Shown here one piece after another: positions 1-64,000 of a stretch of 64,000 nucleotides of DNA. Origin of the DNA: Cupriavidus basilensis (lineage in GTDB: Bacteria; Pseudomonadota; Gammaproteobacteria; Burkholderiales; Burkholderiaceae); NCBI RefSeq assembly GCF_000832305.1, contig NZ_CP010536.1, forward strand, positions 2,852,001-2,916,000, given 5' to 3'. Made by a program: the position numbers and the translations under genes. How positions within the stretch are numbered: position 1 is the stretch's first letter; every line of letters begins with the position of its first letter. The notes beneath the pieces are model-generated. The model ran no database searches. It was given only the letters and a program-made list of their open reading frames with translations, and was not told where the DNA came from.

Positions 1-73
1 AGCGCTGGCTACGGTCGTCGCGGGAGACGAAGGTGCAGGTGACGTTGTCGAGGGAAAGTGCGGGAGTGCTCAT
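1..73 (-). CDS. ABC transporter ATP-binding protein, N-terminal fragment (SsuB/TauB-like), cut by the window edge
   Basis: Only the first 24 codons are inside the window. They read MSTPALSLDNVTCTFVSRDD and on, the usual opening strand of an ATPase of the nitrate/sulfonate/taurine import class (a beta strand of the form LxLxNVxxxF). The Walker A motif would lie beyond the edge. The gene follows, on the same strand, a binding protein of the matching family at 268-1314, so an importer operon is the natural reading. Family placement rests on this short stretch plus context; the substrate cannot be told. Confidence 0.6.
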   Translation of the reverse strand, partial: MSTPALSLDNVTCTFVSRDDRSQR

Positions 74-213
74 GGCAGGCTCTTGGCGGATACGGTGCTG
101 AATGGCGCAACGGGTGCGAATGCAGGCACGCTGGCTCCGCGCGATAGTAATGACGTGGGAACAGGTTCAGGACGGCGCGCCGGATGCCATGGATGGCATC
201 GGCAAGCGCCAAT

Positions 214-240
214 GCAAAGGCCCGCTGCACGCAGCGGGCC
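214..240 (-). terminator. Hairpin between the binding-protein gene and the ATPase gene
   Basis: Ten bases (219-228, GGCCCGCTGC) are perfectly complementary to 231-240. Read on the minus strand the stem is followed by only TTTG, so it is a weak intrinsic terminator at best. It could act as a partial terminator or mRNA-stabilising hairpin that keeps the periplasmic protein more abundant than the ATPase, as is common in importer operons. The role is inferred. Confidence 0.45.
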
Positions 241-267
241 GCCGGCACCCGGGGCGCAGGCGATGCC

Positions 268-1314
268 TTACTTGTACTTGGCGTTCGCCTTCTGCACGAA
301 GGTGTTGGTGAAGGTGTTTTCCAGCTTGATGGCCTTGCCCTTCAGGTCCGGGTCGAACTGTTGCAACGTGTTGAGCGCGGTCTTGGGACCGTCGGCCGGC
401 ATGGTGCCGTCCGGCGAGATGGCTTCCTTGACCTTTTCCCAGGCGGACAGGTACAGCGCGCGGTCGCCCAGCAGGTAGCTTTCCGGCACGGTCTTGACGA
501 TGTCCGACGGGCCTGCCTTCTGCAGCCACTTGAGCGCGCGCACCATGGCGTTGGTCATGGCCTGCGTGGTGTTCGGGTTCTGCTGGATAAAGGCGGTGGA
601 CGCGTACAGACAACCCGACGGCATATTGCCGCCGAAGACAGCCTGGGTGTCCTTCAGCGTGCGGGTGTCAGAGGCGATGTGCACTTCGTTCTTCTGGGTC
701 AGCATCGACACCACCGGATCGAGGTTGGCCATCGCGTCGATCTGGCCGGAGCGCATGGCCGCCACCGCGCCAGCGCTGGCGCCGACACCGATGAAGGAGA
801 CGTCCGATGCCTTCAGGCCGGCTTTTGCCAGCACGAAGTTGGCCATCATGTTGGTGGAGGAGCCCGGCGCGGTCACGCCGATCTTCTTGCCCTTGAGATC
901 GGCCACCGACTTGAAGTTGGGCATGGTCTTGTTGGAGACCACCAGCACGATCTGCGGGGCGCGGCCCTGCAGCACGAATTCCTGGTACTGCTGGCCCTTG
1001 GCCTGCAGGTTGATAGTGTGCTCGTAGGCGCCGGAAACCACATCGGCGCTGCCGCCCACCACGGCCTGCAGCGCCTTGGCACCGCCGGCGAAGTCGACGA
1101 TCTCGACGTCGAGCCCTTCATCCTTGAAGTAGCCGAGGCGCTCGGCAATGGTCAGCGGCAGGTAATAGAACAGGTTCTTGCCGCCCACGGCGATGGTGAC
1201 CTTGGTCTTCTCGGGCTTGCCCTGTGCCTGGGCGTAGCCGCCAAAGGTGAACCAGCCCGCAAGGAACAGCGCCAGCGCGAGCAGCGCCTGCTTCCAGAAT
1301 TTCTTGTTATACAT
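268..1314 (-). CDS. Periplasmic substrate-binding protein of an NMT1/SsuA/TauA-type ABC transporter
   Basis: 348 residues. The N-terminus is a clear Sec signal peptide (basic MYNKKFWK, hydrophobic LLALALFLAGW, cleavage near YAQAQG). The body has features of the NMT1/THI5-like family: VGGKNLFYYLPLTIAERLG early, EIVDFAGGAKALQAVVGGSADV, then a GKKIGVTAPGSSTN segment that typically binds an anionic group. Such proteins deliver sulfonates, nitrate/cyanate, pyrimidine precursors or aromatic acids to an inner-membrane importer. A good ribosome site (AGGAGAG) precedes the ATG. The next gene downstream (start at 73) encodes the matching ATPase. The ligand cannot be assigned. Confidence 0.85.
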   Translation of the reverse strand: MYNKKFWKQALLALALFLAGWFTFGGYAQAQGKPEKTKVTIAVGGKNLFYYLPLTIAERLGYFKDEGLDVEIVDFAGGAKALQAVVGGSADVVSGAYEHTINLQAKGQQYQEFVLQGRAPQIVLVVSNKTMPNFKSVADLKGKKIGVTAPGSSTNMMANFVLAKAGLKASDVSFIGVGASAGAVAAMRSGQIDAMANLDPVVSMLTQKNEVHIASDTRTLKDTQAVFGGNMPSGCLYASTAFIQQNPNTTQAMTNAMVRALKWLQKAGPSDIVKTVPESYLLGDRALYLSAWEKVKEAISPDGTMPADGPKTALNTLQQFDPDLKGKAIKLENTFTNTFVQKANAKYK

Positions 1315-1547
1315 TTTTCTCTCCTACCTGATTACCCGTCAACTGCACGTCTCGCGCTGATGCATGCCGCATGTGCTACGGCTTGCGTAGTGCCGCGCAG
1401 CGGCAAGCTGCGATGCTAGCCGATGCCGCAAAGGGCCGCATCGGGATCAACACCTATGCCACGCCGGCGTCCGCGCCAGCGTGTGGGCATCGAAGATACA
1501 GTGCGAGCCTTTCGGCCGGCTTACTGTCTGCGCCCTGGGCGCAGGCA

Positions 1548-2585
1548 TCATTCCGCGTGGATGTCGGCCGCCTTGATGACCTTGGCCCAGCGGACCAGCT
1601 CGTTGCGCTGATAGGTCGCGAGTTGCTGCGGGCCCATGAACTTCGCCTCGGCGCCGAGCTCCTCAGCCTTCTTGCGGAAAGCCTCGGTCTGCATGATGCG
1701 CTCGATCTCGCCGGCGAGCTTGTCGATGATCGGCTTGGGCGTGCCGGCCGGCGCGTACATGGCGAACCAGGACGACACATCGAGATCGGGGTAGCCCGCT
1801 TCCGGCGCGGAGGGAACGTCCTTCAGGCTGGGCAGGCGCTGCTTGCTGGTGACCACCAGCGCTCGCAGCTTGCCGCCCGCGATATGCCCCATCAGGGGCG
1901 GCGGCGTGGTGATGGTGAGATCCACCGAACCGCCCAGCAGGTCGGTCATGGCCGGGCCGGTGCCTTTGTATGGGACATGGGTGATCCGGATGCCGGCCAT
2001 CTGGTTCAGCAATTCGGTGGAAACATGCTGCAGCGAGCCGTTGCCCGACGACGCGTAGTTGAGCTTGTCGGGGTTGGCCTTGGCATAGGCCACCAGTTCC
2101 TTGAGCGTCTTCACCGGCAAGCTCGGGCGCACCACCAGCACCTGCGGCGCCGAGAGGATGTTGGCGACCGGGGAGAAATCCTTCACAGGGTCCCACGCGT
2201 TCTTCACCAGCAGCGGCGAGATGACCTGGTAGCCCGAGTACTGCACCATCAGGGTGTAGCCATCCGGCTTGGCGCGCGCCACCGTCTGCGCGGCAATGCC
2301 GCCCGAGCCACCGGGGCGGTTGTCCACTACCACCGGCTGCCCGAGGGCCTTGGACAGGGGCTCGGAGATCATGCGCGCGGCCAGGTCGGTCGTGCCGCCG
2401 GCAGCGGCGGACACCACCAACGTGACCGGGCGCGTCGGGTAGGCGCCGTCCTGCGCCCATGCGGCGGTGCCGGCCAGGCCGGCGGCAGCCAGCGCCACGG
2501 CGGCGGCGAGCGTCTTGCGGCGCGCGCCGGATGCACACTGGAACGATTGGGGACGTGCGATGGCGGATGCCGGATTGCGAGGCAT
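1548..2585 (-). CDS. Bug-family (tripartite tricarboxylate transporter) periplasmic binding protein
   Basis: 345 residues. The first 45 or so form a long basic leader plus hydrophobic core ending AWAQDG, a Sec (possibly Tat-like) export signal. The mature start YPTRPVTLVVSAAAGGTTD and the later VVVDNRPGGSGG are hallmark segments of the Bug/TctC superfamily, which is hugely expanded in Burkholderiales and binds small carboxylates or amides. No TctA/TctB membrane genes are in the window, so this is an orphan receptor; many Bug proteins are. It precedes the lyase/CoA-transferase pair on the same strand with AGGAG before the ATG, which suggests co-expression and a carboxylate ligand that those enzymes might process. 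That link is inference. Confidence 0.88.
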   Translation of the reverse strand: MPRNPASAIARPQSFQCASGARRKTLAAAVALAAAGLAGTAAWAQDGAYPTRPVTLVVSAAAGGTTDLAARMISEPLSKALGQPVVVDNRPGGSGGIAAQTVARAKPDGYTLMVQYSGYQVISPLLVKNAWDPVKDFSPVANILSAPQVLVVRPSLPVKTLKELVAYAKANPDKLNYASSGNGSLQHVSTELLNQMAGIRITHVPYKGTGPAMTDLLGGSVDLTITTPPPLMGHIAGGKLRALVVTSKQRLPSLKDVPSAPEAGYPDLDVSSWFAMYAPAGTPKPIIDKLAGEIERIMQTEAFRKKAEELGAEAKFMGPQQLATYQRNELVRWAKVIKAADIHAE

Positions 2586-2719
2586 GAAGTGTCTCCTGCT
2601 TGGTGCTTGTTGATTTTGGTTTTCTGTTCAGCGCCCGCCAGCTCTCGCCGTGCGGTGCGCACCCGTCTTTCGGGATTCTTGCGGCGGGCCCGCTGTCAGC
2701 CCTGGCATCAGCCCCGGTG

Positions 2720-3688
2720 TCAGCCCTGCCCGACGAAATGCTCGGCCAGCCAGGCCGGCGCCTGGTGCGTGCGCAGGCGCGTGCCCGCGCGCAGCAACTG
2801 GCTGTCGGTGTCACGCTGGACCAACGCGGGCAAGCCCGCCACCACGTCGAGCAGGCGCGCCAGGTCCACGCCGGTGTCCACGCCCATGGCATCGAACATA
2901 TGCACCAGCTCTTCGGTGCTGACGTTGCCGCTGGCGCCGGGCGCAAAGGGGCAACCGCCGAGACCGCCGGCGGCGGCGTCGAAGCGGGTCACGCCTGTCT
3001 GCCAGGCGGCCAGCGCGTTGGCCAGGCCCATGCCGCGGGTGTTGTGCAGGTGAATGGTGAGGCCCGCCTGCGGCAGGCTTCGCTGGAAACGCTCGCACAG
3101 CGCCGCCACCTGCGTGGGATACGCCATGCCGGTGGTGTCGCACAGCGTGATACCGGCCGCGCCGGCATGGGCGAAGGACTCGGCCAGCGCCATCACGGCA
3201 TCGGCATCGACCTCGCCCTCGAAGGGGCAGCCGAACACGGTGGACAGCGAAACATTGACCGGCACACCTGCCGCGTTAGCCGCCTCGACCATGGCCAGCA
3301 ACTGCGCTTGCGACTGGGCGCGCGTCATGCGCAGGTTGGCGCGGTTATGCGTCTCGCTGGCCGACATCACCAGGTTGAGCTCATCGGGCCGGCACGACAA
3401 CGCGCGCTCCAGGCCGCGCAGGTTCGGCACCAGCGCGGTGTAGCGCACGCCCGCGCCGCGCTGCATGCGGAGCATGACCGCCTCGGCATCGGCCAACGCG
3501 GGGATGGCCTTGGCCGAGGTAAACGACGTGGCTTCGATGCGTGCAAAGCCACAGGCGGACAAGGCGTCGAGGAAGGCGACCTTGGCATCGGTCGGCACCA
3601 CGGCCGGCTCGATCTGCAGGCCGTCGCGCGGTGCGACTTCGTTGATCTCGATGCGGGCCGGGCCGCGCAGCATGGATGACGCGTTCAT
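2720..3688 (-). CDS. mvaB: HMG-CoA lyase family protein (hydroxymethylglutaryl-CoA lyase or related)
   Basis: 322 residues, normal for a bacterial HMG-CoA lyase. It shows the N-terminal EVAPRDGLQIE metal/substrate segment, NVSLSTVFGCPFEG in the barrel, a metal-ligand HLHNTRGMGLAN, and the C-terminal G-loop GGLGGCPFAPGASGN carrying the catalytic cysteine. The family cleaves 3-hydroxy-3-methylglutaryl-CoA to acetyl-CoA and acetoacetate, but paralogues act on related 3-hydroxy-acyl-CoAs. Its ATG overlaps the stop codon of the upstream CoA-transferase gene by four bases, so the two are translationally coupled: the transferase would make the CoA ester that the lyase splits. The exact substrate is uncertain. 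Confidence 0.85.
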   Translation of the reverse strand: MNASSMLRGPARIEINEVAPRDGLQIEPAVVPTDAKVAFLDALSACGFARIEATSFTSAKAIPALADAEAVMLRMQRGAGVRYTALVPNLRGLERALSCRPDELNLVMSASETHNRANLRMTRAQSQAQLLAMVEAANAAGVPVNVSLSTVFGCPFEGEVDADAVMALAESFAHAGAAGITLCDTTGMAYPTQVAALCERFQRSLPQAGLTIHLHNTRGMGLANALAAWQTGVTRFDAAAGGLGGCPFAPGASGNVSTEELVHMFDAMGVDTGVDLARLLDVVAGLPALVQRDTDSQLLRAGTRLRTHQAPAWLAEHFVGQG

Positions 3689-4881
3689 GCCACCACCCCG
3701 CGTGCGCGCATGTCAGCGATGGTGGCAGCGTCGAAGCCGGCCGCCGCCAGCACGCTGTCCGTGTGTTCGCCCAGCGTGGGCGCACGGTCGTGGATGGCGC
3801 CTGGGCTGGCCGAAAGCTTGGGGATGATGCCCGGCACTTCGACGCTCAGGCCGCTGGCCGCGGTCACGCTCTCGATCACGCCGCGCGCACGGTAGTGCGG
3901 GTCTTCCGAGATGTCCTTGACGGTGTAGATGCGCCCGGATGGCACTTCGGCCTGCTTGAGCACCACCAGCGCGTCTTCCACGCTTTGCGTGCGGGTCCAC
4001 GCGGTGATGGCGGCATCGATCTCGTCGACGCGTTTCACGCGGCCGTCGTTGCGCGCGAGCGCCGGGTCGTCGCCCAGGTCGGCGCGGCCGATCGCGTGCA
4101 TCAGGCGCTTGAAAATGGCGTCTCCGTTGGCGGCCACCAGCACGTACTCGCCACTGGCGCAGGGATAGGCGTTGGACGGCGCGATGCCAGGCAAGGCGCC
4201 GCCAGCCGGCTGGCGCACGGCACCAAACGCCGAATACTCCGGCAGCAGGCTTTCGCTCAGGTTGAACAGCGACTCGTACAGCGCCACGTCGATCACCTGC
4301 CCTTCACCGCCGCGCGCATCGCGCTCGTACAGCGCCAGCAGCACGCCGAGCGCGCCATGCAGCCCAGCAATGGTGTCGCCTAGCGACAGGCCGGCGCGCA
4401 CCGGGGCACGGCCCGGCTCGCCCGTGAGGTAGCGCAGGCCGCCCATGGCCTCGGCCACCGCCGCAAAGCCCGGCTCGTCCTTCTTCGGGCCGGTCTGGCC
4501 GTAGCCGGACACGCGCACCATGATCAGGCCGGGGTTTTCCGCGCGCAGCGCTTCATAGCCCAGGCCCCATTTTTCCATGGTGCCCGGACGGAAGTTCTCG
4601 ATCAGCACGTCAGCCTCGGCGGCCAGCTTGCGCACCACGGCCTGCCCCTCCGGATTGCGCAGGTCGATGCAGATGGATTGCTTGTTGCGCGATTGCGCTT
4701 CCCACCAGACGGAGGTGTCCTCGTAAAGCATGCGCCATTTGCGCAGCGGGTCGCCGTGTCCGGGCGGCTCCACCTTGACCACGTGGGCGCCGAAATCGGC
4801 GAGGGTCTTGGCGGCGAAGGGGCCGGCAATCAGTTGCCCGAGTTCGAGGACCCGAATGCCTTCAAGGATCTGTCGCGCCAT
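3685..4881 (-). CDS. CaiB/BaiF family (class III) CoA-transferase
   Basis: 398 residues, standard for class III CoA-transferases. The N-terminus has LEGIRVLELGQLIAGPFAAKTLADFGAHV and VVKVEPPGHGDPLRKW, then IDLRNPEGQAVVRKL and DVLIENFRPGTMEKWGLGY, all family signatures. An aspartate in LSLGDTIAGLHGALG sits where the catalytic Asp is found. The enzyme moves CoA between carboxylic acids, forming the substrate for the overlapping lyase gene downstream. GGAG lies upstream of the ATG. The acid it activates is unknown; 3-hydroxy-3-methylglutarate or a citramalate-like acid would fit the partner enzyme. Confidence 0.88.
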   Translation of the reverse strand: MARQILEGIRVLELGQLIAGPFAAKTLADFGAHVVKVEPPGHGDPLRKWRMLYEDTSVWWEAQSRNKQSICIDLRNPEGQAVVRKLAAEADVLIENFRPGTMEKWGLGYEALRAENPGLIMVRVSGYGQTGPKKDEPGFAAVAEAMGGLRYLTGEPGRAPVRAGLSLGDTIAGLHGALGVLLALYERDARGGEGQVIDVALYESLFNLSESLLPEYSAFGAVRQPAGGALPGIAPSNAYPCASGEYVLVAANGDAIFKRLMHAIGRADLGDDPALARNDGRVKRVDEIDAAITAWTRTQSVEDALVVLKQAEVPSGRIYTVKDISEDPHYRARGVIESVTAASGLSVEVPGIIPKLSASPGAIHDRAPTLGEHTDSVLAAAGFDAATIADMRARGVVA

Positions 4882-5079
4882 GGCGGGGGTGTCTCCGTGC
4901 GGTGTGGGTTACAGCAGGCGCATGCCGTTGGGAAGCGCCGCGGCAGGCGCAGCTGGCAGCGCGCCTTGTTTCGACGCAGTGTGCCCCAGCCGGGCGGCTG
5001 GCGGAATCGGCATTCGGAGAAGCGGGCCTTCTCGGAACGCGAAAGCCCCGACCGAGCCACGACAAAGCCCGCCAGGGCT

Positions 5080-5985
5080 TCAGAACGGCGCGCGGTCGCC
5101 GCAGAGATGGGTGATGAGCAGCCGCGCGGACACCGTCAGCCCCGCGGGGTCACGCATGCCGATCAGCAGCGTGCGGCGGGCCCACGCATCTTGCAGCCCC
5201 ACCAGCGACAAACCCATCGACTGCACATGCGGCTCGGCCGCGATGCGCGGCAGCACACCCACGCCCAACCCAGCCATCACCATGCGGCACATGGCGTCGA
5301 AGCTGCGCACCTGGATGCGCAAGCGGAAAGGCCGGTCCAGCCGGCTGCTTTCCTCCAGCAAGCGAGCCGCCAGCGAGGTGACCTGCGGCAAACTGACGAA
5401 GTCATACTCCAGCGTGTCCGCATAGCGCACGGGTCCGCGCTCGGACAGCGGATGGCCCGGCGGCGTAACCAGCACCAGTTCGTCCTGCCGGTACTCCACC
5501 GTGACCAGGCCCGCGCTGGGCGTGCGGTCGGCAAAGATGCCCACGTCCGCGCGGTTTTCCACCAGCGCGGCCACGATCTCGCTGCTGTTCTGCTCTTCGA
5601 GCTCGATGCGGATGGTGGGATGCAGCGCCATGAAGGTCGCCAGGTCGTCGGGCAGGAACTGCGTGATGGCCGAGGTATTGGCGCACACACGCACCTGGCC
5701 GCGCACGCCGCTGGCGTAGTCCGACATCACGCCGGCCATGCGCTCCACGTCCTGCAGGATGGTCAGCGCATGATGGAAGCAGGCCTGCCCGGCCTCGGTC
5801 AGCTGCACCCCGGCCGCATGGCGAAAGAACAGCGGCGCGCCAACGGCGGCCTCCAGGTCGGAAATGCGCTTGCTGGCAGCCGCCACCGCCAGGTGAGACT
5901 GGCGCGCGCCGGCGGAAATGCTGCCCTGGCGGGCCACGGCCACGAACAGGCCAAGCGTGACAAGGTCGAAACGGGCGAGATTCAT
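5080..5985 (-). CDS. LysR-family transcriptional regulator
   Basis: 301 residues. The N-terminal winged helix-turn-helix is plain (FVAVARQGSISAGARQSHLAVAAASKRISDLEAAVGAPLFFRHAAGVQLTEAG in outline), followed by a periplasmic-binding-like effector domain (VRVCANTSAITQFLPDDLATFMALHP). It reads in the same direction as the CoA-transferase gene, starting 198 bases upstream of that gene's ATG, and is the likely regulator of the small catabolic block. LysR proteins are more often divergent from their targets, so this is moderately sure. The 198-base gap holds no other recognisable gene. Confidence 0.85.
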   Translation of the reverse strand: MNLARFDLVTLGLFVAVARQGSISAGARQSHLAVAAASKRISDLEAAVGAPLFFRHAAGVQLTEAGQACFHHALTILQDVERMAGVMSDYASGVRGQVRVCANTSAITQFLPDDLATFMALHPTIRIELEEQNSSEIVAALVENRADVGIFADRTPSAGLVTVEYRQDELVLVTPPGHPLSERGPVRYADTLEYDFVSLPQVTSLAARLLEESSRLDRPFRLRIQVRSFDAMCRMVMAGLGVGVLPRIAAEPHVQSMGLSLVGLQDAWARRTLLIGMRDPAGLTVSARLLITHLCGDRAPF

Positions 5986-6037
5986 GCGGTTGCGGCCCTG
6001 CGCACGGACCCGGGCATGGCAATGCGATCGGGCACGG

Positions 6038-6652
6038 CTACACCGTGCGCCGGTCCATCACCGCGCGGGCAATGGTGCCGGCATCGACGTACTCGAGCTC
6101 GCCGCCCACTGGCACGCCGCGCGCCAGGCGCGACACCTTGAGGCCGCGCGCTTTCAGCATCTCGCCAACATAGTGCGCCGTGGCCTCGCCTTCGCTCGTG
6201 AAATTGGTGGCGACGATCACCTCCGTCACCGGGCCGCCCATGGCGGGGTCGGTGGCGCGCGCCAGCAACCGGTCCAGGTGGATTTCGCGCGGGCCGATGC
6301 CGTCAAGCGGCGAGAGCCGGCCCATCAGCACAAAATACTGGCCGCGGTAGGTCAGCGTCTGCTCGATCATGATCTGGTCGGACGGCGTCTCCACCACGCA
6401 CAGCAGCGAGGCGTCGCGCCGCTCGTCTAGGCAGGTCGAGCAGATTTCCTGCTCGGTGAAGGTATTGCAGCGCGAACAATGCTTGATGCCGTCGGCCGCA
6501 CCGCGCAAGGCGTCGCCCAGCTTGCGGGCACCCTCGCGGTCGTGCTGCAGCAGGTGGTAAGCCATGCGCTGGGCGGACTTCGGCCCCACGCCCGGCAAGA
6601 CCCGCAGCGCCTCGATCAGCGCCTGCAGCGAGGTCGGGGGCGCACCCTTCAT
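6038..6652 (-). CDS. recR: Recombination mediator protein RecR
   Basis: 204 residues, full length. Helix-hairpin-helix at the start ([17 protein letters not shown]), a four-cysteine zinc finger ([20 protein letters not shown]) near residues 57-75, then a Toprim domain ([15 protein letters not shown]). RecR works with RecO/RecF to load RecA on gapped DNA. Its ATG overlaps the stop codon of the upstream small monooxygenase gene by four bases (ATGA). It belongs to the dnaX-ybaB-recR cluster conserved across bacteria. Confidence 0.97.
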
Positions 6653-6966
6653 GCCGCCCCCCCGGATGCAGTCATGCTCACCACCGGCAAGTGATGCAGC
6701 ACGGCGGGAAACGGCTCATAGAAATGATGCAGCAAGGCTTTCCACTGCTGGTATTCCGGCGAGCCGCGAAAACCCTCGGTGTGGTCTTCCAGCGTGCGCC
6801 AGCGCACTGTCAGCAGGTACTCCGATGGCTGCTCGATGCCGCGATGCAACTCAAGCCCAAGAAAGCCCGGCATGCCCGCGATGATATGACGCGCCTGCCC
6901 GAAGGCCGCTTCAAAGGCGGCTTCCTGGCCGGGGCGCACCGGCAGCACTGCGGATTCGAGAATCAT
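6649..6966 (-). CDS. Antibiotic biosynthesis monooxygenase (ABM) domain protein
   Basis: 105 residues with the small ABM ferredoxin-like fold: an opening [22 protein letters not shown], then [43 protein letters not shown] strands and helices, ending [14 protein letters not shown]. Members include quinol monooxygenases, haem-degrading enzymes and proteins of unknown role; no assignment is possible from sequence alone. It lies between ybaB and recR, which are usually adjacent, and overlaps recR by four bases, so it is translationally coupled to a DNA-repair gene. Confidence 0.8.
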
Positions 6967-6984
6967 GCGGGCTCCGTGTCAGGC

Positions 6985-7317
6985 TCAGAACGGCAGCTTG
7001 AAGCCCGGGGGCAACGGCAGGCCGGAGGTCATCGAGCCCATCTTTTCCTGCGAGGTGGCCTCGGCCTTGCGCACGGCGTCGTTGAACGCAGCGGCGACCA
7101 GGTCTTCCAGCAGTTCCTTGTCTTCACCTTCGGCGAGCAGGCTGGGGTCGATGGAGACGCGCTTGACGTCGTTCTTGCAGGTCATCACCACCTTGACCAG
7201 GCCGGCGCCGGACTGGCCCTCGACCTCGATCAGGGCAAGCTGCTCCTGCATCTTCTTCATGTTTTCCTGCATCTGCTGGGCTTGCTTCATCAGCCCGGCC
7301 AGTTGGCCCTTCATCAT
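6985..7317 (-). CDS. ybaB: YbaB/EbfC family nucleoid-associated protein
   Basis: 110 residues. The N-terminal part is a Met/Gln/Lys-rich helix ([22 protein letters not shown]), followed by the [24 protein letters not shown] strand region typical of YbaB. The protein forms dimeric tweezers that bind DNA. It sits directly downstream of dnaX, its usual neighbour, in the same operon. The glycine-proline-rich tail ([12 protein letters not shown]) is typical of proteobacterial members. Confidence 0.96.
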
Positions 7318-7398
7318 GGAGTGCTCCTGATTAGCGTTTGGATAGAAGTTACGGGCCGCCGCGCGTCATGGGCGCCGGCGGCCTGGCGAAACAAGAGG

Positions 7399-9699
7399 TC
7401 AGGCAGCGCGCGGCTGGATCGATCCCTCCAGGATCGTGCCACCGAACTCGCGCAGCAGACCCTGCACGAAGGGATCCCCCTCGATGGTGGCCTCCGCTTC
7501 GCGCTGGCGCTCGGCGCGCGCCTGCGCATCCGCGGCGGCGGCGGTATCGGCCACCGCGCCAATCTCGCACTGCACCCGCACTTCGGCGCCGAGGTGCTCG
7601 GCCAGCGTCTGCTGCAGGCGTTCGACGACGCCGGCCTCGGTAATGGGCGCCACCGGCGCGCGCAGGTGGAAGGTACGGCCCACGACCTGGACAAGCTCGC
7701 TCTGGTAGGCCAGTTGCTGCGCAAGGCCCTTGAGCGGCAGGCTGGCAGCCAGTGCCGGCCACGCGCCGGTGAACACCGGCGGCGTGCCATCTTCGCCGGC
7801 CGCCGGCGGCTTGGGCGGCGTGAGCCGCACCGGAGCCACCGGCTCGGCCGGAGCAGCTTGCACGGCAGCGGGGGCGGGGGCGGGCGGCGCGGCGCGCGGG
7901 GCAGGTTCGCGCCGGAGCGCGGCCTGGCGCGACGGCATCGGCTCGGGATCGCTGTCGTATGGCCCGATCACGGGCAGGTCGGGCGGGAGGTCTTCCCAGG
8001 GCGGTACGTCGCTGCTGCCTGCGTGTTCCCACGGCGGGACGTCGTCGCTCGGGCCGCTGTCGCGGACATCGCGCGCATCCGAGGCGGCTTGCCGTGCAGG
8101 CACAGGCTCCCGGCGCGCCGGGGCTGTGGCCTGAGCGGCAGGCACCGGGGCCGCCGGCCTCGACACCGCAACGGGTGGGCCGGGCGGACGCAAGGGATGG
8201 GCCGAGGGCGGGCGCGCGGCCGGCGCAGCAGGGGCAGCGGCAGGCGGCGGCATGCGCGGGCTGCCCCCTGCGCGCGCGGCGGAGGCCAGGCGCGCCGCGG
8301 CCAGCGCGGCACGGGCCGGCGACATCGGTGCCGCGCTGGCGGGAGCGGTTGCCGGCGCGACGGCTGCCGGAGCCGGGCTCAGCGTCCTTGCGGGTGCTGC
8401 CGGCGCGGGTTGTTGTGCCTGCGCTGCCGAGGGATCGGCGGCCGGCATCGGCGCGGCCGCACGCAAGCTCGGAGCAACAGGCGCCGCGGCGGCGCTGGCT
8501 GCGGCCGTATCTGCCGCAACCCGTGCCGCCGGCGCAGCGCCTCCGCGCGTGCGCGGCGCCGGTTGGCCGCCACCCTGCGCCACCGTAGGCGTGGGGCTGG
8601 CCGACGGGCGGAATGCCAGCATGCGCAGCAGCGTCATGGTGAAGCCCGCGTACTCGTCGGGCGCCAGCGCCAGCTCACTGCGACCAAGGTTGGCGATCTG
8701 GTAGAACAGCTGCACTTCCTGCGCATCGAAGGCTGCGGCAAAGCGGCGCACTTCGGCGGCTTCCGGCCACTCTTCCTGGACCGAGGCCGGCACCGCCTGC
8801 GCCAGCGCGATCTTGTGCAGCAGCGAGGCCAGGTCCTGCAAGGCGCCGGCAAACGACAGGCTGCGATCCGCCATGCCGTCCGCTACCGCCAGCATGGCGG
8901 GGCCGTCTTCGGCGGCCAGCGCATCCAGCAACTGCACCAGGTAGCTCTGATCGATCGCGCCCAGCATGCCGCGCACGGCGGCCTCGGACACCTGGCCGGC
9001 GCTGTAGGCGATGGCCTGGTCGGTCAGCGACAGCGCGTCGCGCATCGAGCCGTGGGCGGCCTGGGCCAGCAGGCGCAGCGCATTGGGCTCGCGCACGATG
9101 CCCTCCTCGCCCAGCACGTGGTCGAGGTGGCTGACGATATGGCCCGGCGGCATCTGCTTGAGGTTGAACTGCAGGCAGCGCGACAACACCGTGACCGGGA
9201 TCTTCTGCGGATCGGTGGTGGCCAGGATGAATTTGACGTGCGCGGGCGGCTCTTCCAGCGTCTTCAGCATGGCGTTGAAGGCGTGGTTGGTCAGCATGTG
9301 CACTTCGTCGATCATGTAGACCTTGAAGCGCCCCGCCGTGGGTGCGTACACCGCCTTGTCCAGCAGCGACGCCATTTCATCGACACCGCGGTTGGAGGCC
9401 GCGTCCATCTCGATATAGTCGACGAAACGCCCGCTATCGATCTCGGTGCAGGCCTTGCACACCCCGCAAGGCTGCGCGGTGATGTCGCCCGTGCCGTCCG
9501 GCCCGATGCAATTCAGCGCCTTGGCGAGAATCCGGGACAGCGTGGTCTTGCCGACGCCCCGCGTGCCGGTAAACAGGTAGGCATGGTGCAGCCGCTGTTG
9601 TTCCAGCGCGTGCGTGAGCGCGCGGACCACGTGCTCCTGGCCGACCAGCGTGGTGAAATCCCGGGGGCGCCATTTGCGCGCTAGCACTTGATAACTCAT
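7399..9699 (-). CDS. dnaX: DNA polymerase III subunit gamma/tau
   Basis: 766 residues, longer than the 643 of E. coli. It opens MSYQVLARKWRPRDFTTLVG, has Walker A GTRGVGKTT near residue 45, a zinc-binding CGVCKACTEID segment, Walker B IDEVHML and sensor-1 LATTDPQKIP. This is the clamp-loader ATPase that couples the polymerase cores. Residues about 375-620 are an Ala/Pro-rich linker of low complexity, then a tau-type C-terminal domain (PALAASLPLKGLAQQLAYQSE). I saw no A6G-type slippery heptamer in the linker, so a separate gamma form made by frameshifting is not indicated. ybaB follows 81 bases downstream. Confidence 0.97.
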   Translation of the reverse strand: MSYQVLARKWRPRDFTTLVGQEHVVRALTHALEQQRLHHAYLFTGTRGVGKTTLSRILAKALNCIGPDGTGDITAQPCGVCKACTEIDSGRFVDYIEMDAASNRGVDEMASLLDKAVYAPTAGRFKVYMIDEVHMLTNHAFNAMLKTLEEPPAHVKFILATTDPQKIPVTVLSRCLQFNLKQMPPGHIVSHLDHVLGEEGIVREPNALRLLAQAAHGSMRDALSLTDQAIAYSAGQVSEAAVRGMLGAIDQSYLVQLLDALAAEDGPAMLAVADGMADRSLSFAGALQDLASLLHKIALAQAVPASVQEEWPEAAEVRRFAAAFDAQEVQLFYQIANLGRSELALAPDEYAGFTMTLLRMLAFRPSASPTPTVAQGGGQPAPRTRGGAAPAARVAADTAAASAAAAPVAPSLRAAAPMPAADPSAAQAQQPAPAAPARTLSPAPAAVAPATAPASAAPMSPARAALAAARLASAARAGGSPRMPPPAAAPAAPAARPPSAHPLRPPGPPVAVSRPAAPVPAAQATAPARREPVPARQAASDARDVRDSGPSDDVPPWEHAGSSDVPPWEDLPPDLPVIGPYDSDPEPMPSRQAALRREPAPRAAPPAPAPAAVQAAPAEPVAPVRLTPPKPPAAGEDGTPPVFTGAWPALAASLPLKGLAQQLAYQSELVQVVGRTFHLRAPVAPITEAGVVERLQQTLAEHLGAEVRVQCEIGAVADTAAAADAQARAERQREAEATIEGDPFVQGLLREFGGTILEGSIQPRAA

Positions 9700-9792
9700 G
9701 GCGGCGATTGTAGCAAAAGGCGGCCGTCGTTCAGGCGGGATTCACGCCCGCTTCACAGGGTGGCCAGGTGTGTTGCCCTGCGCCCCAGGCCC

Positions 9793-12312
9793 CTAGCCGC
9801 ATTCCCCGACATACCCGCAGTTGGCGCACTTGGCGCAACCATCGACCTTGTGCAGGGCATGGGCGCCGCACTCCGGGCACGGCTTGCCCGAACGCAGCCC
9901 CATCCCGGCGGCCGGCATGCCAGCGCCACCCGCTGCCGGGGCCGCGCCACCACGGTCAACGGCACCCCCACTAGGCCCTTCCAGCCCTTCCAGCCCGGCC
10001 AGGCGGGCCGCAAGCGCCGCCACCGGCACTTGGATGCCCTCGGCATCGAGGAAACCCCGCTTGATCAGGATGCGCTGCAGGGCATACCCGATCGCCGCCA
10101 CCTCGGAATCGTGGAAGCGCGGCACCTCGGTGCCGTCCTGGCGCGTCAGCGTGCCATAGCGCACCGTGCCCTTATCCCATACGACATTGCGCATGTCGGC
10201 CAAGGCCTTGGCGATCGAGCCCCCGGAACGCGCCACCATCGACAGCAGCCGCATGGTGGACGTGATCCACTGCTGGCCGTCGTTGCGTTGCCCGGCCGGC
10301 ATGAAAAACTCCACCGGACGCTCCACGGCCACCGGCTTGCCGTCAAGCTGGCCGGCCACACGCATGAAATTGACCGTCAGGTAGACCGTCTTGTGCCCCT
10401 CATAGGTCATGTACTCGACCTTGGAGGTCACCCCTTCGAGGTCGCCCACGGGCCGGCTCGCGAATGGCTTGCGCAGCGGGTCGTCCGTCACAGCGGGCAT
10501 GGCGGGCGCAGCCTGGGCGCCGGCCGGCGGCGGCGTCACCGACAGCACCGCGCCCAGCACGCTATTGGGGCGGTAGGTGGCAAGCCCCTTCAGCCCCGCG
10601 CGCCAGGCTTCCAGGTAAAGGTTGCGGAAGGCCTCGTATGGATAATCCTCAGGCACGTTCACTGTCTTGCTGATGCTGGTGTCGATATAGGGCTGGACCG
10701 CCTCGAGCATCTTCATATGATCGAGCGCGGACATCTGCAGCGCCGTGACAAAACTGTCAGGCAACTGCGCCATATCGCCGCCGAGGTGGCGATAAAGGCG
10801 CCAGGCATGGTCCGCCACCTCGAACACCTTGTAGCTATCGTCGGCCATGCGCTTCTTGCGGTTGTAGGTCCACGAAAAAGCGGGCTCGATGCCGTTGGAC
10901 GCGTTGTCGGCGAACGCCAGCGTGATGGTGCCGGTCGGGGCAATCGACAGCAGGTGCGAGTTGCGGATGCCGTCGCGGCCGATGGCTTCGCGCACCGCGC
11001 CCGGCAAGCGCCGCGCGAAGCCGCTGGCCAGGTAGGCCTCGGCCTTGAAGAGGGGAAAGGCGCCCTTCTCCCGCGCCAGCCCGGCCGATGCCAGGTAGGC
11101 AGTGTCGCGCAGGGTCTGCGCGATGCGCGCGGCCAGCGCGCGCCCCGCCTCGGCGTCATAGCGGATGCCCAGCATCACCAGCGCGCTGCCCAGCCCGAGA
11201 AAGCCCAGGCCAATGCGCCGCTTGGCGTGCGCCTCGGCCTGCTGCTCCGGCAACGGCCAGTAGGTGATATCGAGCACGTTGTCGAGCATGCGCACCGCCA
11301 GCCGCACCACCTCGGCGAAGGCTTCGAAATCAAAGCGGCTGTCCGCGCCAAAGGGCTGGCGCACGAAACGGGTCAGGTCGATCGAGCCGAGGTCGCAGCA
11401 GCCATAGGGCGGCAGCGGCTGCTCTGCGCAAGGATTGGTGGCCTCGATGCGCTCGCAGTAATAGAGATTGTTGTCGTCGTTGATGTGCGACAAAAACAGG
11501 ATGCCGGGCTCCGCATGGTCGTAGGTAGCCCGCATCACCTGGTCCCACAACTGGCGCGCCGGCACGCGGCGATAGGCCCACTGGCCGTCGTCGCGCCGGT
11601 AAGCGCCCGCGGCAATGGTTTCCGCCGCGGGCTCGGCCTCGTGCACCAGCTCGACCTCGCCATCGGCCTCGACTGCGCGCATGAAGTCATCACTGACGCC
11701 GATCGAGATATTGAAGTTGGTCAGCTCGCCGCGGTCCTTGGCGTGGATGAAGGTCTCGATATCCGGGTGGTCGCAGCGCAGCACGCCCATCTGCGCCCCA
11801 CGGCGCGAACCGGCAGATTCCACCGTGGCGCAGGAAGCATCGAACACCTTCATGAACGACACGGGCCCCGAAGCGCGCGAGTGCGTGCCCCTCACCAGCG
11901 CACCGGCTGGGCGGATCGCGGAGAAGTCGTAGCCCACGCCGCCGCCGCGCCGCATGGTCTCCGCCGCCTGCGCCACCGCGGTGTAGATGCTCGGCTTGCC
12001 GTCACGCACCTCGGACACGGAGTCCCCCACCGGCTGCACGAAGCAGTTGATCAGCGTGGCCTCGATGCGCGTGCCGGCCGCCGAGTTGATGCGCCCCGCC
12101 GGTACGAAGCCCTGCTCCTGCGCCCACAGGAAGCGCTCAGCCCATTGCGCGCGCTGCGCCTCGGGCTCTGCCTCGGCCAGCGCGCGCGCCACCCGCTGGC
12201 GCACGTCGGCAGCGGTCGCCTCCTCACCCTTGGCGTACTTCTCCAGCAGGACTTCCGTGGAGATGTCCTGGGGCGGCAGCGTGGCGCGGAGCATCTGGTC
12301 TTTGGCATTCAT
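9793..12312 (-). CDS. nrdJ: Adenosylcobalamin-dependent (class II) ribonucleoside-diphosphate reductase
   Basis: 839 residues from the ATG at 12312; an in-frame TTG lies 12 codons upstream but the ATG is the likelier start. Motifs: [10 protein letters not shown] near the start of the barrel, the active-site loop [22 protein letters not shown] and a C-terminal cysteine cluster [21 protein letters not shown] that re-reduces the active site or binds zinc. Class II enzymes make deoxyribonucleotides with B12 and need no oxygen or separate radical subunit. dnaX follows in the same direction, 93 bases on. No cobalamin riboswitch is recognisable in the short upstream region, which is shared with the divergent SRP RNA gene and carries three 13-base direct repeats. 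Confidence 0.95.
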
Positions 12313-12343
12313 CGTGGATCTCACAGGTGTCTGGGTTGCATGG

Positions 12344-12382
12344 CTCAATCAAGCGACTCAATCAATTTACGCAATCAATTTC
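12344..12382. repeat. Three 13-base direct repeats in the nrdJ/SRP RNA intergenic region
   Basis: CTCAATCAA occurs at 12344 and 12357 and CGCAATCAA at 12370, exactly 13 bases apart, with A/T-rich spacers. They lie 30-70 bases upstream of the nrdJ ATG and upstream of the SRP RNA promoter. An operator array for nrdJ is possible. They do not match the NrdR box or DnaA box that I know. Confidence 0.6.
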
Positions 12383-12414
12383 GCGGAAAACTGCCGGACC
12401 CGCCCGCGCTGGGT

Positions 12415-12420
12415 TACAAT
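12415..12420 (+). promoter_or_regulatory. -10 element of the SRP RNA promoter
   Basis: TACAAT at 12415-12420 ends eight bases before the predicted 5' end of the SRP RNA at 12428, the right distance for a start site. A weak -35 (CTGCCG/TGCCGG near 12391) is 17-18 bases upstream. Confidence 0.55.
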
Positions 12421-12427
12421 GCCGACC

Positions 12428-12525
12428 GGACGGGCCTCCTCGCATGGTGGCGCGGTCAACCTGGTCAGGTCGGGAACGAAGCAGCCACAGCCGTTTTCCG
12501 CCAGTGCCGAGGGTCAGGCTCGTCC
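12428..12525 (+). ncRNA. ffs: Signal recognition particle RNA (4.5S RNA)
   Basis: The conserved apical domain GGTCAGGTCGGGAACGAAGC followed by AGCCACAGCC is unmistakable at about 12462-12491. The ends GGACGGGCC (12428-12436) and GGCTCGTCC (12517-12525) pair over nine bases with a single G-U, closing the rod. About 98 nt, the small bacterial form without an Alu domain. It binds Ffh and directs inner-membrane proteins to FtsY/SecYEG. It is transcribed away from nrdJ. Confidence 0.95.
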
Positions 12526-12710
12526 CCCTAACATCCCCCAGCTGTATTCCGCAGCCATCCAGCCGCAGTTGTCCGGCAGTAACCTCCCCTCGCATCATCG
12601 CGCTTTCTTCAAGTCTGCGCATCAGGCTGCCGATGGCATAGTGTTCGGCAGGGCCTCGCTGAATCCGCATCCACGCAATGCCCTCCCGTTTTCCATGATC
12701 CAGGACTCGC

Positions 12711-15700
12711 TTAGAACAGCGTGCCCTGGCGCGACGTTTGCAGCGCATCCGCCGCAATCCACTCCCCGTCGGCCGTGGCCACGCCGGCCTCGACCCGCCG
12801 CCCGGGGAACATGGGCCTGACCGCTGCCACATAGCCCGCGAGCTGCTGCGCGTAGGCCGCGTGCTCCTGCGGCAGCAGGCGCAGCTTGTAGTCGATGATC
12901 ACCACCCGATCGGCAAACTCCACCAGGCGGTCGATCCGCAGCAGGCGGCCGCGCGCATCGTAAAGCTCGACCTCGTTGCGGGCGCTGAGCGCGCCCTGCG
13001 GGAACAGCAACGGCCGCAATGCCGGCGCCTCCAGCATCAATCGCGCGCCTTCGACCGCGGCATGCGCCTGCTCCCGCCACAGCGTGCGCGCCTGCGCCGT
13101 GCCGGCACCTGCCAGCGGGAACCAGCGCATCACCACCTCGGGCGTAGGCAGGCCCTCGAACGCCTCCGGGTAGCGCGTCACGCGTTCCAGCAGCGCGTGC
13201 AGCAGTTCGCCATGGCGCGCCGCGTCGGCATCGAACACGATCGTGTGGTCGCCGTCCTCGCCCGTGGCGGCGCCCTGCTCCGCTTCCTCGTCCTCCCACG
13301 CCAGCACCGGCGCCAGGCTCTCGGCCGCCTCACGGTAACGCTGCCGAAAATCGGTAAAGCGCACGCGCGCATCATGGCTGGCGGCGGCATCCGCCACGTC
13401 CTGCGCGGTCGCCGCCGGGAACGGCTCGACTTCCGCGCCGACCCCGGCTGCCAACAGCCGCGCATACCAGCTACCGGCGATCTCGCGGTTACCCTCGGCG
13501 CTGTCGGCACTGCGCGATGCGCGCCCCTTGACGCCGCTCACCAGCAACCCCTGGCGCGCGCGCGTCATCGCTACATAGAGCAGGTTCCAGTTCTCACGCT
13601 CGGCCAAGGCAGCCTCAGCCTCGAACAACGGCGCGCGAGCGAGCCCGCGCGTGCTGCGCTTGCCATAGGCGGAAAAATGCACCGGCACGGCCGAGGACGG
13701 CGGCCAGTCGATCAGGATGCCGCTCCGGTCCGCGGCGGCGTCGCTGTGGTTGGCGTCCAGCAGCACGACGAACGGCGCCTCCAGCCCCTTGGCGGCGTGC
13801 ACGGTGAGGATGTGGACCGCGTCCAGCGCATTGTCGGTGGCGTCGTCGGCATCGGCCTCGCCTTGCGCGTCTTCGGCACTATCGGCCATGCCGCCTTCAT
13901 CCGGGCTTTCGCCTTCTTCGCCGCGCCGGATTTCCTGCAACTCGTCGATGAACTTGGGCAGGCTCGGGTAGCGCCCGCCATCGAGGTCGAGCGAGAGCTT
14001 GAGGAAGGCATCGAGGTTGGCCAGTACCTGGTCGCGGATCTCGGCCGGCGCGGCCTCGGCATAGCGCCGGCGCACTTCGCCGCCATGGTAGATGTGGTCG
14101 ATCAGGTCATGCACCGGCCGATGCGGTGCCACCTCCAGCCAGTGGCGCAGGCGCGCGACGCCATCGCGCAGTGCCGGGCTGCCGAACTCCGGCAGCCCCT
14201 GCTCCCGCAGGCAGGCCCACCAGCCTGGCCGCGGCTCGCGCGCCTGGGCCATCTGCGCGATGGCGATCAGGTCCTCGTCGGTCGCGCCCACCAGCGGGCT
14301 CTTGAGCACATGGGCCAGGTCCAGGTCAGACTCCGGCGTCATCAGGAACGCCAGCAGCGCGGACAGGTCGAGCGCTTCCAGCGTGGCTAGCAAACCGCCG
14401 CGGCGCGGGCTCAGGCAGGGAATGCCAGCCTCGCGGAAAGCGCGCTCGTACTCCGCCAGATGGGTCTTGCGGCGCACCAGCAAGTGCACATCGCTCCAGC
14501 GCGCGGGCCGCGGGCCATCGCTGTCGGCAACCGGCACCGTGGCGCGGACATGCTTTAGCCAGGCCGCCACGCGCCGGCCCTCTTCGAGCCGCAGCGAATC
14601 GCCCTCGTGCTGGCGCGGCTGCGTCAGCGTATCGCGGTGCGTGGCGGGATCCCGCGCGGCCGTATCGTCATCGCTAGCCGCATCGTCCTGCGGTGCCGGC
14701 TCCGCCTCGGGCTCGACCAGCGGCAACAGCCACACCGGGCCGCCGGGCTCGTCCAGCGCGGTCGTCTGCGTCTCGAACAGCGCATAACGCCCGTCGGCGC
14801 GCGCGGTGTCGAACACCGCGTTGACCCAATCGAGCACTTCCGGGCGGTTACGGCGGGTGCGGTTGGTCCGCAGCACGGTGGCACCGAAACCCGACTGCAG
14901 CATCTCGCCGGCGGCCTGGAACAGGCGCGCATCGGCGCGGCGGAAGCGATAGATCGATTGCTTGGGGTCGCCCACCAGGAATACCGTGGGCCGCTCGCCC
15001 AGGCCTGCGTAGCCGGCCAGCCAGCCCTGCAGGATGCGCCATTGCAGCGGGTTGGTGTCCTGGAACTCGTCAAGCAACAGGTGGCGGTAGCGCGCATCGA
15101 GCCGGACCTGCAGGTAGGTCGCGGTCTCTTCGTCGCGCATCAGCCGCGCGGCCAGCCACTCGAGGTCGGCGAAGTCCATTGCGCGCTGTTCGGACTTATG
15201 GTGCTGGTAACGCGTGAGCAGCGCATCGCCCAGTTCGTACAGCGCCAGGTTGACCGCCAGCACCGCGGCCTCGCAGCGGCGTTGCGCGACCTGCTCCAGC
15301 GCGGCGCACATGTCGCCGTGCTCGGCGAGGAACGCATCGACCATCGCCTCGCCGCCCAGTGCCTTGGTCAGCGCCGTGGTGGCGCGTAGCGAACGCGGCT
15401 TGCCGGCGGCGGTAAAAAACGCGTCGCGCAATATCGCGAAGGTGCGCTCGGCCGGCTCGCCCCCTTCGGCGCCCGCCTCGCGCCACGCGCGGATCGCCAG
15501 GATCGCATCGGCCAGGCGCGTAGCGTGAGCCTGCTCGGTCTTGCCGCCCCGGCCCAGTTGCGACGCCAGGCCCTGGCAAGCGTCAAGCCAGCCGTCATCG
15601 GCCAGCACGTCCAGCAGCACGTCGACCTGGGCATCCTCGCCCAGGTCCGCGGCGAGCGCCTCGGCGGGATCAGCGCTTTCGCGGAACGCAAACCACTCGC

Positions 15701-16328
15701 TGCGGGCATGGAACATGGCGTCGAGCAAGGCCCGCGCCTGGAACTCACCGATGGCATCCACCAGCCGCTCGAAGGCTGCGCGCAGGTTGGCATACGGCGG
15801 CGTGGCCAGGGCCTGCCAGAACGGCGCCCAGGCCTCGCGTTTCATGCGCAGTGCATCTTCGCGCAGCGTGGCGCCCGGCACGATGCCCGACGCCAGCGGC
15901 GCGCCGCGCAGCAGCGTGCCAAACCAGCCATGGAAGGTATCGATGGCCATGCGCCCGGGCGCGGCCAGCACCTGTGCATGCAGGCCGCGCGCGCGCGGCA
16001 GCGCGGCGCGTGCGGCATCGGGCGACAGCCCGCGCTGCGTGAGCGCGGCGATCACCGCGTCGTCATCGTCGCGCGCGAGCTGCGCGAGCACTTCCAGCAA
16101 GCGCTCGCGCATTTCCTCCGCGGCCTTGCGCGTGAAGGTGATGGCGAGGATCTCGTGCGGCGCCGCGCCGGCCAGCAGCAGGCGCAGCAGGCGCGCCACC
16201 AGCAGCCAGGTCTTGCCGCTGCCCGCGCAAGCCTCGACCACCACGGAACTGGCGGGGTCGCAGGCCGCGCGCGTGAACTCGGCCTCGGCCACCGGCTGGC
16301 CATCGCGCAAATAGGCGTGGATGCTCAT
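12711..16328 (-). CDS. addA: AddA-type UvrD-like helicase/nuclease
   Basis: 1205 residues from the ATG at 16328, which overlaps the addB stop by four bases. Walker A (EACAGSGKT) is near residue 35, with ITFTRKAAEEM, LLLDEFQDTNPLQW, VGDPKQSIYRFRRAD and a late helicase motif (HILTVHAAKGLEAPFVVLLD). The C-terminus has the RecB-family nuclease motif RIDRLVEF...VVIIDYK. AddA supplies the 3'-5' helicase and one nuclease of the AddAB complex, which resects double-strand breaks and loads RecA, replacing RecBCD. In-frame codons upstream of 16328 lie inside addB and are not part of this protein. Confidence 0.93.
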   Translation of the reverse strand: MSIHAYLRDGQPVAEAEFTRAACDPASSVVVEACAGSGKTWLLVARLLRLLLAGAAPHEILAITFTRKAAEEMRERLLEVLAQLARDDDDAVIAALTQRGLSPDAARAALPRARGLHAQVLAAPGRMAIDTFHGWFGTLLRGAPLASGIVPGATLREDALRMKREAWAPFWQALATPPYANLRAAFERLVDAIGEFQARALLDAMFHARSEWFAFRESADPAEALAADLGEDAQVDVLLDVLADDGWLDACQGLASQLGRGGKTEQAHATRLADAILAIRAWREAGAEGGEPAERTFAILRDAFFTAAGKPRSLRATTALTKALGGEAMVDAFLAEHGDMCAALEQVAQRRCEAAVLAVNLALYELGDALLTRYQHHKSEQRAMDFADLEWLAARLMRDEETATYLQVRLDARYRHLLLDEFQDTNPLQWRILQGWLAGYAGLGERPTVFLVGDPKQSIYRFRRADARLFQAAGEMLQSGFGATVLRTNRTRRNRPEVLDWVNAVFDTARADGRYALFETQTTALDEPGGPVWLLPLVEPEAEPAPQDDAASDDDTAARDPATHRDTLTQPRQHEGDSLRLEEGRRVAAWLKHVRATVPVADSDGPRPARWSDVHLLVRRKTHLAEYERAFREAGIPCLSPRRGGLLATLEALDLSALLAFLMTPESDLDLAHVLKSPLVGATDEDLIAIAQMAQAREPRPGWWACLREQGLPEFGSPALRDGVARLRHWLEVAPHRPVHDLIDHIYHGGEVRRRYAEAAPAEIRDQVLANLDAFLKLSLDLDGGRYPSLPKFIDELQEIRRGEEGESPDEGGMADSAEDAQGEADADDATDNALDAVHILTVHAAKGLEAPFVVLLDANHSDAAADRSGILIDWPPSSAVPVHFSAYGKRSTRGLARAPLFEAEAALAERENWNLLYVAMTRARQGLLVSGVKGRASRSADSAEGNREIAGSWYARLLAAGVGAEVEPFPAATAQDVADAAASHDARVRFTDFRQRYREAAESLAPVLAWEDEEAEQGAATGEDGDHTIVFDADAARHGELLHALLERVTRYPEAFEGLPTPEVVMRWFPLAGAGTAQARTLWREQAHAAVEGARLMLEAPALRPLLFPQGALSARNEVELYDARGRLLRIDRLVEFADRVVIIDYKLRLLPQEHAAYAQQLAGYVAAVRPMFPGRRVEAGVATADGEWIAADALQTSRQGTLF

Positions 16329-19240
16329 GCGCGGCCCCCTATCCCCGGCGGCAACGCCGTGCTTTCCCAGAAGCCCTTGCGGCACAAGCCGCGGGCGGTG
16401 CAGTAGGTGCACGCGCTGGCGTCCCCGAAGGCCGGCAACGGCGCATCCTGGCGCAGGCGCATCACGTCGCTGCGCAATTGTTGTTCGAGCCACACCACTG
16501 CGGCGTCGAAGTCAGGCAGGCTCACTTCGCGCTGTGGCGCCGGCGGCCCGTCCTTCGCGCCTTCGAGCGCCACCCAGCTGCCAGCGGCAACGTCGGCGCG
16601 CAGCAATCCATAGAACGGCAACTGGCAATCCTCTTCCACGTCCCCGACCTTGCGCTTCAAGCGCAGCACGGTCTGGGTCTTGTAATCAAGCACCGCGCGG
16701 CTGCCGTCGCGCGCGCGATCCAGCCGGTCGATGCGGCCATTGACGCGCAGCGGCTGGCCGTCGGGCATGGGCAGGTCGACAGTGGCATCGAGCTCGCCAT
16801 CGTCCCAGAACCAGCCCTGCGCCTCGCGCTCCGCCTGCCATGCCACGTAGGATGGCAGCACTTCGCACCAGCGGCGGTAGTAGCCGATGGCGTTGCCGTC
16901 TTCCTTCATCAGCGCGCCGAACTCGTGATCGGAAATCTCGCGCAGGCGCGCCAGCCGAGCATCTTCACGGCGCAAGCCGTCCTGCGAGGCTTCGCGGTGG
17001 TAACGCAGCAGCACGCGGTGCAGCAGCTCGCCGATGTCGCGTTTTTCCAGGTCGTCGCTGACGACTTCCAGCCCCGCCAGCCCGAGCATGCGGCCGGCAA
17101 AAAACTGGTAGGGGCAGCGGCGCAGCATGTTGTACGCCTGCGCGCTCCAGCGCGAAGGCACCAGCTCCGATGCCGCCGGCGCGGGCATGCCGTCCACCTC
17201 GGCGAAGGTCTCGTGCAGCACCGGCAACGCGCTCGCCTCGATCGGCGCGCCCGCGCGCGCGCACAGCGCGCTGAGCCGCTCGATCCAGCCCGACACATGC
17301 TTGGGCTCGCCACGCGCGCCAAGGCGCTGCCAGGTGAGCACCACGTCGTCGTTGTTCAGCAGGACCTCGGCCAGGTCTCGCGCCTGCTGGGCGAAGCGCA
17401 CCTCGCGGTCTTCCAGTGCGAGCTCACGCCGCATCTGGTTGGAGAAGAACATCAGCTCGGCCGCGCTGGAGGGAAGCTGCGTGTCATCGCACCCCACCAC
17501 CACGACCCCATCGAAGCGGCGCATGCGCGCGCCGTTAAGCGGCAGGATCGTGATGCGCGCGGCGCCGCTGGCCGAGGGCTCCTTGTAGGCAACCGACTCT
17601 AGCAAGGCTGACAGCATGGAGCGGAATTCGCCGAGATCGAGTGTGGCCAGCGCACCGGTCTCGTCCTGCGGCAGGTCGGCAAGACGCGCCAGCGCATCGA
17701 GCAGTTGTGTGCCCGCATCGTCGGCAGACAAGGCCTCGCGCATGCCGAGCACATCCAGCGTGGCATCGAGGCGTTCCAGCCAGGTCGAGACCGGGTGCTG
17801 TGCGTTGCCGCGCGGCCAGGCGCCGGCTTCGGCCGCAAGGTGCTGCACCAGCTCGCAAGCGGCCTGCCGGGCGGCGCGGCGCGCGTCGTCTTGCGCGGCG
17901 TCGCCGGCATTGCCATCGCCGCTGGCCTGGTCAGCCGTATCGGGGCGGAAGCGCTGCTGCAAGCGGCGCCAGCCACCGCTGATGCCGTCTCGCCGGATCT
18001 GCCGCTCCAGCGCGGCAATGGCCTCCCCGCGCAATGCAAAGTCTGGCAGGCAAAACGGGCTCTTCAGCAGGTCGAGCAGGGCAGAGGTATCGCCGTCCTG
18101 GTTGAGCAGGTCGAACCATCGCATCAGCGCAGCCGCGGCGCGCGTGGTCGAGAGCTTCCAGCCGGTTTCGTCGCGCACCGGCGCGCCGGCACGCGCCAGC
18201 AACGCGCGCGCGCGCCGCGCCACTACGCGATCGTGCGCCACCAGCGCCACGTGGCGGCGGCCTTCGTTGAGCCACTGCACCAGCTGCCCGGCGGCAGCGC
18301 CGGCCTCGTCCTCGAAGCGCGCGCTGCCGATCACGCGCACGCGCGGGCGCTCGGCCGGCAGGCTGCGTGGCGCGCGGCGCGCGGCAGCTTCATTCGGGCC
18401 AGGCAGCCGCGCCTCGGGCCACAGTGCCAGCAAGGTGTCGTACCAGTCGGGCTCCCCGTCCTCATCGCCCAAACCGGCATCAAGCGCGCCGCTCGGCGCC
18501 TGCGCGGACTGCGCAGTCCAGTCGTAGCCGATGCGGATCACCGGCACGAGCTCGGCGGCCTGCCGCAGGAACGCTTCCTCGATCGGCTGGGGCGGCGTTG
18601 GCCCGAGCCAGATGACCGGGCCGTCCAGGTGCTGGGCCAGCCGGTGCAGCGCGCGCCGGCGCGCGGGCAGCGGATCGTCCGGGCCGGACAAGGCTTGCCA
18701 GAAGGCCATCACGATGCGCGCCTCCTCACCGAGGAAGCGGGAAGACAGATGCGCGTAGGTCCGCTCCAGCGCGCCCTGCAGCAGGGCCGCGCGATCGTCC
18801 CCATCGACGTCTTCATCGCGGATGGCGTCATCGTCGAGCCAGCGCGCGCTCAGTTCATCGCTGATGGCGAGCAGCGTCTGCGCCAACCCCCACGCCGCGG
18901 CCTCGGTCTGCGCGCCAAATGCGCGCCGCAGCCAGTCCTGCGCACGGATGGCCTGCTGCACGGCCAGCAGCCGCGCCGCATGGCTGCGCACCGGGATCGG
19001 GTCGGGCGGCAAGTCGAGCAGCCAGTGGCCAATGGTGACGACCCGCGGCAGCAGCCGCGGCTTGCCGGCCGCGCGCGCGGCGGCATCCAGCGCCTGGCGC
19101 ACGCCGGGGATCTGCGCCGCGGTGGGCACCACCACATGCGCGGCGGCTTGCTGCTCCCCGCAATGGTCGAGGAAATACCAGGCCGCGGCGGCGGCCTGCG
19201 GCAGGAAGTCGGGGCCGGGACGAAATTGCAGCGAGGTCAT
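16325..19240 (-). CDS. addB: AddB-type PD-(D/E)XK nuclease
   Basis: 971 residues from the ATG at 19240; an upstream in-frame codon at 19303 has no better support. The C-terminal third carries the nuclease core (GRIDRLDRAR then RAVLDYKTQ) flanked by the cysteines expected for a 4Fe-4S cluster: one in RRCPYQFFAGRM and three in ACTYCTARGLCRKGFW at the end. The N-terminal part is a degenerate helicase-like region with no clear Walker A. The gene is translationally coupled to addA by an ATGA overlap. Together they form the break-resection enzyme. Confidence 0.92.
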   Translation of the reverse strand: MTSLQFRPGPDFLPQAAAAAWYFLDHCGEQQAAAHVVVPTAAQIPGVRQALDAAARAAGKPRLLPRVVTIGHWLLDLPPDPIPVRSHAARLLAVQQAIRAQDWLRRAFGAQTEAAAWGLAQTLLAISDELSARWLDDDAIRDEDVDGDDRAALLQGALERTYAHLSSRFLGEEARIVMAFWQALSGPDDPLPARRRALHRLAQHLDGPVIWLGPTPPQPIEEAFLRQAAELVPVIRIGYDWTAQSAQAPSGALDAGLGDEDGEPDWYDTLLALWPEARLPGPNEAAARRAPRSLPAERPRVRVIGSARFEDEAGAAAGQLVQWLNEGRRHVALVAHDRVVARRARALLARAGAPVRDETGWKLSTTRAAAALMRWFDLLNQDGDTSALLDLLKSPFCLPDFALRGEAIAALERQIRRDGISGGWRRLQQRFRPDTADQASGDGNAGDAAQDDARRAARQAACELVQHLAAEAGAWPRGNAQHPVSTWLERLDATLDVLGMREALSADDAGTQLLDALARLADLPQDETGALATLDLGEFRSMLSALLESVAYKEPSASGAARITILPLNGARMRRFDGVVVVGCDDTQLPSSAAELMFFSNQMRRELALEDREVRFAQQARDLAEVLLNNDDVVLTWQRLGARGEPKHVSGWIERLSALCARAGAPIEASALPVLHETFAEVDGMPAPAASELVPSRWSAQAYNMLRRCPYQFFAGRMLGLAGLEVVSDDLEKRDIGELLHRVLLRYHREASQDGLRREDARLARLREISDHEFGALMKEDGNAIGYYRRWCEVLPSYVAWQAEREAQGWFWDDGELDATVDLPMPDGQPLRVNGRIDRLDRARDGSRAVLDYKTQTVLRLKRKVGDVEEDCQLPFYGLLRADVAAGSWVALEGAKDGPPAPQREVSLPDFDAAVVWLEQQLRSDVMRLRQDAPLPAFGDASACTYCTARGLCRKGFWESTALPPGIGGRA

Positions 19241-19354
19241 GAAGCGAGAGTGACGGCCGGATCGGATGCCATGGCGAGAAAGCGCGCGCCGGTCAGCGCG
19301 CACAGCCGGGCATCGCGCACGGGATGCGCGATGCCCTCAGAGCCCGGAGAACCT

Positions 19355-19621
19355 TCAGTGGCTGCCGGCCTCCAGGCGCGAGCGGATTTCGCGCGCGGTC
19401 TCCAGCAGGCCCTGGTAGCCGGAGCGTGCGTGCTCTGGCAGGTCGGGGTCGCCCACGAGCGCGCCCAGGGTCTCTATGACGCTGTAAAGGAGGCCCTTGG
19501 CAGCGCCGCCGGCAATGCTCTCCTGCTCGACTGCCGCATTGATGTGCTCCAGCGCGTCGCTCAAGTGTTCCACTTCGGGGGGTTGCTGCGGATCCGGCTT
19601 GGAAGGGGTGTCTGGCGTCAT
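19355..19621 (-). CDS. Small acidic protein of unknown function
   Basis: 88 residues from the ATG at 19621. A proline-rich N-terminus (TPDTPSKPDPQQPPEVEHL) leads into predicted helices (LSDALEHINAAVEQESIAGGAAKGLLYSVIETLGAL) and ends EIRSRLEAGSH. No transmembrane segment or signal peptide is visible. It reads in the same direction as addB, ending 114 bases upstream of the addB ATG, so it may share a transcript. I do not recognise the family; codon use resembles the neighbours, so I think it is real. Confidence 0.6.
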   Translation of the reverse strand: MTPDTPSKPDPQQPPEVEHLSDALEHINAAVEQESIAGGAAKGLLYSVIETLGALVGDPDLPEHARSGYQGLLETAREIRSRLEAGSH

Positions 19622-20152
19622 GGTCTGTAGCCTTGTCTGTTGCGCGGGAAGGCGCCGGGCCGAGGCCGGGCGCATGATTCCATTCTACGCGCCCGGGGGC
19701 GCCGCGCGACCTTTGCATCGCATTGGATTGCGTTTGCGCAAAGCCCTCGCGCCGCATGTCGAAGCATAAATGGCGTTACCTATAAGTCACACATCGAGCA
19801 CCTCTCGGCGAACTTCGGCGCGGCCCCCGATTGATAAAAGCTCTTGCGCCGATTAATACAATGAACCCACCAGGCTTGGATTCGCGGGCAGAATGGCGCT
19901 ACACGCAGCCGCATCGGCCGGGTTTCATCTCCGCGTACGGCAGCGCACCGTGAGGTTGATGAGCAGGGTATTGAATTCCCATCAACTGGTAATATATGAG
20001 CAACATCCCGCCAGTCATGGCTGTCCCGTCGCTCGGGACAAGCCCGCACCGGGTAAGGCGCCCGCCTACGGGTAGGCGCAAACTCGTGTAATGTAGCGGT
20101 TCGGCAAATCCCGCCTTTAAATTAAACAGAGCGAAACCAGAGGTTTTCCGCC
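19622..20152. other. 531-base non-coding stretch ahead of trxA
   Basis: No convincing gene on either strand. It is noticeably more A/T-rich than its surroundings between about 19770 and 20000. Two compact hairpins lie near trxA: GTCCCG/CGGGAC (20024-20029 with 20035-20040) and CGCCTA/TAGGCG with a CGGG loop (20063-20078). They may be part of a structured trxA leader. I could not choose a promoter with confidence. Confidence 0.5.
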
Positions 20153-20479
20153 ATGAGTGAACAAATCAAGTATGTGAGCGACGCCTCCTTCGACGCAGAC
20201 GTGCTCCAGTCCGACAAGCCTGTCCTGCTCGACTTCTGGGCAGAATGGTGCGGTCCTTGCAAGATGATCGCCCCAATCCTGGACGAAGTGGCCAAAGACT
20301 ACGGCGACAAGCTGCAGATCGCAAAGATCAACGTCGATGAGAACCAGCAAGTGCCGGCCAAGTTCGGCATTCGCGGCATCCCCACGCTGATCCTGTTCAA
20401 GAATGGCGCGGTTGCCGCGCAAAAGGTCGGCGCGCTGTCCAAGTCGCAACTGACCGCATTCCTCGACGGCAATCTGTAA
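20153..20479 (+). CDS. trxA: Thioredoxin
   Basis: 108 residues with the active-site WCGPC in [14 protein letters not shown] near residues 30-35 and the cis-proline loop [14 protein letters not shown]. It is a cytoplasmic dithiol reductant for ribonucleotide reductase, PAPS reductase, Msr and others. AACCAGAGG lies upstream of the ATG as a weak ribosome site. The next gene is rho, a common arrangement in proteobacteria. Confidence 0.98.
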
Positions 20480-20575
20480 TACGCCGGCCCGGGGCGCGGC
20501 GCCATCAGGCGCTCCCCCGGTGTAGCCACAATCCGACGTGCGTGCGCCTTCCCTGGCGCACCGTCCGGATTGTGC

Positions 20576-20581
20576 TAAGAT
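20576..20581 (+). promoter_or_regulatory. Extended -10 promoter element upstream of rho
   Basis: TGC-TAAGAT (20573-20581) has the TGN extension and four of six -10 matches. The -35 region is poor. Just upstream is a 7-base hairpin, GTGCGCC/GGCGCAC (20542-20561), between trxA and the start of the rho leader. A leader of about 80 bases would result, in keeping with the known autoregulation of rho through its leader. Confidence 0.4.
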
Positions 20582-20667
20582 GGCATCAACAACTTCCCCG
20601 AGCGTTCGCTCATTTCCTCCCCCTCCTTTAGGTCCAGCCCGTCCGGGCGCCTCTGTACCCCTCGTCT

Positions 20668-21930
20668 ATGCACCTGACAGAACTCAAATCGCTTCACGTG
20701 TCTGCGCTTCTCGAAATGGCCGCGACCCTCGAGATCGACAACGCACAACGGATGCGCAAACAGGAGCTGATGTTTGCGATCCTGAAGAAGCGCGCCAAGC
20801 TGGGCGAAATCATCTTTGGTGACGGCACCCTGGAAGTCCTGCCGGACGGCTTCGGCTTCCTGCGCTCGCCCGAGACCTCCTACCTGGCAAGCACGGACGA
20901 CATCTACATCAGCCCTTCGCAGATCCGCCGCTTCAACCTGCATACCGGCGACACGATCGAGGGCGAAGTACGGACCCCCAAGGACGGCGAGCGCTATTTC
21001 GCACTGGTGAAGGTGGACAAGGTCAACGGTCAAGCGCCTGAAGCGGTCAAGAACCGCATCATGTTCGAGAACCTGACGCCGCTGCACCCGAACCGGCCGC
21101 TGACGCTGGAGCGCGAAATCCGCGCCGAGGAAAACATCACCGGCCGAATCATCGACATGATCGCGCCGATTGGCCGTGGCCAGCGCGCCCTGCTGGTGTC
21201 CTCGCCCAAGTCCGGCAAGACCGTGATGCTGCAGCACATCGCCCACGCGATTGCGAACAACCATCCGGAAGCGGACCTGTTCGTGCTGCTGATCGACGAG
21301 CGCCCGGAAGAAGTGACCGAAATGATGCGCTCGGTGCGCGGTGAAGTGGTGGCGTCGACCTTCGACGAACCCGCCATCCGCCACGTGCAGGTCGCTGAAA
21401 TGGTGATCGAAAAGGCCAAGCGCCTGGTCGAACTCAAGCGCGACGTGGTGATCCTGCTGGACTCGATCACCCGCCTGGCACGTGCCTATAACACGGTGGT
21501 GCCGGCCTCGGGCAAGGTGCTGACTGGTGGTGTGGACGCCAACGCGCTGCAACGCCCCAAGCGCTTCTTCGGCGCTGCGCGTAACCTGGAAGAAGGCGGC
21601 TCGCTGACCATCATCGCCACCGCGCTGATCGAAACGGGCAGCCGCATGGACGACGTGATCTACGAAGAGTTCAAGGGCACCGGCAACATGGAAGTGCACC
21701 TGGAACGCCGCCTGGCGGAAAAGCGCGTCTATCCGTCGATCAACCTGAACAAGTCCGGCACGCGCCGCGAAGAACTGCTGATCAAGCCCGAGATCCTGCA
21801 AAAGGTCTGGGTGCTGCGCAAGTTCATCTCGGACATGGATGAAGTGCAGGCCATGGAGTTCATTCTCGACAAGATGAAGGCGACCAAGAACAACGCCGAG
21901 TTTTTCGATATGATGCGCAGAGGCGGCTGA
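20668..21930 (+). CDS. rho: Transcription termination factor Rho
   Basis: 420 residues, the size of E. coli Rho. It opens [23 protein letters not shown], has the RNA-binding cold-shock-like domain ([21 protein letters not shown] with [19 protein letters not shown]), then the RecA-like motor with Walker [11 protein letters not shown], Walker [18 protein letters not shown] and the Q/R-loop region [23 protein letters not shown]. It is the hexameric RNA helicase that terminates transcription. A strong intrinsic terminator follows. Confidence 0.98.
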
Positions 21931-21978
21931 TCGTTCGCTATGCCGCGCGCTGCGGTTCGCGCGCTGGCAATGCACTGG

Positions 21979-22004
21979 AAGGGCGCGCCTCGGCGCGCCC
22001 TTTT
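21979..22004 (+). terminator. Rho gene terminator
   Basis: GGGCGCGCC, a short loop, GGCGCGCCC and TTTT form a classic intrinsic terminator 50 bases after the rho stop codon. Confidence 0.85.
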
Positions 22005-22034
22005 GCATTTCCGCCCCGTGCCTGCAGGAGTCCC

Positions 22035-22889
22035 ATGTTCGGCCGACTGAGCCACTTCCTGCGTGCGCGCTCGCGCGTGCGCAAACTCGAACACTACGCC
22101 ATTCCCGATGCGCTGTGGGCGCACACGGTGGCCACGCTGCCGTTCGTGCAGCGCTATGGCGCCGCCGATCTCGCCACCTTGCGCGAGCTCGCCACCCTGT
22201 TCATCGCCGACAAGGAATACTCAACCGCGCACGACCTGCCGCTCACCGACGAGATGGTGACGAGCGTCGCGCTGCAAGCCTGCGTGCCCATTCTCAAGCT
22301 GGGCATCGAGTGGTATCGCGGGTGGCGCGGCATTGTGCTCTACCCCGGTGACTTCGTCATCCGCCGCACCGTCGAGGACGAGATCGGGCTGGTGCATGGC
22401 GTGGTCGAGGAAGCCAGTGGTGAAGCCTGGGAACACGGACCGGTCATCCTTTCCTGGCCTGATGTGCAGACCCCCGGCGCCGGACTGAATGCACGCCATG
22501 CCCACCACCCCGATGACACCTACAACGTAGTCATCCACGAGTTCGCCCACAAGCTCGACATGCTCGACGGCGAGCCGGACGGCGTGCCGCCCTTCTCACG
22601 CGTGCTCCATCCGGGCATCGACCGCGAGCAATGGGCCGAGTCCTTCCTTACCGAGTACGACCGCTTCGCGGACGCCTGCGAGCAGCAGTCCGACCATGCC
22701 TGGGACCATCCGGAACGGCTGCCGCCGGCGCTGCGGGTGATCGACCCATATGGCTGCGAGGCGCCAAGCGAGTTCTTCGCCGTGGCCTCGGAGACCTTCT
22801 TTGTCGAGCCGACCGGCCTTCGCAGGCACTGGCCGGTTCTCTATGATTCACTCGCGGCGTTTTATCGCCAGGATCCGGCCTCAATGTGA
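22035..22889 (+). CDS. mtfA: MtfA-like (M90 family) zinc-dependent peptidase
   Basis: 284 residues. The zinc motif HEFAHKLDMLDG near residue 173 and a downstream FFAVASETFFVEP segment with the third metal ligand are typical of the M90/MtfA family. In E. coli MtfA binds the repressor Mlc and has peptidase activity. Here the usual Mlc/PTS context is absent. No signal peptide or membrane segment is seen, so it is cytoplasmic. It follows rho but a terminator separates them, so it probably has its own promoter. Confidence 0.85.
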   Translation: MFGRLSHFLRARSRVRKLEHYAIPDALWAHTVATLPFVQRYGAADLATLRELATLFIADKEYSTAHDLPLTDEMVTSVALQACVPILKLGIEWYRGWRGIVLYPGDFVIRRTVEDEIGLVHGVVEEASGEAWEHGPVILSWPDVQTPGAGLNARHAHHPDDTYNVVIHEFAHKLDMLDGEPDGVPPFSRVLHPGIDREQWAESFLTEYDRFADACEQQSDHAWDHPERLPPALRVIDPYGCEAPSEFFAVASETFFVEPTGLRRHWPVLYDSLAAFYRQDPASM

Positions 22890-22944
22890 TCGAAGACCAA
22901 CCTTTCGCCACCCTCGGCCGCCGTGCGCATCGCGCACTCAAAAC

Positions 22945-22974
22945 TTGCCCAGCTTTTTGTTTTTCTGCGATAAT
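22945..22974 (+). promoter_or_regulatory. Sigma-70 type promoter for rpmE2
   Basis: TTGCCC (22945-22950) and GATAAT (22969-22974) are 18 bases apart. The start site would be near 22981, giving an approximately 150-base leader before rpmE2, long for a ribosomal protein gene. Confidence 0.6.
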
Positions 22975-23132
22975 CCCGGATTGTCCGTTATCGGCAAGTG
23001 GTTCGTTCGCCGCAACGCTGCCAGTGCAATCAGCGCATCCAGTTTCTGGCGCTTTTTTTCGCGCTTTTGGCAATGGCAGCAGCAGCAGCACGGCAAACAA
23101 CGGACTGGCTACCCAACCTGAAAGGAAACACC

Positions 23133-23396
23133 ATGAAAGAAGGCATTCACCCGAATTATCGCGAAGTCGTATTCCTCGACGTGTCGAACGACTTCAGCTT
23201 TGTGACCCGCTCGACCATCCAGACGCGCGACACGATCACCCGCGACGGCAAGGAATACCCCCTGGCCAAGATCGAAGTGTCGTCGGAATCGCACCCGTTC
23301 TACACCGGCACCCAGAAGATCATGGACACGGCCGGCCGCGTCGAGAAGTTCCGCCAGAAGTTCGGCAGCAAGCTGAACAAGCTCACCGCGAAGTAA
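23133..23396 (+). CDS. rpmE2: 50S ribosomal protein L31, type B
   Basis: 87 residues starting [20 protein letters not shown], preceded by AAAGGAAA. The cysteines of the zinc-binding L31 paralogue are missing, so this is the zinc-independent (type B) form, with [27 protein letters not shown] in the middle. It binds the subunit interface of the ribosome. An in-frame GTG at 22998 would add 45 residues with a hydrophobic run, but the ribosome site and family length favour 23133. Confidence 0.96.
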
Positions 23397-23458
23397 TTCG
23401 CCGCGAGCCCGCTCGCTGCATGGCCTCGGACAAAATGCTCCGGCGCCGCGCACCCAAG

Positions 23459-23486
23459 CAAAGAGGCAGCATCGGCTGCCTCTTTG
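23459..23486 (+). terminator. rpmE2 terminator
   Basis: AAAGAGGCAGC, ATC, then GGCTGCCTCTTT followed by GCTTTT forms a strong hairpin about 60 bases after the rpmE2 stop. It separates rpmE2 from the glycosyltransferase gene. Confidence 0.8.
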
Positions 23487-23583
23487 CTTTTGCAGCCTCC
23501 GCGCGATCGGCACCAACCGGCGCCCTCCGGACGCAGCTAACCGGGAGCGCCCCGCCCCGGCGGCCCCCTAGACCCTCCAATCA

Positions 23584-25371
23584 ATGAGCGCAGCCAAGAC
23601 TTCCCGTGTCCACCTGACCGCAGCCGCCACCGGTACGCTTCCGCGCGCACTGTTGCTGGCCATCTGCATCATTTACGGCCTGGCTGGCCTGTTCGGCCGC
23701 GATCCGTGGAAAAACGAGGATGCGGCTGGCTTCGGCGTAATGTGGCAACTGGCCACCGGCGGCACCCAGGACTGGCTGATGCCCAATATCGTGGGCCGCC
23801 CTTATGGTGAAGACGGCCCGCTGGTATTCTGGGTTGGCGCCCTGATGATCCGCCTGTTTGGCGGCTGGCTCGGCGCGCCGGACGCGTCGCGCATCGCCAC
23901 GGCACTCTTTTACTTCGGCACCTGCTCACTGATCTGGTACGCAACCTACCTGCTCGGCCGGCGCGCCGAGGTGCAGCCTTTCGCCTATGTCTTTGGCGGC
24001 CAGCCCAACGCGCGCGACTACGGCCGCACGCTGGCCGACGGCGCCCTGCTGATCTTCCTGGCCTGCGTAGGCCTGGCCATGCGCGGCCACGAAACCACGC
24101 CACAGGTTGGGCAAGTTTGCTTTGTCGCCATGAGCCTGTATGGCATGGTCCGCAGCCTGGACAAGCCAATCCAGGGTGGTATCTGGCTGGGCGTCGGGCT
24201 GGGCGCACTGACCCTGTCCAGCGGGCCGGTCATCCCGCTGGTCTTGCTGGCGTCGGTCATCATCTGCGGCCTGGCCTGCAAGCCCCTGCCCCTGCCGCGC
24301 GTGCTGCTGGCAAGCGTGCCGCTGGCGCTGGCGCTGGTGGCAGCCTGGATGGCCGCCGCCTACTTCGGCGCGACCGACCACAACGACGCCGTGACTTTCA
24401 TCCGCGAGTGGTCGCGCTACGATCGCCGCACCTACGGCGCGCCGAACGCCGCTGCGCTCAACTTCATCGCACGCAACCTGCTGCTGTTTACCTGGCCGGT
24501 GTGGCCAATTGCCTGCTGGGCCTGGCTGAGCTGGTCGGGCATGCGCCGTGCGCCGCATGTGGCGCTGCCCCTGGCGATGCTGCTGCCACCGCTGCTGCTG
24601 CTGTTTCTGCTGCGTGCGCCGGGCGACGTACAGTTCATCCTACTGCTGCCGCCGATGGCCGTGCTTGCCGCGTTCGGGTTGCCGACGCTCACGCGCGCCG
24701 CCATCAACGCGATCGACTGGTTCGCCTTGCTGTTCTTCACCATCTTCGGTGGCTTCGTCTGGTTCATGTGGATCGCCAGGACGACGGGCCAGCCTCCGCG
24801 CGTCGCCGCCAATATCTACCGCCTGCTGCCGGGCTTCCAGCAGGACTTCACCGTCAGTGCGATCGTCTATGCGCTGCTGGTGACGGCAGCCTGGATCCTG
24901 ATCGTGCGCTGGCGCCTGTCGCGCGCGCCTAAGCAGATCTGGCGCCCGGTGGTGATCTCGGCCGCTGGCACCACGCTGATGTGGGTGCTGGCCATGACGC
25001 TGTGGTTGCCATCGATCAACTACGGCAAGACCTATCGCGACGTGGCCCAGGCCGCCTCGATGGCGCTGCCCACGGCGTATAACTGTGTGCAGCCGATTCG
25101 TATGGGCGACGCGCAGCTGGCGTCGTTTGCCTATTTCGGCCATATCCGCTTCGGCGGCCCGGATGACGGCTGCGACGTCCTGCTGCGCCACGACCCGGTC
25201 GACTACGGCGAACCTACCAGCATCTCGCACTTTGAATGGCGCCTGATCTGGGAAGGCCGGCGCCCCTCCGATCGCGACGAGCGTTTTCGCATGTATCGCC
25301 TGGTCGATATGTCCCGGGTCGCGCCGCCCCGGCCCAGCCTGCCCGGACGTCGGCTGCCAAGCCACCCCTGA
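23584..25371 (+). CDS. ArnT/PMT-family (GT-C) membrane glycosyltransferase
   Basis: 595 residues with about a dozen hydrophobic segments. The first periplasmic loop has LFGRDPWKNEDAAGFG, the acidic pair expected in the GT-C active site (as in ArnT/PMT). GRPYGEDGPLVFWVGAL follows. Later segments alternate membrane spans with short loops, and the C-terminus is soluble. Members use polyprenyl-phosphate sugars on the periplasmic side to modify lipid A, other lipids or proteins. There is no arn operon nearby, so the sugar and acceptor are unknown. The MATE gene follows 24 bases later, so they are probably co-transcribed. Confidence 0.82.
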   Translation: MSAAKTSRVHLTAAATGTLPRALLLAICIIYGLAGLFGRDPWKNEDAAGFGVMWQLATGGTQDWLMPNIVGRPYGEDGPLVFWVGALMIRLFGGWLGAPDASRIATALFYFGTCSLIWYATYLLGRRAEVQPFAYVFGGQPNARDYGRTLADGALLIFLACVGLAMRGHETTPQVGQVCFVAMSLYGMVRSLDKPIQGGIWLGVGLGALTLSSGPVIPLVLLASVIICGLACKPLPLPRVLLASVPLALALVAAWMAAAYFGATDHNDAVTFIREWSRYDRRTYGAPNAAALNFIARNLLLFTWPVWPIACWAWLSWSGMRRAPHVALPLAMLLPPLLLLFLLRAPGDVQFILLLPPMAVLAAFGLPTLTRAAINAIDWFALLFFTIFGGFVWFMWIARTTGQPPRVAANIYRLLPGFQQDFTVSAIVYALLVTAAWILIVRWRLSRAPKQIWRPVVISAAGTTLMWVLAMTLWLPSINYGKTYRDVAQAASMALPTAYNCVQPIRMGDAQLASFAYFGHIRFGGPDDGCDVLLRHDPVDYGEPTSISHFEWRLIWEGRRPSDRDERFRMYRLVDMSRVAPPRPSLPGRRLPSHP

Positions 25372-25395
25372 GGTGGCGGCGCCACGCCTGCCCGC

Positions 25396-26748
25396 ATGAA
25401 CATGTTCCACGATATCCGCCGCATTTCCGTGCTGGCCGCACCGGTCCTGGTCGGCCAGCTTGCGGTGATCGCCTTTGGCGTGATCGACACCATCATGGCC
25501 GGGCGAGCCTCTGCCATCGACCTGGCCGCCGTGGGGCTGGGCGGGTCCATCTACATCACGGTCTACATCAGCTTGATGGGCGTGCTGCAGGCGCTTGCAC
25601 CGATCGCCGGTCAGCTCCATGGCGCCGGGCGCGCGGCGGAAATTGGCAATGAAGTCAGACAGGCCGCCTGGCTGGGACTGGCGCTGGCGATCCCCGGCAT
25701 GTTGCTGCTGTTGTTCCCCGGCCCGCTGCTGGAGTTTGCCCAGGCACCGCCGGAGCTGGTCGAGAAGGCAACGCACTACCTGCATATCCAGGCCTTTGGC
25801 TTGCCGGCCGCACTGGGCTTTCGCATCTACTCGGCACTCAACAACGCCTTGTCGCGCCCGGTCATGGTGACCGTACTGCAGCTCGTCGGGCTGGTGGTAA
25901 AGATTCCGCTCAATGCCTGGTTCATCGACGGTGGCTTCGGCCTGGCGCCGATGGGCGGGCCGGGCTGCGCGCTGGCCTCGGCGCTGATCAGCTGGATCTG
26001 GTGCATCTCCGGCATCATGATCCTGCGGCGCAACGCGGCCTACCGCACTCTGCAGATCTTTTCCAGCTGGGCGTGGCCGCAAGCGCGGCCGATCCGGGCA
26101 CTGTTGCGCCTGGGCGTGCCGATGGGGCTGACCTACCTGATCGAGATCACCTCGTTTACCTTGATGTCGATCTTCATCACGCGCATGGGTACCGTGGTGC
26201 TGGCTGGCCACCAGATCATTGCCAACCTGGGGGCGGTGGCCTATATGCTGCCGCTGTCGCTGGCGATCGCCACCTCCACCCTGGTAGCGCAGTCCATCGG
26301 CGCGCGCGACCAGGACAGCGCACGCCGCATTGCCCGCCACGGCATCTGCCTGGCGGCTACGCTGGCGATCATGGTCGGTGGCCTGCTGTGGATCCTGCGA
26401 GAACCCCTGCTGCATGCCTACGCCAAGGATCCTGCAGTGGTACGCGCCGCCCTTCCTCTCATGTTGTTCATCGCCTTCTACCAGGCATTCGACGCAGTCC
26501 AGGTCATGACGGCATTCATCCTGCGCGCCTACAAGATCGCACTGGTGCCGACCTTGATCTACGCGGCGTCTCTCTGGGGAGTCGGCCTGGGGGGCGGTTA
26601 CGTGCTGGGCTTTGGCCTGATCGACGCCCTGCCCGCCTTCACGCGGGGAGCCGCGGGGTTCTGGCTGGCTAACAGCATCAGCCTGGCCATCGCCGGCTCG
26701 CTGCTGGTGCGCTACTTCGCCACAGTCAGCCGGCGCCGTGCAATCTGA
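25396..26748 (+). CDS. norM: MATE family multidrug/sodium antiporter
   Basis: 450 residues with 12 predicted membrane spans in two repeats. The N-terminus RRISVLAAPVLVGQLAVIAFGVIDTIMAGRAS is typical of NorM-type MATE proteins, as are GFGLAPMGGPGCALASALISW and a later LGAVAYMLPLSLAIATSTLV. These export cationic drugs in exchange for sodium or protons. It is tightly spaced after the glycosyltransferase gene. Nothing is seen between it and the tRNA operon terminator 214 bases on. Confidence 0.9.
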   Translation: MNMFHDIRRISVLAAPVLVGQLAVIAFGVIDTIMAGRASAIDLAAVGLGGSIYITVYISLMGVLQALAPIAGQLHGAGRAAEIGNEVRQAAWLGLALAIPGMLLLLFPGPLLEFAQAPPELVEKATHYLHIQAFGLPAALGFRIYSALNNALSRPVMVTVLQLVGLVVKIPLNAWFIDGGFGLAPMGGPGCALASALISWIWCISGIMILRRNAAYRTLQIFSSWAWPQARPIRALLRLGVPMGLTYLIEITSFTLMSIFITRMGTVVLAGHQIIANLGAVAYMLPLSLAIATSTLVAQSIGARDQDSARRIARHGICLAATLAIMVGGLLWILREPLLHAYAKDPAVVRAALPLMLFIAFYQAFDAVQVMTAFILRAYKIALVPTLIYAASLWGVGLGGGYVLGFGLIDALPAFTRGAAGFWLANSISLAIAGSLLVRYFATVSRRRAI

Positions 26749-26961
26749 GCAAGCCTGGAACACGCAGCGGATGGATTATCTCCGCCGCGACGAGGGCATA
26801 TAGCCGAACAAGGGCGGACCGCCGCCAGCCACAGCGTGATAATGCCTGCCCGGTGAGCAGGCGAGGCCCGACATAATGTCGCCGCGCAACCATCGCGCGC
26901 GAACTGAATCAAGTAGCAGGGATTATCGGAAACTGCTCGAGAGAATGCTGGACAGCAAAAG

Positions 26962-26996
26962 AAAAAACCCGCATGGCATAACCATGCGGGTTTAGT
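26962..26996 (-). terminator. Terminator of the tRNA operon
   Basis: AAACCCGCATGG and CCATGCGGGTTT pair over 12 bases with a 5-base loop. On the minus strand the stem runs into TTTTTTC. It lies a few bases beyond the tRNA-Asp CCA. The A/T-rich flanks could also serve the MATE gene from the other side. Confidence 0.85.
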
Positions 26997-26998
26997 TT

Positions 26999-27075
26999 TG
27001 GCGGAGTGGACGGGACTCGAACCCGCGACCCCCGGCGTGACAGGCCGGTATTCTAACCAACTGAACTACCACTCC
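26999..27075 (-). tRNA. tRNA-Asp (GTC)
   Basis: 77 nt including an encoded CCA. Acceptor GGAGTGG pairs with CCACTCC, the anticodon loop is CTGTCAC (anticodon GTC), and the T-arm has GGTTCGAGTCCC. Last gene of a three-tRNA operon. Confidence 0.97.
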
Positions 27076-27143
27076 ATACTCTTACTTATCATCGACAGCG
27101 ATGCTTTCGACGACAACTCGAACGTTTGGTTACGTTCGTTATT

Positions 27144-27219
27144 TGGCGTCCCCAAGGGGATTCGAACCCCTGTACTCACCGTGAAAGGGTGATGTCCTAG
27201 GCCTCTAGACGATGGGGAC
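27144..27219 (-). tRNA. tRNA-Glu (TTC)
   Basis: 76 nt with encoded CCA. Acceptor GTCCCCA/TGGGGAC, anticodon loop CTTTCAC (TTC), T-arm GGTTCGAATCC. Middle gene of the operon; the gene for its cognate synthetase, gltX, is just upstream on the same strand. Confidence 0.97.
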
Positions 27220-27329
27220 AGAAACTTGTCTTTCGACTTATTTCGTCTGGCACTGTGAAAATCTCAACAACCAGACCTTCACAACACCCTGGAAGCCTCG
27301 ATTTATCACACTCGAAACTTCCGGCATTT

Positions 27330-27405
<76 letters not shown>

Positions 27406-27492
27406 ATGGTACTACGTTACCGCCTACTTCTTTTTGCTACCGCTGCTTTCGCAGCGTTTCGCGTTTGTTGTCTTCGTTTCAGCGAAGACAAG

Positions 27493-27521
27493 ATTATATA
27501 AACAACCTTGCTTTTTTGCAA
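27493..27521 (-). promoter_or_regulatory. Promoter of the tRNA-Ala/Glu/Asp operon
   Basis: On the minus strand TTGCAA (27521-27516) and a perfect TATAAT (27498-27493) are separated by 17 bases. Start near 27486. The leader contains two hairpins, GTCTTCG/CGAAGAC and CGCTGC/GCAGCG, before tRNA-Ala. Confidence 0.8.
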
Positions 27522-27637
27522 CCCCTTTTTTAACTTTTTTCTGCGATCCACATTACTGCGGGATTACTTCTTATCGCTTCCATCTGTTTTGCCCGCTTGG
27601 TTTTTGTCCGCGCTGCAGGGAGAACAAGATTATGCTG

Positions 27638-27673
27638 AATTCCTGACAGGAGCGCAAGCCCCTGTCAGGAATT
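27638..27673 (-). terminator. Long inverted repeat after gltX
   Basis: AATTCCTGACAGG (27638-27650) is perfectly complementary to 27661-27673 with a 10-base loop. It starts 14 bases after the gltX stop. There is no U-run after it, but the A/T-rich foot and position suggest the end of the gltX transcript. Confidence 0.6.
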
Positions 27674-27686
27674 TCTTCAAATTATT

Positions 27687-29093
27687 TCAGGCTAGCCCGG
27701 CCTGGATGCGGCGCAGCACCGTATCGCGCCCAAACAACTCCAGCACGGCATCAATGGCAGGCGTCTGCAACTGCCCCGCCACCAGCAGGCGGACCGGCAT
27801 AGCCAGCTTGGGCATCTTCAGGCCGAATTCGGCCAGCACCGCTTTGAAGGCCGCGCTGATCTCCTCGCGCTTCCACTCGCCGAGTGCCGCCAGCCGCGTG
27901 GCCAGGGCCTGCAGTGCCGGCAGGATGTCGGCGTTGAGGTGTTCTGCCTTGAGCGCCGGATCCGGCTGCGGCTCGCCACGGTAGAACAGCAGCGCGGCCT
28001 GAGCCACGTCCTTCAGGGTATTGGCACGGTCCTTCACCAGCCCGATGACACCCTCCAGGCTTGCGCCCTCCACCTTGCCGCCCAGCGCCTCGATGAACGG
28101 CTGGGTCAAGCCGGCCAGGCGCGCGTTGTCGCCTACCTTGATGTAGTGGTTGTTCAGCCAGGCCAGCTTCTCCGGGTTGTACTGCGCCGGCGACTTGCCC
28201 AGGTGCTCCAGGTCGAACCATTCAACGAACTGCTCGCGCGAGAAGATCTCGGCGTCGCCATGTGCCCAGCCCAGGCGGGCCAGATAATTAAGGACGGCCT
28301 CGGGCAGATAGCCTTCGTCGCGGTAGCCGGTCACGGGCATGGCGCCATGGCGCTTGCTCATCTTCTCGCCCTGCTCGTTGAGCACGGTCGGCAAGTGCGC
28401 GTACACGGGGGCAACGCCACCCAGTGCGCGGATAATGTTGATCTGGCGCGGGGTGTTGTTGACGTGGTCGTCGCCGCGGATCACGTGGGTGATGCGCATG
28501 TCGAGATCGTCGATCACCACACAGAAGTTATAGGTCGGCGTGCCGTCCGGGCGCGCGATCACCAGGTCGTCCAGTTCGTCGTTGGAGATTTCGATCCGGC
28601 CCTTGACCGCATCGTCCCAGACCACGCTGCCGCCAATCGGGTTCTTGAAGCGGATCACCGGCTGCACGCCGGCCGGCGGCGCCGGCAGGACCTTGCCCGG
28701 CTCGGGACGCCAGAACCCGTTGTAGCGCGGCTTCTCGCCGCGCTCGCGCTGCGCGTCGCGCAGCGCGTCCAGCTCTTCGGTGCTCATGTAGCAGGGATAG
28801 GCCAGCTCGCTGTCCAGCATCTGCTTGACCACCTCGCGATAGCGGTCCATGCGCTCCATCTGGTAGAACGGGCCTTCGTCGATATCGAGATCGAGCCAGG
28901 CCATGCCTTCCAGGATCACGTCCACCGACTCCTGCGAAGAACGCTCGACGTCAGTGTCCTCGATGCGCAGGATGAAATCGCCCTTCATGCGGCGCGCAAA
29001 GGCCCAGGGATAGAGCGCGGAGCGGATATTGCCGAGGTGAATGAAGCCGGTCGGGCTCGGCGCGAAGCGGGTGCGGACGCGTTGTTGTGTCAT
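27687..29093 (-). CDS. gltX: Glutamyl-tRNA synthetase
   Basis: 468 residues from the ATG at 29093. The HIGH-type signature [20 protein letters not shown] is at the start and KMSKR appears in [11 protein letters not shown] near residue 250. The C-terminal anticodon-binding domain is complete. It charges tRNA-Glu, and in this group often tRNA-Gln as well for later amidation. The tRNA-Glu gene lies in the operon immediately downstream. A promoter and a terminator-like hairpin precede the start, which suggests attenuation. Confidence 0.97.
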
Positions 29094-29106
29094 AGAGGAA
29101 TGAAAC

Positions 29107-29136
29107 AAAAAAGCCCGCGCACGAATGCGCGCAGGC
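29107..29136 (-). promoter_or_regulatory. Terminator-like hairpin in the gltX leader (possible attenuator)
   Basis: On the minus strand GCC-(2-base bulge)-TGCGCG-type arms close on a TTCG tetraloop (29113-29136) and are followed directly by six T (29112-29107). The T-run ends 14 bases before the gltX ATG. No leftward gene lies between the patatin gene (opposite strand) and gltX, so the hairpin has nothing to terminate except the gltX leader itself. Confidence 0.55.
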
Positions 29137-29155
29137 CTGGGTGTAGGATCGCCAC

Positions 29156-29161
29156 ATTATA
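29156..29161 (-). promoter_or_regulatory. -10 element of the gltX promoter
   Basis: A perfect TATAAT on the minus strand (29161-29156), preceded by TTGC. The -35 position has no good match. Transcription would begin near 29149, upstream of the terminator-like hairpin. Confidence 0.5.
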
Positions 29162-29341
29162 GCAAGCAGGGCGTGGCATCCCGCCCCACCCGGCGCCGGG
29201 GTGCCCGGCCGCGCGGAATCATTTATGCTCTGCCCGGTCTGAATGCTGTCGCGCTGGGCGCGTAGCTAGCGCGGACGGCACATTCCCGCCGTCGCGACGC
29301 TGGCCGCGCCTAATGCGCCACTTCCCTTCCCTCGGTTATCC

Positions 29342-30292
29342 ATGCAACGACGCAATTTCCTTGGCGCCGGCGCGGCAGCACTGCTGGCGGCCTGCTCCTT
29401 TGGCCCCAAGCCGGGCACCCTCTCCGCCACGCCGGAAACACCGGCCGCGCCGACCCTGGTGCCTGTGGTGCCACCCCGCCCGATCAGGATCGGCCTGGCG
29501 CTAGGCGGCGGCGCCGCGCGCGGCTTCGCCCATATCGGCGTGATCAAGGCGCTGGAGGCGCAAGGCATCCACACGGACCTCGTCACCGGCACCAGCGCTG
29601 GCGCGGTGGTCGCGGCGCTCTACGCGTCTGGCATGAGCGGCTTCCAGCTCAACAAGCTGGCGCTGACGATGGACGAAGCTGCCATCGCCGACTGGGCCCT
29701 GCCCTTCGGCACCCGCTTCGGCGGCTGGCTCAAGGGCGAGGCGCTGCAGAACTATGTGAACAAGCTGATCGCCAATCGCCCCATCGAGTCCATGAAGCTG
29801 CCGCTGGGCATCGTCGCCACCGATCTCAAGACGGGCCAGGGCATCCTGTTCCGGCGCGGCAACACAGGCCAGGCGGTGCGCGCGTCGAGTAGCGTGCCGG
29901 GGGTGTTCCAGCCGGTCTCGATCCAGGGACACGACTATGTGGACGGCGGCCTGGTCGAGCCCGTGCCGGTGGACTCCGCGCGCACCATGGGCGCGGACTT
30001 CGTGATTGCCGTGAATATCTCCGCCGAGCCTTCCAGCCAGAAAAGCAATGGCCAGAGCGGGGTATTGCTGCAGACCACCGCCATCATGGGGCAGTCGATC
30101 AGCAAGATGGCGCTGGCGCGGGCCGACATCGTGATCCGCCCCGACCTGCCGGACATGGGCGGCAGCGACTTCAACTCACGCAACCGTGCCATCCTGGCCG
30201 GCGAGCAAGCCGCCGCCGCCGTCATGGCGAACCTGCGCGACAAGCTCGCCCAGTCGCGGCTGCGGCCCGCCGGCACCGTAGCCGCGCAGTAG
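29342..30292 (+). CDS. Patatin-like phospholipase, predicted Tat-exported lipoprotein
   Basis: 316 residues. The patatin core is complete: oxyanion GGGAARGFAHIG near residue 57, nucleophile elbow GTSAGAVVAALYASG, and the catalytic aspartate in DYVDGGLVEPVP. The family hydrolyses acyl esters of phospholipids; RssA is a close type. The N-terminus MQRRNFLGAGAAALLAACS combines a twin-arginine-like pair and a lipobox (LLAAC), so it is probably carried to the periplasm and anchored by lipid. It is the only rightward gene between gltX and the NlpC/P60 gene, with a terminator right after. Confidence 0.9.
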   Translation: MQRRNFLGAGAAALLAACSFGPKPGTLSATPETPAAPTLVPVVPPRPIRIGLALGGGAARGFAHIGVIKALEAQGIHTDLVTGTSAGAVVAALYASGMSGFQLNKLALTMDEAAIADWALPFGTRFGGWLKGEALQNYVNKLIANRPIESMKLPLGIVATDLKTGQGILFRRGNTGQAVRASSSVPGVFQPVSIQGHDYVDGGLVEPVPVDSARTMGADFVIAVNISAEPSSQKSNGQSGVLLQTTAIMGQSISKMALARADIVIRPDLPDMGGSDFNSRNRAILAGEQAAAAVMANLRDKLAQSRLRPAGTVAAQ

Positions 30293-30311
30293 GGAGCCGG
30301 CAGCACCAACG

Positions 30312-30341
30312 AAAAAAGGACTGCGTGGCAGTCCTTTTTCC
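30312..30341. terminator. Bidirectional terminator between the patatin and NlpC/P60 genes
   Basis: AAAAAGGACTGC, GTG, GCAGTCCTTTTT: a 12-base stem with A-rich and T-rich ends, lying between convergent genes. It should work for both strands. Confidence 0.88.
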
Positions 30342-30372
30342 TTGACTGGCGCGGACCGCGTCCGCGCGCCGG

Positions 30373-31059
30373 TCAGCCGCCGTAGAGCGGGCGGTTCACT
30401 GCATTCGGATCGAAACGCTTCAGGGTCTCGACCATATTGCCAAGGTTGTTGGCGCTGCCGCTGTCCTGTGGCGCGTCGTCGATACGGCGCGCACCGTTAT
30501 AGCGCGTCACCCAATACGAGGCACGCATGTCGTCAACGCGGATCTTGCTGCCGGTGGACGGTGCGTGCACGAACTTGTTGTCGCCGATATAGATGCCAAC
30601 GTGCGAGAAGGTGTGGCGCATGGTGTTGAAGAACACCAGATCGCCGGGGCGCAGGTCGTTGGATGCCACGGTGGTGCCGACCTGGCTCATCTCGACCGAG
30701 CGGCGCGGCAGCACGAAGCCAAAGGTGTCATTGAACACGTAGCGAACGAAGCCGCTGCAGTCCAGGCCCGATTCGGGGCTGTTGCCTCCGAAGCGGTAGC
30801 GCACGCCAATCAGCCCGAGGGCATTCATGACCAGGTCGCCGGCCTTGCTGGCCACATGGCTGGTGGAACTCATGACCGAAGAGAGCAAGCCACGCTTGCC
30901 TTCCGGATGGGGGTCCGCACTCAGTTCGGTACGTGCATCGATACGGGCATCGGGATCCTTGAAGACCGTGTCAGCCAGCACTCCATTCGATAGAGTGGCA
31001 CCGCAGGCAATGGCAATTCCTACGGCGCCGCGCGCCAGGGAATGAAGCATTCGCTGCAT
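30373..31059 (-). CDS. NlpC/P60 (C40) family peptidoglycan endopeptidase
   Basis: 228 residues from the ATG at 31059, with AGGAGAACC before it; an upstream in-frame codon at 31200 lacks support. A Sec signal (MQRMLHSLARGAVGIAIACGATLS) ends near VLADT. The catalytic domain has the cysteine in ESGLDCSGFVRYVF, the histidine in HTFSHVGIYIGD, and a third polar residue in FVHAPSTG. Such enzymes cut D-Glu-meso-DAP bonds in stem peptides in the periplasm. It lies downstream of the yejABEF peptide importer on the same strand, 286 bases away. Confidence 0.9.
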   Translation of the reverse strand: MQRMLHSLARGAVGIAIACGATLSNGVLADTVFKDPDARIDARTELSADPHPEGKRGLLSSVMSSTSHVASKAGDLVMNALGLIGVRYRFGGNSPESGLDCSGFVRYVFNDTFGFVLPRRSVEMSQVGTTVASNDLRPGDLVFFNTMRHTFSHVGIYIGDNKFVHAPSTGSKIRVDDMRASYWVTRYNGARRIDDAPQDSGSANNLGNMVETLKRFDPNAVNRPLYGG

Positions 31060-31233
31060 TGGTTCTCCTGATGAATCGTTCTTGACCGGCCCCGGGAAAA
31101 CGCACCGGGCGGGCTTGAAATCAATGGGATGACTCGCACGCAAAAAGCGGACCAAGTGATGCAAACCACTCGCCACACGCATAAGCGACGCGCGAACCAC
31201 CCCCGAAAATAGTTCTCGCCGGATGGTATAAGG

Positions 31234-31251
31234 TTGTCATCCACATGTCAA
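31234..31251 (+). promoter_or_regulatory. Pho-box-like heptamer pair, orphan
   Basis: TTGTCAT, four bases, ATGTCAA matches the 7+4+7 form of PhoB sites but points rightward, where the next genes are on the other strand. The base at 10 downstream gives only a poor -10 (AAAATT). Possibly chance. Confidence 0.25.
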
Positions 31252-31345
31252 AGTTCGTTACAAAATTCAAATAAAACGCTTTGCAATCAAGGCTATACGA
31301 CGAAAGTCGCAGATGCTTTCTCGGTTTGATTATGTCAACCGCGAG

Positions 31346-33091
31346 TCAATCGGGTGACACCCTGAGTGCGCCTGCACCAATTTGCGGCAGTGTCGGATCG
31401 CTCGCACCAATTTCTGCCGCGATCATCAGCTTGCGGGTGTATGCGTGCTGCGGAGCACCCAGGACGGTCTCGGTATCGCCCGCCTCGACCACCTCGCCGG
31501 ACTTCATCACGATGACGCGGTGCGCCATGGCGCGGATCACCGCGAGGTCGTGGCTGATGAAGAGATAGCTCAGGTTGTACTTGCGCTGCAACTGCGTCAG
31601 GAGCGCCAGCACCTGCTGCTGAATGGACACATCGAGTGCCGATGTGGGTTCGTCGAGCACCAGCACCTGTGGCTTGAGGATCAGGACGCGGGCAATGGCG
31701 ACGCGCTGGCGCTGGCCGCCGGAGAACTCGTGCGGATACCGCCCCAGGGCGGTGCGGTCCATGCCAACCTCTCGCAGCGCCTCGGTGACGCGCTGGCGCA
31801 TGGCATCACGCGACAAGCCAGGCTGGTGCAGGGCAAGGCCCTCCCCCACGATCTGCTCGATGGTCATGCGCGGAGACAACGAGCCGAACGGGTCCTGGAA
31901 CACCACCTGCAGGCGCGAGCGCAAGGTGCTGCGCTCGCGCCGGGAGACCTCGTCCAGGCTCTTGCCCAGGAACTGGATATCCCCGGCGCTGCGGCGCTGC
32001 AAGTTCAGCACGGCATGGGCCAACGTGGTCTTGCCGGAACCCGACTCGCCCACGATGCCGATAGTCTCGCCCTCGCGCAGCGAGAAATTCACGTCCTTGA
32101 CGGCGGCAAACTGGTCGCGGCCAAACCATCCTGCCAGGCCACGGCGCTTGCGCGCATAGTTCACGCACAAGCCGCGCGCCTCCAGCAACACGGGAGCTAG
32201 CGGCACCAGCGGCAGCACCTCGCGCCGCGGCCGGCTGTCGATCAGCTTGCGGGTATAGGGATGCTGGGGCGCCGCGAATACCGAGGCGGTCTCGCCAACC
32301 TCAACCAGCACGCCCTTCTCCATCACCCCCACTCGCTGGGCGAAGGCCCGGACCAGGTTGAGGTCGTGCGTGATCAACATCACGGCCATGCCGAACTCCG
32401 CCTGCAGGTCGCGCAGTAACTCCAGAATCTGCACCCGGATGGTGACGTCCAGCGCCGTGGTGGGCTCGTCGGCCAGCAGCAGCTTGGGCCGGCAGGCAAG
32501 CGCCATGGCGATCATGGCGCGCTGGCGCTGGCCGCCCGAAAGCTGGTGGGGAAAGCTGTCGAAACGGTGCGCCGCGTCGCTGATGCCCGTACGCTCGAGC
32601 AGCGCGATGGCGCGCTCACGCGCCGCGCGGCGGTCCAGGCCCTCATGCAACGCCAGCGTCTCCACGATCTGGTTGCCGATCGTGTAGAGCGGGTTGAGCG
32701 CGGTCATCGGCTCCTGGAAGATCATGGCAATGTCAGCGCCGCGGATGCCACGCATCTCGCGCTCCGACACCTTGAGCAGGTCGCGCCCCTCGAAGCGCAC
32801 CGAGCCCTGGTAACGCGCATCGTCCACCAGGCGCAGCATGGCCAGCGCCGTGACAGTCTTGCCCGAGCCTGACTCGCCCACCAGCGCGAAGCGCTCGCCG
32901 GCACGCAGGTCGAAGCTGACATCGCGCACCGCCCGGGTGGCATCCTCACCATGACCGAAAGTGACTGACAAGCGTTCGATGCACATCAGCGGGCCGCCGG
33001 CATCCCCCTTGGCTTGCACGGGTTGCATTGGATCGTTGGCGCTGGCTTGCGTGGCCAGTGTGACCTGCGTGGCTTGTTGCATTGCGCTCAT
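31346..33091 (-). CDS. yejF: Peptide ABC transporter ATPase with two nucleotide-binding domains
   Basis: 581 residues holding two complete ATPase domains: Walker A GESGSGKT appears in both halves, with signature motifs [14 protein letters not shown] and [14 protein letters not shown] and Walker B segments [12 protein letters not shown] and [13 protein letters not shown] double-domain ATPase is diagnostic of YejF-type oligopeptide importers. It energises YejB/YejE in the inner membrane. Its ATG overlaps the yejE stop by four bases. Last gene of the yejABEF operon. Confidence 0.94.
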
Positions 33092-34215
33092 GACGCCGCC
33101 TCGGCCGCGGGAGAACCCTCTGGCGCCTTCGGCTCGACACGGCCGCGCAGCTGGGCCAGGCCCAGGCGCGTATCAAAGGCGTCGCGCAGCGCATCGCCCA
33201 TGAACGTCAGCAGCAGCAGCGTCACCACTAGTACGGCAAAGGTCGACAGGGAGATCCACCAGGCATCGAGGTTGGCCTTGCCTTGCGCCAGCAGCTCGCC
33301 CAGGCTCGGCGTGGTGGGTGGCACGCCAAGGCCGAGGAAGTCGAGGCTGGTCAGGGCCAGGATGGCCGCACTCATGCGAAATGGCAGGAAGGTGATGACC
33401 GGTGTCAGGCTGTTGGGCAGGATATGGCGCCACATGATCTGCACATTGGACAGTCCCAGCGCCCTCGCCGCCTTGACGTAGTCGAGCGAGCGGTTGCGAT
33501 AGAACTCGGCGCGCACGTAGTCGGACAAGCCCATCCAGCCGAACAGCGAAAGCAGGATGATCAACAGCGCCAGGCTCGGCGTGAAAATGGACGCGAAGAT
33601 GATCAGCAGGTAGAGCTCGGGCATCGAGCTCCAGATCTCAATGGCGCGCTGCGAGATCAGGTCGAAGCGCCCGCCGAAGAAACCCATCAGCGCGCCCGTC
33701 AAGGTGCCGATCACCACGCCGATCAACGTCAGCGCCAGGCTGAACAGCACCGAAACGCGGAACCCATAGAGCAGCCGCGCCAGCACATCGCGCCCGCGGT
33801 CATCGGTGCCCAGCCAGTTCTCCGCGGAAGGCGGCGCCGGATTTGGCTCCTTGGAGAAATAGTTGATCGAGTCGTACGAGTACCGGTTGGGCGGGAAGAT
33901 GGCGAAATTGCCGTTGCTGGTGATGCGGTCGCGGATAAACGGATCGAGATAGTCCGCCTTGGTGGGAAAGTCCCCGTCGAAGGTGCTCTCGGCATAGGTC
34001 TTGACGATGGGGAAATACCACTCGCCCTTGTACTTCACCACCAGCGGCCGATCGCTGGACAAGGTCTCGGCGACCATGCTCAGCAGGAAAATGGCGACGA
34101 AGAGGATCAGGCTCCAGTAGCCCAGGCGATTGCGGCGAAAGCGCTGCCAGGCGCGCTGGCGCGGCGACAGGGAATGCGGCAGCCCGTTGGGGAGCGCGCG
34201 CGAGCTGAATTTCAT
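33088..34215 (-). CDS. yejE: Peptide ABC transporter permease YejE
   Basis: 375 residues with the DppC-type layout: one N-terminal span (GYWSLILFVAIFLLSMVAETL), a large periplasmic region, then five spans with the ATPase-contact loop KAARALGLSNVQIMWRHILPN. GTDDRGRDVLARLLYG is a typical permease signature. It forms the channel with YejB. Overlaps the yejB stop and the yejF start by four bases each, so the three are tightly coupled. Confidence 0.94.
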   Translation of the reverse strand: MKFSSRALPNGLPHSLSPRQRAWQRFRRNRLGYWSLILFVAIFLLSMVAETLSSDRPLVVKYKGEWYFPIVKTYAESTFDGDFPTKADYLDPFIRDRITSNGNFAIFPPNRYSYDSINYFSKEPNPAPPSAENWLGTDDRGRDVLARLLYGFRVSVLFSLALTLIGVVIGTLTGALMGFFGGRFDLISQRAIEIWSSMPELYLLIIFASIFTPSLALLIILLSLFGWMGLSDYVRAEFYRNRSLDYVKAARALGLSNVQIMWRHILPNSLTPVITFLPFRMSAAILALTSLDFLGLGVPPTTPSLGELLAQGKANLDAWWISLSTFAVLVVTLLLLTFMGDALRDAFDTRLGLAQLRGRVEPKAPEGSPAAEAAS

Positions 34216-35264
34216 CGGTGCACCGCCTCGAAGTGGATGCGCGGGTCAACCATCACATAGCAAACGTCGGAGATCAGCCGCGTCACCAGGCCGATCAAGG
34301 TGAACAGGTAGAGCGTGCCCAGCACAACAGGATAATCCCGCCGCAGCACCGCCTCGTAGGACAGCAGGCCAAGCCCGTCGAGCGAAAACAGGGTTTCGAT
34401 CAGCAGGGAGCCGGTGAAGAAAGCGCCGATGAAGGCAGCCGGGAAACCGGTCACGAGCGGAATCAGCGCGTTACGGAAGACGTGTTTCCAGAGCACGCGG
34501 CGCTCCGCCAGCCCCTTGGCGCGGGCGGTCAGGACGTACTGCTTGCGGATCTCCTCCAGGAATGCGTTCTTGGTCAGCATAGTGACGACCGCGAAGCTGC
34601 CCACCACCGAGGCGGTGATCGGCAGCACGAGGTGCCACAGGTAATCCATCACCTTGCCCATCAGCGTGAGCTGGTCCCAGTTGTCCGACGTGAGGCCGCG
34701 CAAGGGGAACCACTGCACGAAGGTGCCGCCTCCGAACAGCACCAACAGCAACACGCCCAGCACGAAGCCTGGAATGGCATAACCCACCAGCACCACCATG
34801 CTGGTCACGACATCGAAGCGGCTGCCCGCCCGGATCGCCTTGGATATGCCGAGCGGCACCGATATCAGGTAGGTCAGGAAGAACGTCCACAGGCCCAGGC
34901 TGACAGAGACCGGCATCTTCGACTTCACCAGCTCCCACACGCTGCGGTGCTGAAAATAGCTCTGCCCCAGATCAAACCGGGCGAAGCGCTTGAGCATCAT
35001 GAAATAGCGCTCCAGCGGCGGCTTGTCGAAGCCGTACAAGGCCTGGATTTCCTTGATCTTGTCGGGGTCAACGCCGCGCCGGCCGCGATACTCCGCGCCG
35101 CCGCCGCTGGCCTCGCCGCCACCGCCACCTCGCCCCTTGAGCTCCAGCATCATTTGTTCGACCGGGCCTCCCGGCACGAACTGGATCACCGCAAACGTCA
35201 GCGTAATGACGCCGAGCAGGGTCGGGATCATCAACAGTACGCGCTTGAGCAGATAGGCGAGCAT
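34212..35264 (-). CDS. yejB: Peptide ABC transporter permease YejB
   Basis: 350 residues with six spans, opening MLAYLLKRVLLMIPTLLGVI as DppB-type permeases do. EAA-loop ARAKGLAERRVLWKHVFRNALIP is clear. A Gly-rich insertion (GRGGGGGEASGGGA) follows the first span; short Gly-rich inserts at this point occur in YejB proteins. It is the second gene of the operon, starting 18 bases after yejA. Confidence 0.94.
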   Translation of the reverse strand: MLAYLLKRVLLMIPTLLGVITLTFAVIQFVPGGPVEQMMLELKGRGGGGGEASGGGAEYRGRRGVDPDKIKEIQALYGFDKPPLERYFMMLKRFARFDLGQSYFQHRSVWELVKSKMPVSVSLGLWTFFLTYLISVPLGISKAIRAGSRFDVVTSMVVLVGYAIPGFVLGVLLLVLFGGGTFVQWFPLRGLTSDNWDQLTLMGKVMDYLWHLVLPITASVVGSFAVVTMLTKNAFLEEIRKQYVLTARAKGLAERRVLWKHVFRNALIPLVTGFPAAFIGAFFTGSLLIETLFSLDGLGLLSYEAVLRRDYPVVLGTLYLFTLIGLVTRLISDVCYVMVDPRIHFEAVHR

Positions 35265-35282
35265 CTTGTTTCCTTGTCGCGC

Positions 35283-37163
35283 TTATTGAGCGGCTGGCTT
35301 GGCATCGGCACGCCACCAGTTGCTCAGGATCCAGCCTTCCGCCGTGTAGTAGTACGGCAGGCGCTGCGGATAGACCAGCTCTTTTCGGTATGCCACCCGA
35401 TGCGACGCGCTATACCAGTTGGGCACAATGTAGTAGCCGTGCATCAGCACGCGGTCCAGCGCGCGCCCGGCATTGACCAGTTCTTCGCGAGTATGGGCGT
35501 GCAGGACATTGTCCACCAAGCGGTCGATCGCCGGCGATTTCAGGCCAAACAGATTGTCCGAGCCGGGCGTGCCCGCCGCCTCGCTGTTGAAGCGGTCGCG
35601 CAGCTCGTTGCCCGGGCTCTGCGAATCCGGGAAACGGATCGACACCATGTCAAAGTCGAAGTCTTCCAGCCGCTTCTGGTACAGCGCGAAATCGGTGGTG
35701 CGCTGGTTCACCTCGATGCCCAGCTTCTCCAGGTTGCGCACGTAGGTGGTGATGACGCGGCTCATGGCCCCGCCGTCGTCCAGGAACTCGAAGACAAAGG
35801 GCTCGCCCTTGGCATTGCGCAGTGCACCATCCTCGAAGGTCCAGCCGGCCTGGGCCAGCAGCCGGCGCGCATCGCGCAGGTTGTCGCGCAGCGAACGCGG
35901 CGGATTGGTGGTGGGCATCGCCACGATGGGGCCAAATACCTCGGGCGCCAGCTGCGCGCGCAGCGGCTCCAGCAGTTCCAGCTCGCCGGGGCCGGGACGG
36001 CCGTCGAACGTGGCGCTGGCGGCCAGCTCACTGTTGGAGAACCAGCTATCGAGGCGGCGATACGCGCCATAGAACAGCTGGCGATTGAGCCACTCGAAAT
36101 CCAGCGCCAGGATCAGGGCCTGCCGCACCCGCACGTCCTGGAACATCGGCTTGCGCATATTCATGACGAAGCCCTGCATGCCGGCTCCGTTGCGGTGCGG
36201 AAAATCGGTCTTGATCAGTTCGCCGTTGGAAAAGCGCTTGCCCTCATAACTCTTAGCCCAGCTCTTGGCCTTGTACTCGACGATCGCATCGAACTCGCCA
36301 GCCTTGAAGGCTTCGAGCTTGGCTGTCTCGTCCTTGTACAGGCGATAGACCACCCGGTCGAAGTTGAACGTGCCGCGGCGCACCGCCAGGTCCTTGCCCC
36401 AGTACGACGGATCGCGCTTGAAGGTGATGCCGCGTCCGGCATCGTAGCGCTCGATCAGGTAGGGCCCGCTGGCCACCGGATCCTCGAAGGTCAGCTTGTC
36501 GAACGACACCGTGGCGGTCCATTTCCTGGAGAAGACCGGCAAGGAGCCAACGATCAGCGGCAGCTCGATGTTGCGCTGCCTGAAATCGAACCGTACCGTG
36601 CGCGAATCCACCACCGTGACGGCTTTCACGTCGGTGCACATGCTGCGGTAGCCAGGGCTGGATGCCTTGCTCATCAGCATGTCGTAGGAGTATTTGACGT
36701 CGCTGGCCAGCACAGGATCGCCGTTGCTGAAGCGCGCCTGCGGCCGGATGTGGAAGGTAACGGACAGTTCGTCCGGCGCCACGGTCACGTCGTCCGCCAG
36801 CAAGCCATAGGCGCTGGCGGTTTCATCGCTACTGGCAATCAACAGCGACTCGAACATCAGCGTGTTCACGCCCGGGGCGGAGGTACCCTTGAGCGTGAAC
36901 GGGTTGAACTTGTCGAAGCTGGTGCGGCGGTCCGGGTTGGCGAGCGTCAGCGTGCCGCCGCGTGGCGCGTCCGGGTTGGCGTAGTCGAAATGGGTGAAAT
37001 CGGCGGGATACTTGAGGCCGCCATACTGTGCGAAGCCATGGGCGGCTCCAGCCGACAAGGGAAAACCCGCGGTACACAGGGCTACGAATCCACAGCCCAG
37101 CGCCGCAAATGTGCGGAAGCGCTGCCATGCCGCCTGAAGCGGTCTACGTGCGCGAATATGCAT
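35283..37163 (-). CDS. yejA: Periplasmic peptide-binding protein YejA
   Basis: 626 residues from the ATG at 37163. A signal peptide (basic HIRARRPLQAAWQRFR, hydrophobic LGCGFVALCTAGF) ends near SAGAAHG. The mature part starts FAQYGGLKYPADFTHFDYANP, a YejA feature, and has the SBP_bac_5 fold with TLALANPDRRTSFDKFNPFTL-like and GLLADDVTVAPDELSVTFHIRP segments. In other bacteria YejABEF imports peptides, microcin C and, in Agrobacterium, peptidoglycan peptides. The intergenic region with divergent fabI must hold both promoters. Confidence 0.93.
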   Translation of the reverse strand: MHIRARRPLQAAWQRFRTFAALGCGFVALCTAGFPLSAGAAHGFAQYGGLKYPADFTHFDYANPDAPRGGTLTLANPDRRTSFDKFNPFTLKGTSAPGVNTLMFESLLIASSDETASAYGLLADDVTVAPDELSVTFHIRPQARFSNGDPVLASDVKYSYDMLMSKASSPGYRSMCTDVKAVTVVDSRTVRFDFRQRNIELPLIVGSLPVFSRKWTATVSFDKLTFEDPVASGPYLIERYDAGRGITFKRDPSYWGKDLAVRRGTFNFDRVVYRLYKDETAKLEAFKAGEFDAIVEYKAKSWAKSYEGKRFSNGELIKTDFPHRNGAGMQGFVMNMRKPMFQDVRVRQALILALDFEWLNRQLFYGAYRRLDSWFSNSELAASATFDGRPGPGELELLEPLRAQLAPEVFGPIVAMPTTNPPRSLRDNLRDARRLLAQAGWTFEDGALRNAKGEPFVFEFLDDGGAMSRVITTYVRNLEKLGIEVNQRTTDFALYQKRLEDFDFDMVSIRFPDSQSPGNELRDRFNSEAAGTPGSDNLFGLKSPAIDRLVDNVLHAHTREELVNAGRALDRVLMHGYYIVPNWYSASHRVAYRKELVYPQRLPYYYTAEGWILSNWWRADAKPAAQ

Positions 37164-37401
37164 CCGGTTTGGGTCCTCCACCTGAATCGGATCGTCCGCA
37201 GCCTTCGGCGGCGCGGTCAAGTTATGAGACAATTTTACATGGGTTCGGCCGGCATCCAGCCATCCGGACATTCCAGTATGCGGCACCGCTGTTTTGCCGG
37301 TCGTCAGCCTGCTGCAAAGCAGCCGCCGCGCGGTGCGCGCCGCAGCCCGGACGCCGTTGCACGAAACGTGCCCGTCCACCTCGAACATCATTGGAGAAGT
37401 T

Positions 37402-38190
37402 ATGGGATTTCTCGCAGGTAAGCGAATCCTGATCACCGGCTTGCTGTCCAATCGCTCGATCGCCTACGGCATCGCAACCGCCTGCAAGCGCGAAGGCGCC
37501 GAGCTAGCCTTCACCTATGTCGGCGAACGGTTCAAGGACCGCATCAACGACTTTGCCAAGGAATTCGGCAGCAGCCTGGTATTCGAATGCGACGTTGGCG
37601 ACGACGAACAGATTGCCGCCACCTTCGCCGGGCTCGGCCAGAGCTGGGACAAGCTCGATGGCCTGGTGCACTCGATCGGCTTCGCGCCGCGCGAGGCCAT
37701 CGCTGGCGACTTCCTGGAAGGTCTTTCGCGCGAGTCCTTCCGTGTGGCGCACGACATCTCGGCCTACAGCTTCCCCGCTCTGGCCAAGGCCGCCTTGCCC
37801 ATGCTGTCTGACAAGGCCTCGCTGCTGACACTGACCTACCTCGGCGCGCAGCGCGTGGTCCCGAACTACAACACCATGGGCCTGGCCAAGGCATCGCTGG
37901 AAGCCAGCGTGCGCTACCTGGCCGCTTCGGTGGGCCCGCGCGGCATTCGTGCCAACGGCATTTCCGCAGGCCCGATCAAGACCCTGGCCGCTTCCGGCAT
38001 CAAGGGCTTCGGCAAGCTGCTGGGCCACATCGAGGAGGCAGCGCCGCTGCGCCGCAATGTGACCATCGACGAGGTTGGCAACGTGGCCGCCTTCCTGCTG
38101 TCGGACCTGTCCAGCGGCGTGACCGGCGAGATCACCTACGTGGACGCCGGCTTCAATACCGTAGGCGCGAGCCTGCCCGAAGAAGCGTAA
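37402..38190 (+). CDS. fabI: Enoyl-[acyl-carrier-protein] reductase (NADH)
   Basis: 262 residues from the ATG at 37402 with GGAGAAG upstream. It has the short-chain dehydrogenase-like NAD site of FabI ([20 protein letters not shown]), the SIGFAPR segment and the active-site YNTMGLAK (Tyr-x6-Lys). It reduces trans-2-enoyl-ACP in the last step of each fatty-acid elongation cycle and is the triclosan target. Monocistronic, with a strong terminator after it. Confidence 0.97.
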
Positions 38191-38225
38191 TACCGGCGCG
38201 GCCGCCTCTCACGGCGGCCATCGCT

Positions 38226-38262
38226 AAAAAGGGGCGTGCGGCTTTGGCCGACGCCCCTTTTT
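38226..38262 (+). terminator. fabI terminator
   Basis: AAAAAGGGGCGT, CGG-centred loop with CTTTGGC, then ACGCCCCTTTTT: a strong hairpin with T-run between fabI and the convergent hydrolase gene. Its A-rich side also suits the opposite strand. Confidence 0.85.
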
Positions 38263-38295
38263 CGTGCCCCCCCGGCGGCACGGCGTGCGCGCGGC

Positions 38296-39183
38296 CTATT
38301 CGGCGCCCTCCCCGGCCAGTCGGCCCGAGCGCAGATAGGCGACGATAGGCGCCCAGAACGCTTCCTGGCGCTCCGACTGGATCGCCGCATCGTGCGGCAG
38401 CGCCGACAGCGCCACCAGCCGGCGAGGACCGCAGGCCGCGCGCTCCAGCCGCTCGGCATGCGCGAAGGGAATCACCTCGTCCGCGCGGCTGTGCACAAGC
38501 AGCAGCGGCAGCCTTGATTTTCGCAATTGATCCTCGTTGTCCCACGGCTCGGGAAGCAGCCTGGCTATCCACTCCGGCACCCGCCCGGTCAGCACCGCCG
38601 CCTCGCGTGCGGACGTGAAGCCAGCGGCAATCACCAGGCCAGCGGGCGCCGGGCGCAAGGCGGAGATCACATCCAGCAGCACCCCGGAACCCAGCGAAAA
38701 ACCCATCACATAGCGCCGGCTGGCTCGCGGCGTCATGGCGAGGAACTGCCCATATGCGGCCAGGCCGTCCTCATGCAGGTTGACCACGCCGGGCTTGCCG
38801 CTGCTAGCGCCATAGCCGCTGTAGTCGAACACGCAGGACGAGATCCCGTCGCGGTAGAGCAGCGCCTGCGCGCTGGCCCAGTCCGACAAGTTTTCCTCGT
38901 CGCCGTGGTAGATCAGCAAGGCGGGGGCGTCGCCGCCCTGCGCCAGGACGCAGGAGGCGCGCAGCATGCGCGCGCCGCTGGCAAACGCGAACTGGCGCGA
39001 TGCGACGCCCAGGCGATCCGGCGTCATCGCACCGGCCGCGCCGGCCGGCTTGGGCTCGAACGCATCCTCCTCGACCACCAGGAACAAGACATGGCGTGCA
39101 ATGGCGGCCAGCATCAACAGGCACGCGCCACCGGCCAGCCAGTAACGCAGCTTCCTGCCCGCACCTGTGTTGAACTTCGCCAT
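38296..39183 (-). CDS. Membrane-anchored alpha/beta hydrolase
   Basis: 295 residues. A single N-terminal span (WLAGGACLLMLAAIARHVLFLVV) follows a short basic start, so the catalytic domain is probably periplasmic. The nucleophile elbow is GFSLGSG near residue 145; YHGDEENLSDW and the later LVHSRADEVIPFAHAERL give the oxyanion and Asp regions of serine hydrolases. The family includes thioesterases and lipases; the substrate is not evident. It lies alone between convergent fabI and tRNA-Arg. Confidence 0.8.
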   Translation of the reverse strand: MAKFNTGAGRKLRYWLAGGACLLMLAAIARHVLFLVVEEDAFEPKPAGAAGAMTPDRLGVASRQFAFASGARMLRASCVLAQGGDAPALLIYHGDEENLSDWASAQALLYRDGISSCVFDYSGYGASSGKPGVVNLHEDGLAAYGQFLAMTPRASRRYVMGFSLGSGVLLDVISALRPAPAGLVIAAGFTSAREAAVLTGRVPEWIARLLPEPWDNEDQLRKSRLPLLLVHSRADEVIPFAHAERLERAACGPRRLVALSALPHDAAIQSERQEAFWAPIVAYLRSGRLAGEGAE

Positions 39184-39339
39184 GGGAATAGCCTCGGGAA
39201 ACGCGCCGAGCCAGAAAAAGCCACGGCAGCCCCGAAATATTAGACCGGACTGTCGGCCATAGGCAGCACCTCGCCTGAGTTCGCGATGCGACGATGGCCC
39301 CTCTGAGCGATGGGGAATGCTGGGGAATGCGGGAGAAAA

Positions 39340-39416
39340 TGGTCCGCCCTACACGATTCGAACGTGTGACCGCTCGCTTAGAAGGCGAGTGCTCTATCCA
39401 ACTGAGCTAAGGGCGG
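39340..39416 (-). tRNA. tRNA-Arg (TCT)
   Basis: 77 nt with encoded CCA. Acceptor CCGCCCT/AGGGCGG, anticodon stem CTCGC/GCGAG with loop CTTCTAA (anticodon TCT), T-arm ACACG/CGTGT. It reads AGA/AGG codons, which should be rare in a GC-rich genome. A 10-base direct repeat (CTTGGCATGC at 39445 and 39476) lies upstream. Confidence 0.95.
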
Positions 39417-39556
39417 ACAGGAAGAACTACCGAAATGCAGAGGACTTGGCATGCCGCTGAACGTGCTGCTGCGCGCTTGGCATGCGAAGCCCGGTATTCT
39501 ACCTCAGCCCTGCAGCCGATCCTACCGTGTTGGCGTGGGGCCTGGCATATCCCGGC

Positions 39557-40774
39557 TCAGGATGCCTGCGAAACCCGCATTCGCGGCGGCGTCGCCATGC
39601 CGGCAAGCCGCTCGATGGGCTGCGTGGACACACAGTTGCGCCCCATGGTCTTGGCATCGTAGAGGGCATTGTCGGCGCGGCGCATGAGCGTATCCGCCCC
39701 CTCCCCCGGCAGCCGCTCTGCCATGCCGATGCTTACCGTGTAGGAAATCGCATCCGGCTCGGACGGGCACGGTGTGGTGCGCACCAGCGCGCTCAGGCGC
39801 AGGCTGATGGCCCGGCCCTGGTCCAGCGCGGTGTTGGGCATCACGATGCCAAACTCTTCCCCACCCAACCGGCCGACGAAATCGTCCGCGCGCACGGTCT
39901 TGCGCAGCAAGCCGCTGAAATGGCGCAGCACGCTGTCGCCGGCCAGATGGCCATAGAGATCGTTGATGGCCTTGAAATGATCCAGGTCGATGAACGCCAC
40001 GGTCAGCGGGCGTTGCTGGCGGTCCGCTTGCTTGCAGGCCTCTTCCAGCGCCTCCCAGTAGGGCCCGCGCGACAGGACGTCGGTCAGGTCGTCATAGCTG
40101 GCGCGGCGCTCCAGACGCCGGCGCAGGCTATCGTGGGCAAGCAGCGCAAAGCTCACGGCCAGGCTGACAATGCCAAAGGCGTGCAGGACGGCAAAGGTTT
40201 CCCGGGACGGGCGCTTTGCCAGCCAGGCAAGGCCAGCGGGAAGCAGCCTGAGGTCAATGGCTTGATAGAGGCCCATGGCCGCGCAAGCGAGCGCGATCAG
40301 CCCGAGCGACAGCGCCGCCAGGCGGCCGGTGCCGCGCTTGGCGCGCACTTGCGGCGCCACCACGCGCAGCAACAACAGCGGAAGATAGGTATTGGCCAGG
40401 ATAAAGACGAGCGCCGGTTCTGCCGGCGACACGCCCGCCCAATCGAAGTAGGCGGCGTTGGCCAGCACGGCAAGGTTCAGCAAGCAGAGCGCAACCGCAC
40501 CCCCGCGCTTGCCGAAAAAGCGGCGCGTGCCGTAGACCATCGAGGACAAAGCCGCCGTCATGACCAGATCCACCAGATTGAGCGTAAGCCATTCCGGCAA
40601 ATAGTCCTGCGCAGCGAGCAAGACGGTGGCTGCGGTGACCAGCAACGCGCCGGCCACCCAAGAATTCAAACCGGCGCGGCCCATGCCGGGTGTGCGCTGC
40701 AAGACTGCGAACACCACCGCCATCTGCAACCCGAATAGGCCGGCGACCAGCACACTAACCTGCGACTGAAACAT
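39557..40774 (-). CDS. Membrane diguanylate cyclase (GGDEF)
   Basis: 405 residues from the ATG at 40774. The N-terminal half has about six hydrophobic spans (QVSVLVAGLFGLQMAVVFAVL onward) forming a sensor of the 7TM-like kind. The C-terminal GGDEF domain has RLGGEEFGIVMP as active site, so it should make cyclic di-GMP. An RADD inhibitory I-site five residues before GGEEF indicates product feedback. No EAL domain. Its signal is unknown and the neighbours (tRNA genes) give no hint. Confidence 0.9.
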   Translation of the reverse strand: MFQSQVSVLVAGLFGLQMAVVFAVLQRTPGMGRAGLNSWVAGALLVTAATVLLAAQDYLPEWLTLNLVDLVMTAALSSMVYGTRRFFGKRGGAVALCLLNLAVLANAAYFDWAGVSPAEPALVFILANTYLPLLLLRVVAPQVRAKRGTGRLAALSLGLIALACAAMGLYQAIDLRLLPAGLAWLAKRPSRETFAVLHAFGIVSLAVSFALLAHDSLRRRLERRASYDDLTDVLSRGPYWEALEEACKQADRQQRPLTVAFIDLDHFKAINDLYGHLAGDSVLRHFSGLLRKTVRADDFVGRLGGEEFGIVMPNTALDQGRAISLRLSALVRTTPCPSEPDAISYTVSIGMAERLPGEGADTLMRRADNALYDAKTMGRNCVSTQPIERLAGMATPPRMRVSQAS

Positions 40775-41130
40775 GATTTCCCCGTCCAACTTGGCAGGCA
40801 GCGTTCCGTCACGCCACCATGCGCCCCGGGACCCGCGCGGACCCGAGGTTTTCGCCATTCTTTCTTTTTAAGCATCTGACCGTCTTCATGCACCCCGGCG
40901 GACAGGGGCTGGGCCTCGCGATCGTGGCGAGGGCACTCTTATTCTCATGTTCGGCGCCAGTCCCGCAAGCGGCACGGATTGCCGCGCCTGACCGGGCGCG
41001 GGGCCTGGCCGCTGCGGTGTGCGGATTATGTCAGCGCTTGCGACCAAGTCAAGCGAACCTTTTATCCATCAAATGCTGAGGCGCCCCCCACATCGGGCGG
41101 CGCCTCGCTTGGCCGATGCAAAAGTAAAAT
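40775..41130. other. 356-base gap between the cyclase gene and the tRNA-Pro promoter
   Basis: No open frame with coding character. It must hold the leftward promoter of the cyclase gene, which I could not pin down. A poly-T stretch (TTTCTTTTTAAG near 40862) is the only notable feature. Confidence 0.4.
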
Positions 41131-41160
41131 TTGACCCCGGCCCCGCCGCCAGGCTACAAT
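41131..41160 (+). promoter_or_regulatory. Promoter of tRNA-Pro
   Basis: TTGACC (41131-41136) and TACAAT (41155-41160) with an 18-base spacer, ten bases before the mature tRNA 5' end. Confidence 0.75.
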
Positions 41161-41169
41161 CCACGGCTT

Positions 41170-41246
41170 CGGGGCGTAGCGCAGCCTGGTAGCGCATCTG
41201 ATTTGGGATCAGAGGGTCGCATGTTCGAATCATGTCGCCCCGACCA
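41170..41246 (+). tRNA. tRNA-Pro (TGG)
   Basis: 77 nt with encoded CCA. Acceptor CGGGGCG/CGCCCCG, anticodon stem TCTGA/TCAGA with loop TTTGGGA (anticodon TGG), T-arm with GTTCGAATC. Confidence 0.97.
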
Positions 41247-41267
41247 GTATTTAGCAATAAGATCAAA

Positions 41268-41298
41268 GGCTTAGACCGTAAGGTCTAAGCCTTTTTTT
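41268..41298 (+). terminator. tRNA-Pro terminator
   Basis: GGCTTAGACC, GTAA, GGTCTAAGCC, TTTTTTT: a perfect 10-base stem with a seven-T run, 22 bases after the tRNA. Confidence 0.92.
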
Positions 41299-41396
41299 GT
41301 CGCCTGAATTTGTCCGGGCCAGTGCCGGCCACTGCGCCGGGCGCCCACCTCACTGCACCGCAACCCAATGGCAATGCCATGAATATGGGATCCCCT

Positions 41397-41488
41397 GCGG
41401 GCTTGAAACACAGACACTGGCAGCGGGCGGGGCCGCGAGCCGCCCGCACCACTTTCAAGCCCGCACCCCACCCGGCGGCGGGCTTTTT
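41397..41488 (+). ncRNA. Candidate structured RNA with mutually exclusive antiterminator and terminator stems
   Basis: Segment 1 (41397-41408, GCGGGCTTGAAA) pairs over 12 bases with segment 2 (41453-41464). Inside, 41423-41430 pairs with 41440-41447 (8 bases). Part of segment 2 (41457-41464, AAGCCCGC) can instead pair with segment 3 (41478-41485, GCGGGCTT), which is followed by TTT and so resembles an intrinsic terminator. Segment 3 repeats the first eight bases of segment 1. This is the layout of an attenuator or riboswitch expression platform, or of a small RNA with its own terminator. No family recognised; promoter unclear (GAATAT near 41381). Confidence 0.4.
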
Positions 41489-41555
41489 CTCTTGTTTTCG
41501 CGGCCATATCCGGGTAAGGCGACCGAGCGCGCGCCACGCCTCAACTGCACACCCA

Positions 41556-41564
41556 TGATATAAT
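41556..41564 (+). promoter_or_regulatory. Extended -10 promoter upstream of infA
   Basis: TGA-TATAAT (TG at 41556-41557, TATAAT at 41559-41564): a perfect -10 with extension. The -35 is poor, as expected for extended -10 promoters. Start near 41571, about 430 bases before infA. The transcript would open with stems 41574-41579/41603-41608, 41612-41619/41661-41668 and, inside the latter, 41624-41628/41637-41641. Confidence 0.6.
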
Positions 41565-41570
41565 CGCGCG

Positions 41571-41998
41571 TTAGCCCGGGGTTTATGCAGCATGCCCTGT
41601 AACCGGGCGCTCTTGCCGAGAAATGCAGCCATCACACTGCAGCGCAGTATCCAGCGCGGTTCGGCAAGCCACCGGGAACATCTTGCCCGCTTCATTGCCC
41701 CCGCGCCTATCACGGTAGCACGGCCGCATTGGCTTGGGCCGCAACCGGCAAGGCAATCGGCCGGGCACTGACGCGCCCCCTGGCGATTCCCTAACGTGGA
41801 CTTTTTGCACGCGCTTTTTTGCCGTGCCGGTCCGGGTCAGCTTGCCTCCCGCAACTTCAAGGCGCAACCAAGCAAGCCGGCGCTTGTCACTGCTGGCACC
41901 CGGACCTCGCGAGCATGCAGGCATGCCGGCATGCCGGCGCTCGCCTCACCGGATTTACCTAAATTCATGCAGCCCAAGGCTGCCGCAAAGGAAGAAGA
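41571..41998 (+). other. Long structured leader or small-RNA region before infA
   Basis: About 430 bases without a convincing gene between the extended -10 promoter and infA. Three stems are seen in the first 100 bases, and GC-rich inverted pieces follow near 41720-41800. It ends in A-rich AAGGAAGAAG just before infA. Either a long infA leader or a separate RNA; the sequence does not decide. Confidence 0.4.
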
Positions 41999-42220
41999 TT
42001 GGCTAAGGAAGAACTTATCGAATTTGGCGGTGTTGTCTCGGAAGCCCTGCCGGACAATCGTTACCGCGTGACGCTGGAAAACGGCGTGGAAATCTGGGCC
42101 TATGCCTCGGGCAAGATGCAGAAGCACCGCATCCGCATTCTGGCTGGTGACCGCGTGACGCTGGAAATGTCGCCCTACGATCTGACCAAGGGCCGCATCA
42201 ACTTCCGCCACAAAGTCTGA
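41999..42220 (+). CDS. infA: Translation initiation factor IF-1, with a TTG start
   Basis: 73 residues forming the S1/OB fold of IF-1: [21 protein letters not shown], then [26 protein letters not shown] and [12 protein letters not shown]. It binds the 30S A site during initiation. The only start in position is TTG (41999), with AAGGAAGAAG right upstream. This is probably a second, stand-alone copy; the ribosomal-protein operon copy, if any, is outside the window. A TTG start suggests low or controlled expression. Confidence 0.93.
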
Positions 42221-42635
42221 TCGTCTTCCACACTCGCCCCCCCCCCGGCGAGCGTTGCGCCAGACCGCATTCCAGGGCACCGCATCGCGGCGGTCCCGCC
42301 CTGGGAAACATCTGGCCATTGCCACCTGCGCGCATCGTGCATACGCGGCTCCAGTGAAACAATCATGATGGCTATTCCATCCTGACGCCTCAGGCCTGGA
42401 GCACTGGTCGATGCCGATGGCTTGCCGGCCATCGCACCCCAATCGCTTCACCCCAGGCTGCCGCAGCTTCCGCCATGTATGGCTCGCAACATGCGTGTCA
42501 TTTGGCAGTGCCATGCTGCGTTCCCGCCCGGTGTTTGCCCGTCTTGCACGCACCTGCGCGCGTGGCCATACTCGACATATCCATTTCCCGTTTCCCCCCT
42601 TCCCTTTTCCCCTTTAGCTTGAGCACACCGCTCTC
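42221..42635. other. 415-base gap between infA and sixA
   Basis: No gene seen. Ten consecutive C (42237-42246) sit in the loop of a short CTCG/CGAG hairpin right after infA, possibly its terminator though without a T-run. A pyrimidine-rich stretch (42585-42615) precedes sixA. No promoter chosen with confidence. Confidence 0.4.
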
Positions 42636-43112
42636 ATGAACCTGATCCTGTGGCGTCATGCCGAAGCCGAGGAGTTGTCTGGCGCGCTTGGCTTTTCCCG
42701 CAATGCCGACCTGCAACGCGCCCTGACCAAACGCGGACATAAGCAGGCGGATGCCTCCGCCGCATGGTTGCGCAGCCATCTGCCTCCCGGTACGCGGGTG
42801 GTCTGCAGCCCGGCCCTGCGTACGCGCGAAACCGCCGCGGCCCTGCGCGAGAACGCAGAGGTGTTGCCCGAGCTTGCCCCGGGTGCCGATGTCAGCGCGG
42901 TGCTGGCCGCGGTCGACTGGCCCCAAGGCGCCGAGCACACCGTGCTGGTCGGGCACCAGCCTTGGCTTGGCCAACTTGCCAGCCTGCTGCTGGCAGGCTC
43001 GGAAATGAACTGGAGCGTGCGCAAGAGCGGCATCTGGTGGCTGTCGGGGCGCACGCGCGAAAGTGAATCGCAGGTCGTGTTGCGCGCTGTCATCAATCCG
43101 GAATTTCTCTAG
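42636..43112 (+). CDS. sixA: SixA-like phosphohistidine phosphatase (histidine phosphatase family)
   Basis: 158 residues, the SixA size. The catalytic RHA motif is at the start (LILWRHAEAEEL), followed by SPALRTRETAAAL and the second histidine in VLVGHQPWLGQL. SixA removes phosphate from phosphohistidine on signalling proteins such as ArcB or the nitrogen PTS. The olsB-like gene starts 137 bases later and has its own Pho-type promoter, so they are probably separate units. Confidence 0.88.
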   Translation: MNLILWRHAEAEELSGALGFSRNADLQRALTKRGHKQADASAAWLRSHLPPGTRVVCSPALRTRETAAALRENAEVLPELAPGADVSAVLAAVDWPQGAEHTVLVGHQPWLGQLASLLLAGSEMNWSVRKSGIWWLSGRTRESESQVVLRAVINPEFL

Positions 43113-43157
43113 CATTTTTTGGCACCCCGCAACGGCGCGGCTTGGCTTTCCGGGCTG

Positions 43158-43213
43158 CCGTCACCGAACCGTCACGACTGCTTCACGGCACTGTCACCTG
43201 CCATCTCTACATT
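43158..43213 (+). promoter_or_regulatory. Four-repeat Pho box and -10 upstream of the olsB-like gene
   Basis: Heptamers CCGTCAC (43158), CCGTCAC (43169), GCTTCAC (43180) and CTGTCAC (43191) recur every 11 bases with 4-base spacers, as in PhoB sites (consensus CTGTCAT, 7+4). Exactly 10 bases after the last one is TACATT (43208-43213), a four-of-six -10 at the distance used by PhoB-dependent promoters. Start near 43220, 30 bases before the ATG. Confidence 0.75.
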
Positions 43214-43249
43214 CGACCGCAACAGTTTCGTCACCGAAAGGACATACTG

Positions 43250-44104
43250 ATGCGAGAGCTCCCGACGCCCACCCAGCCGTTGTTCGATTCCCTGCCCAGT
43301 GGCCTGTCAGGCCATTCGGCGCGGAGGCGTCTTCATCGCCAGCAACCTGCACAAGCACATGAACAAGCGCATGACCAGCCTGCTTTCAGCGTGGCGTGGG
43401 CGCGCCACCAGGATGAAGTAGAAGAAGCGCAGCGCCTGCGCTACAAGGTCTTCGCCGAAGAAATGGGCGCAAGGCTGAACCCGTCGAGGCCTGAACTCGA
43501 CGTGGATATGTTCGACGCCTATTGCGACCACCTGATCGTGCGCGATACGGCCACGCTCAAGGTGGTCGGCACCTACCGCGTCATGGCGCCCCACCAGGCC
43601 AAGCGCATTGGCTGCCTCTATGCCGAGTCGGAATTCGACTTGGTGCGCCTGGCTCACCTGAAGCCCAAGATGGTGGAACTGGGCCGCTCGTGCGTGCACC
43701 GCGACTACCGCTCGGGCAGCGTGATCATGGCGCTGTGGGGTGGCCTGGGCGAGTACCTGCAGCGCTGGGGCATCGAGTCGATGCTGGGATGCGCCAGCGT
43801 GCCGATGAGCGATGGCGGCCACTATGCGGCCAGCCTGTACCGGGTATTCGCCGAGCGCGCCCTGGCGCCGATCGAATATCACGCGTTCCCGCGCCTGCCT
43901 CTGCCGATCGACGAACTCAATCAGACGCTGGACGTAGAGCCGCCGGCGCTGATCAAGGGTTACCTGCGGCTAGGCGCGCGAATTTGCGGCATGCCGGCGT
44001 GGGATCCCGACTTCAACGTGGCGGACTTCCTCACGCTGCTGCGCGTCAACGACATGAACCCCCGCTATGCGCGCCACTTCCTTGGGCTGAACCGCGACGC
44101 CTGA
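43250..44104 (+). CDS. olsB: OlsB-like acyl-ACP N-acyltransferase (ornithine lipid synthesis)
   Basis: 284 residues from the ATG at 43250 (AAAGGA upstream); an in-frame codon at 43142 lies upstream of the predicted transcription start. The body is the Acetyltransf_5/OlsB type: AQRLRYKVFAEEMGARL, FDAYCDHLIVRD, VVGTYRVM, ELGRSCVHRDYRSGSVIMALW, then MLGCASVPMSD. OlsB links a 3-hydroxyacyl chain to ornithine, the first step to phosphorus-free ornithine lipids, which are often made when phosphate is short. A four-repeat Pho array upstream supports this. The second enzyme, OlsA, is not in the window. Related families with other acceptors cannot be excluded. Confidence 0.78.
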   Translation: MRELPTPTQPLFDSLPSGLSGHSARRRLHRQQPAQAHEQAHDQPAFSVAWARHQDEVEEAQRLRYKVFAEEMGARLNPSRPELDVDMFDAYCDHLIVRDTATLKVVGTYRVMAPHQAKRIGCLYAESEFDLVRLAHLKPKMVELGRSCVHRDYRSGSVIMALWGGLGEYLQRWGIESMLGCASVPMSDGGHYAASLYRVFAERALAPIEYHAFPRLPLPIDELNQTLDVEPPALIKGYLRLGARICGMPAWDPDFNVADFLTLLRVNDMNPRYARHFLGLNRDA

Positions 44105-44110
44105 GCCTGT

Positions 44111-44180
44111 GCGGGCGCTCGCCGCCCGCATTTGCCTGGCCTGCTGATCGAAGCGGGGGCCGCCATCTGGCCGCCCCCGC
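44111..44180. terminator. Two hairpins between convergent olsB-like and ppx genes
   Basis: GCGGGCG/CGCCCGC (44111-44129, followed by ATTT) and GCGGGGGC/GCCCCCGC (44153-44180). Probably terminators for the two converging transcripts. Confidence 0.55.
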
Positions 44181-44187
44181 GCTTGGC

Positions 44188-45720
44188 TCAGGCGTACACC
44201 ACCTTGTAGCGCTTGCCGATGCGCTCCCACTCATCGGCTTCTTGCGCAAGGCTGTATTCGACCAGCGGGTTGGCCTCGATCCAGGCCTTGGGCAAGCGCA
44301 CCTCGAAACCTTCGTCCAGCGCATCCGAACGCTGGCCCACGGTGATCTCGGGCAGCGGCTCGTCGGCACGGCGCCGGCACAGCACGAACGCCAGGCGCAG
44401 GCTGAAGAGCATCCGCCAGTCCAGAAACTTGCCGCTGCCGGAAAGCTTGCCCAGCTTGCCGGCATGCCCGAGCAGCAGCGTTGCCAGCCGTGCCTGGTCG
44501 GTCTTCGAGAAGCCCGGCATATCGGCGTGCGTAGCGATGTACGCCGAGTGCTTGTGGTAGCCGCTGTGCGAGATGGTCATGCCGATCTCATGCAGCCCGC
44601 CGGCCCAGCCCAACAGTGCCAGATTGTCGTCGCGGCGCTCATTGCGCGGCTCGGGAAACTGCGCCAGCAAACCCAGCGCCGCCTGGCGCACGCGCTGGGC
44701 TTGCGCGCGGTCGACGCCATAGCGGCGCATGAACTGATCCACGGTGATGGTACGCATGTCCTCGTGGTGCGTGCGGCCCAGCAGGTCGTACAGCACGCCC
44801 AGGCGCAGCGCGCCATCGGTGACGTCCATGCGATCGATGTCGAGCTCGGCGAACACGCCGAGCATGATCGACAGACCACCTGGCAGCACGGGGATACGGT
44901 CCGCCTTCAGGCCCACCAGCTTGACGCGGTTGGCGTTCTCGGCCTTGACCAGCGCGCGCTTGAGGCGCTCCAGCCCTTCGCGGGTGATGCCGTGCTCGGC
45001 CGGGTTGTCGTTCATGCCGTTGAGCTCGATCAGTTCGGCCAGCGCGCGCGCCGTACCCGACGAACCCACCGCCTGCTGCCAGCCGGCCGCCCGGTACTGG
45101 CGCACGAGCACCTGGATCTCCCTGCGCGCGGCCAGTTCCGCCTGCTTCATCGCGTAGTCATCGACATTGCCGCTGGGGAAGAACTGGCGGCTGTGCGAGA
45201 CGCAGCCGATATAGAGGCTCTCCATCAGCTTGGACGTGTAGCCGCTGCCGATGATGAACTCGGTCGAGCCGCCACCGATATCGACCACCAGCCGGTTGCC
45301 CGCACAGGCCGGCGCATCGTGCGAGGCGCCCAGGTAAATCAACCGCGCTTCTTCGCGCCCGGCAATCACCTCAATCGGGAATCCAAGCGCGTGTTCGGCC
45401 TCGATCAGGAATTCCGACGCGTTCTTGGCTACCCGCAGCGTATTGGTTGCCACCGCCCGCACCTGGTCAGGGGAGAAATCGCGCAGTCGGTCGCCGAAAC
45501 GCCGCAAGGCGTCGATGCCACGCCGGCGGGCAGGCTGGTCCAGGTACTTGTCCGGCGTCAGGCCCGCGGCCAGTCGCACCGGCTCGCGCAGCGCATCGAC
45601 CTGGAATAGCTGGCTGGCCGGCCCGGATGCGGTCAAGCTCTCATCCACCCGCCCGATCATCAGGCGGAAGCTGTTTGAGCCCATGTCGACGGCGGCCAGC
45701 AAGCGAGGGGTTTGGTTCAT
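44188..45720 (-). CDS. ppx: Exopolyphosphatase, Ppx/GppA family
   Basis: 510 residues, opening LLAAVDMGSNSFRLMIGRVD with the ASKHA phosphate-1 motif, and NRLVVDIGGGSTEFIIGSG as phosphate-2. The C-terminal part has an HD-like region (WAGGLHEIGMTISHSGYHKHSAY). It releases phosphate from polyphosphate ends, and may act on pppGpp. It is divergent from ppk, the opposing enzyme; a Pho-type site between them is oriented towards ppk. Confidence 0.94.
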   Translation of the reverse strand: MNQTPRLLAAVDMGSNSFRLMIGRVDESLTASGPASQLFQVDALREPVRLAAGLTPDKYLDQPARRRGIDALRRFGDRLRDFSPDQVRAVATNTLRVAKNASEFLIEAEHALGFPIEVIAGREEARLIYLGASHDAPACAGNRLVVDIGGGSTEFIIGSGYTSKLMESLYIGCVSHSRQFFPSGNVDDYAMKQAELAARREIQVLVRQYRAAGWQQAVGSSGTARALAELIELNGMNDNPAEHGITREGLERLKRALVKAENANRVKLVGLKADRIPVLPGGLSIMLGVFAELDIDRMDVTDGALRLGVLYDLLGRTHHEDMRTITVDQFMRRYGVDRAQAQRVRQAALGLLAQFPEPRNERRDDNLALLGWAGGLHEIGMTISHSGYHKHSAYIATHADMPGFSKTDQARLATLLLGHAGKLGKLSGSGKFLDWRMLFSLRLAFVLCRRRADEPLPEITVGQRSDALDEGFEVRLPKAWIEANPLVEYSLAQEADEWERIGKRYKVVYA

Positions 45721-45841
45721 CGCGGTAGGGGAATGTGGGTAAAAGCCGCAAGCCGCGGCATAAATAACGGTGTCGGGCAGTCAGGTTCGCCCAACCGTAG
45801 AAAATATGTCTTTATCATGTCTGCATCGTGACAAAATCACA

Positions 45842-45859
45842 TTGTCATCAATTTGACAT
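45842..45859 (+). promoter_or_regulatory. Pho box upstream of ppk
   Basis: TTGTCAT (45842-45848), CAAT, TTGACAT (45853-45859) fits the 7+4+7 PhoB site and reads towards ppk. The -10 expected 10 bases on (AAAAGT) is weak. It ends 45 bases before the preferred ppk start at 45905. Confidence 0.6.
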
Positions 45860-45904
45860 GATTCTATGAAAAAGTCGCCGCATTACCAAAAGAAGGTCAT
45901 GCCT

Positions 45905-47989
45905 ATGTCGACAAGCCCACCCGGCACGCTGCTCAACCGCGAAATGGGCATTCTGGAATTCAATACGAGAGTCATGGCACAGGCAGCTGACGCCAGCGTG
46001 CCACTGCTCGAACGTCTGAAATTCATCTGTATTGTTTCAAGTAATCTGGACGAGTTCTTCGAGATCCGCATGGCCGGCTTGAAGGAGCAGATGCGTGACA
46101 ATCCTTCCGGCATCACACCCGACGGCCTTTCCTTGCAGCAGGCATACCAGATTGTCACGGAGCGCGTGCAAAAGCTGGTGACCATGCAGTATGACATGCT
46201 GCAAAACGTGATTTTCCCCCTGTTGGAGAAAGAAGGGGTGTTCTTTCACCTCGCCTCCACCTGGAACGAGGCGCAGCGCGAATGGGCTCGCAGCTTCTTC
46301 ACACGCGAACTCGGCCCGGTCCTGACGCCGATCGCGCTGGACCCGGCCCACCCCTTCCCGCGGGTGCTCAACAAGAGCCTGAATTTCGTCATTGAATTAT
46401 CGGGCAAGGATGCCTTCGGCCGGGAGGCCGACCTGGCCATCGTGCAGGCGCCCCGCGCGCTGCCGCGCGTAGTCAGGATGCCTGAGCAACTCTCGGGCTA
46501 TCCCTACGGATTTGTGCTGCTGTCGTCCTTCATGCAAGCCTTCGTGCATGAGCTGTTCCCCGCTATCAAGGTCAACGGCTGCTATCAGTTCCGCGTCACC
46601 CGCAACTCTGACCTGTTCGTGTCGGAGGACGATATCACGGACCTGCGCGAGGCACTGCAAGGTGAGCTGCCGACCCGCCACTTCGGCGACACCGTGCGCC
46701 TGGAAATCTCGTCCGATACCCCGCCGGCCATGGCGCGCCGCCTGCTGCTCGAATCCGGCCTGGGCGAGCAGGACGTGTACCGCGTGAGCGGCCCGGTCAA
46801 CCTGGTGCGGCTGATGCAGATCCCCGACCTGGTCGACCGCCCCGCCCTCAAGTACCCGCCGCACGTGCCGGCGCCGGTCAAGGTGTTTGCGCCCGGCGCT
46901 TCGATGTTCGACGCGATCCGCCAGCAGGACGTGTTGCTGCACCATCCCTACGAGAGCTTCAGTTCGGTGCTCGACTTGCTGCAGCAGGCCGCCGTCGACC
47001 CTGCCGTGGTAGCCATCAAGCAGACCGTCTACCGCACCGGCAACGAGTCGCCGGTGATGGAGGCGTTGATGACCGCGGCGCGCAATGGCAAGGAAGTCAC
47101 GGTGGTGGTGGAACTGCTGGCGCGCTTTGACGAGGAAACCAACATCAACTGGGCCGAGCGGCTCGAATCCGCCGGCGCGCATGTGGTCTATGGCGTGGTT
47201 GGCCACAAGTGCCATGCCAAGATGCTGCTGATGGTGCGCCGCGAACTGGAAGGCGCCAAGAGCAAGCAGTTCAAGCTGCGCCGCTACGCGCACCTGGGCA
47301 CCGGGAACTATCATCCGCGCACCGCGCGGCTATACACCGATTTCGGCCTGCTCACCGCCAACGAGAAGATCTGCGAGGACGTCCAGCATGTGTTCCAGCT
47401 GCTAACGGGCACTGCGGGCACCATCCGCCTGAATCACCTGTGGCAGTCGCCGTTCACCATGCAGAGCAATCTGGTGGAGCATATCCGCGCGGAGGCCCGC
47501 AACGCCCGTGCCGGCAAGCCCGCGCGCATCATGGCCAAGATGAATGCGCTGCTGGAACCATCCATCATCGAAGAGCTGTACAAGGCATCGCGCGCTGGCG
47601 TGAAGATCGACCTGATCATCCGTGGGGTGTGCGCGCTGCGCCCAGGGGTGCCGGGCCTGTCGGAGCACATCACGGTGCGCTCCATCGTCGGGCGCTTCCT
47701 CGAGCATCACCGGGTCTATTACTTCCTGGCCGGCGGCACGGAGGTGGTCTACCTGTCCAGCGCGGACTGGATGGACCGCAACCTGTTCCGTCGCGTCGAG
47801 GTGGCATTCCCGGTGCTGGACAAAGTACTGAAGGCACGGGTCATCAAGGAGAGCCTGCGGGTGCATCTGCACGACAATGCCTCCGCATGGATCATGCAGT
47901 CCGACGGCAGCTACATCCGCAAGCACACCAAGTCCAAGCAGCCGCACGTCAGCCAGAACGACCTGCTGGCCCTGTTCGGCAGCGCCTGA
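45905..47989 (+). CDS. ppk: Polyphosphate kinase 1
   Basis: 694 residues from the ATG at 45905, chosen because AGAAGG lies eight bases upstream and the earlier in-frame ATGs (45866, 45899) are too close to the promoter or ribosome site. The sequence opens LLNREMGILEFNTRVMAQAAD, has VSSNLDEFFEIRMAGLK, and the phosphorylated-histidine segment HLGTGNYHPRTARLYTDFGLLT. It reversibly builds polyphosphate from ATP. Convergent with phoR; a hairpin (48003-48031) separates them. Confidence 0.95.
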   Translation: MSTSPPGTLLNREMGILEFNTRVMAQAADASVPLLERLKFICIVSSNLDEFFEIRMAGLKEQMRDNPSGITPDGLSLQQAYQIVTERVQKLVTMQYDMLQNVIFPLLEKEGVFFHLASTWNEAQREWARSFFTRELGPVLTPIALDPAHPFPRVLNKSLNFVIELSGKDAFGREADLAIVQAPRALPRVVRMPEQLSGYPYGFVLLSSFMQAFVHELFPAIKVNGCYQFRVTRNSDLFVSEDDITDLREALQGELPTRHFGDTVRLEISSDTPPAMARRLLLESGLGEQDVYRVSGPVNLVRLMQIPDLVDRPALKYPPHVPAPVKVFAPGASMFDAIRQQDVLLHHPYESFSSVLDLLQQAAVDPAVVAIKQTVYRTGNESPVMEALMTAARNGKEVTVVVELLARFDEETNINWAERLESAGAHVVYGVVGHKCHAKMLLMVRRELEGAKSKQFKLRRYAHLGTGNYHPRTARLYTDFGLLTANEKICEDVQHVFQLLTGTAGTIRLNHLWQSPFTMQSNLVEHIRAEARNARAGKPARIMAKMNALLEPSIIEELYKASRAGVKIDLIIRGVCALRPGVPGLSEHITVRSIVGRFLEHHRVYYFLAGGTEVVYLSSADWMDRNLFRRVEVAFPVLDKVLKARVIKESLRVHLHDNASAWIMQSDGSYIRKHTKSKQPHVSQNDLLALFGSA

Positions 47990-48002
47990 GGGTGGTGAGG
48001 TC

Positions 48003-48031
48003 GGCACGGCGCGCCTCGCGTGCGCCGTGCC
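48003..48031. terminator. Hairpin between convergent ppk and phoR
   Basis: GGCACGGCGC and GCGCCGTGCC pair over ten bases with a 9-base loop, 13 bases after the ppk stop. No T-run; probably marks the transcript ends. Confidence 0.5.
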
Positions 48032-48060
48032 ATGCACGCCGCCGCGAGCGGGTGGCTCGC

Positions 48061-49404
48061 TCAGGCCGCCTTCTGCGGCGACTGTCCTGGCCGCGGCAAG
48101 GCGCTAGGCATATAGCCGCTGCGATCAACCGGGAAGACCACGCGGAACACGCTGCCGCGCCCCACTTCGCTGGTGATGCGCAGGTCGGCATGGTGGCGCG
48201 ACAGCACATGCTTGACAATGGCGAGCCCGAGGCCGGTCCCACCGGTGTCGCGCGAACGGCTGCGGTCGACCCGGTAGAAACGCTCGGTGAGGCGCGGGAT
48301 ATGGTCGGCGGCAATGCCCAGGCCCGTATCGGTGACCGAGAAAATGGCGTGCTCATTCTCGTAGCTCAGCGCGATGCTGATGCGCCCGCCCTCCGGCGTA
48401 TAGCGCACCGCATTGGAAACCAGGTTGCCGAAGGCCGACAGCAGTTCACGCTCCGCACCGCGGATCGTGACGGCCGGATCGATCTGCGCGGAGATCTGGT
48501 GCCCGCCCTGGGACAGCGCCTCGGCGTCGTGCACGAGATGCGCAACCAGCTCGGCCAGGTCGATCCGGTCCTGGCTCGGCGGCTGCTCGTCGCTTTCCAG
48601 CTTGGCCAGCACCAGCAAGTCCTCGACCAGGTGCTGCATGCGCATGGACTGCACCAGCATCATGTCGAGGTAGCGGTTGCGATCCTGCTCCGACACGGGC
48701 AGGTCGCGCACGGTTTCCAGGAAGCCGGTCAGCACCGTCAGTGGCGTCTTCAGTTCGTGGGAGACGTTGGCGACGAAATCCCTGCGCATCGCCTCGGTGT
48801 TCTCCAGCTTGGTGATGTCGTGTGTCAGCACCAGCTTGCGGCTTTCGCCGTAAGGCAGGATCTGCACAGCGATCACGCTGCGCTTGTGCTCGCCCATGTC
48901 GCGCATCACCAGCGGTTCATCGAAACGCTGCAAGTGCAGGTACTGGACGAATTCCGGCCGCCGGATCAGGTGGGTGATGCGCTGGCGCACGTCGCGCCGC
49001 GCATTGAGGCCCAAATGCTGCTCGGCCACATCGTTGCACCATTCGATCTGGTCGGCATCATCCAGCATCAGAACGCCATTGGGCGACGCCTGGATAGCCT
49101 GGATAAAGCGGGTATGTTGCTGCTCGACCTGCAACACCTGGGTGCGCCAGCGCTTGACCAGGCGATGCAGGCGGTAATACACCTCGCCCCATAGCCCCAG
49201 CGCGCTGGGAATCTCGCCGTAAGCTGGCGCATCCAGCACTTTCCAGAGCCGGTTGATCTGGTAGATGTAATAGAGCAGATGCCCCAGCAACCCGACGCAC
49301 AGCATGGCCAGCGCGGGCACGGGGCCAAGGAAGAAGTACAGCCCCGCCGAAGCCAGGGCCAGTAGAATCAGGATGGCCGCCGAACGGGCCCAGATGACGT
49401 TCAT
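48061..49404 (-). CDS. phoR: Phosphate regulon sensor histidine kinase
   Basis: 447 residues. Two N-terminal hydrophobic spans (AAILILLALASAGLYFFLG and LAMLCVGLLGHLLYYIY) without a large periplasmic loop, a PAS-like region (IQASPNGVLMLDDADQIEW), then HisKA with the phospho-acceptor in NVSHELKTPLTVL and an ATPase domain (NLVSNAVRYTPEGG, DTGLGIA, GGTGLGLAIVKH). It senses phosphate through PstSCAB-PhoU and phosphorylates PhoB. It lies 116 bases after phoB with a perfect inverted repeat between, so its level may differ from PhoB. Confidence 0.95.
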   Translation of the reverse strand: MNVIWARSAAILILLALASAGLYFFLGPVPALAMLCVGLLGHLLYYIYQINRLWKVLDAPAYGEIPSALGLWGEVYYRLHRLVKRWRTQVLQVEQQHTRFIQAIQASPNGVLMLDDADQIEWCNDVAEQHLGLNARRDVRQRITHLIRRPEFVQYLHLQRFDEPLVMRDMGEHKRSVIAVQILPYGESRKLVLTHDITKLENTEAMRRDFVANVSHELKTPLTVLTGFLETVRDLPVSEQDRNRYLDMMLVQSMRMQHLVEDLLVLAKLESDEQPPSQDRIDLAELVAHLVHDAEALSQGGHQISAQIDPAVTIRGAERELLSAFGNLVSNAVRYTPEGGRISIALSYENEHAIFSVTDTGLGIAADHIPRLTERFYRVDRSRSRDTGGTGLGLAIVKHVLSRHHADLRITSEVGRGSVFRVVFPVDRSGYMPSALPRPGQSPQKAA

Positions 49405-49487
49405 GAAGAAGTGAGAAGGTCAGGCAGGCGGCAAGACCGCATGGAATGCGGTGGAGTGTGCCACGAAACAGGCAAGCTGTAACAGGC

Positions 49488-49509
49488 GCCACGCCGGAAC
49501 CGGCGTGGC
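49488..49509 (-). repeat. Perfect inverted repeat between phoB and phoR
   Basis: GCCACGCCGG and CCGGCGTGGC (10 bases each) with a 2-base centre, 12 bases after the phoB stop. It may stop or slow some transcription, or protect the upstream message, so that PhoB exceeds PhoR. Confidence 0.5.
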
Positions 49510-49520
49510 AATCCTGCCGA

Positions 49521-50228
49521 TCAGTGGCTGGGCGCGCGAGCCAGGCGGTAGCCGCTGCCGCGCACCGTCTCGATCATGTTGCTGTAGCCGCCGGGGGTCA
49601 GCGCGGCGCGCAGGCGCTTGATATGCACGTCGACGGTCCGCTCTTCCACGAACACGTGATCACCCCAGACCTGGTCCAGCAACTGCGAACGGCTGTGAAC
49701 GCGCTCCGGATGCGTCATCAAAAAGTGAAGCAGACGGAACTCGGTAGGACCCAGGTCCAGCTTGATCAGGCCAGATTCATCCTGGCCGGTGACCCGATGC
49801 GTGGCCGGGTCAAGGCGCAGGCCATTGATCGCAACGACGTCGTCGGTTAGTTGCGGGGCGCGGCGGCGCAGCACGGCCTTGATGCGGGCCAGCAGTTCCT
49901 TGGGCGAGAACGGCTTGGTGACGTAGTCGTCCGCGCCGGCCTCGAGCCCCAGCACCTTGTCCTGCTCCTCGCTGCGCGCGGTAAGCATGATGATCGGAAT
50001 CTGCTTGGTGCGGTCGTTATTGCGCAGTTCCTTGGCGAAGGTCGCTCCCGACTTGCCCGGGAGCATCCAGTCGAGCAGCACCAGGTCCGGCAGCACGTCG
50101 CTCATCAGCGACAGCGCCTGCTCGGCGTTATAGGCCCGGATCGGATAATGTCCCGCGTGTTGCAGGTTGACCGCGATCAGCTCGGCAATCGCGGGTTCGT
50201 CTTCGACAACAAGAATGCTGCTTGGCAT
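49521..50228 (-). CDS. phoB: Phosphate regulon response regulator
   Basis: 235 residues: receiver domain with DVLPDLVLLDWMLPGKSG (the phosphorylated Asp), EAGADDYVTKPFSPKEL, and an OmpR-type winged helix ending EERTVDVHIKRLRAALTPGG, VRGSGYRLA. It binds Pho boxes such as those before pstS, ppk and the olsB-like gene. It follows phoU by 23 bases. Confidence 0.97.
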   Translation of the reverse strand: MPSSILVVEDEPAIAELIAVNLQHAGHYPIRAYNAEQALSLMSDVLPDLVLLDWMLPGKSGATFAKELRNNDRTKQIPIIMLTARSEEQDKVLGLEAGADDYVTKPFSPKELLARIKAVLRRRAPQLTDDVVAINGLRLDPATHRVTGQDESGLIKLDLGPTEFRLLHFLMTHPERVHSRSQLLDQVWGDHVFVEERTVDVHIKRLRAALTPGGYSNMIETVRGSGYRLARAPSH

Positions 50229-50251
50229 GTAATTTTCTCCGCGGTGGCGCC

Positions 50252-50956
50252 TTAACTCAGCGCTTCGCGCTCCATGTCCTCACGCGAGGCGTGGCGGACG
50301 TCGGTTCCCTTGACGATGTAGATGATGAATTCAGCGATGTTCTTGGCGTGGTCGCCAATGCGCTCGATCGCCTTGGCGATAAAGAGGAAATCCAGCGCGA
50401 CCGAGATCGTGCGCGGGTCTTCCATCATATAGGTGATGAGCTTGCGCACGAACGCACGGAATTCGTCGTCGATGGCCTTGTCGTCCTTGACGATCCGGGC
50501 GGCAGCCACGGTGTCCAGGCGCGCAAAGGCATCGAGTGCCTGGCGCAGCAGCGCGATCGCCAGATCACCCGAGAATTTCACCTCGGAGTAATTGATCTGG
50601 TGGGCACCGGCGTCTTCCATGATGTGCTTGGTGCGCTTGGCGATTTTCTCCGCCTCGTCGCCGGCGCGCTCCAGGTTGGTGATGGTCTTGGAAATCGCCA
50701 TCACCAGGCGCAGGTCGCGCGCGGTCGGTTGCCGGCGCGCGATGATGTTGCCGCAATCGGCATCGATCTCGAGTTCCAGGGCATTCAGGTGGTGCTCGCG
50801 CGCGATGACCTGATCGGCCAGGCCCGCGTCGAACTCCGAAAGCGCCCGCATGGCGTTCTCGATCTGCGACTCGACCAGACCGCCCATCTGCAGCAGTTTC
50901 GTGCTGATGGCGTTGAGGTCGGCGTCGAATTGGGTCGACAGATGCTTGTCAGACAT
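50252..50956 (-). CDS. phoU: Phosphate transport regulator PhoU
   Basis: 234 residues, all-helical with the two PhoU repeats (LLQMGGLVESQIENAMRAL and a second beginning HQINYSEVKFSG). Metal-binding acidic helices are present (NLERAGDEAEKIAK, IERIGDHAKNIAEFI). PhoU relays the state of PstSCAB to PhoR and damps the response when phosphate is plentiful. It is 55 bases after pstB. Confidence 0.97.
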   Translation of the reverse strand: MSDKHLSTQFDADLNAISTKLLQMGGLVESQIENAMRALSEFDAGLADQVIAREHHLNALELEIDADCGNIIARRQPTARDLRLVMAISKTITNLERAGDEAEKIAKRTKHIMEDAGAHQINYSEVKFSGDLAIALLRQALDAFARLDTVAAARIVKDDKAIDDEFRAFVRKLITYMMEDPRTISVALDFLFIAKAIERIGDHAKNIAEFIIYIVKGTDVRHASREDMEREALS

Positions 50957-51011
50957 GTTGTTCTCCTAGCCGCTCTATTCGTATGCTATGCGCTATGTGC
51001 GTAACGCTCAA

Positions 51012-51800
51012 TCAGCCGAAACGGCCGGTGATGTAGTCTTCAGTTTCCTTGCGATGCGGCTTGATGAAGATCTTCTCGGTCTCGCCGAACTCGATCAGTT
51101 CACCCAGGTACATATACGCGGTGTAGTCCGAGCAGCGCGCGGCTTGCTGCATGTTGTGGGTCACGATCACCACTGTGTACTCGTCCTTCAGTTCCGCGAT
51201 CAGTTCTTCGATGCGGCCGGTCGAGATCGGGTCAAGTGCGGAGCACGGCTCATCCAGCAACAGCACTTCGGGCCGGATGGCGATGCCGCGCGCGATGCAC
51301 AGGCGCTGCTGCTGGCCGCCGGACAGGCCGTAGCCCGACTGGTTGAGCTTGTCCTTGGCTTCGTTCCACAGCGCCGCCTTGGACAGTGCCCATTCCACGC
51401 GGTCATCCATCTCGGAGCGTGACAGTTTCTCGAACAGGCGCACTCCAAAGGCGATATTGTCATAGATCGACATGGGGAACGGCGTGGGCTTCTGGAACAC
51501 CATGCCAACTTTGGCGCGCAGCAGAGCGATGTCTTTCTTGGCCGTCAGCAGGTTCTCGCCATCCATGTTGATCTCGCCCTCGGCACGCTGCTCCGGATAG
51601 AGCGCGTACATCTTGTTGAAGGTGCGCAACAGGGTCGACTTGCCGCAACCGGACGGACCAATGAAGGCCGTTACCTTGCGCTCGGGAATCGACATGTTGA
51701 CGTTCTTCAGCGCATGGAACTGGCCGTAGTAGAAGTTCAGGTTGCGCACGTCGATCTTGGCGCGGGTCGTGTCGGGAATGTCGATGACGGTCGAGGTCAT
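51012..51800 (-). CDS. pstB: Phosphate ABC transporter ATPase
   Basis: 262 residues from the ATG at 51800. Walker [18 protein letters not shown], the phosphate-type segment [22 protein letters not shown], signature [16 protein letters not shown], Walker [16 protein letters not shown] and switch [13 protein letters not shown]. It powers PstA/PstC. Frame continues open upstream over pstA but that is not coding for this protein. Confidence 0.97.
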
Positions 51801-51853
51801 GCTCGTCTCTCGCAAAGAATTTGAGGTAAGCCGTGCGGCTATCGCGCTGCCGG

Positions 51854-52756
51854 TCATTTCTTGAACAGCATGCGCGCCAGGATATTGAGCGCCAGCACAC
51901 CAACGGTAATCAGGAACACGCCGGCCCAGGCCAGTTGCTGCCACTCGACGAATGGGCTCATGGCGAAGCGGAAGATGGTCACCGGCAGGTTCGCCATCGG
52001 CTTGTTCAGGTCGCTGGTCCAGAACTGGTTGGACAAGGCCGTGAACAGCAGCGGCGCGGTCTCGCCGGCGATACGCGCAACCGCCAGCAGCACGCCGGTG
52101 ACGATGCCTGCATACGATGACTTCACCGTGATCGACAGCACCATCTTCCACTTGGGCGTGCCGAGCGCAAAGGCGGCCTCGCGCAGCGCGTTGGGGACCA
52201 GGTTCAGCATGTTCTCGGTCGTGCGCACCACGATCGGAATCTGCAGCAACGCCAGCGCGCAGATGCCGGCCCAAGCGGAGAAATGGCCCATGCGGGTCAC
52301 CACCAGCGCGTAGACGAACAGGCCGATCACAATCGACGGCGCCGACAGCAGGATGTCGTTGATAAAGCGGATGAAACTGGCCAGCGGCGACGTTTTGCCG
52401 TATTCGGCCAGGTAGATACCAGCCAGGATGCCCAAGGGCGTTCCGCACAGCGTGGCGAAACCCACCATCACGAAGCTGCCGTAGATTGCATTGGCCAAGC
52501 CGCCGCCGGCGGTATTCGGCGCCGGCGTCATCTGCGTGAACAGGTCCATCGACAGGCCGCCCACTCCCAGCGAAATGGTGGTCCACAGGATCCAGGCCAG
52601 CCAGAACAGGCCGAACCCCATGGCGCCCAGCGACGCGGTCAGGGCATAGAAGTTGGTGCGGCGGCGCCGTGCCTGCAGGCGCGTGCGCGTGGCATCCGCA
52701 TCCGGACTGACTGCCGGAATCGACGTAGAGGAGGAGGACATGGCGGCTTGGTTCAT
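51854..52756 (-). CDS. pstA: Phosphate ABC transporter permease PstA
   Basis: 300 residues with six spans; the loop that contacts PstB is [26 protein letters not shown]. It opens with a hydrophilic Ser/Ala/Arg-rich cytoplasmic tail, then [21 protein letters not shown]. Its ATG overlaps the pstC stop by four bases. Confidence 0.96.
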
Positions 52757-53718
52757 TTTGCACCCTCGCTCTTGGCCAAGCGGAGCAACAGGATCTTGGA
52801 CAGCGCCAGGACCACGAACGTGATGAAGAACAGGATCAGGCCAAGCTCCATCAGCGCGGCGGTATGCAGGCCAGCGCCGGCTTCGGCGAACTCATTGGCC
52901 AGCGCCGACGTGATGCTGTTGCCCGGCGAGAACAGCGAGGCGTTGTCCAGCAGGTTGGTATTGCCGATCACGAAGGTGACCGCCATGGTCTCGCCCAGCG
53001 CGCGGCCAAGGCCCAGCATCACGCCGCCGATCACGCCGGCACGGGTGAAGGGCAGCACCACGCGCCACATCACTTCCCACGTGGTGCAGCCGATGCCATA
53101 GGCCGATTCCTTGAGCAACACCGGGGTAACTTCGAACACATCGCGCATCACGGACGCGATGTAGGGAATGATCATGATCGCCAGGATCACGCCGGCGCAC
53201 AGCAGGCCGATGCCCAGGGGCGCCCCCTGGAACAGCTTGCCGATCAGCGGCACCTGGCCCACGGTGGCGGCCAGCGGCTTCTGGAAGTACTCGCCGAAGA
53301 TCGGCGAGAACACCAGCAGGCCCCACATGCCGTAGACGATCGAGGGTACGGCGGCCAGCAATTCGATGGCGGTGCCGAGCGGGCGGCGCAGCCAGGCCGG
53401 CGACAGCTCGGTCAGGAACAGCGCGATGCCAAAGCTGATGGGCACCGCGATGATCAGGGCGATCAGGGAGGTGACGATGGTGCCGTAGATCGGCACCAGC
53501 GCGCCATAGACGTCCGCGGGTGGATCCCACTCTGCGGTCCACAGGAAGCGCAGGCCGAAGGCCTCGATGGAAGGCCAGGCGCTGATTGCGAGCGACACGA
53601 TGATGCCGCCAAGCAGCAGCAAGGTCACGATGGCGGCGCCGCGCGTCAGGCCACCAAACAGGATGTCACCGGTACGGCTAGGCGGCCGTACTGCGGATAG
53701 ATCGGATGTAGTCGCCAT
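52753..53718 (-). CDS. pstC: Phosphate ABC transporter permease PstC
   Basis: 321 residues from the ATG at 53718. Six spans, starting [29 protein letters not shown], the large first loop ([22 protein letters not shown]) and the contact loop [21 protein letters not shown]. It is followed by overlapping pstA. The 246 bases to pstS hold a hexamer repeat, so pstC may be made at a different level from PstS. Confidence 0.96.
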
Positions 53719-53846
53719 GATGTGGTATTGGAGTTCGTTTAGTAGGCGGCTGGCCGCGCCGAGCGCTCGGGCCAATCTGCCCCTTGCATTGCGTCGTGCT
53801 TGCCCGCGCGGGTTGCCGCGTTTGCTGCGCTGCTTCTACTGCTGCA

Positions 53847-53879
53847 TCTACTTCTACTTCTACTTCTACTTCTACTTCT
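53847..53879. repeat. Hexanucleotide microsatellite between pstS and pstC
   Basis: TCTACT is repeated five times exactly (53847-53876) and then starts again, with degenerate copies on either side (CTTCTACTGC before, TCTGCTGC after). On the transcribed strand it is AGTAGA repeats about 130 bases before pstC. Copy number may vary by slippage. Confidence 0.85.
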
Positions 53880-53964
53880 GCTGCTTTGCTGTCTTCAACG
53901 CCGCCGGTCCGGCGCCCTTGGGACGCCGGACCGGCAAGGCGCGGCTGCCGTGGCAGCCCGCCGA

Positions 53965-54999
53965 TCAGTTGTACAACGCCTTGCCCGAGCCGTCCTTGAC
54001 CGAGCTCTTCCAGGTCGCGCGGATCTGGTTCACCACGGCGTCCGGCAGCGGTACATAGTCAAGGTCGCTGGCCATGTTGCCGCCGCTCTTGTAGGCCCAG
54101 TCGAAGAACTTCAGCACTTCGGCGCCCTGCGCTGCCTTTTCCTGGTGCTTGTGTACCAGGATGAAGGTCGCGCCGGCGATCGGCCATGCCGTCTTGCCCG
54201 GTTCGTTGGTCAGGATCTGGTAATAGGTCTTGCTCCAGTCGGCGCCGGCTGCTGCCGCCTTGAAGCCGTCGTCACCGGGCTGAACCACTGCACCGGCAGC
54301 GTTCTTCATGTTCAGGTGGGTCATCTTGTTCTGCTTGGCGTAGGCGTACTCGACGTAGCCGATGGCGCCGTTCAGGCGTTGCACGAAAGCGGCCACGCCT
54401 TCGTTACCCTTGCCACCGGTGCCACCGCCCGGCCAGTTGACCGTGGTGCCCTCGCCCACCGAGCTCTTCCAGTCCGTGCTGACCTTGGACAGATAGTTGG
54501 TGAAGATGAAGGTGGTGCCCGAACCATCGGCGCGGCGCACCGGCAGGATGTCCTGGTTCGGCAGCTTGGCGTGCGGGTTCAGTGCCTTGATGGCGGGATC
54601 GTCCCACTTCTTGATCTTGCCCAGGTAGATGTTCGCCAGCACGTCGCCGGTGATGGTCAGTTCGCCCGGCTTGATGCCTTGCAGGTTGATCACCGGCACC
54701 ACGCCGCCGATCACCGTGGGAAACTGCACCAAGCCTTGCTTGGCCAGTTCTTCGTCCTTCAGGGGCGCGTCGGAAGCACCGAAGTCGACAGTCTTGGCGC
54801 CGATCTGCTTGATGCCGCCAGACGAGCCGATGGATTGATAGTTGACCTTGTTACCCGTTGCTTTCTGGTATGCATCGGCCCACTTGGAATACACGGGCGC
54901 CGGGAAAGAAGCGCCAGCACCGGTAATTTCCGCCGCGAACGCAGTGCCCGCCACCACCAACGACACAATGCCTGCTACGGCAGTCTTGACCAGCTTCAT
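53965..54999 (-). CDS. pstS: Periplasmic phosphate-binding protein
   Basis: 344 residues from the ATG at 54999 with GGAGGA before it. Signal peptide [24 protein letters not shown], then [18 protein letters not shown], the phosphate-site [22 protein letters not shown] and [20 protein letters not shown]. High-affinity receptor of the PstSCAB importer and, through PhoU, part of phosphate sensing. First gene of the operon; two Pho boxes lie upstream. Confidence 0.97.
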
Positions 55000-55025
55000 A
55001 TGTCCTCCAGAGACATGGTTGGGGA

Positions 55026-55082
55026 ATGACAATTTTTTGACAAGTCGAACTTTAAGCTCCGACTATGACAATTCAATGACAT
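55026..55082 (-). promoter_or_regulatory. Two Pho boxes upstream of pstS
   Basis: On the minus strand: distal ATGTCAT-TGAA-TTGTCAT (55082-55065), followed exactly 10 bases later by TAAAGT (55054-55049), a four-of-six -10; and proximal TTGTCAA-AAAA-TTGTCAT (55043-55026), whose own -10 position is poor. The distal pair probably drives transcription; the proximal pair lies across the start region and could be a second activator site or a repressive one. Confidence 0.75.
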
Positions 55083-55219
55083 CACGAGATCTTCTTCAAA
55101 GTCAGCGAAAGCGGCCTCTCGCATCACATCGATTCACCCGTCGGCAATGCCCTCCCCGACCCGCATCCGGCGGCAGGCGAGCCCGAAAATATGCGGTTAA
55201 TTGCTTTTCTACAAGAAAT

Positions 55220-55244
55220 AACGCCGGGCGAAAAGCCCGGCGTT
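55220..55244. terminator. Hairpin terminator after glmM
   Basis: AACGCCGGGC and GCCCGGCGTT (10 bases) with a GAAAA loop, 30 bases after the glmM stop. T-rich on the plus side (TTTT) and ATTTCTT on the minus side; probably works for the glmM transcript and shields pstS. Confidence 0.75.
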
Positions 55245-55274
55245 TTGGCAACAACTAGCGGCGATGACCCGGTT

Positions 55275-56621
55275 TCAGGCCCGCAAGGCGTCCGCCAGCG
55301 TCTGCGCTGCCTGCTCCGCGGTCTCGACCTTCTCGGCTTCGACCATCACGCGCACCACCGGCTCGGTCCCCGATGCTCGGATCAACACCCGGCCCCGGCC
55401 CGCGAGCTGCGGCTCGATCACGGCGCGCGCCGCGCTCAGGCCCGCGTGGGACTGCCAATCAAAGCCCTTTTCCACGCGCACATTGATCAGCGTCTGCGGG
55501 AACAGCGAAACGCCTTCCAGCAATTGCGACAGGGTCTTGCCGCTACGGCGCAACGCGGCCAGCACCTGCAGCGCGGAGACGATGCCGTCGCCGGTAGTGT
55601 GGCGGTCCAGGCAGAGCAGATGGCCCGAGCCCTCGCCGCCCAGCGTCCACTTGCGCTTGTTCAGCTCTTCCAGCACATAGCGATCGCCCACCTTGGCGCG
55701 CACGAACTCCACGCCCTGGCGCTGGAACGCGAGCTCCACCGCCATATTGGTCATCAGCGTGCCCACCGCGCCCTCCACCGCCTGGCCCGCCTGCAGGCGG
55801 TCCTGGACGATCAGGTACAGCAGTTCATCCCCGTTGAACAGGCGGCCGTCGCGGTCCACCACCTGCAGGCGGTCCGCATCGCCGTCGAAGGCCAGGCCAA
55901 GATCGGCGCCATTGGCCTTGACCGCTTCGATCAGTTTTTCCGGGGCCGTCGCGCCGTAGCCGGCGTTGATGTTGCGGCCATCCGGCTGGTTGCCGATCGA
56001 GATCACGTCGGCGCCAAGCTCGTGGAAGACGTGAGGAGCGATGTGGTAAGCGGCACCATGTGCGCAGTCCACCACCAGCTTGAGCTTGTGCAGGTCCTGC
56101 TCGTAGGGAAACGTGCTCTTGCAGAATTCAATGTAGCGGCCAGCGGCATCCTCAATGCGGCGCGCGCGGCCGAGATCGTCCGAACGCACGCAGACCATCG
56201 GCTCTTCCAGCGCTTGCTCGATCGCCATTTCCACGGCATCCGGCAACTTGTCGCCATCGGCGGAGAAGAACTTGATGCCGTTGTCGTAGTACGGGTTGTG
56301 GCTGGCGGAGATCACCACGCCTGCCGACAAGCGCAGCGCACGCGTGAGATAGGCCACGCCCGGTGTCGGCAGCGGCCCGGTCAGCAGCACGTTGACGCCT
56401 GCCGAGGTAAAGCCGGCCTCCAGCGCGGCCTCCAGCATATAGCCGGAAATGCGCGTGTCCTTGCCGATCAGTACGGTCGGACGCGCCTGATCATGCTGCT
56501 TCGCCCCATGGGCAAGCACCATGCCCGCCGCATAGCCCAGGCGCATCACGAAGTCGGGCGTGATCGGCGCCTCGCCAACCCTGCCACGAATCCCATCCGT
56601 GCCGAAATACTTGCGTGTCAT
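55275..56621 (-). CDS. glmM: Phosphoglucosamine mutase
   Basis: 448 residues, opening [20 protein letters not shown]. The catalytic serine is in [18 protein letters not shown] near residue 102, metal site [14 protein letters not shown], and a C-terminal phosphate loop [15 protein letters not shown]. It converts glucosamine-6-phosphate to glucosamine-1-phosphate for peptidoglycan and LPS. Conserved position after folP. Confidence 0.97.
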
Positions 56622-56709
56622 ATGATCATTCTCCCGTTGTTCGGTATTGCGGATGCCGAATGCTAAAGGCTAAGCGTGCAATGCTCGACGCCCGCAATCA
56701 AAACAAATG

Positions 56710-57561
56710 TTAATTGGCGATGGTTTCATGACGGATGGCCCACCAGATCTTGAGGGCATCCACAGTTTGTTCCACATCGTGCACACGCACGATATACGCA
56801 CCCCGTTCCGCAGCGCATACCGCCGCTGCCAGGCTGGCGGCGATCCGCTGCTGCGGTGGCCGCCCGCCCAGGATCGCGCCGAGCGTCGACTTGCGCGACA
56901 GGCCAACCAGCAAGGGCAGGCCATCAACCGCCAGTTGCGGCAACTGGCCCAGCAGCCGCAGATTATGATCCGGCGCCTTGCCAAAGCCAAAGCCTGGATC
57001 GAGCGTGATGCGGCTTTCAGCCACGCCGGCGGCGCGCAGCGCGTCCACGCGCTCGCGCAGGAAACCAGCGACCTCTTGCACCACATCCTCGTACTGGGGT
57101 TGCTCCTGCATGGTCTGCGGATCGCGCTGCATATGCATCACGCATAGTCCGGCCTGCCCCGCCTGTGCCTCACTCACCGCCTCGACGGCGCCAGGCATGC
57201 GAAAGCCCCAGATGTCATTGATCAAGTCCGCCCCGGCCGCCAGCGCCGCGCGCATGACTTCCGGCTTGTAGGTATCGATGGACAGCGGCCGGCCGCAGTC
57301 GCGCAGCGCCTCGACCATCGGCAGCACGCGCTCCAGCTCCTGGTCCAGCGGCAATGCCGCCGACCCTGGCCGGCTCGACTCGCCACCGATATCGATGATG
57401 TCCACGCCTTCGGCAATCATGCGCTCGGCATGGCGCAAGGCGGCATCGCGGCCAGCATGCTGGCCGCCATCGGAAAAGGAATCGGGGGTGACGTTCAGGA
57501 TGCCCATCACCAGCGGACGGCGGTCGCGCGCGAAGCGGTAGCGGCCGCACTGGAAACTCAA
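56710..57561 (-). CDS. folP: Dihydropteroate synthase, start uncertain
   Basis: 283 residues if it starts at the TTG at 57561 (then SFQCGRYRFARDRRPLVMGI), which aligns best with the E. coli length of 282. Signatures: VMGILNVTPDSFSDGG, DIIDIGGESSRPGSA, and LDPGFGFGKAPDHNLRLL, with GLSRKSTLG binding substrate phosphate. It joins p-aminobenzoate to the pterin; target of sulfonamides. No ATG or GTG is in frame nearby; other TTGs are at 57582 and 57642, the last inside the ftsH terminator, so it is unlikely. No ribosome site is obvious before any of them. Confidence 0.88.
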   Translation of the reverse strand: MSFQCGRYRFARDRRPLVMGILNVTPDSFSDGGQHAGRDAALRHAERMIAEGVDIIDIGGESSRPGSAALPLDQELERVLPMVEALRDCGRPLSIDTYKPEVMRAALAAGADLINDIWGFRMPGAVEAVSEAQAGQAGLCVMHMQRDPQTMQEQPQYEDVVQEVAGFLRERVDALRAAGVAESRITLDPGFGFGKAPDHNLRLLGQLPQLAVDGLPLLVGLSRKSTLGAILGGRPPQQRIAASLAAAVCAAERGAYIVRVHDVEQTVDALKIWWAIRHETIAN

Positions 57562-57640
57562 ATCGGTTGAGATCGACGACAAGATACGAAAGGACGAGAG
57601 CCAGGAAAGTGGAAAAACACGGCGCGACGTACGCGCCGAC

Positions 57641-57672
57641 AAAGAAAAAGCCGGCGCACAAGGCGCCGGCTT
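57641..57672 (-). terminator. ftsH terminator
   Basis: On the minus strand AAGCCGGCGC, a five-base loop and GCGCCGGCTT, then TTTCTTT. It lies between ftsH and folP, so folP probably has its own promoter. Confidence 0.85.
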
Positions 57673-57767
57673 CAGGCTTGGTGAACGACCGCTACAACCA
57701 CGACAACCGCGCCAGCGCGTTCCGGATTACCGGAACGCCGGCGGCACTATCGTGCCGGCCATCCCGC

Positions 57768-59657
<1,890 letters not shown>

Positions 59658-59755
59658 ACTCCTTTACGAACGCCTTGCCAACGGGATAGCTGCATTGTAA
59701 TGCAGCGCCCGGCGTGGGGGTAAAAAGCAAATTCATCGAAGCGATAGGCACCGCT

Positions 59756-60421
59756 TCACCCCGCCGACTTGAGGAAACGCCCAAGAATGAAGGTCTCGGA
59801 AGACTTATCGCGTGACGCCTTGGGCTTGCGTTTGGCGACCACCTTGAACTGGCGCTTGAACTTCTCCACGATTTGGCTGTAACCGCTGCCATGGAAACAC
59901 TTTACCAGCAATGAGCCCTCCGGCTTCAGATGGGCCTGGGCAAATTCCAGCGCCAGGTCACATAAGTAATCGATACGGGCCGCATCGGCAAAGGCTACAC
60001 CGGACAAGTTGGGGGCCATGTCCGACAAAACAAGATCAATCTTTGCCCCGCCGGACGCTTGCAGCACGATTTCCTCCAACTGGCGGAAAACGTCCTCCTC
60101 GCGGAAGTCACCCTGGATGAATGTGACGTCAGCGACAGCTTCCATCGGCAACAGGTCAATGGCAATCACCGCGCCATCAATGCCGCCGTCCTTGGCGCGC
60201 GAAGATGCCGCCAGCTTGTTGCGGGCGTACTGGCTCCAGCTGCCGGGGGCCGCACCGAGGTCGACAATGACCTGGCCGGGACGGATCAGCTTGTCCTGCT
60301 CGTCGATCTCCTTCAGCTTATACGCTGCACGAGCGCGGTAGCCCTCGCGCTGCGCCAATTTGACGTAGGGATCGTTGATATGGTCGTGCAACCACGCCTG
60401 ATTGAATTTGTTCTTGGCCAT
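59756..60421 (-). CDS. rlmE: 23S rRNA (uridine-2'-O-)-methyltransferase RlmE (FtsJ/RrmJ)
   Basis: 221 residues. SAM site [16 protein letters not shown], then the catalytic-tetrad regions: [14 protein letters not shown] (Lys), [13 protein letters not shown] (Asp), LVKCFHGSG (Lys) with a later Glu. It methylates U2552 of 23S rRNA. A heat-shock gene in E. coli next to ftsH, as here. Divergent from yhbY. Confidence 0.96.
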
Positions 60422-60616
60422 TCCGGATACATCTGTATGGAGAAAAACGCCGCCGACCCGCGGTCGCCCGTGCGTTTTTCACTCGTTTTGCTGTTTTTGC
60501 AGCCTGACCGCGCCAGTTTGACGGATAATACGCGCCGATTCGCTTTTTCGGCACTTCGGTGCCTTGGTTTGCGCACCACTTGCGCGCCCATTTGCGCCCT
60601 CGCCTGCGCTTTACTT

Positions 60617-61114
60617 ATGCCCGCTCTTCAACTTATTCCCGCCCAGCGCTCAGAACTCCGCTCCCGTGCCCATGGCCTCAATCCGGTTGTGATGATCGGC
60701 GGCGAGGGTCTTACGCGCCCCGTCCTGGCCGAAATCGACCGTAGCCTGGCGTCTCACGACCTGATCAAGATCCGCGTATTCGGCGACGACCGCGAAAGCC
60801 GCATCGCCATGTACGAAACCATCTGCGAAGATCTGGACGCCGCTCCGATCCAGCATATCGGCAAGCTGCTGGTGGTATGGCGCCCGGGCCCGGCCGTCCT
60901 GAAGGAAAATCGTCCGCAGGAACTGGGCCGCCTGGCCCCGCGAGGCGGCGCCGCCCCGCGCACTGTCACGGTCAAGAAGCCTAGCGCCGCGCCCAATCGG
61001 CGCCCCAAGCGCTCGCAAGTGACGGTGCTGGGCAATGAACGCGTCACCGCCGGCGGCAACGTCAAGCGCGCGCGCGTCCGCCCGACCAGCCAGAAGAAGA
61101 AAGCGCTCGACTAA
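60617..61114 (+). CDS. yhbY: YhbY-family (CRM domain) RNA-binding protein
   Basis: 165 residues from the ATG at 60617. The first 95 are the CRM domain: LIPAQRSELRSRAHGLNPVVMIGGEGLT, then EIDRSLASHDLIKIRVFGDDRE and HIGKLLVVWRPG. It contacts pre-50S ribosomal particles. A basic Arg/Lys/Pro tail of about 65 residues (KKPSAAPNRRPKRSQ ... SQKKKALD) extends beyond the usual E. coli length and should add RNA affinity. Divergent from rlmE; a GATAAT at 60524-60529 may be its -10. Confidence 0.9.
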   Translation: MPALQLIPAQRSELRSRAHGLNPVVMIGGEGLTRPVLAEIDRSLASHDLIKIRVFGDDRESRIAMYETICEDLDAAPIQHIGKLLVVWRPGPAVLKENRPQELGRLAPRGGAAPRTVTVKKPSAAPNRRPKRSQVTVLGNERVTAGGNVKRARVRPTSQKKKALD

Positions 61115-61193
61115 TGTCGAAGCCATGCCAGCGCGCCCGCCCGGGCCGCCGGCATGGCATAAGGGACGGCCACCCGCGCTCGCCCCTTGCGCC

Positions 61194-61697
61194 TCACTCG
61201 CCAGCCGAGCGCGGCGCCGCTGCGCGCCACACCGTGACCAGCGCCAGCAAGCTGTGCACCAGGTAGAACACGCTGGACACGCCATGCAGCATGCCGAATT
61301 GCCCTTTGTAGGGCGACTCGGACACGCCCATGCCAAGCGCCGTCGCCTTCTCCTTCAGGTTTTCCATGAAGGGCTGGATACCGAAATACCCCGCCAGCAC
61401 GCACAGCAGCATGCCCAGCACAAGCCAGCGCAGGCCACGATAGCGTCCCGCGCCACGGCGGATCATCAGGTTGCACAGCGCCAGTTGCAGCACACCGACC
61501 ACCACGCCGAGGATGGCTTCGGTCCGGAACAGCTGCCCGGCGATCAAGCCCGCCGTCTCGCGGCTGGGCAGCACGGAAAACAACGTCGGCGCCACCATGT
61601 AGCCCACTGTCCACAGACTGCCGGCCCAGACCACGGTCAGCAGGAGGAAGATCCGATGCGGCAGCGGCGGCAGGCTCGAATAGGAGGAAGAGAACAC
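61194..61697 (-). CDS. DUF4149-family membrane protein
   Basis: 167 residues from a GTG at 61697, with GAGG upstream; longer in-frame versions would run into greA. Four hydrophobic spans, beginning LPHRIFLLLTVVWAGSLWTVGYMVAPTLF, with a SPYKGQFGMLHGVSSVFYLVHSLLALV end. This matches the DUF4149 family whose role is unknown. It starts 10 bases after greA on the same strand, so they are one transcript. A conserved location in this bacterial group, but function cannot be stated. Confidence 0.82.
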   Translation of the reverse strand: MFSSSYSSLPPLPHRIFLLLTVVWAGSLWTVGYMVAPTLFSVLPSRETAGLIAGQLFRTEAILGVVVGVLQLALCNLMIRRGAGRYRGLRWLVLGMLLCVLAGYFGIQPFMENLKEKATALGMGVSESPYKGQFGMLHGVSSVFYLVHSLLALVTVWRAAAPRSAGE

Positions 61698-61707
61698 GCA
61701 GCCTCGT

Positions 61708-62181
61708 TCAGACGTAGCGAACCGTGATGACTTCGTATTCGCGCTCGCCGCCAGGGGCCAGTACGATCGCCACATCGCCCTCGAACTTGCCGATCAGCGC
61801 ACGCGCGATCGGCGAGCTGACGGAAATCTTGCCGCTGTCCAGGTCAGCCTCGTCGTCGCCGACGATCTGGTAGCTCACGGGCTTGCCCGATTCCAGGTCT
61901 TCGAGGTCAACGGTAGCGCCAAACACGATGCGGCCGTCGGTATCGAGCTGGGTCGGGTCGATGACCTGCGCCGCCGACAGCTTGGACTCCACCTCGATGA
62001 TCCGGCCTTCGATAAAGGCCTGCTTTTCCTTGGCGGCGTCGTACTCGGCGTTCTCGGAGAGGTCGCCTTGCGCACGTGCTTCGGAAATGGCGTTGATCAC
62101 GGCGGGACGTTCGACGGCCTTCAGGCGCTGCAGTTCCTCTTTCAGCAGCTCGGCACCGCGCTTGGTAATCGGAATGCTCAT
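61708..62181 (-). CDS. greA: Transcription elongation factor GreA
   Basis: 157 residues from the ATG at 62181. N-terminal coiled coil (GAELLKEELQRLKAVERP with ARAQGDLSENAEYDAAKEKQAFIEGRI), whose acidic tip (DLSENAEYD) reaches the polymerase active site, and a C-terminal FKBP-like domain. It rescues backtracked RNA polymerase. The DUF4149 gene follows. Confidence 0.97.
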   Translation of the reverse strand: MSIPITKRGAELLKEELQRLKAVERPAVINAISEARAQGDLSENAEYDAAKEKQAFIEGRIIEVESKLSAAQVIDPTQLDTDGRIVFGATVDLEDLESGKPVSYQIVGDDEADLDSGKISVSSPIARALIGKFEGDVAIVLAPGGEREYEVITVRYV

Positions 62182-62332
62182 GTCTTCGTTCAGCAAAAAA
62201 ATGAGCCGCAGCGGAGCAGGAACCATGCGCCGGCATCACTGCCCGGGGCACTTCCGCTCAACCGCGGCTTTGAGGTTGTCAGGTTGTATCGACGGTTAGA
62301 TCGACGAAATTGCTGTTAGTTTAGGCCAAGAC

Positions 62333-62359
62333 GGCCGCCCGCAGCAACTGCGGGCGGCC
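62333..62359. repeat. Perfect 12-base hairpin between carB and greA
   Basis: GGCCGCCCGCAG, CAA, CTGCGGGCGGCC: a strong stem, 46 bases after the carB stop. No T-run on the minus strand. It probably marks the end of the carB transcript; the greA promoter would then lie in the A/T-richer bases 62270-62330. Confidence 0.6.
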
Positions 62360-62405
62360 CGGAGGCCTTCAGCCGTCTACTCTACCGTCTTTCGGTCTTC
62401 GCGCT

Positions 62406-64000
<1,595 letters not shown>

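Follow-up and report, generated by a model that had tools for sequence, protein, structure and literature searches.

A predicted PhoB-dependent promoter with four Pho-type repeats upstream of an olsB-like gene in Cupriavidus basilensis

Cupriavidus is a workhorse for metal resistance and bioplastics, and the locus described here raises the question of whether a row of short repeats in front of an olsB-like gene could tie its membrane lipids to the phosphate supply through PhoB. The window, meaning the whole stretch of 64,000 nucleotides that was analysed, lies on the larger of the two contigs of the host, a soil bacterium with a genome of 8,421,483 bases. The preliminary description had placed four heptamers at 43158, 43169, 43180, and 43191 and a TACATT exactly 10 bases past the last one; read directly, the starts are correct to the base and the TACATT occupies 43208-43213. 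The parts of the array and the gene behind it are as follows, with conservation given for the 40 Cupriavidus-type records introduced below.

43158-43164, plus strand: heptamer 1, CCGTCAC, read directly; TCA in 40/40 records, the preceding G in 39/40
43169-43175, plus strand: heptamer 2, CCGTCAC, read directly; GTCA in 40/40
43180-43186, plus strand: heptamer 3, GCTTCAC, read directly; CA in 40/40, the preceding T in 38/40
43191-43197, plus strand: heptamer 4, CTGTCAC, read directly; TGTCA in 40/40, mean column identity 0.97
43198-43207, plus strand: 10-base spacer CTGCCATCTC between heptamer 4 and TACATT
43208-43213, plus strand: predicted -10 element TACATT, 10 bases past heptamer 4; 40/40
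43237-43242, plus strand: probable ribosome-binding site AAAGGA; by eye, most of the Cupriavidus-type relatives viewed have AAAGGAC or a close variant
43250-44104, plus strand: olsB-like gene, putative L-ornithine N-alpha-acyltransferase, 284 aa (PF13444, 1e-36)

The heptamers are 7-bp repeats at 11-bp steps that match CTGTCAT/C, as a Pho box would have them, the first two bases being weak in heptamers 1 to 3. Heptamer 4, which is the closest to RNA polymerase, is also the best conserved of the four in the 40 records. The 4-base linkers CGAA, GACT, and GGCA are not A/T-rich as in the Escherichia coli Pho box, which we treat as species variation because, according to excerpts of PMC4415409, these bases are less conserved and motifs differ between species. 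No TTGACA/TATAAT-type promoter was found in 43000-43300, as expected if PhoB substitutes for the -35 element, and neither a second sigma70-type promoter nor a terminator-like site was found in the same interval. The GTCAC of the leader at 43230 was rejected as a fifth heptamer, being out of register at 37 bases past the start of heptamer 4. A 5' leader hairpin that would pair TTTCG with CGAAA around TCAC, considered by eye, was dropped because it is broken in relatives.

We took the ATG at 43250 as the start of olsB; the mechanical open reading frame from the TTG at 43142 would begin upstream of the repeats. The GNAT domain Acetyltransf_5 (Pfam ID PF13444) covers the whole core of the product (profile positions 1-101 of 102, 1e-36), and the top NCBIfam models are two L-ornithine N-acyltransferases (NF052555 and NF052554, 166 and 163 bits), which bears out the OlsB-like identity proposed in the preliminary description as homology. 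We file the gene as OlsB-like because it lies under the equivalog cut-offs, with 166 of 320 and 163 of 350 bits; the labels of these models, BRUA and RHOCB, suggest that they were built for alphaproteobacterial proteins. At E 0.001, a search of the genome gave a single OlsB match. An OlsA-like acyltransferase, the best of four scanned among five found, is encoded around C1:3426885-3427220 and reaches 138 and 124 bits with the NCBIfam OlsA models (cut-offs 300). No array of the olsB kind was found in the DNA upstream of this predicted OlsA gene, and neither the four-core nor the two-heptamer genome scan has a match there.

The neighbourhood is rich in phosphate genes. Family models confirm the ppx/ppk and pst-pho neighbours that had been claimed for olsB, as well as a sixA-like gene.

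42636-43112, plus strand: sixA-like histidine phosphatase, upstream of olsB (TIGR00249, 63 bits, cut-off 74.5; PF00300)
44188-45720, minus strand: ppx (TIGR03706, 314 bits, cut-off 307)
45801-45834, minus strand: Pho-box-like site before ppx, TTGTCAC-4-CAGACAT-10-TATTTT; same form in the 14/14 relatives examined
45899-47989, plus strand: ppk1 (TIGR03705, 946 bits, cut-off 466); alternative start of the reading frame at 45866
48061-49404, minus strand: phoR (TIGR02966, 451 bits, cut-off 334)
49521-50228, minus strand: phoB, the proposed activator (TIGR02154, 346 bits, cut-off 296)
50252-50956, minus strand: phoU (TIGR02135, 237 bits, cut-off 130)
53727 down to 51012, minus strand: pstC, pstA, and a pstB-like ATPase downstream of pstS (PstA and PstC models over cut-off; pstB by eye)
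53965-54999, minus strand: pstS (NF008171, 527 bits)
55049-55082, minus strand: pstS Pho box, ATGTCAT-4-TTGTCAT-10-TAAAGT, our internal yardstick

The gene order is sixA and olsB (plus strand), ppx (minus), ppk (plus), and then phoR, phoB, phoU, and the pst genes (minus), of which pstS is the first to be transcribed. PhoB and PhoR, both over their NCBIfam cut-offs, are encoded 5-7 kb from the olsB array. The pstS promoter has the geometry of the olsB promoter, namely a heptamer, 4 bases, a heptamer, 10 bases, and the -10 element. The ppx-ppk divergent region (45801-45875) carries Pho-box-like sites on both strands; there, TTGTCATCAATTTGACAT points towards ppk, without a good -10 element at 10 bases.

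How specific the olsB array is depends on how strictly it is described. When up to three mismatches are allowed, a pattern of four KTCAY cores in steps of 11 bp matches the genome 38 times and a reversed-pattern control 27 times, so most of these loose matches are noise. Without any mismatch, the pattern occurs at the olsB site alone in all 8,421,483 bases. The three four-core matches with one mismatch are the sites before a plcP-like and a phytase-like gene, both described below, and C1:2403, behind which no clear gene was seen. The four-heptamer matches at C1:2403, C1:380569, C1:4245082, C2:69025, C2:547845, C2:1567422, C2:2937980, C2:3015444, and C2:3343568 show no obvious phosphate gene promoter and were set aside. 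A stricter three-heptamer pattern has 4 genome matches at 3 places against 1 in the control; 2 of these matches are the olsB site, and the other two places have no obvious phosphate gene behind them. Two heptamers followed by 10 bases and TANNNT were rejected as a scan because the pattern is too unspecific (48 genome matches against 29 in the control). The clear ones among its 9 exact matches are olsB and pstS only; we did not take as real the sites of this kind whose downstream genes look rapZ-like or phasin-like by eye or encode EAL and SpoIIE proteins by Pfam.

A scan with a PhoB matrix had been proposed in the preliminary description. With a matrix of the PhoB heptamers plus the -10 element, hand-set from the E. 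coli consensus, the olsB site comes out at the top of the 64-kb window (33.4, the next place having 21.8), and none of 3,999,890 positions in Markov-1 random sequence reaches 33.4. Scored per pair of heptamers including the -10 element, the pstS box, which has two good repeats only, reaches 28.9 versus 20.1 for the last two olsB heptamers. At 31223-31267 on the plus strand, the two-heptamer site TTGTCATCCACATGTCAA is also fairly strong, with a matrix score of 23.1 including the -10 element; it lies between two minus-strand open reading frames (ABC ATPase and NlpC/P60-like, by eye); no convincing plus-strand gene was seen after it.

Relatives of the host keep the array. We compared 56 named olsB loci, comprising 40 Cupriavidus-type loci with upstream DNA, 12 of Ralstonia type, 3 others, and one Cupriavidus locus without upstream DNA, which was dropped before the counts. 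By their OlsB proteins, 41 of the 56 are Cupriavidus-type (82-99% identity), the closest being Cupriavidus basilensis OR16 (99%), and two of them are labelled otherwise ("Burkholderiaceae bacterium 16" and "Ralstonia sp. 25mfcol4.1"). The register, the 10-base distance, and TACATT are kept in 40/40 Cupriavidus-type records. The loss of the 11-base spacing in close relatives that keep olsB, named in the preliminary description as the sign that would speak against a Pho promoter, thus did not occur. All four heptamers read ..KTCAY in 38 of the 40, the other two having GTGCCAC as the third, and the four-heptamer array is the top-scoring place in each of the 40 loci, most of which span about 20 kb.

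In an alignment of the 40 records anchored on TACATT, which are close relatives and uncorrected for kinship, the mean column identity of heptamers 1-4 is 0.82, 0.89, 0.87, and 0.97 and that of the -10 element 1.00, with 0.44 for the 50 bases upstream of the array. The linkers (0.89, 0.71, and 0.86), the spacer (0.73), and the 12 bases past the -10 element (0.80) are also conserved, so the conservation is not confined to PhoB contacts.

All 12 Ralstonia-type loci have, as their best site, three in-register heptamers (mostly TTGACAC, TTGTCGC, and CTGTCAC or CTGTCAT), with TAGAAT after a further 10 bases. By eye, the Ralstonia array (L072-L083) looks split, with two further heptamers upstream at a 9-base step. 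At 9 of 13 more distant olsB loci, the best site of the locus scores above 21 and is an array in which two to four heptamers precede a 10-base spacer, some of these arrays including imperfect heptamers; no convincing array was found at the distant loci L089 (16.4), L126, L129, and L090.

The same layout recurs in the host genome before genes with a possible part in phosphate economy. One of the one-mismatch four-core sites precedes a calcineurin-like phosphoesterase (PF12850/PF00149); the next gene on that strand encodes a GT4 glycosyltransferase.

L171 8941-9957 and 7667-8884, minus strand: putative plcP-glycosyltransferase operon behind a four-heptamer array, same genome

LpxH proper is a separate gene with 254 bits, the plcP-like protein reaching 35 bits. 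We call the operon putative plcP-agt because its make-up matches the PlcP-Agt pathway as described in excerpts of PMC8528852; the assignment of plcP and agt rests on family, operon, and promoter, and the PlcP homologue search, whose best 120 of 8000 scored candidates are mostly LpxH-type where named, is not proof. The gene was searched for in 24 genomes of the genus, one of which (54% complete) gave no match; in 23/23 that hold it, the best site of the locus is four heptamers with a 10-base spacer, standing 82-83 bases before the gene start. The -10 element is weak (CCCAAT, CTCAAT, or CTGAAT), and the host's third heptamer is CCTTAAC. The shared layout suggests that PhoB probably controls phospholipid breakdown too. 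Separately, a phytase-like protein (PF13449; L132 3990-5458, plus strand) lies behind four in-register heptamers, 10 bases, and CATCGT, likewise a one-mismatch four-core match.

We extended the scan to 200 genomes of the order with a pattern of four cores, 10 bases, and TANNNT at up to two mismatches. The layout was matched in 124 of the 200 genomes and its reversed control in 7; an OlsB-like protein is present in 138 and a plcP-like protein in 93. Positions were counted on 150 listed matches from 82 of the 124 matching genomes and are hence lower bounds. Among the matches listed, 12 are exact, and 10 of these lie upstream of olsB, at 0-73 bases from its aligned start, so that olsB carries most of the exact cases listed. 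At least 37 of the 150 listed matches (37 genomes) stand before olsB, at least 11 before a plcP-like gene, and 102 before neither; among the same listed matches, none at up to two mismatches precedes olsB in 101 of the 138 genomes that carry the gene. Across the order, the four-core layout is thus a Pho-type promoter format of general use. One genome, G124, contributes 11 of the 150 listed matches, all among the 102 elsewhere; 10 of the 11 fall on an 11-bp tandem repeat of GTCATTACCCT and variants (G124:C30:51802-51954) that mimics a row of Pho heptamers. The genes olsB and plcP lie within 9 kb of each other in 19 of the 78 genomes holding both, on one strand in 15 of the 19. In some they nearly touch, being 96 bases apart in G030 and overlapping in the alignments of G164 and G200, and in G178 plcP comes directly after the array and is itself followed by olsB.

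On these data we consider it highly probable that the olsB site is a sigma70 promoter dependent on phosphorylated PhoB, from which olsB would be transcribed at low phosphate. The PhoB site recognised in the preliminary description is supported by the spacing kept in 40/40 relatives, by PhoB and PhoR in the genome, and by the like geometry at pstS. One alternative overlaps with a PhoB-activated promoter and differs in the basal level: PhoB would activate, yet olsB would also have basal transcription from the same or the sixA promoter, making ornithine lipids partly constitutive with a boost through phosphate. We see this as possible, if rather unlikely. Five Burkholderia sensu stricto species with constitutive ornithine lipids also have a predicted olsB Pho box, according to excerpts of PMC7814305, and sixA lies upstream on the same strand with no terminator-like site found in 43000-43300; against this, no second sigma70-type promoter was found in that interval, and conservation falls upstream of the array.

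It is very unlikely that the repeats are bound by another regulator of the OmpR/PhoB family instead of PhoB. Other members of the family do recognise tandem repeats that recur about every 10-11 bp, but the repeats here have the core of PhoB sites, and pstS, ppx, the phytase-like gene, and the phosphoesterase are also preceded by this layout, in versions of two to four heptamers. We likewise give little credit to an olsB-like gene that makes a different N-acyl amino acid: the OlsB models are the best by far (166/163 bits versus 57 for OlsF and 22 for GlsB) and an OlsA-like gene is present (138 bits), even if the FeeM and GlsB (glycine) models match weakly, the OlsB scores are under the equivalog cut-offs, and olsB of Acinetobacter is linked to a lysine lipid too (excerpts of PMC11828411). 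A coincidental repeat of TCAC words in G+C-rich DNA, to which the abundance of loose patterns (38 versus 27 in the control at up to three mismatches) might point, has next to no probability given the single exact match in the genome and its retention in 40/40 relatives while the flank drifts. The olsB array is not a chance arrangement; its sequence, register, uniqueness, and conservation are established, as are the families of the genes concerned.

For the PhoB-dependent promoter, the four repeats leave room for two PhoB dimers, which would bind head-to-tail on 22 bp each. The gene-proximal dimer would replace the -35 element and bring RNA polymerase to TACATT, switching on olsB transcription at low phosphate. 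OlsB would then N-acylate ornithine, and the OlsA acyltransferase encoded elsewhere would complete the ornithine lipid. The plcP-glycosyltransferase operon would probably be switched on in parallel, combining phospholipid breakdown with a glycolipid product. From the sequence we infer PhoB occupancy, induction at low phosphate, and the lipid products, and a shortage of phosphate very probably leads the cell to alter its membrane, via the predicted PhoB switch before olsB. The candidate PhoB targets are olsB, the putative plcP-glycosyltransferase operon, pstS, ppx, and the phytase-like gene, and the array geometry may be usable to find lipid-remodelling genes across Burkholderiales.

A doubtful extension, offered as speculation, is that in Burkholderiales the four-repeat, 10-base layout is favoured for membrane-lipid replacement, with olsB and plcP switching later and more sharply than pstS. 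Several weak repeats would need two cooperating PhoB dimers, as against the single strong pstS box; the higher pair score of pstS, which has just two good repeats, suggests that olsB may have such a need and may switch later or more sharply than phosphate uptake. If this were true, cells would import phosphate first and only then dismantle phospholipids.

The individual elements of this promoter are familiar from E. coli, where PhoB dimers bind 22-bp direct-repeat boxes head-to-tail, with seven conserved and four less conserved bases as in our array, and where the box usually lies near the -10 element in place of the -35 element (excerpts of PMC4415409 and PMC4971064). The E. coli 4-bp linkers are A/T-rich (excerpt of PMC4971064), whereas those of Cupriavidus are not; further differences are that three of the four heptamers end in C more often than in T and that two boxes stand in one register.

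The putative plcP-agt operon has its counterpart in Pseudomonas aeruginosa, where PlcP-Agt yields glycolipids at low phosphate; common to both is a phospholipase C-type PlcP with a glycosyltransferase in an apparent operon behind a Pho box, the Cupriavidus genes being putative by family, operon, and promoter and set beside the Pseudomonas PlcP by its description in excerpts of PMC8528852. In Acinetobacter baumannii, a phoR deletion mutant does not make the aminolipids at low phosphate, and olsA does not respond to phosphate; this species and Cupriavidus are alike in having a Pho box before olsB and none before olsA. A. baumannii is a gammaproteobacterium with a CTGTCATNNNNCTGTCAT-type box, and excerpts of PMC11828411, from which these statements are taken, describe no four-repeat array.

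The nearest precedent is Burkholderia sensu lato, which has the gene, the bacterial order, and the proposed regulator in common with the Cupriavidus case. Excerpts of PMC7814305 report predicted Pho boxes before olsB in this group and an exchange of phosphatidylethanolamines for ornithine lipids at low phosphate in P. xenovorans LB400 ("data not shown"). The matrix used there is 18 bp long (two repeats), whereas the Cupriavidus promoter shows four repeats throughout the genus, with a constant spacer of 10 bases and a -10 element that does not vary. The words Cupriavidus and Ralstonia are absent from the main text of PMC7814305, and "ornithine lipid" and "olsB" were not found in the excerpt of PMC12117332. 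A search by title and start of abstract, which left subscription papers mostly outside, found no paper on the membrane response to phosphate limitation in Cupriavidus or Ralstonia. Predicted Pho boxes before olsB (Burkholderia sensu lato) and phosphate control of olsB (Acinetobacter) are thus already known; new here are the double box, its strict geometry and conservation, and the link to plcP. With the unusually complete and conserved olsB promoter of Cupriavidus, a new group would join those for which this kind of response is known.
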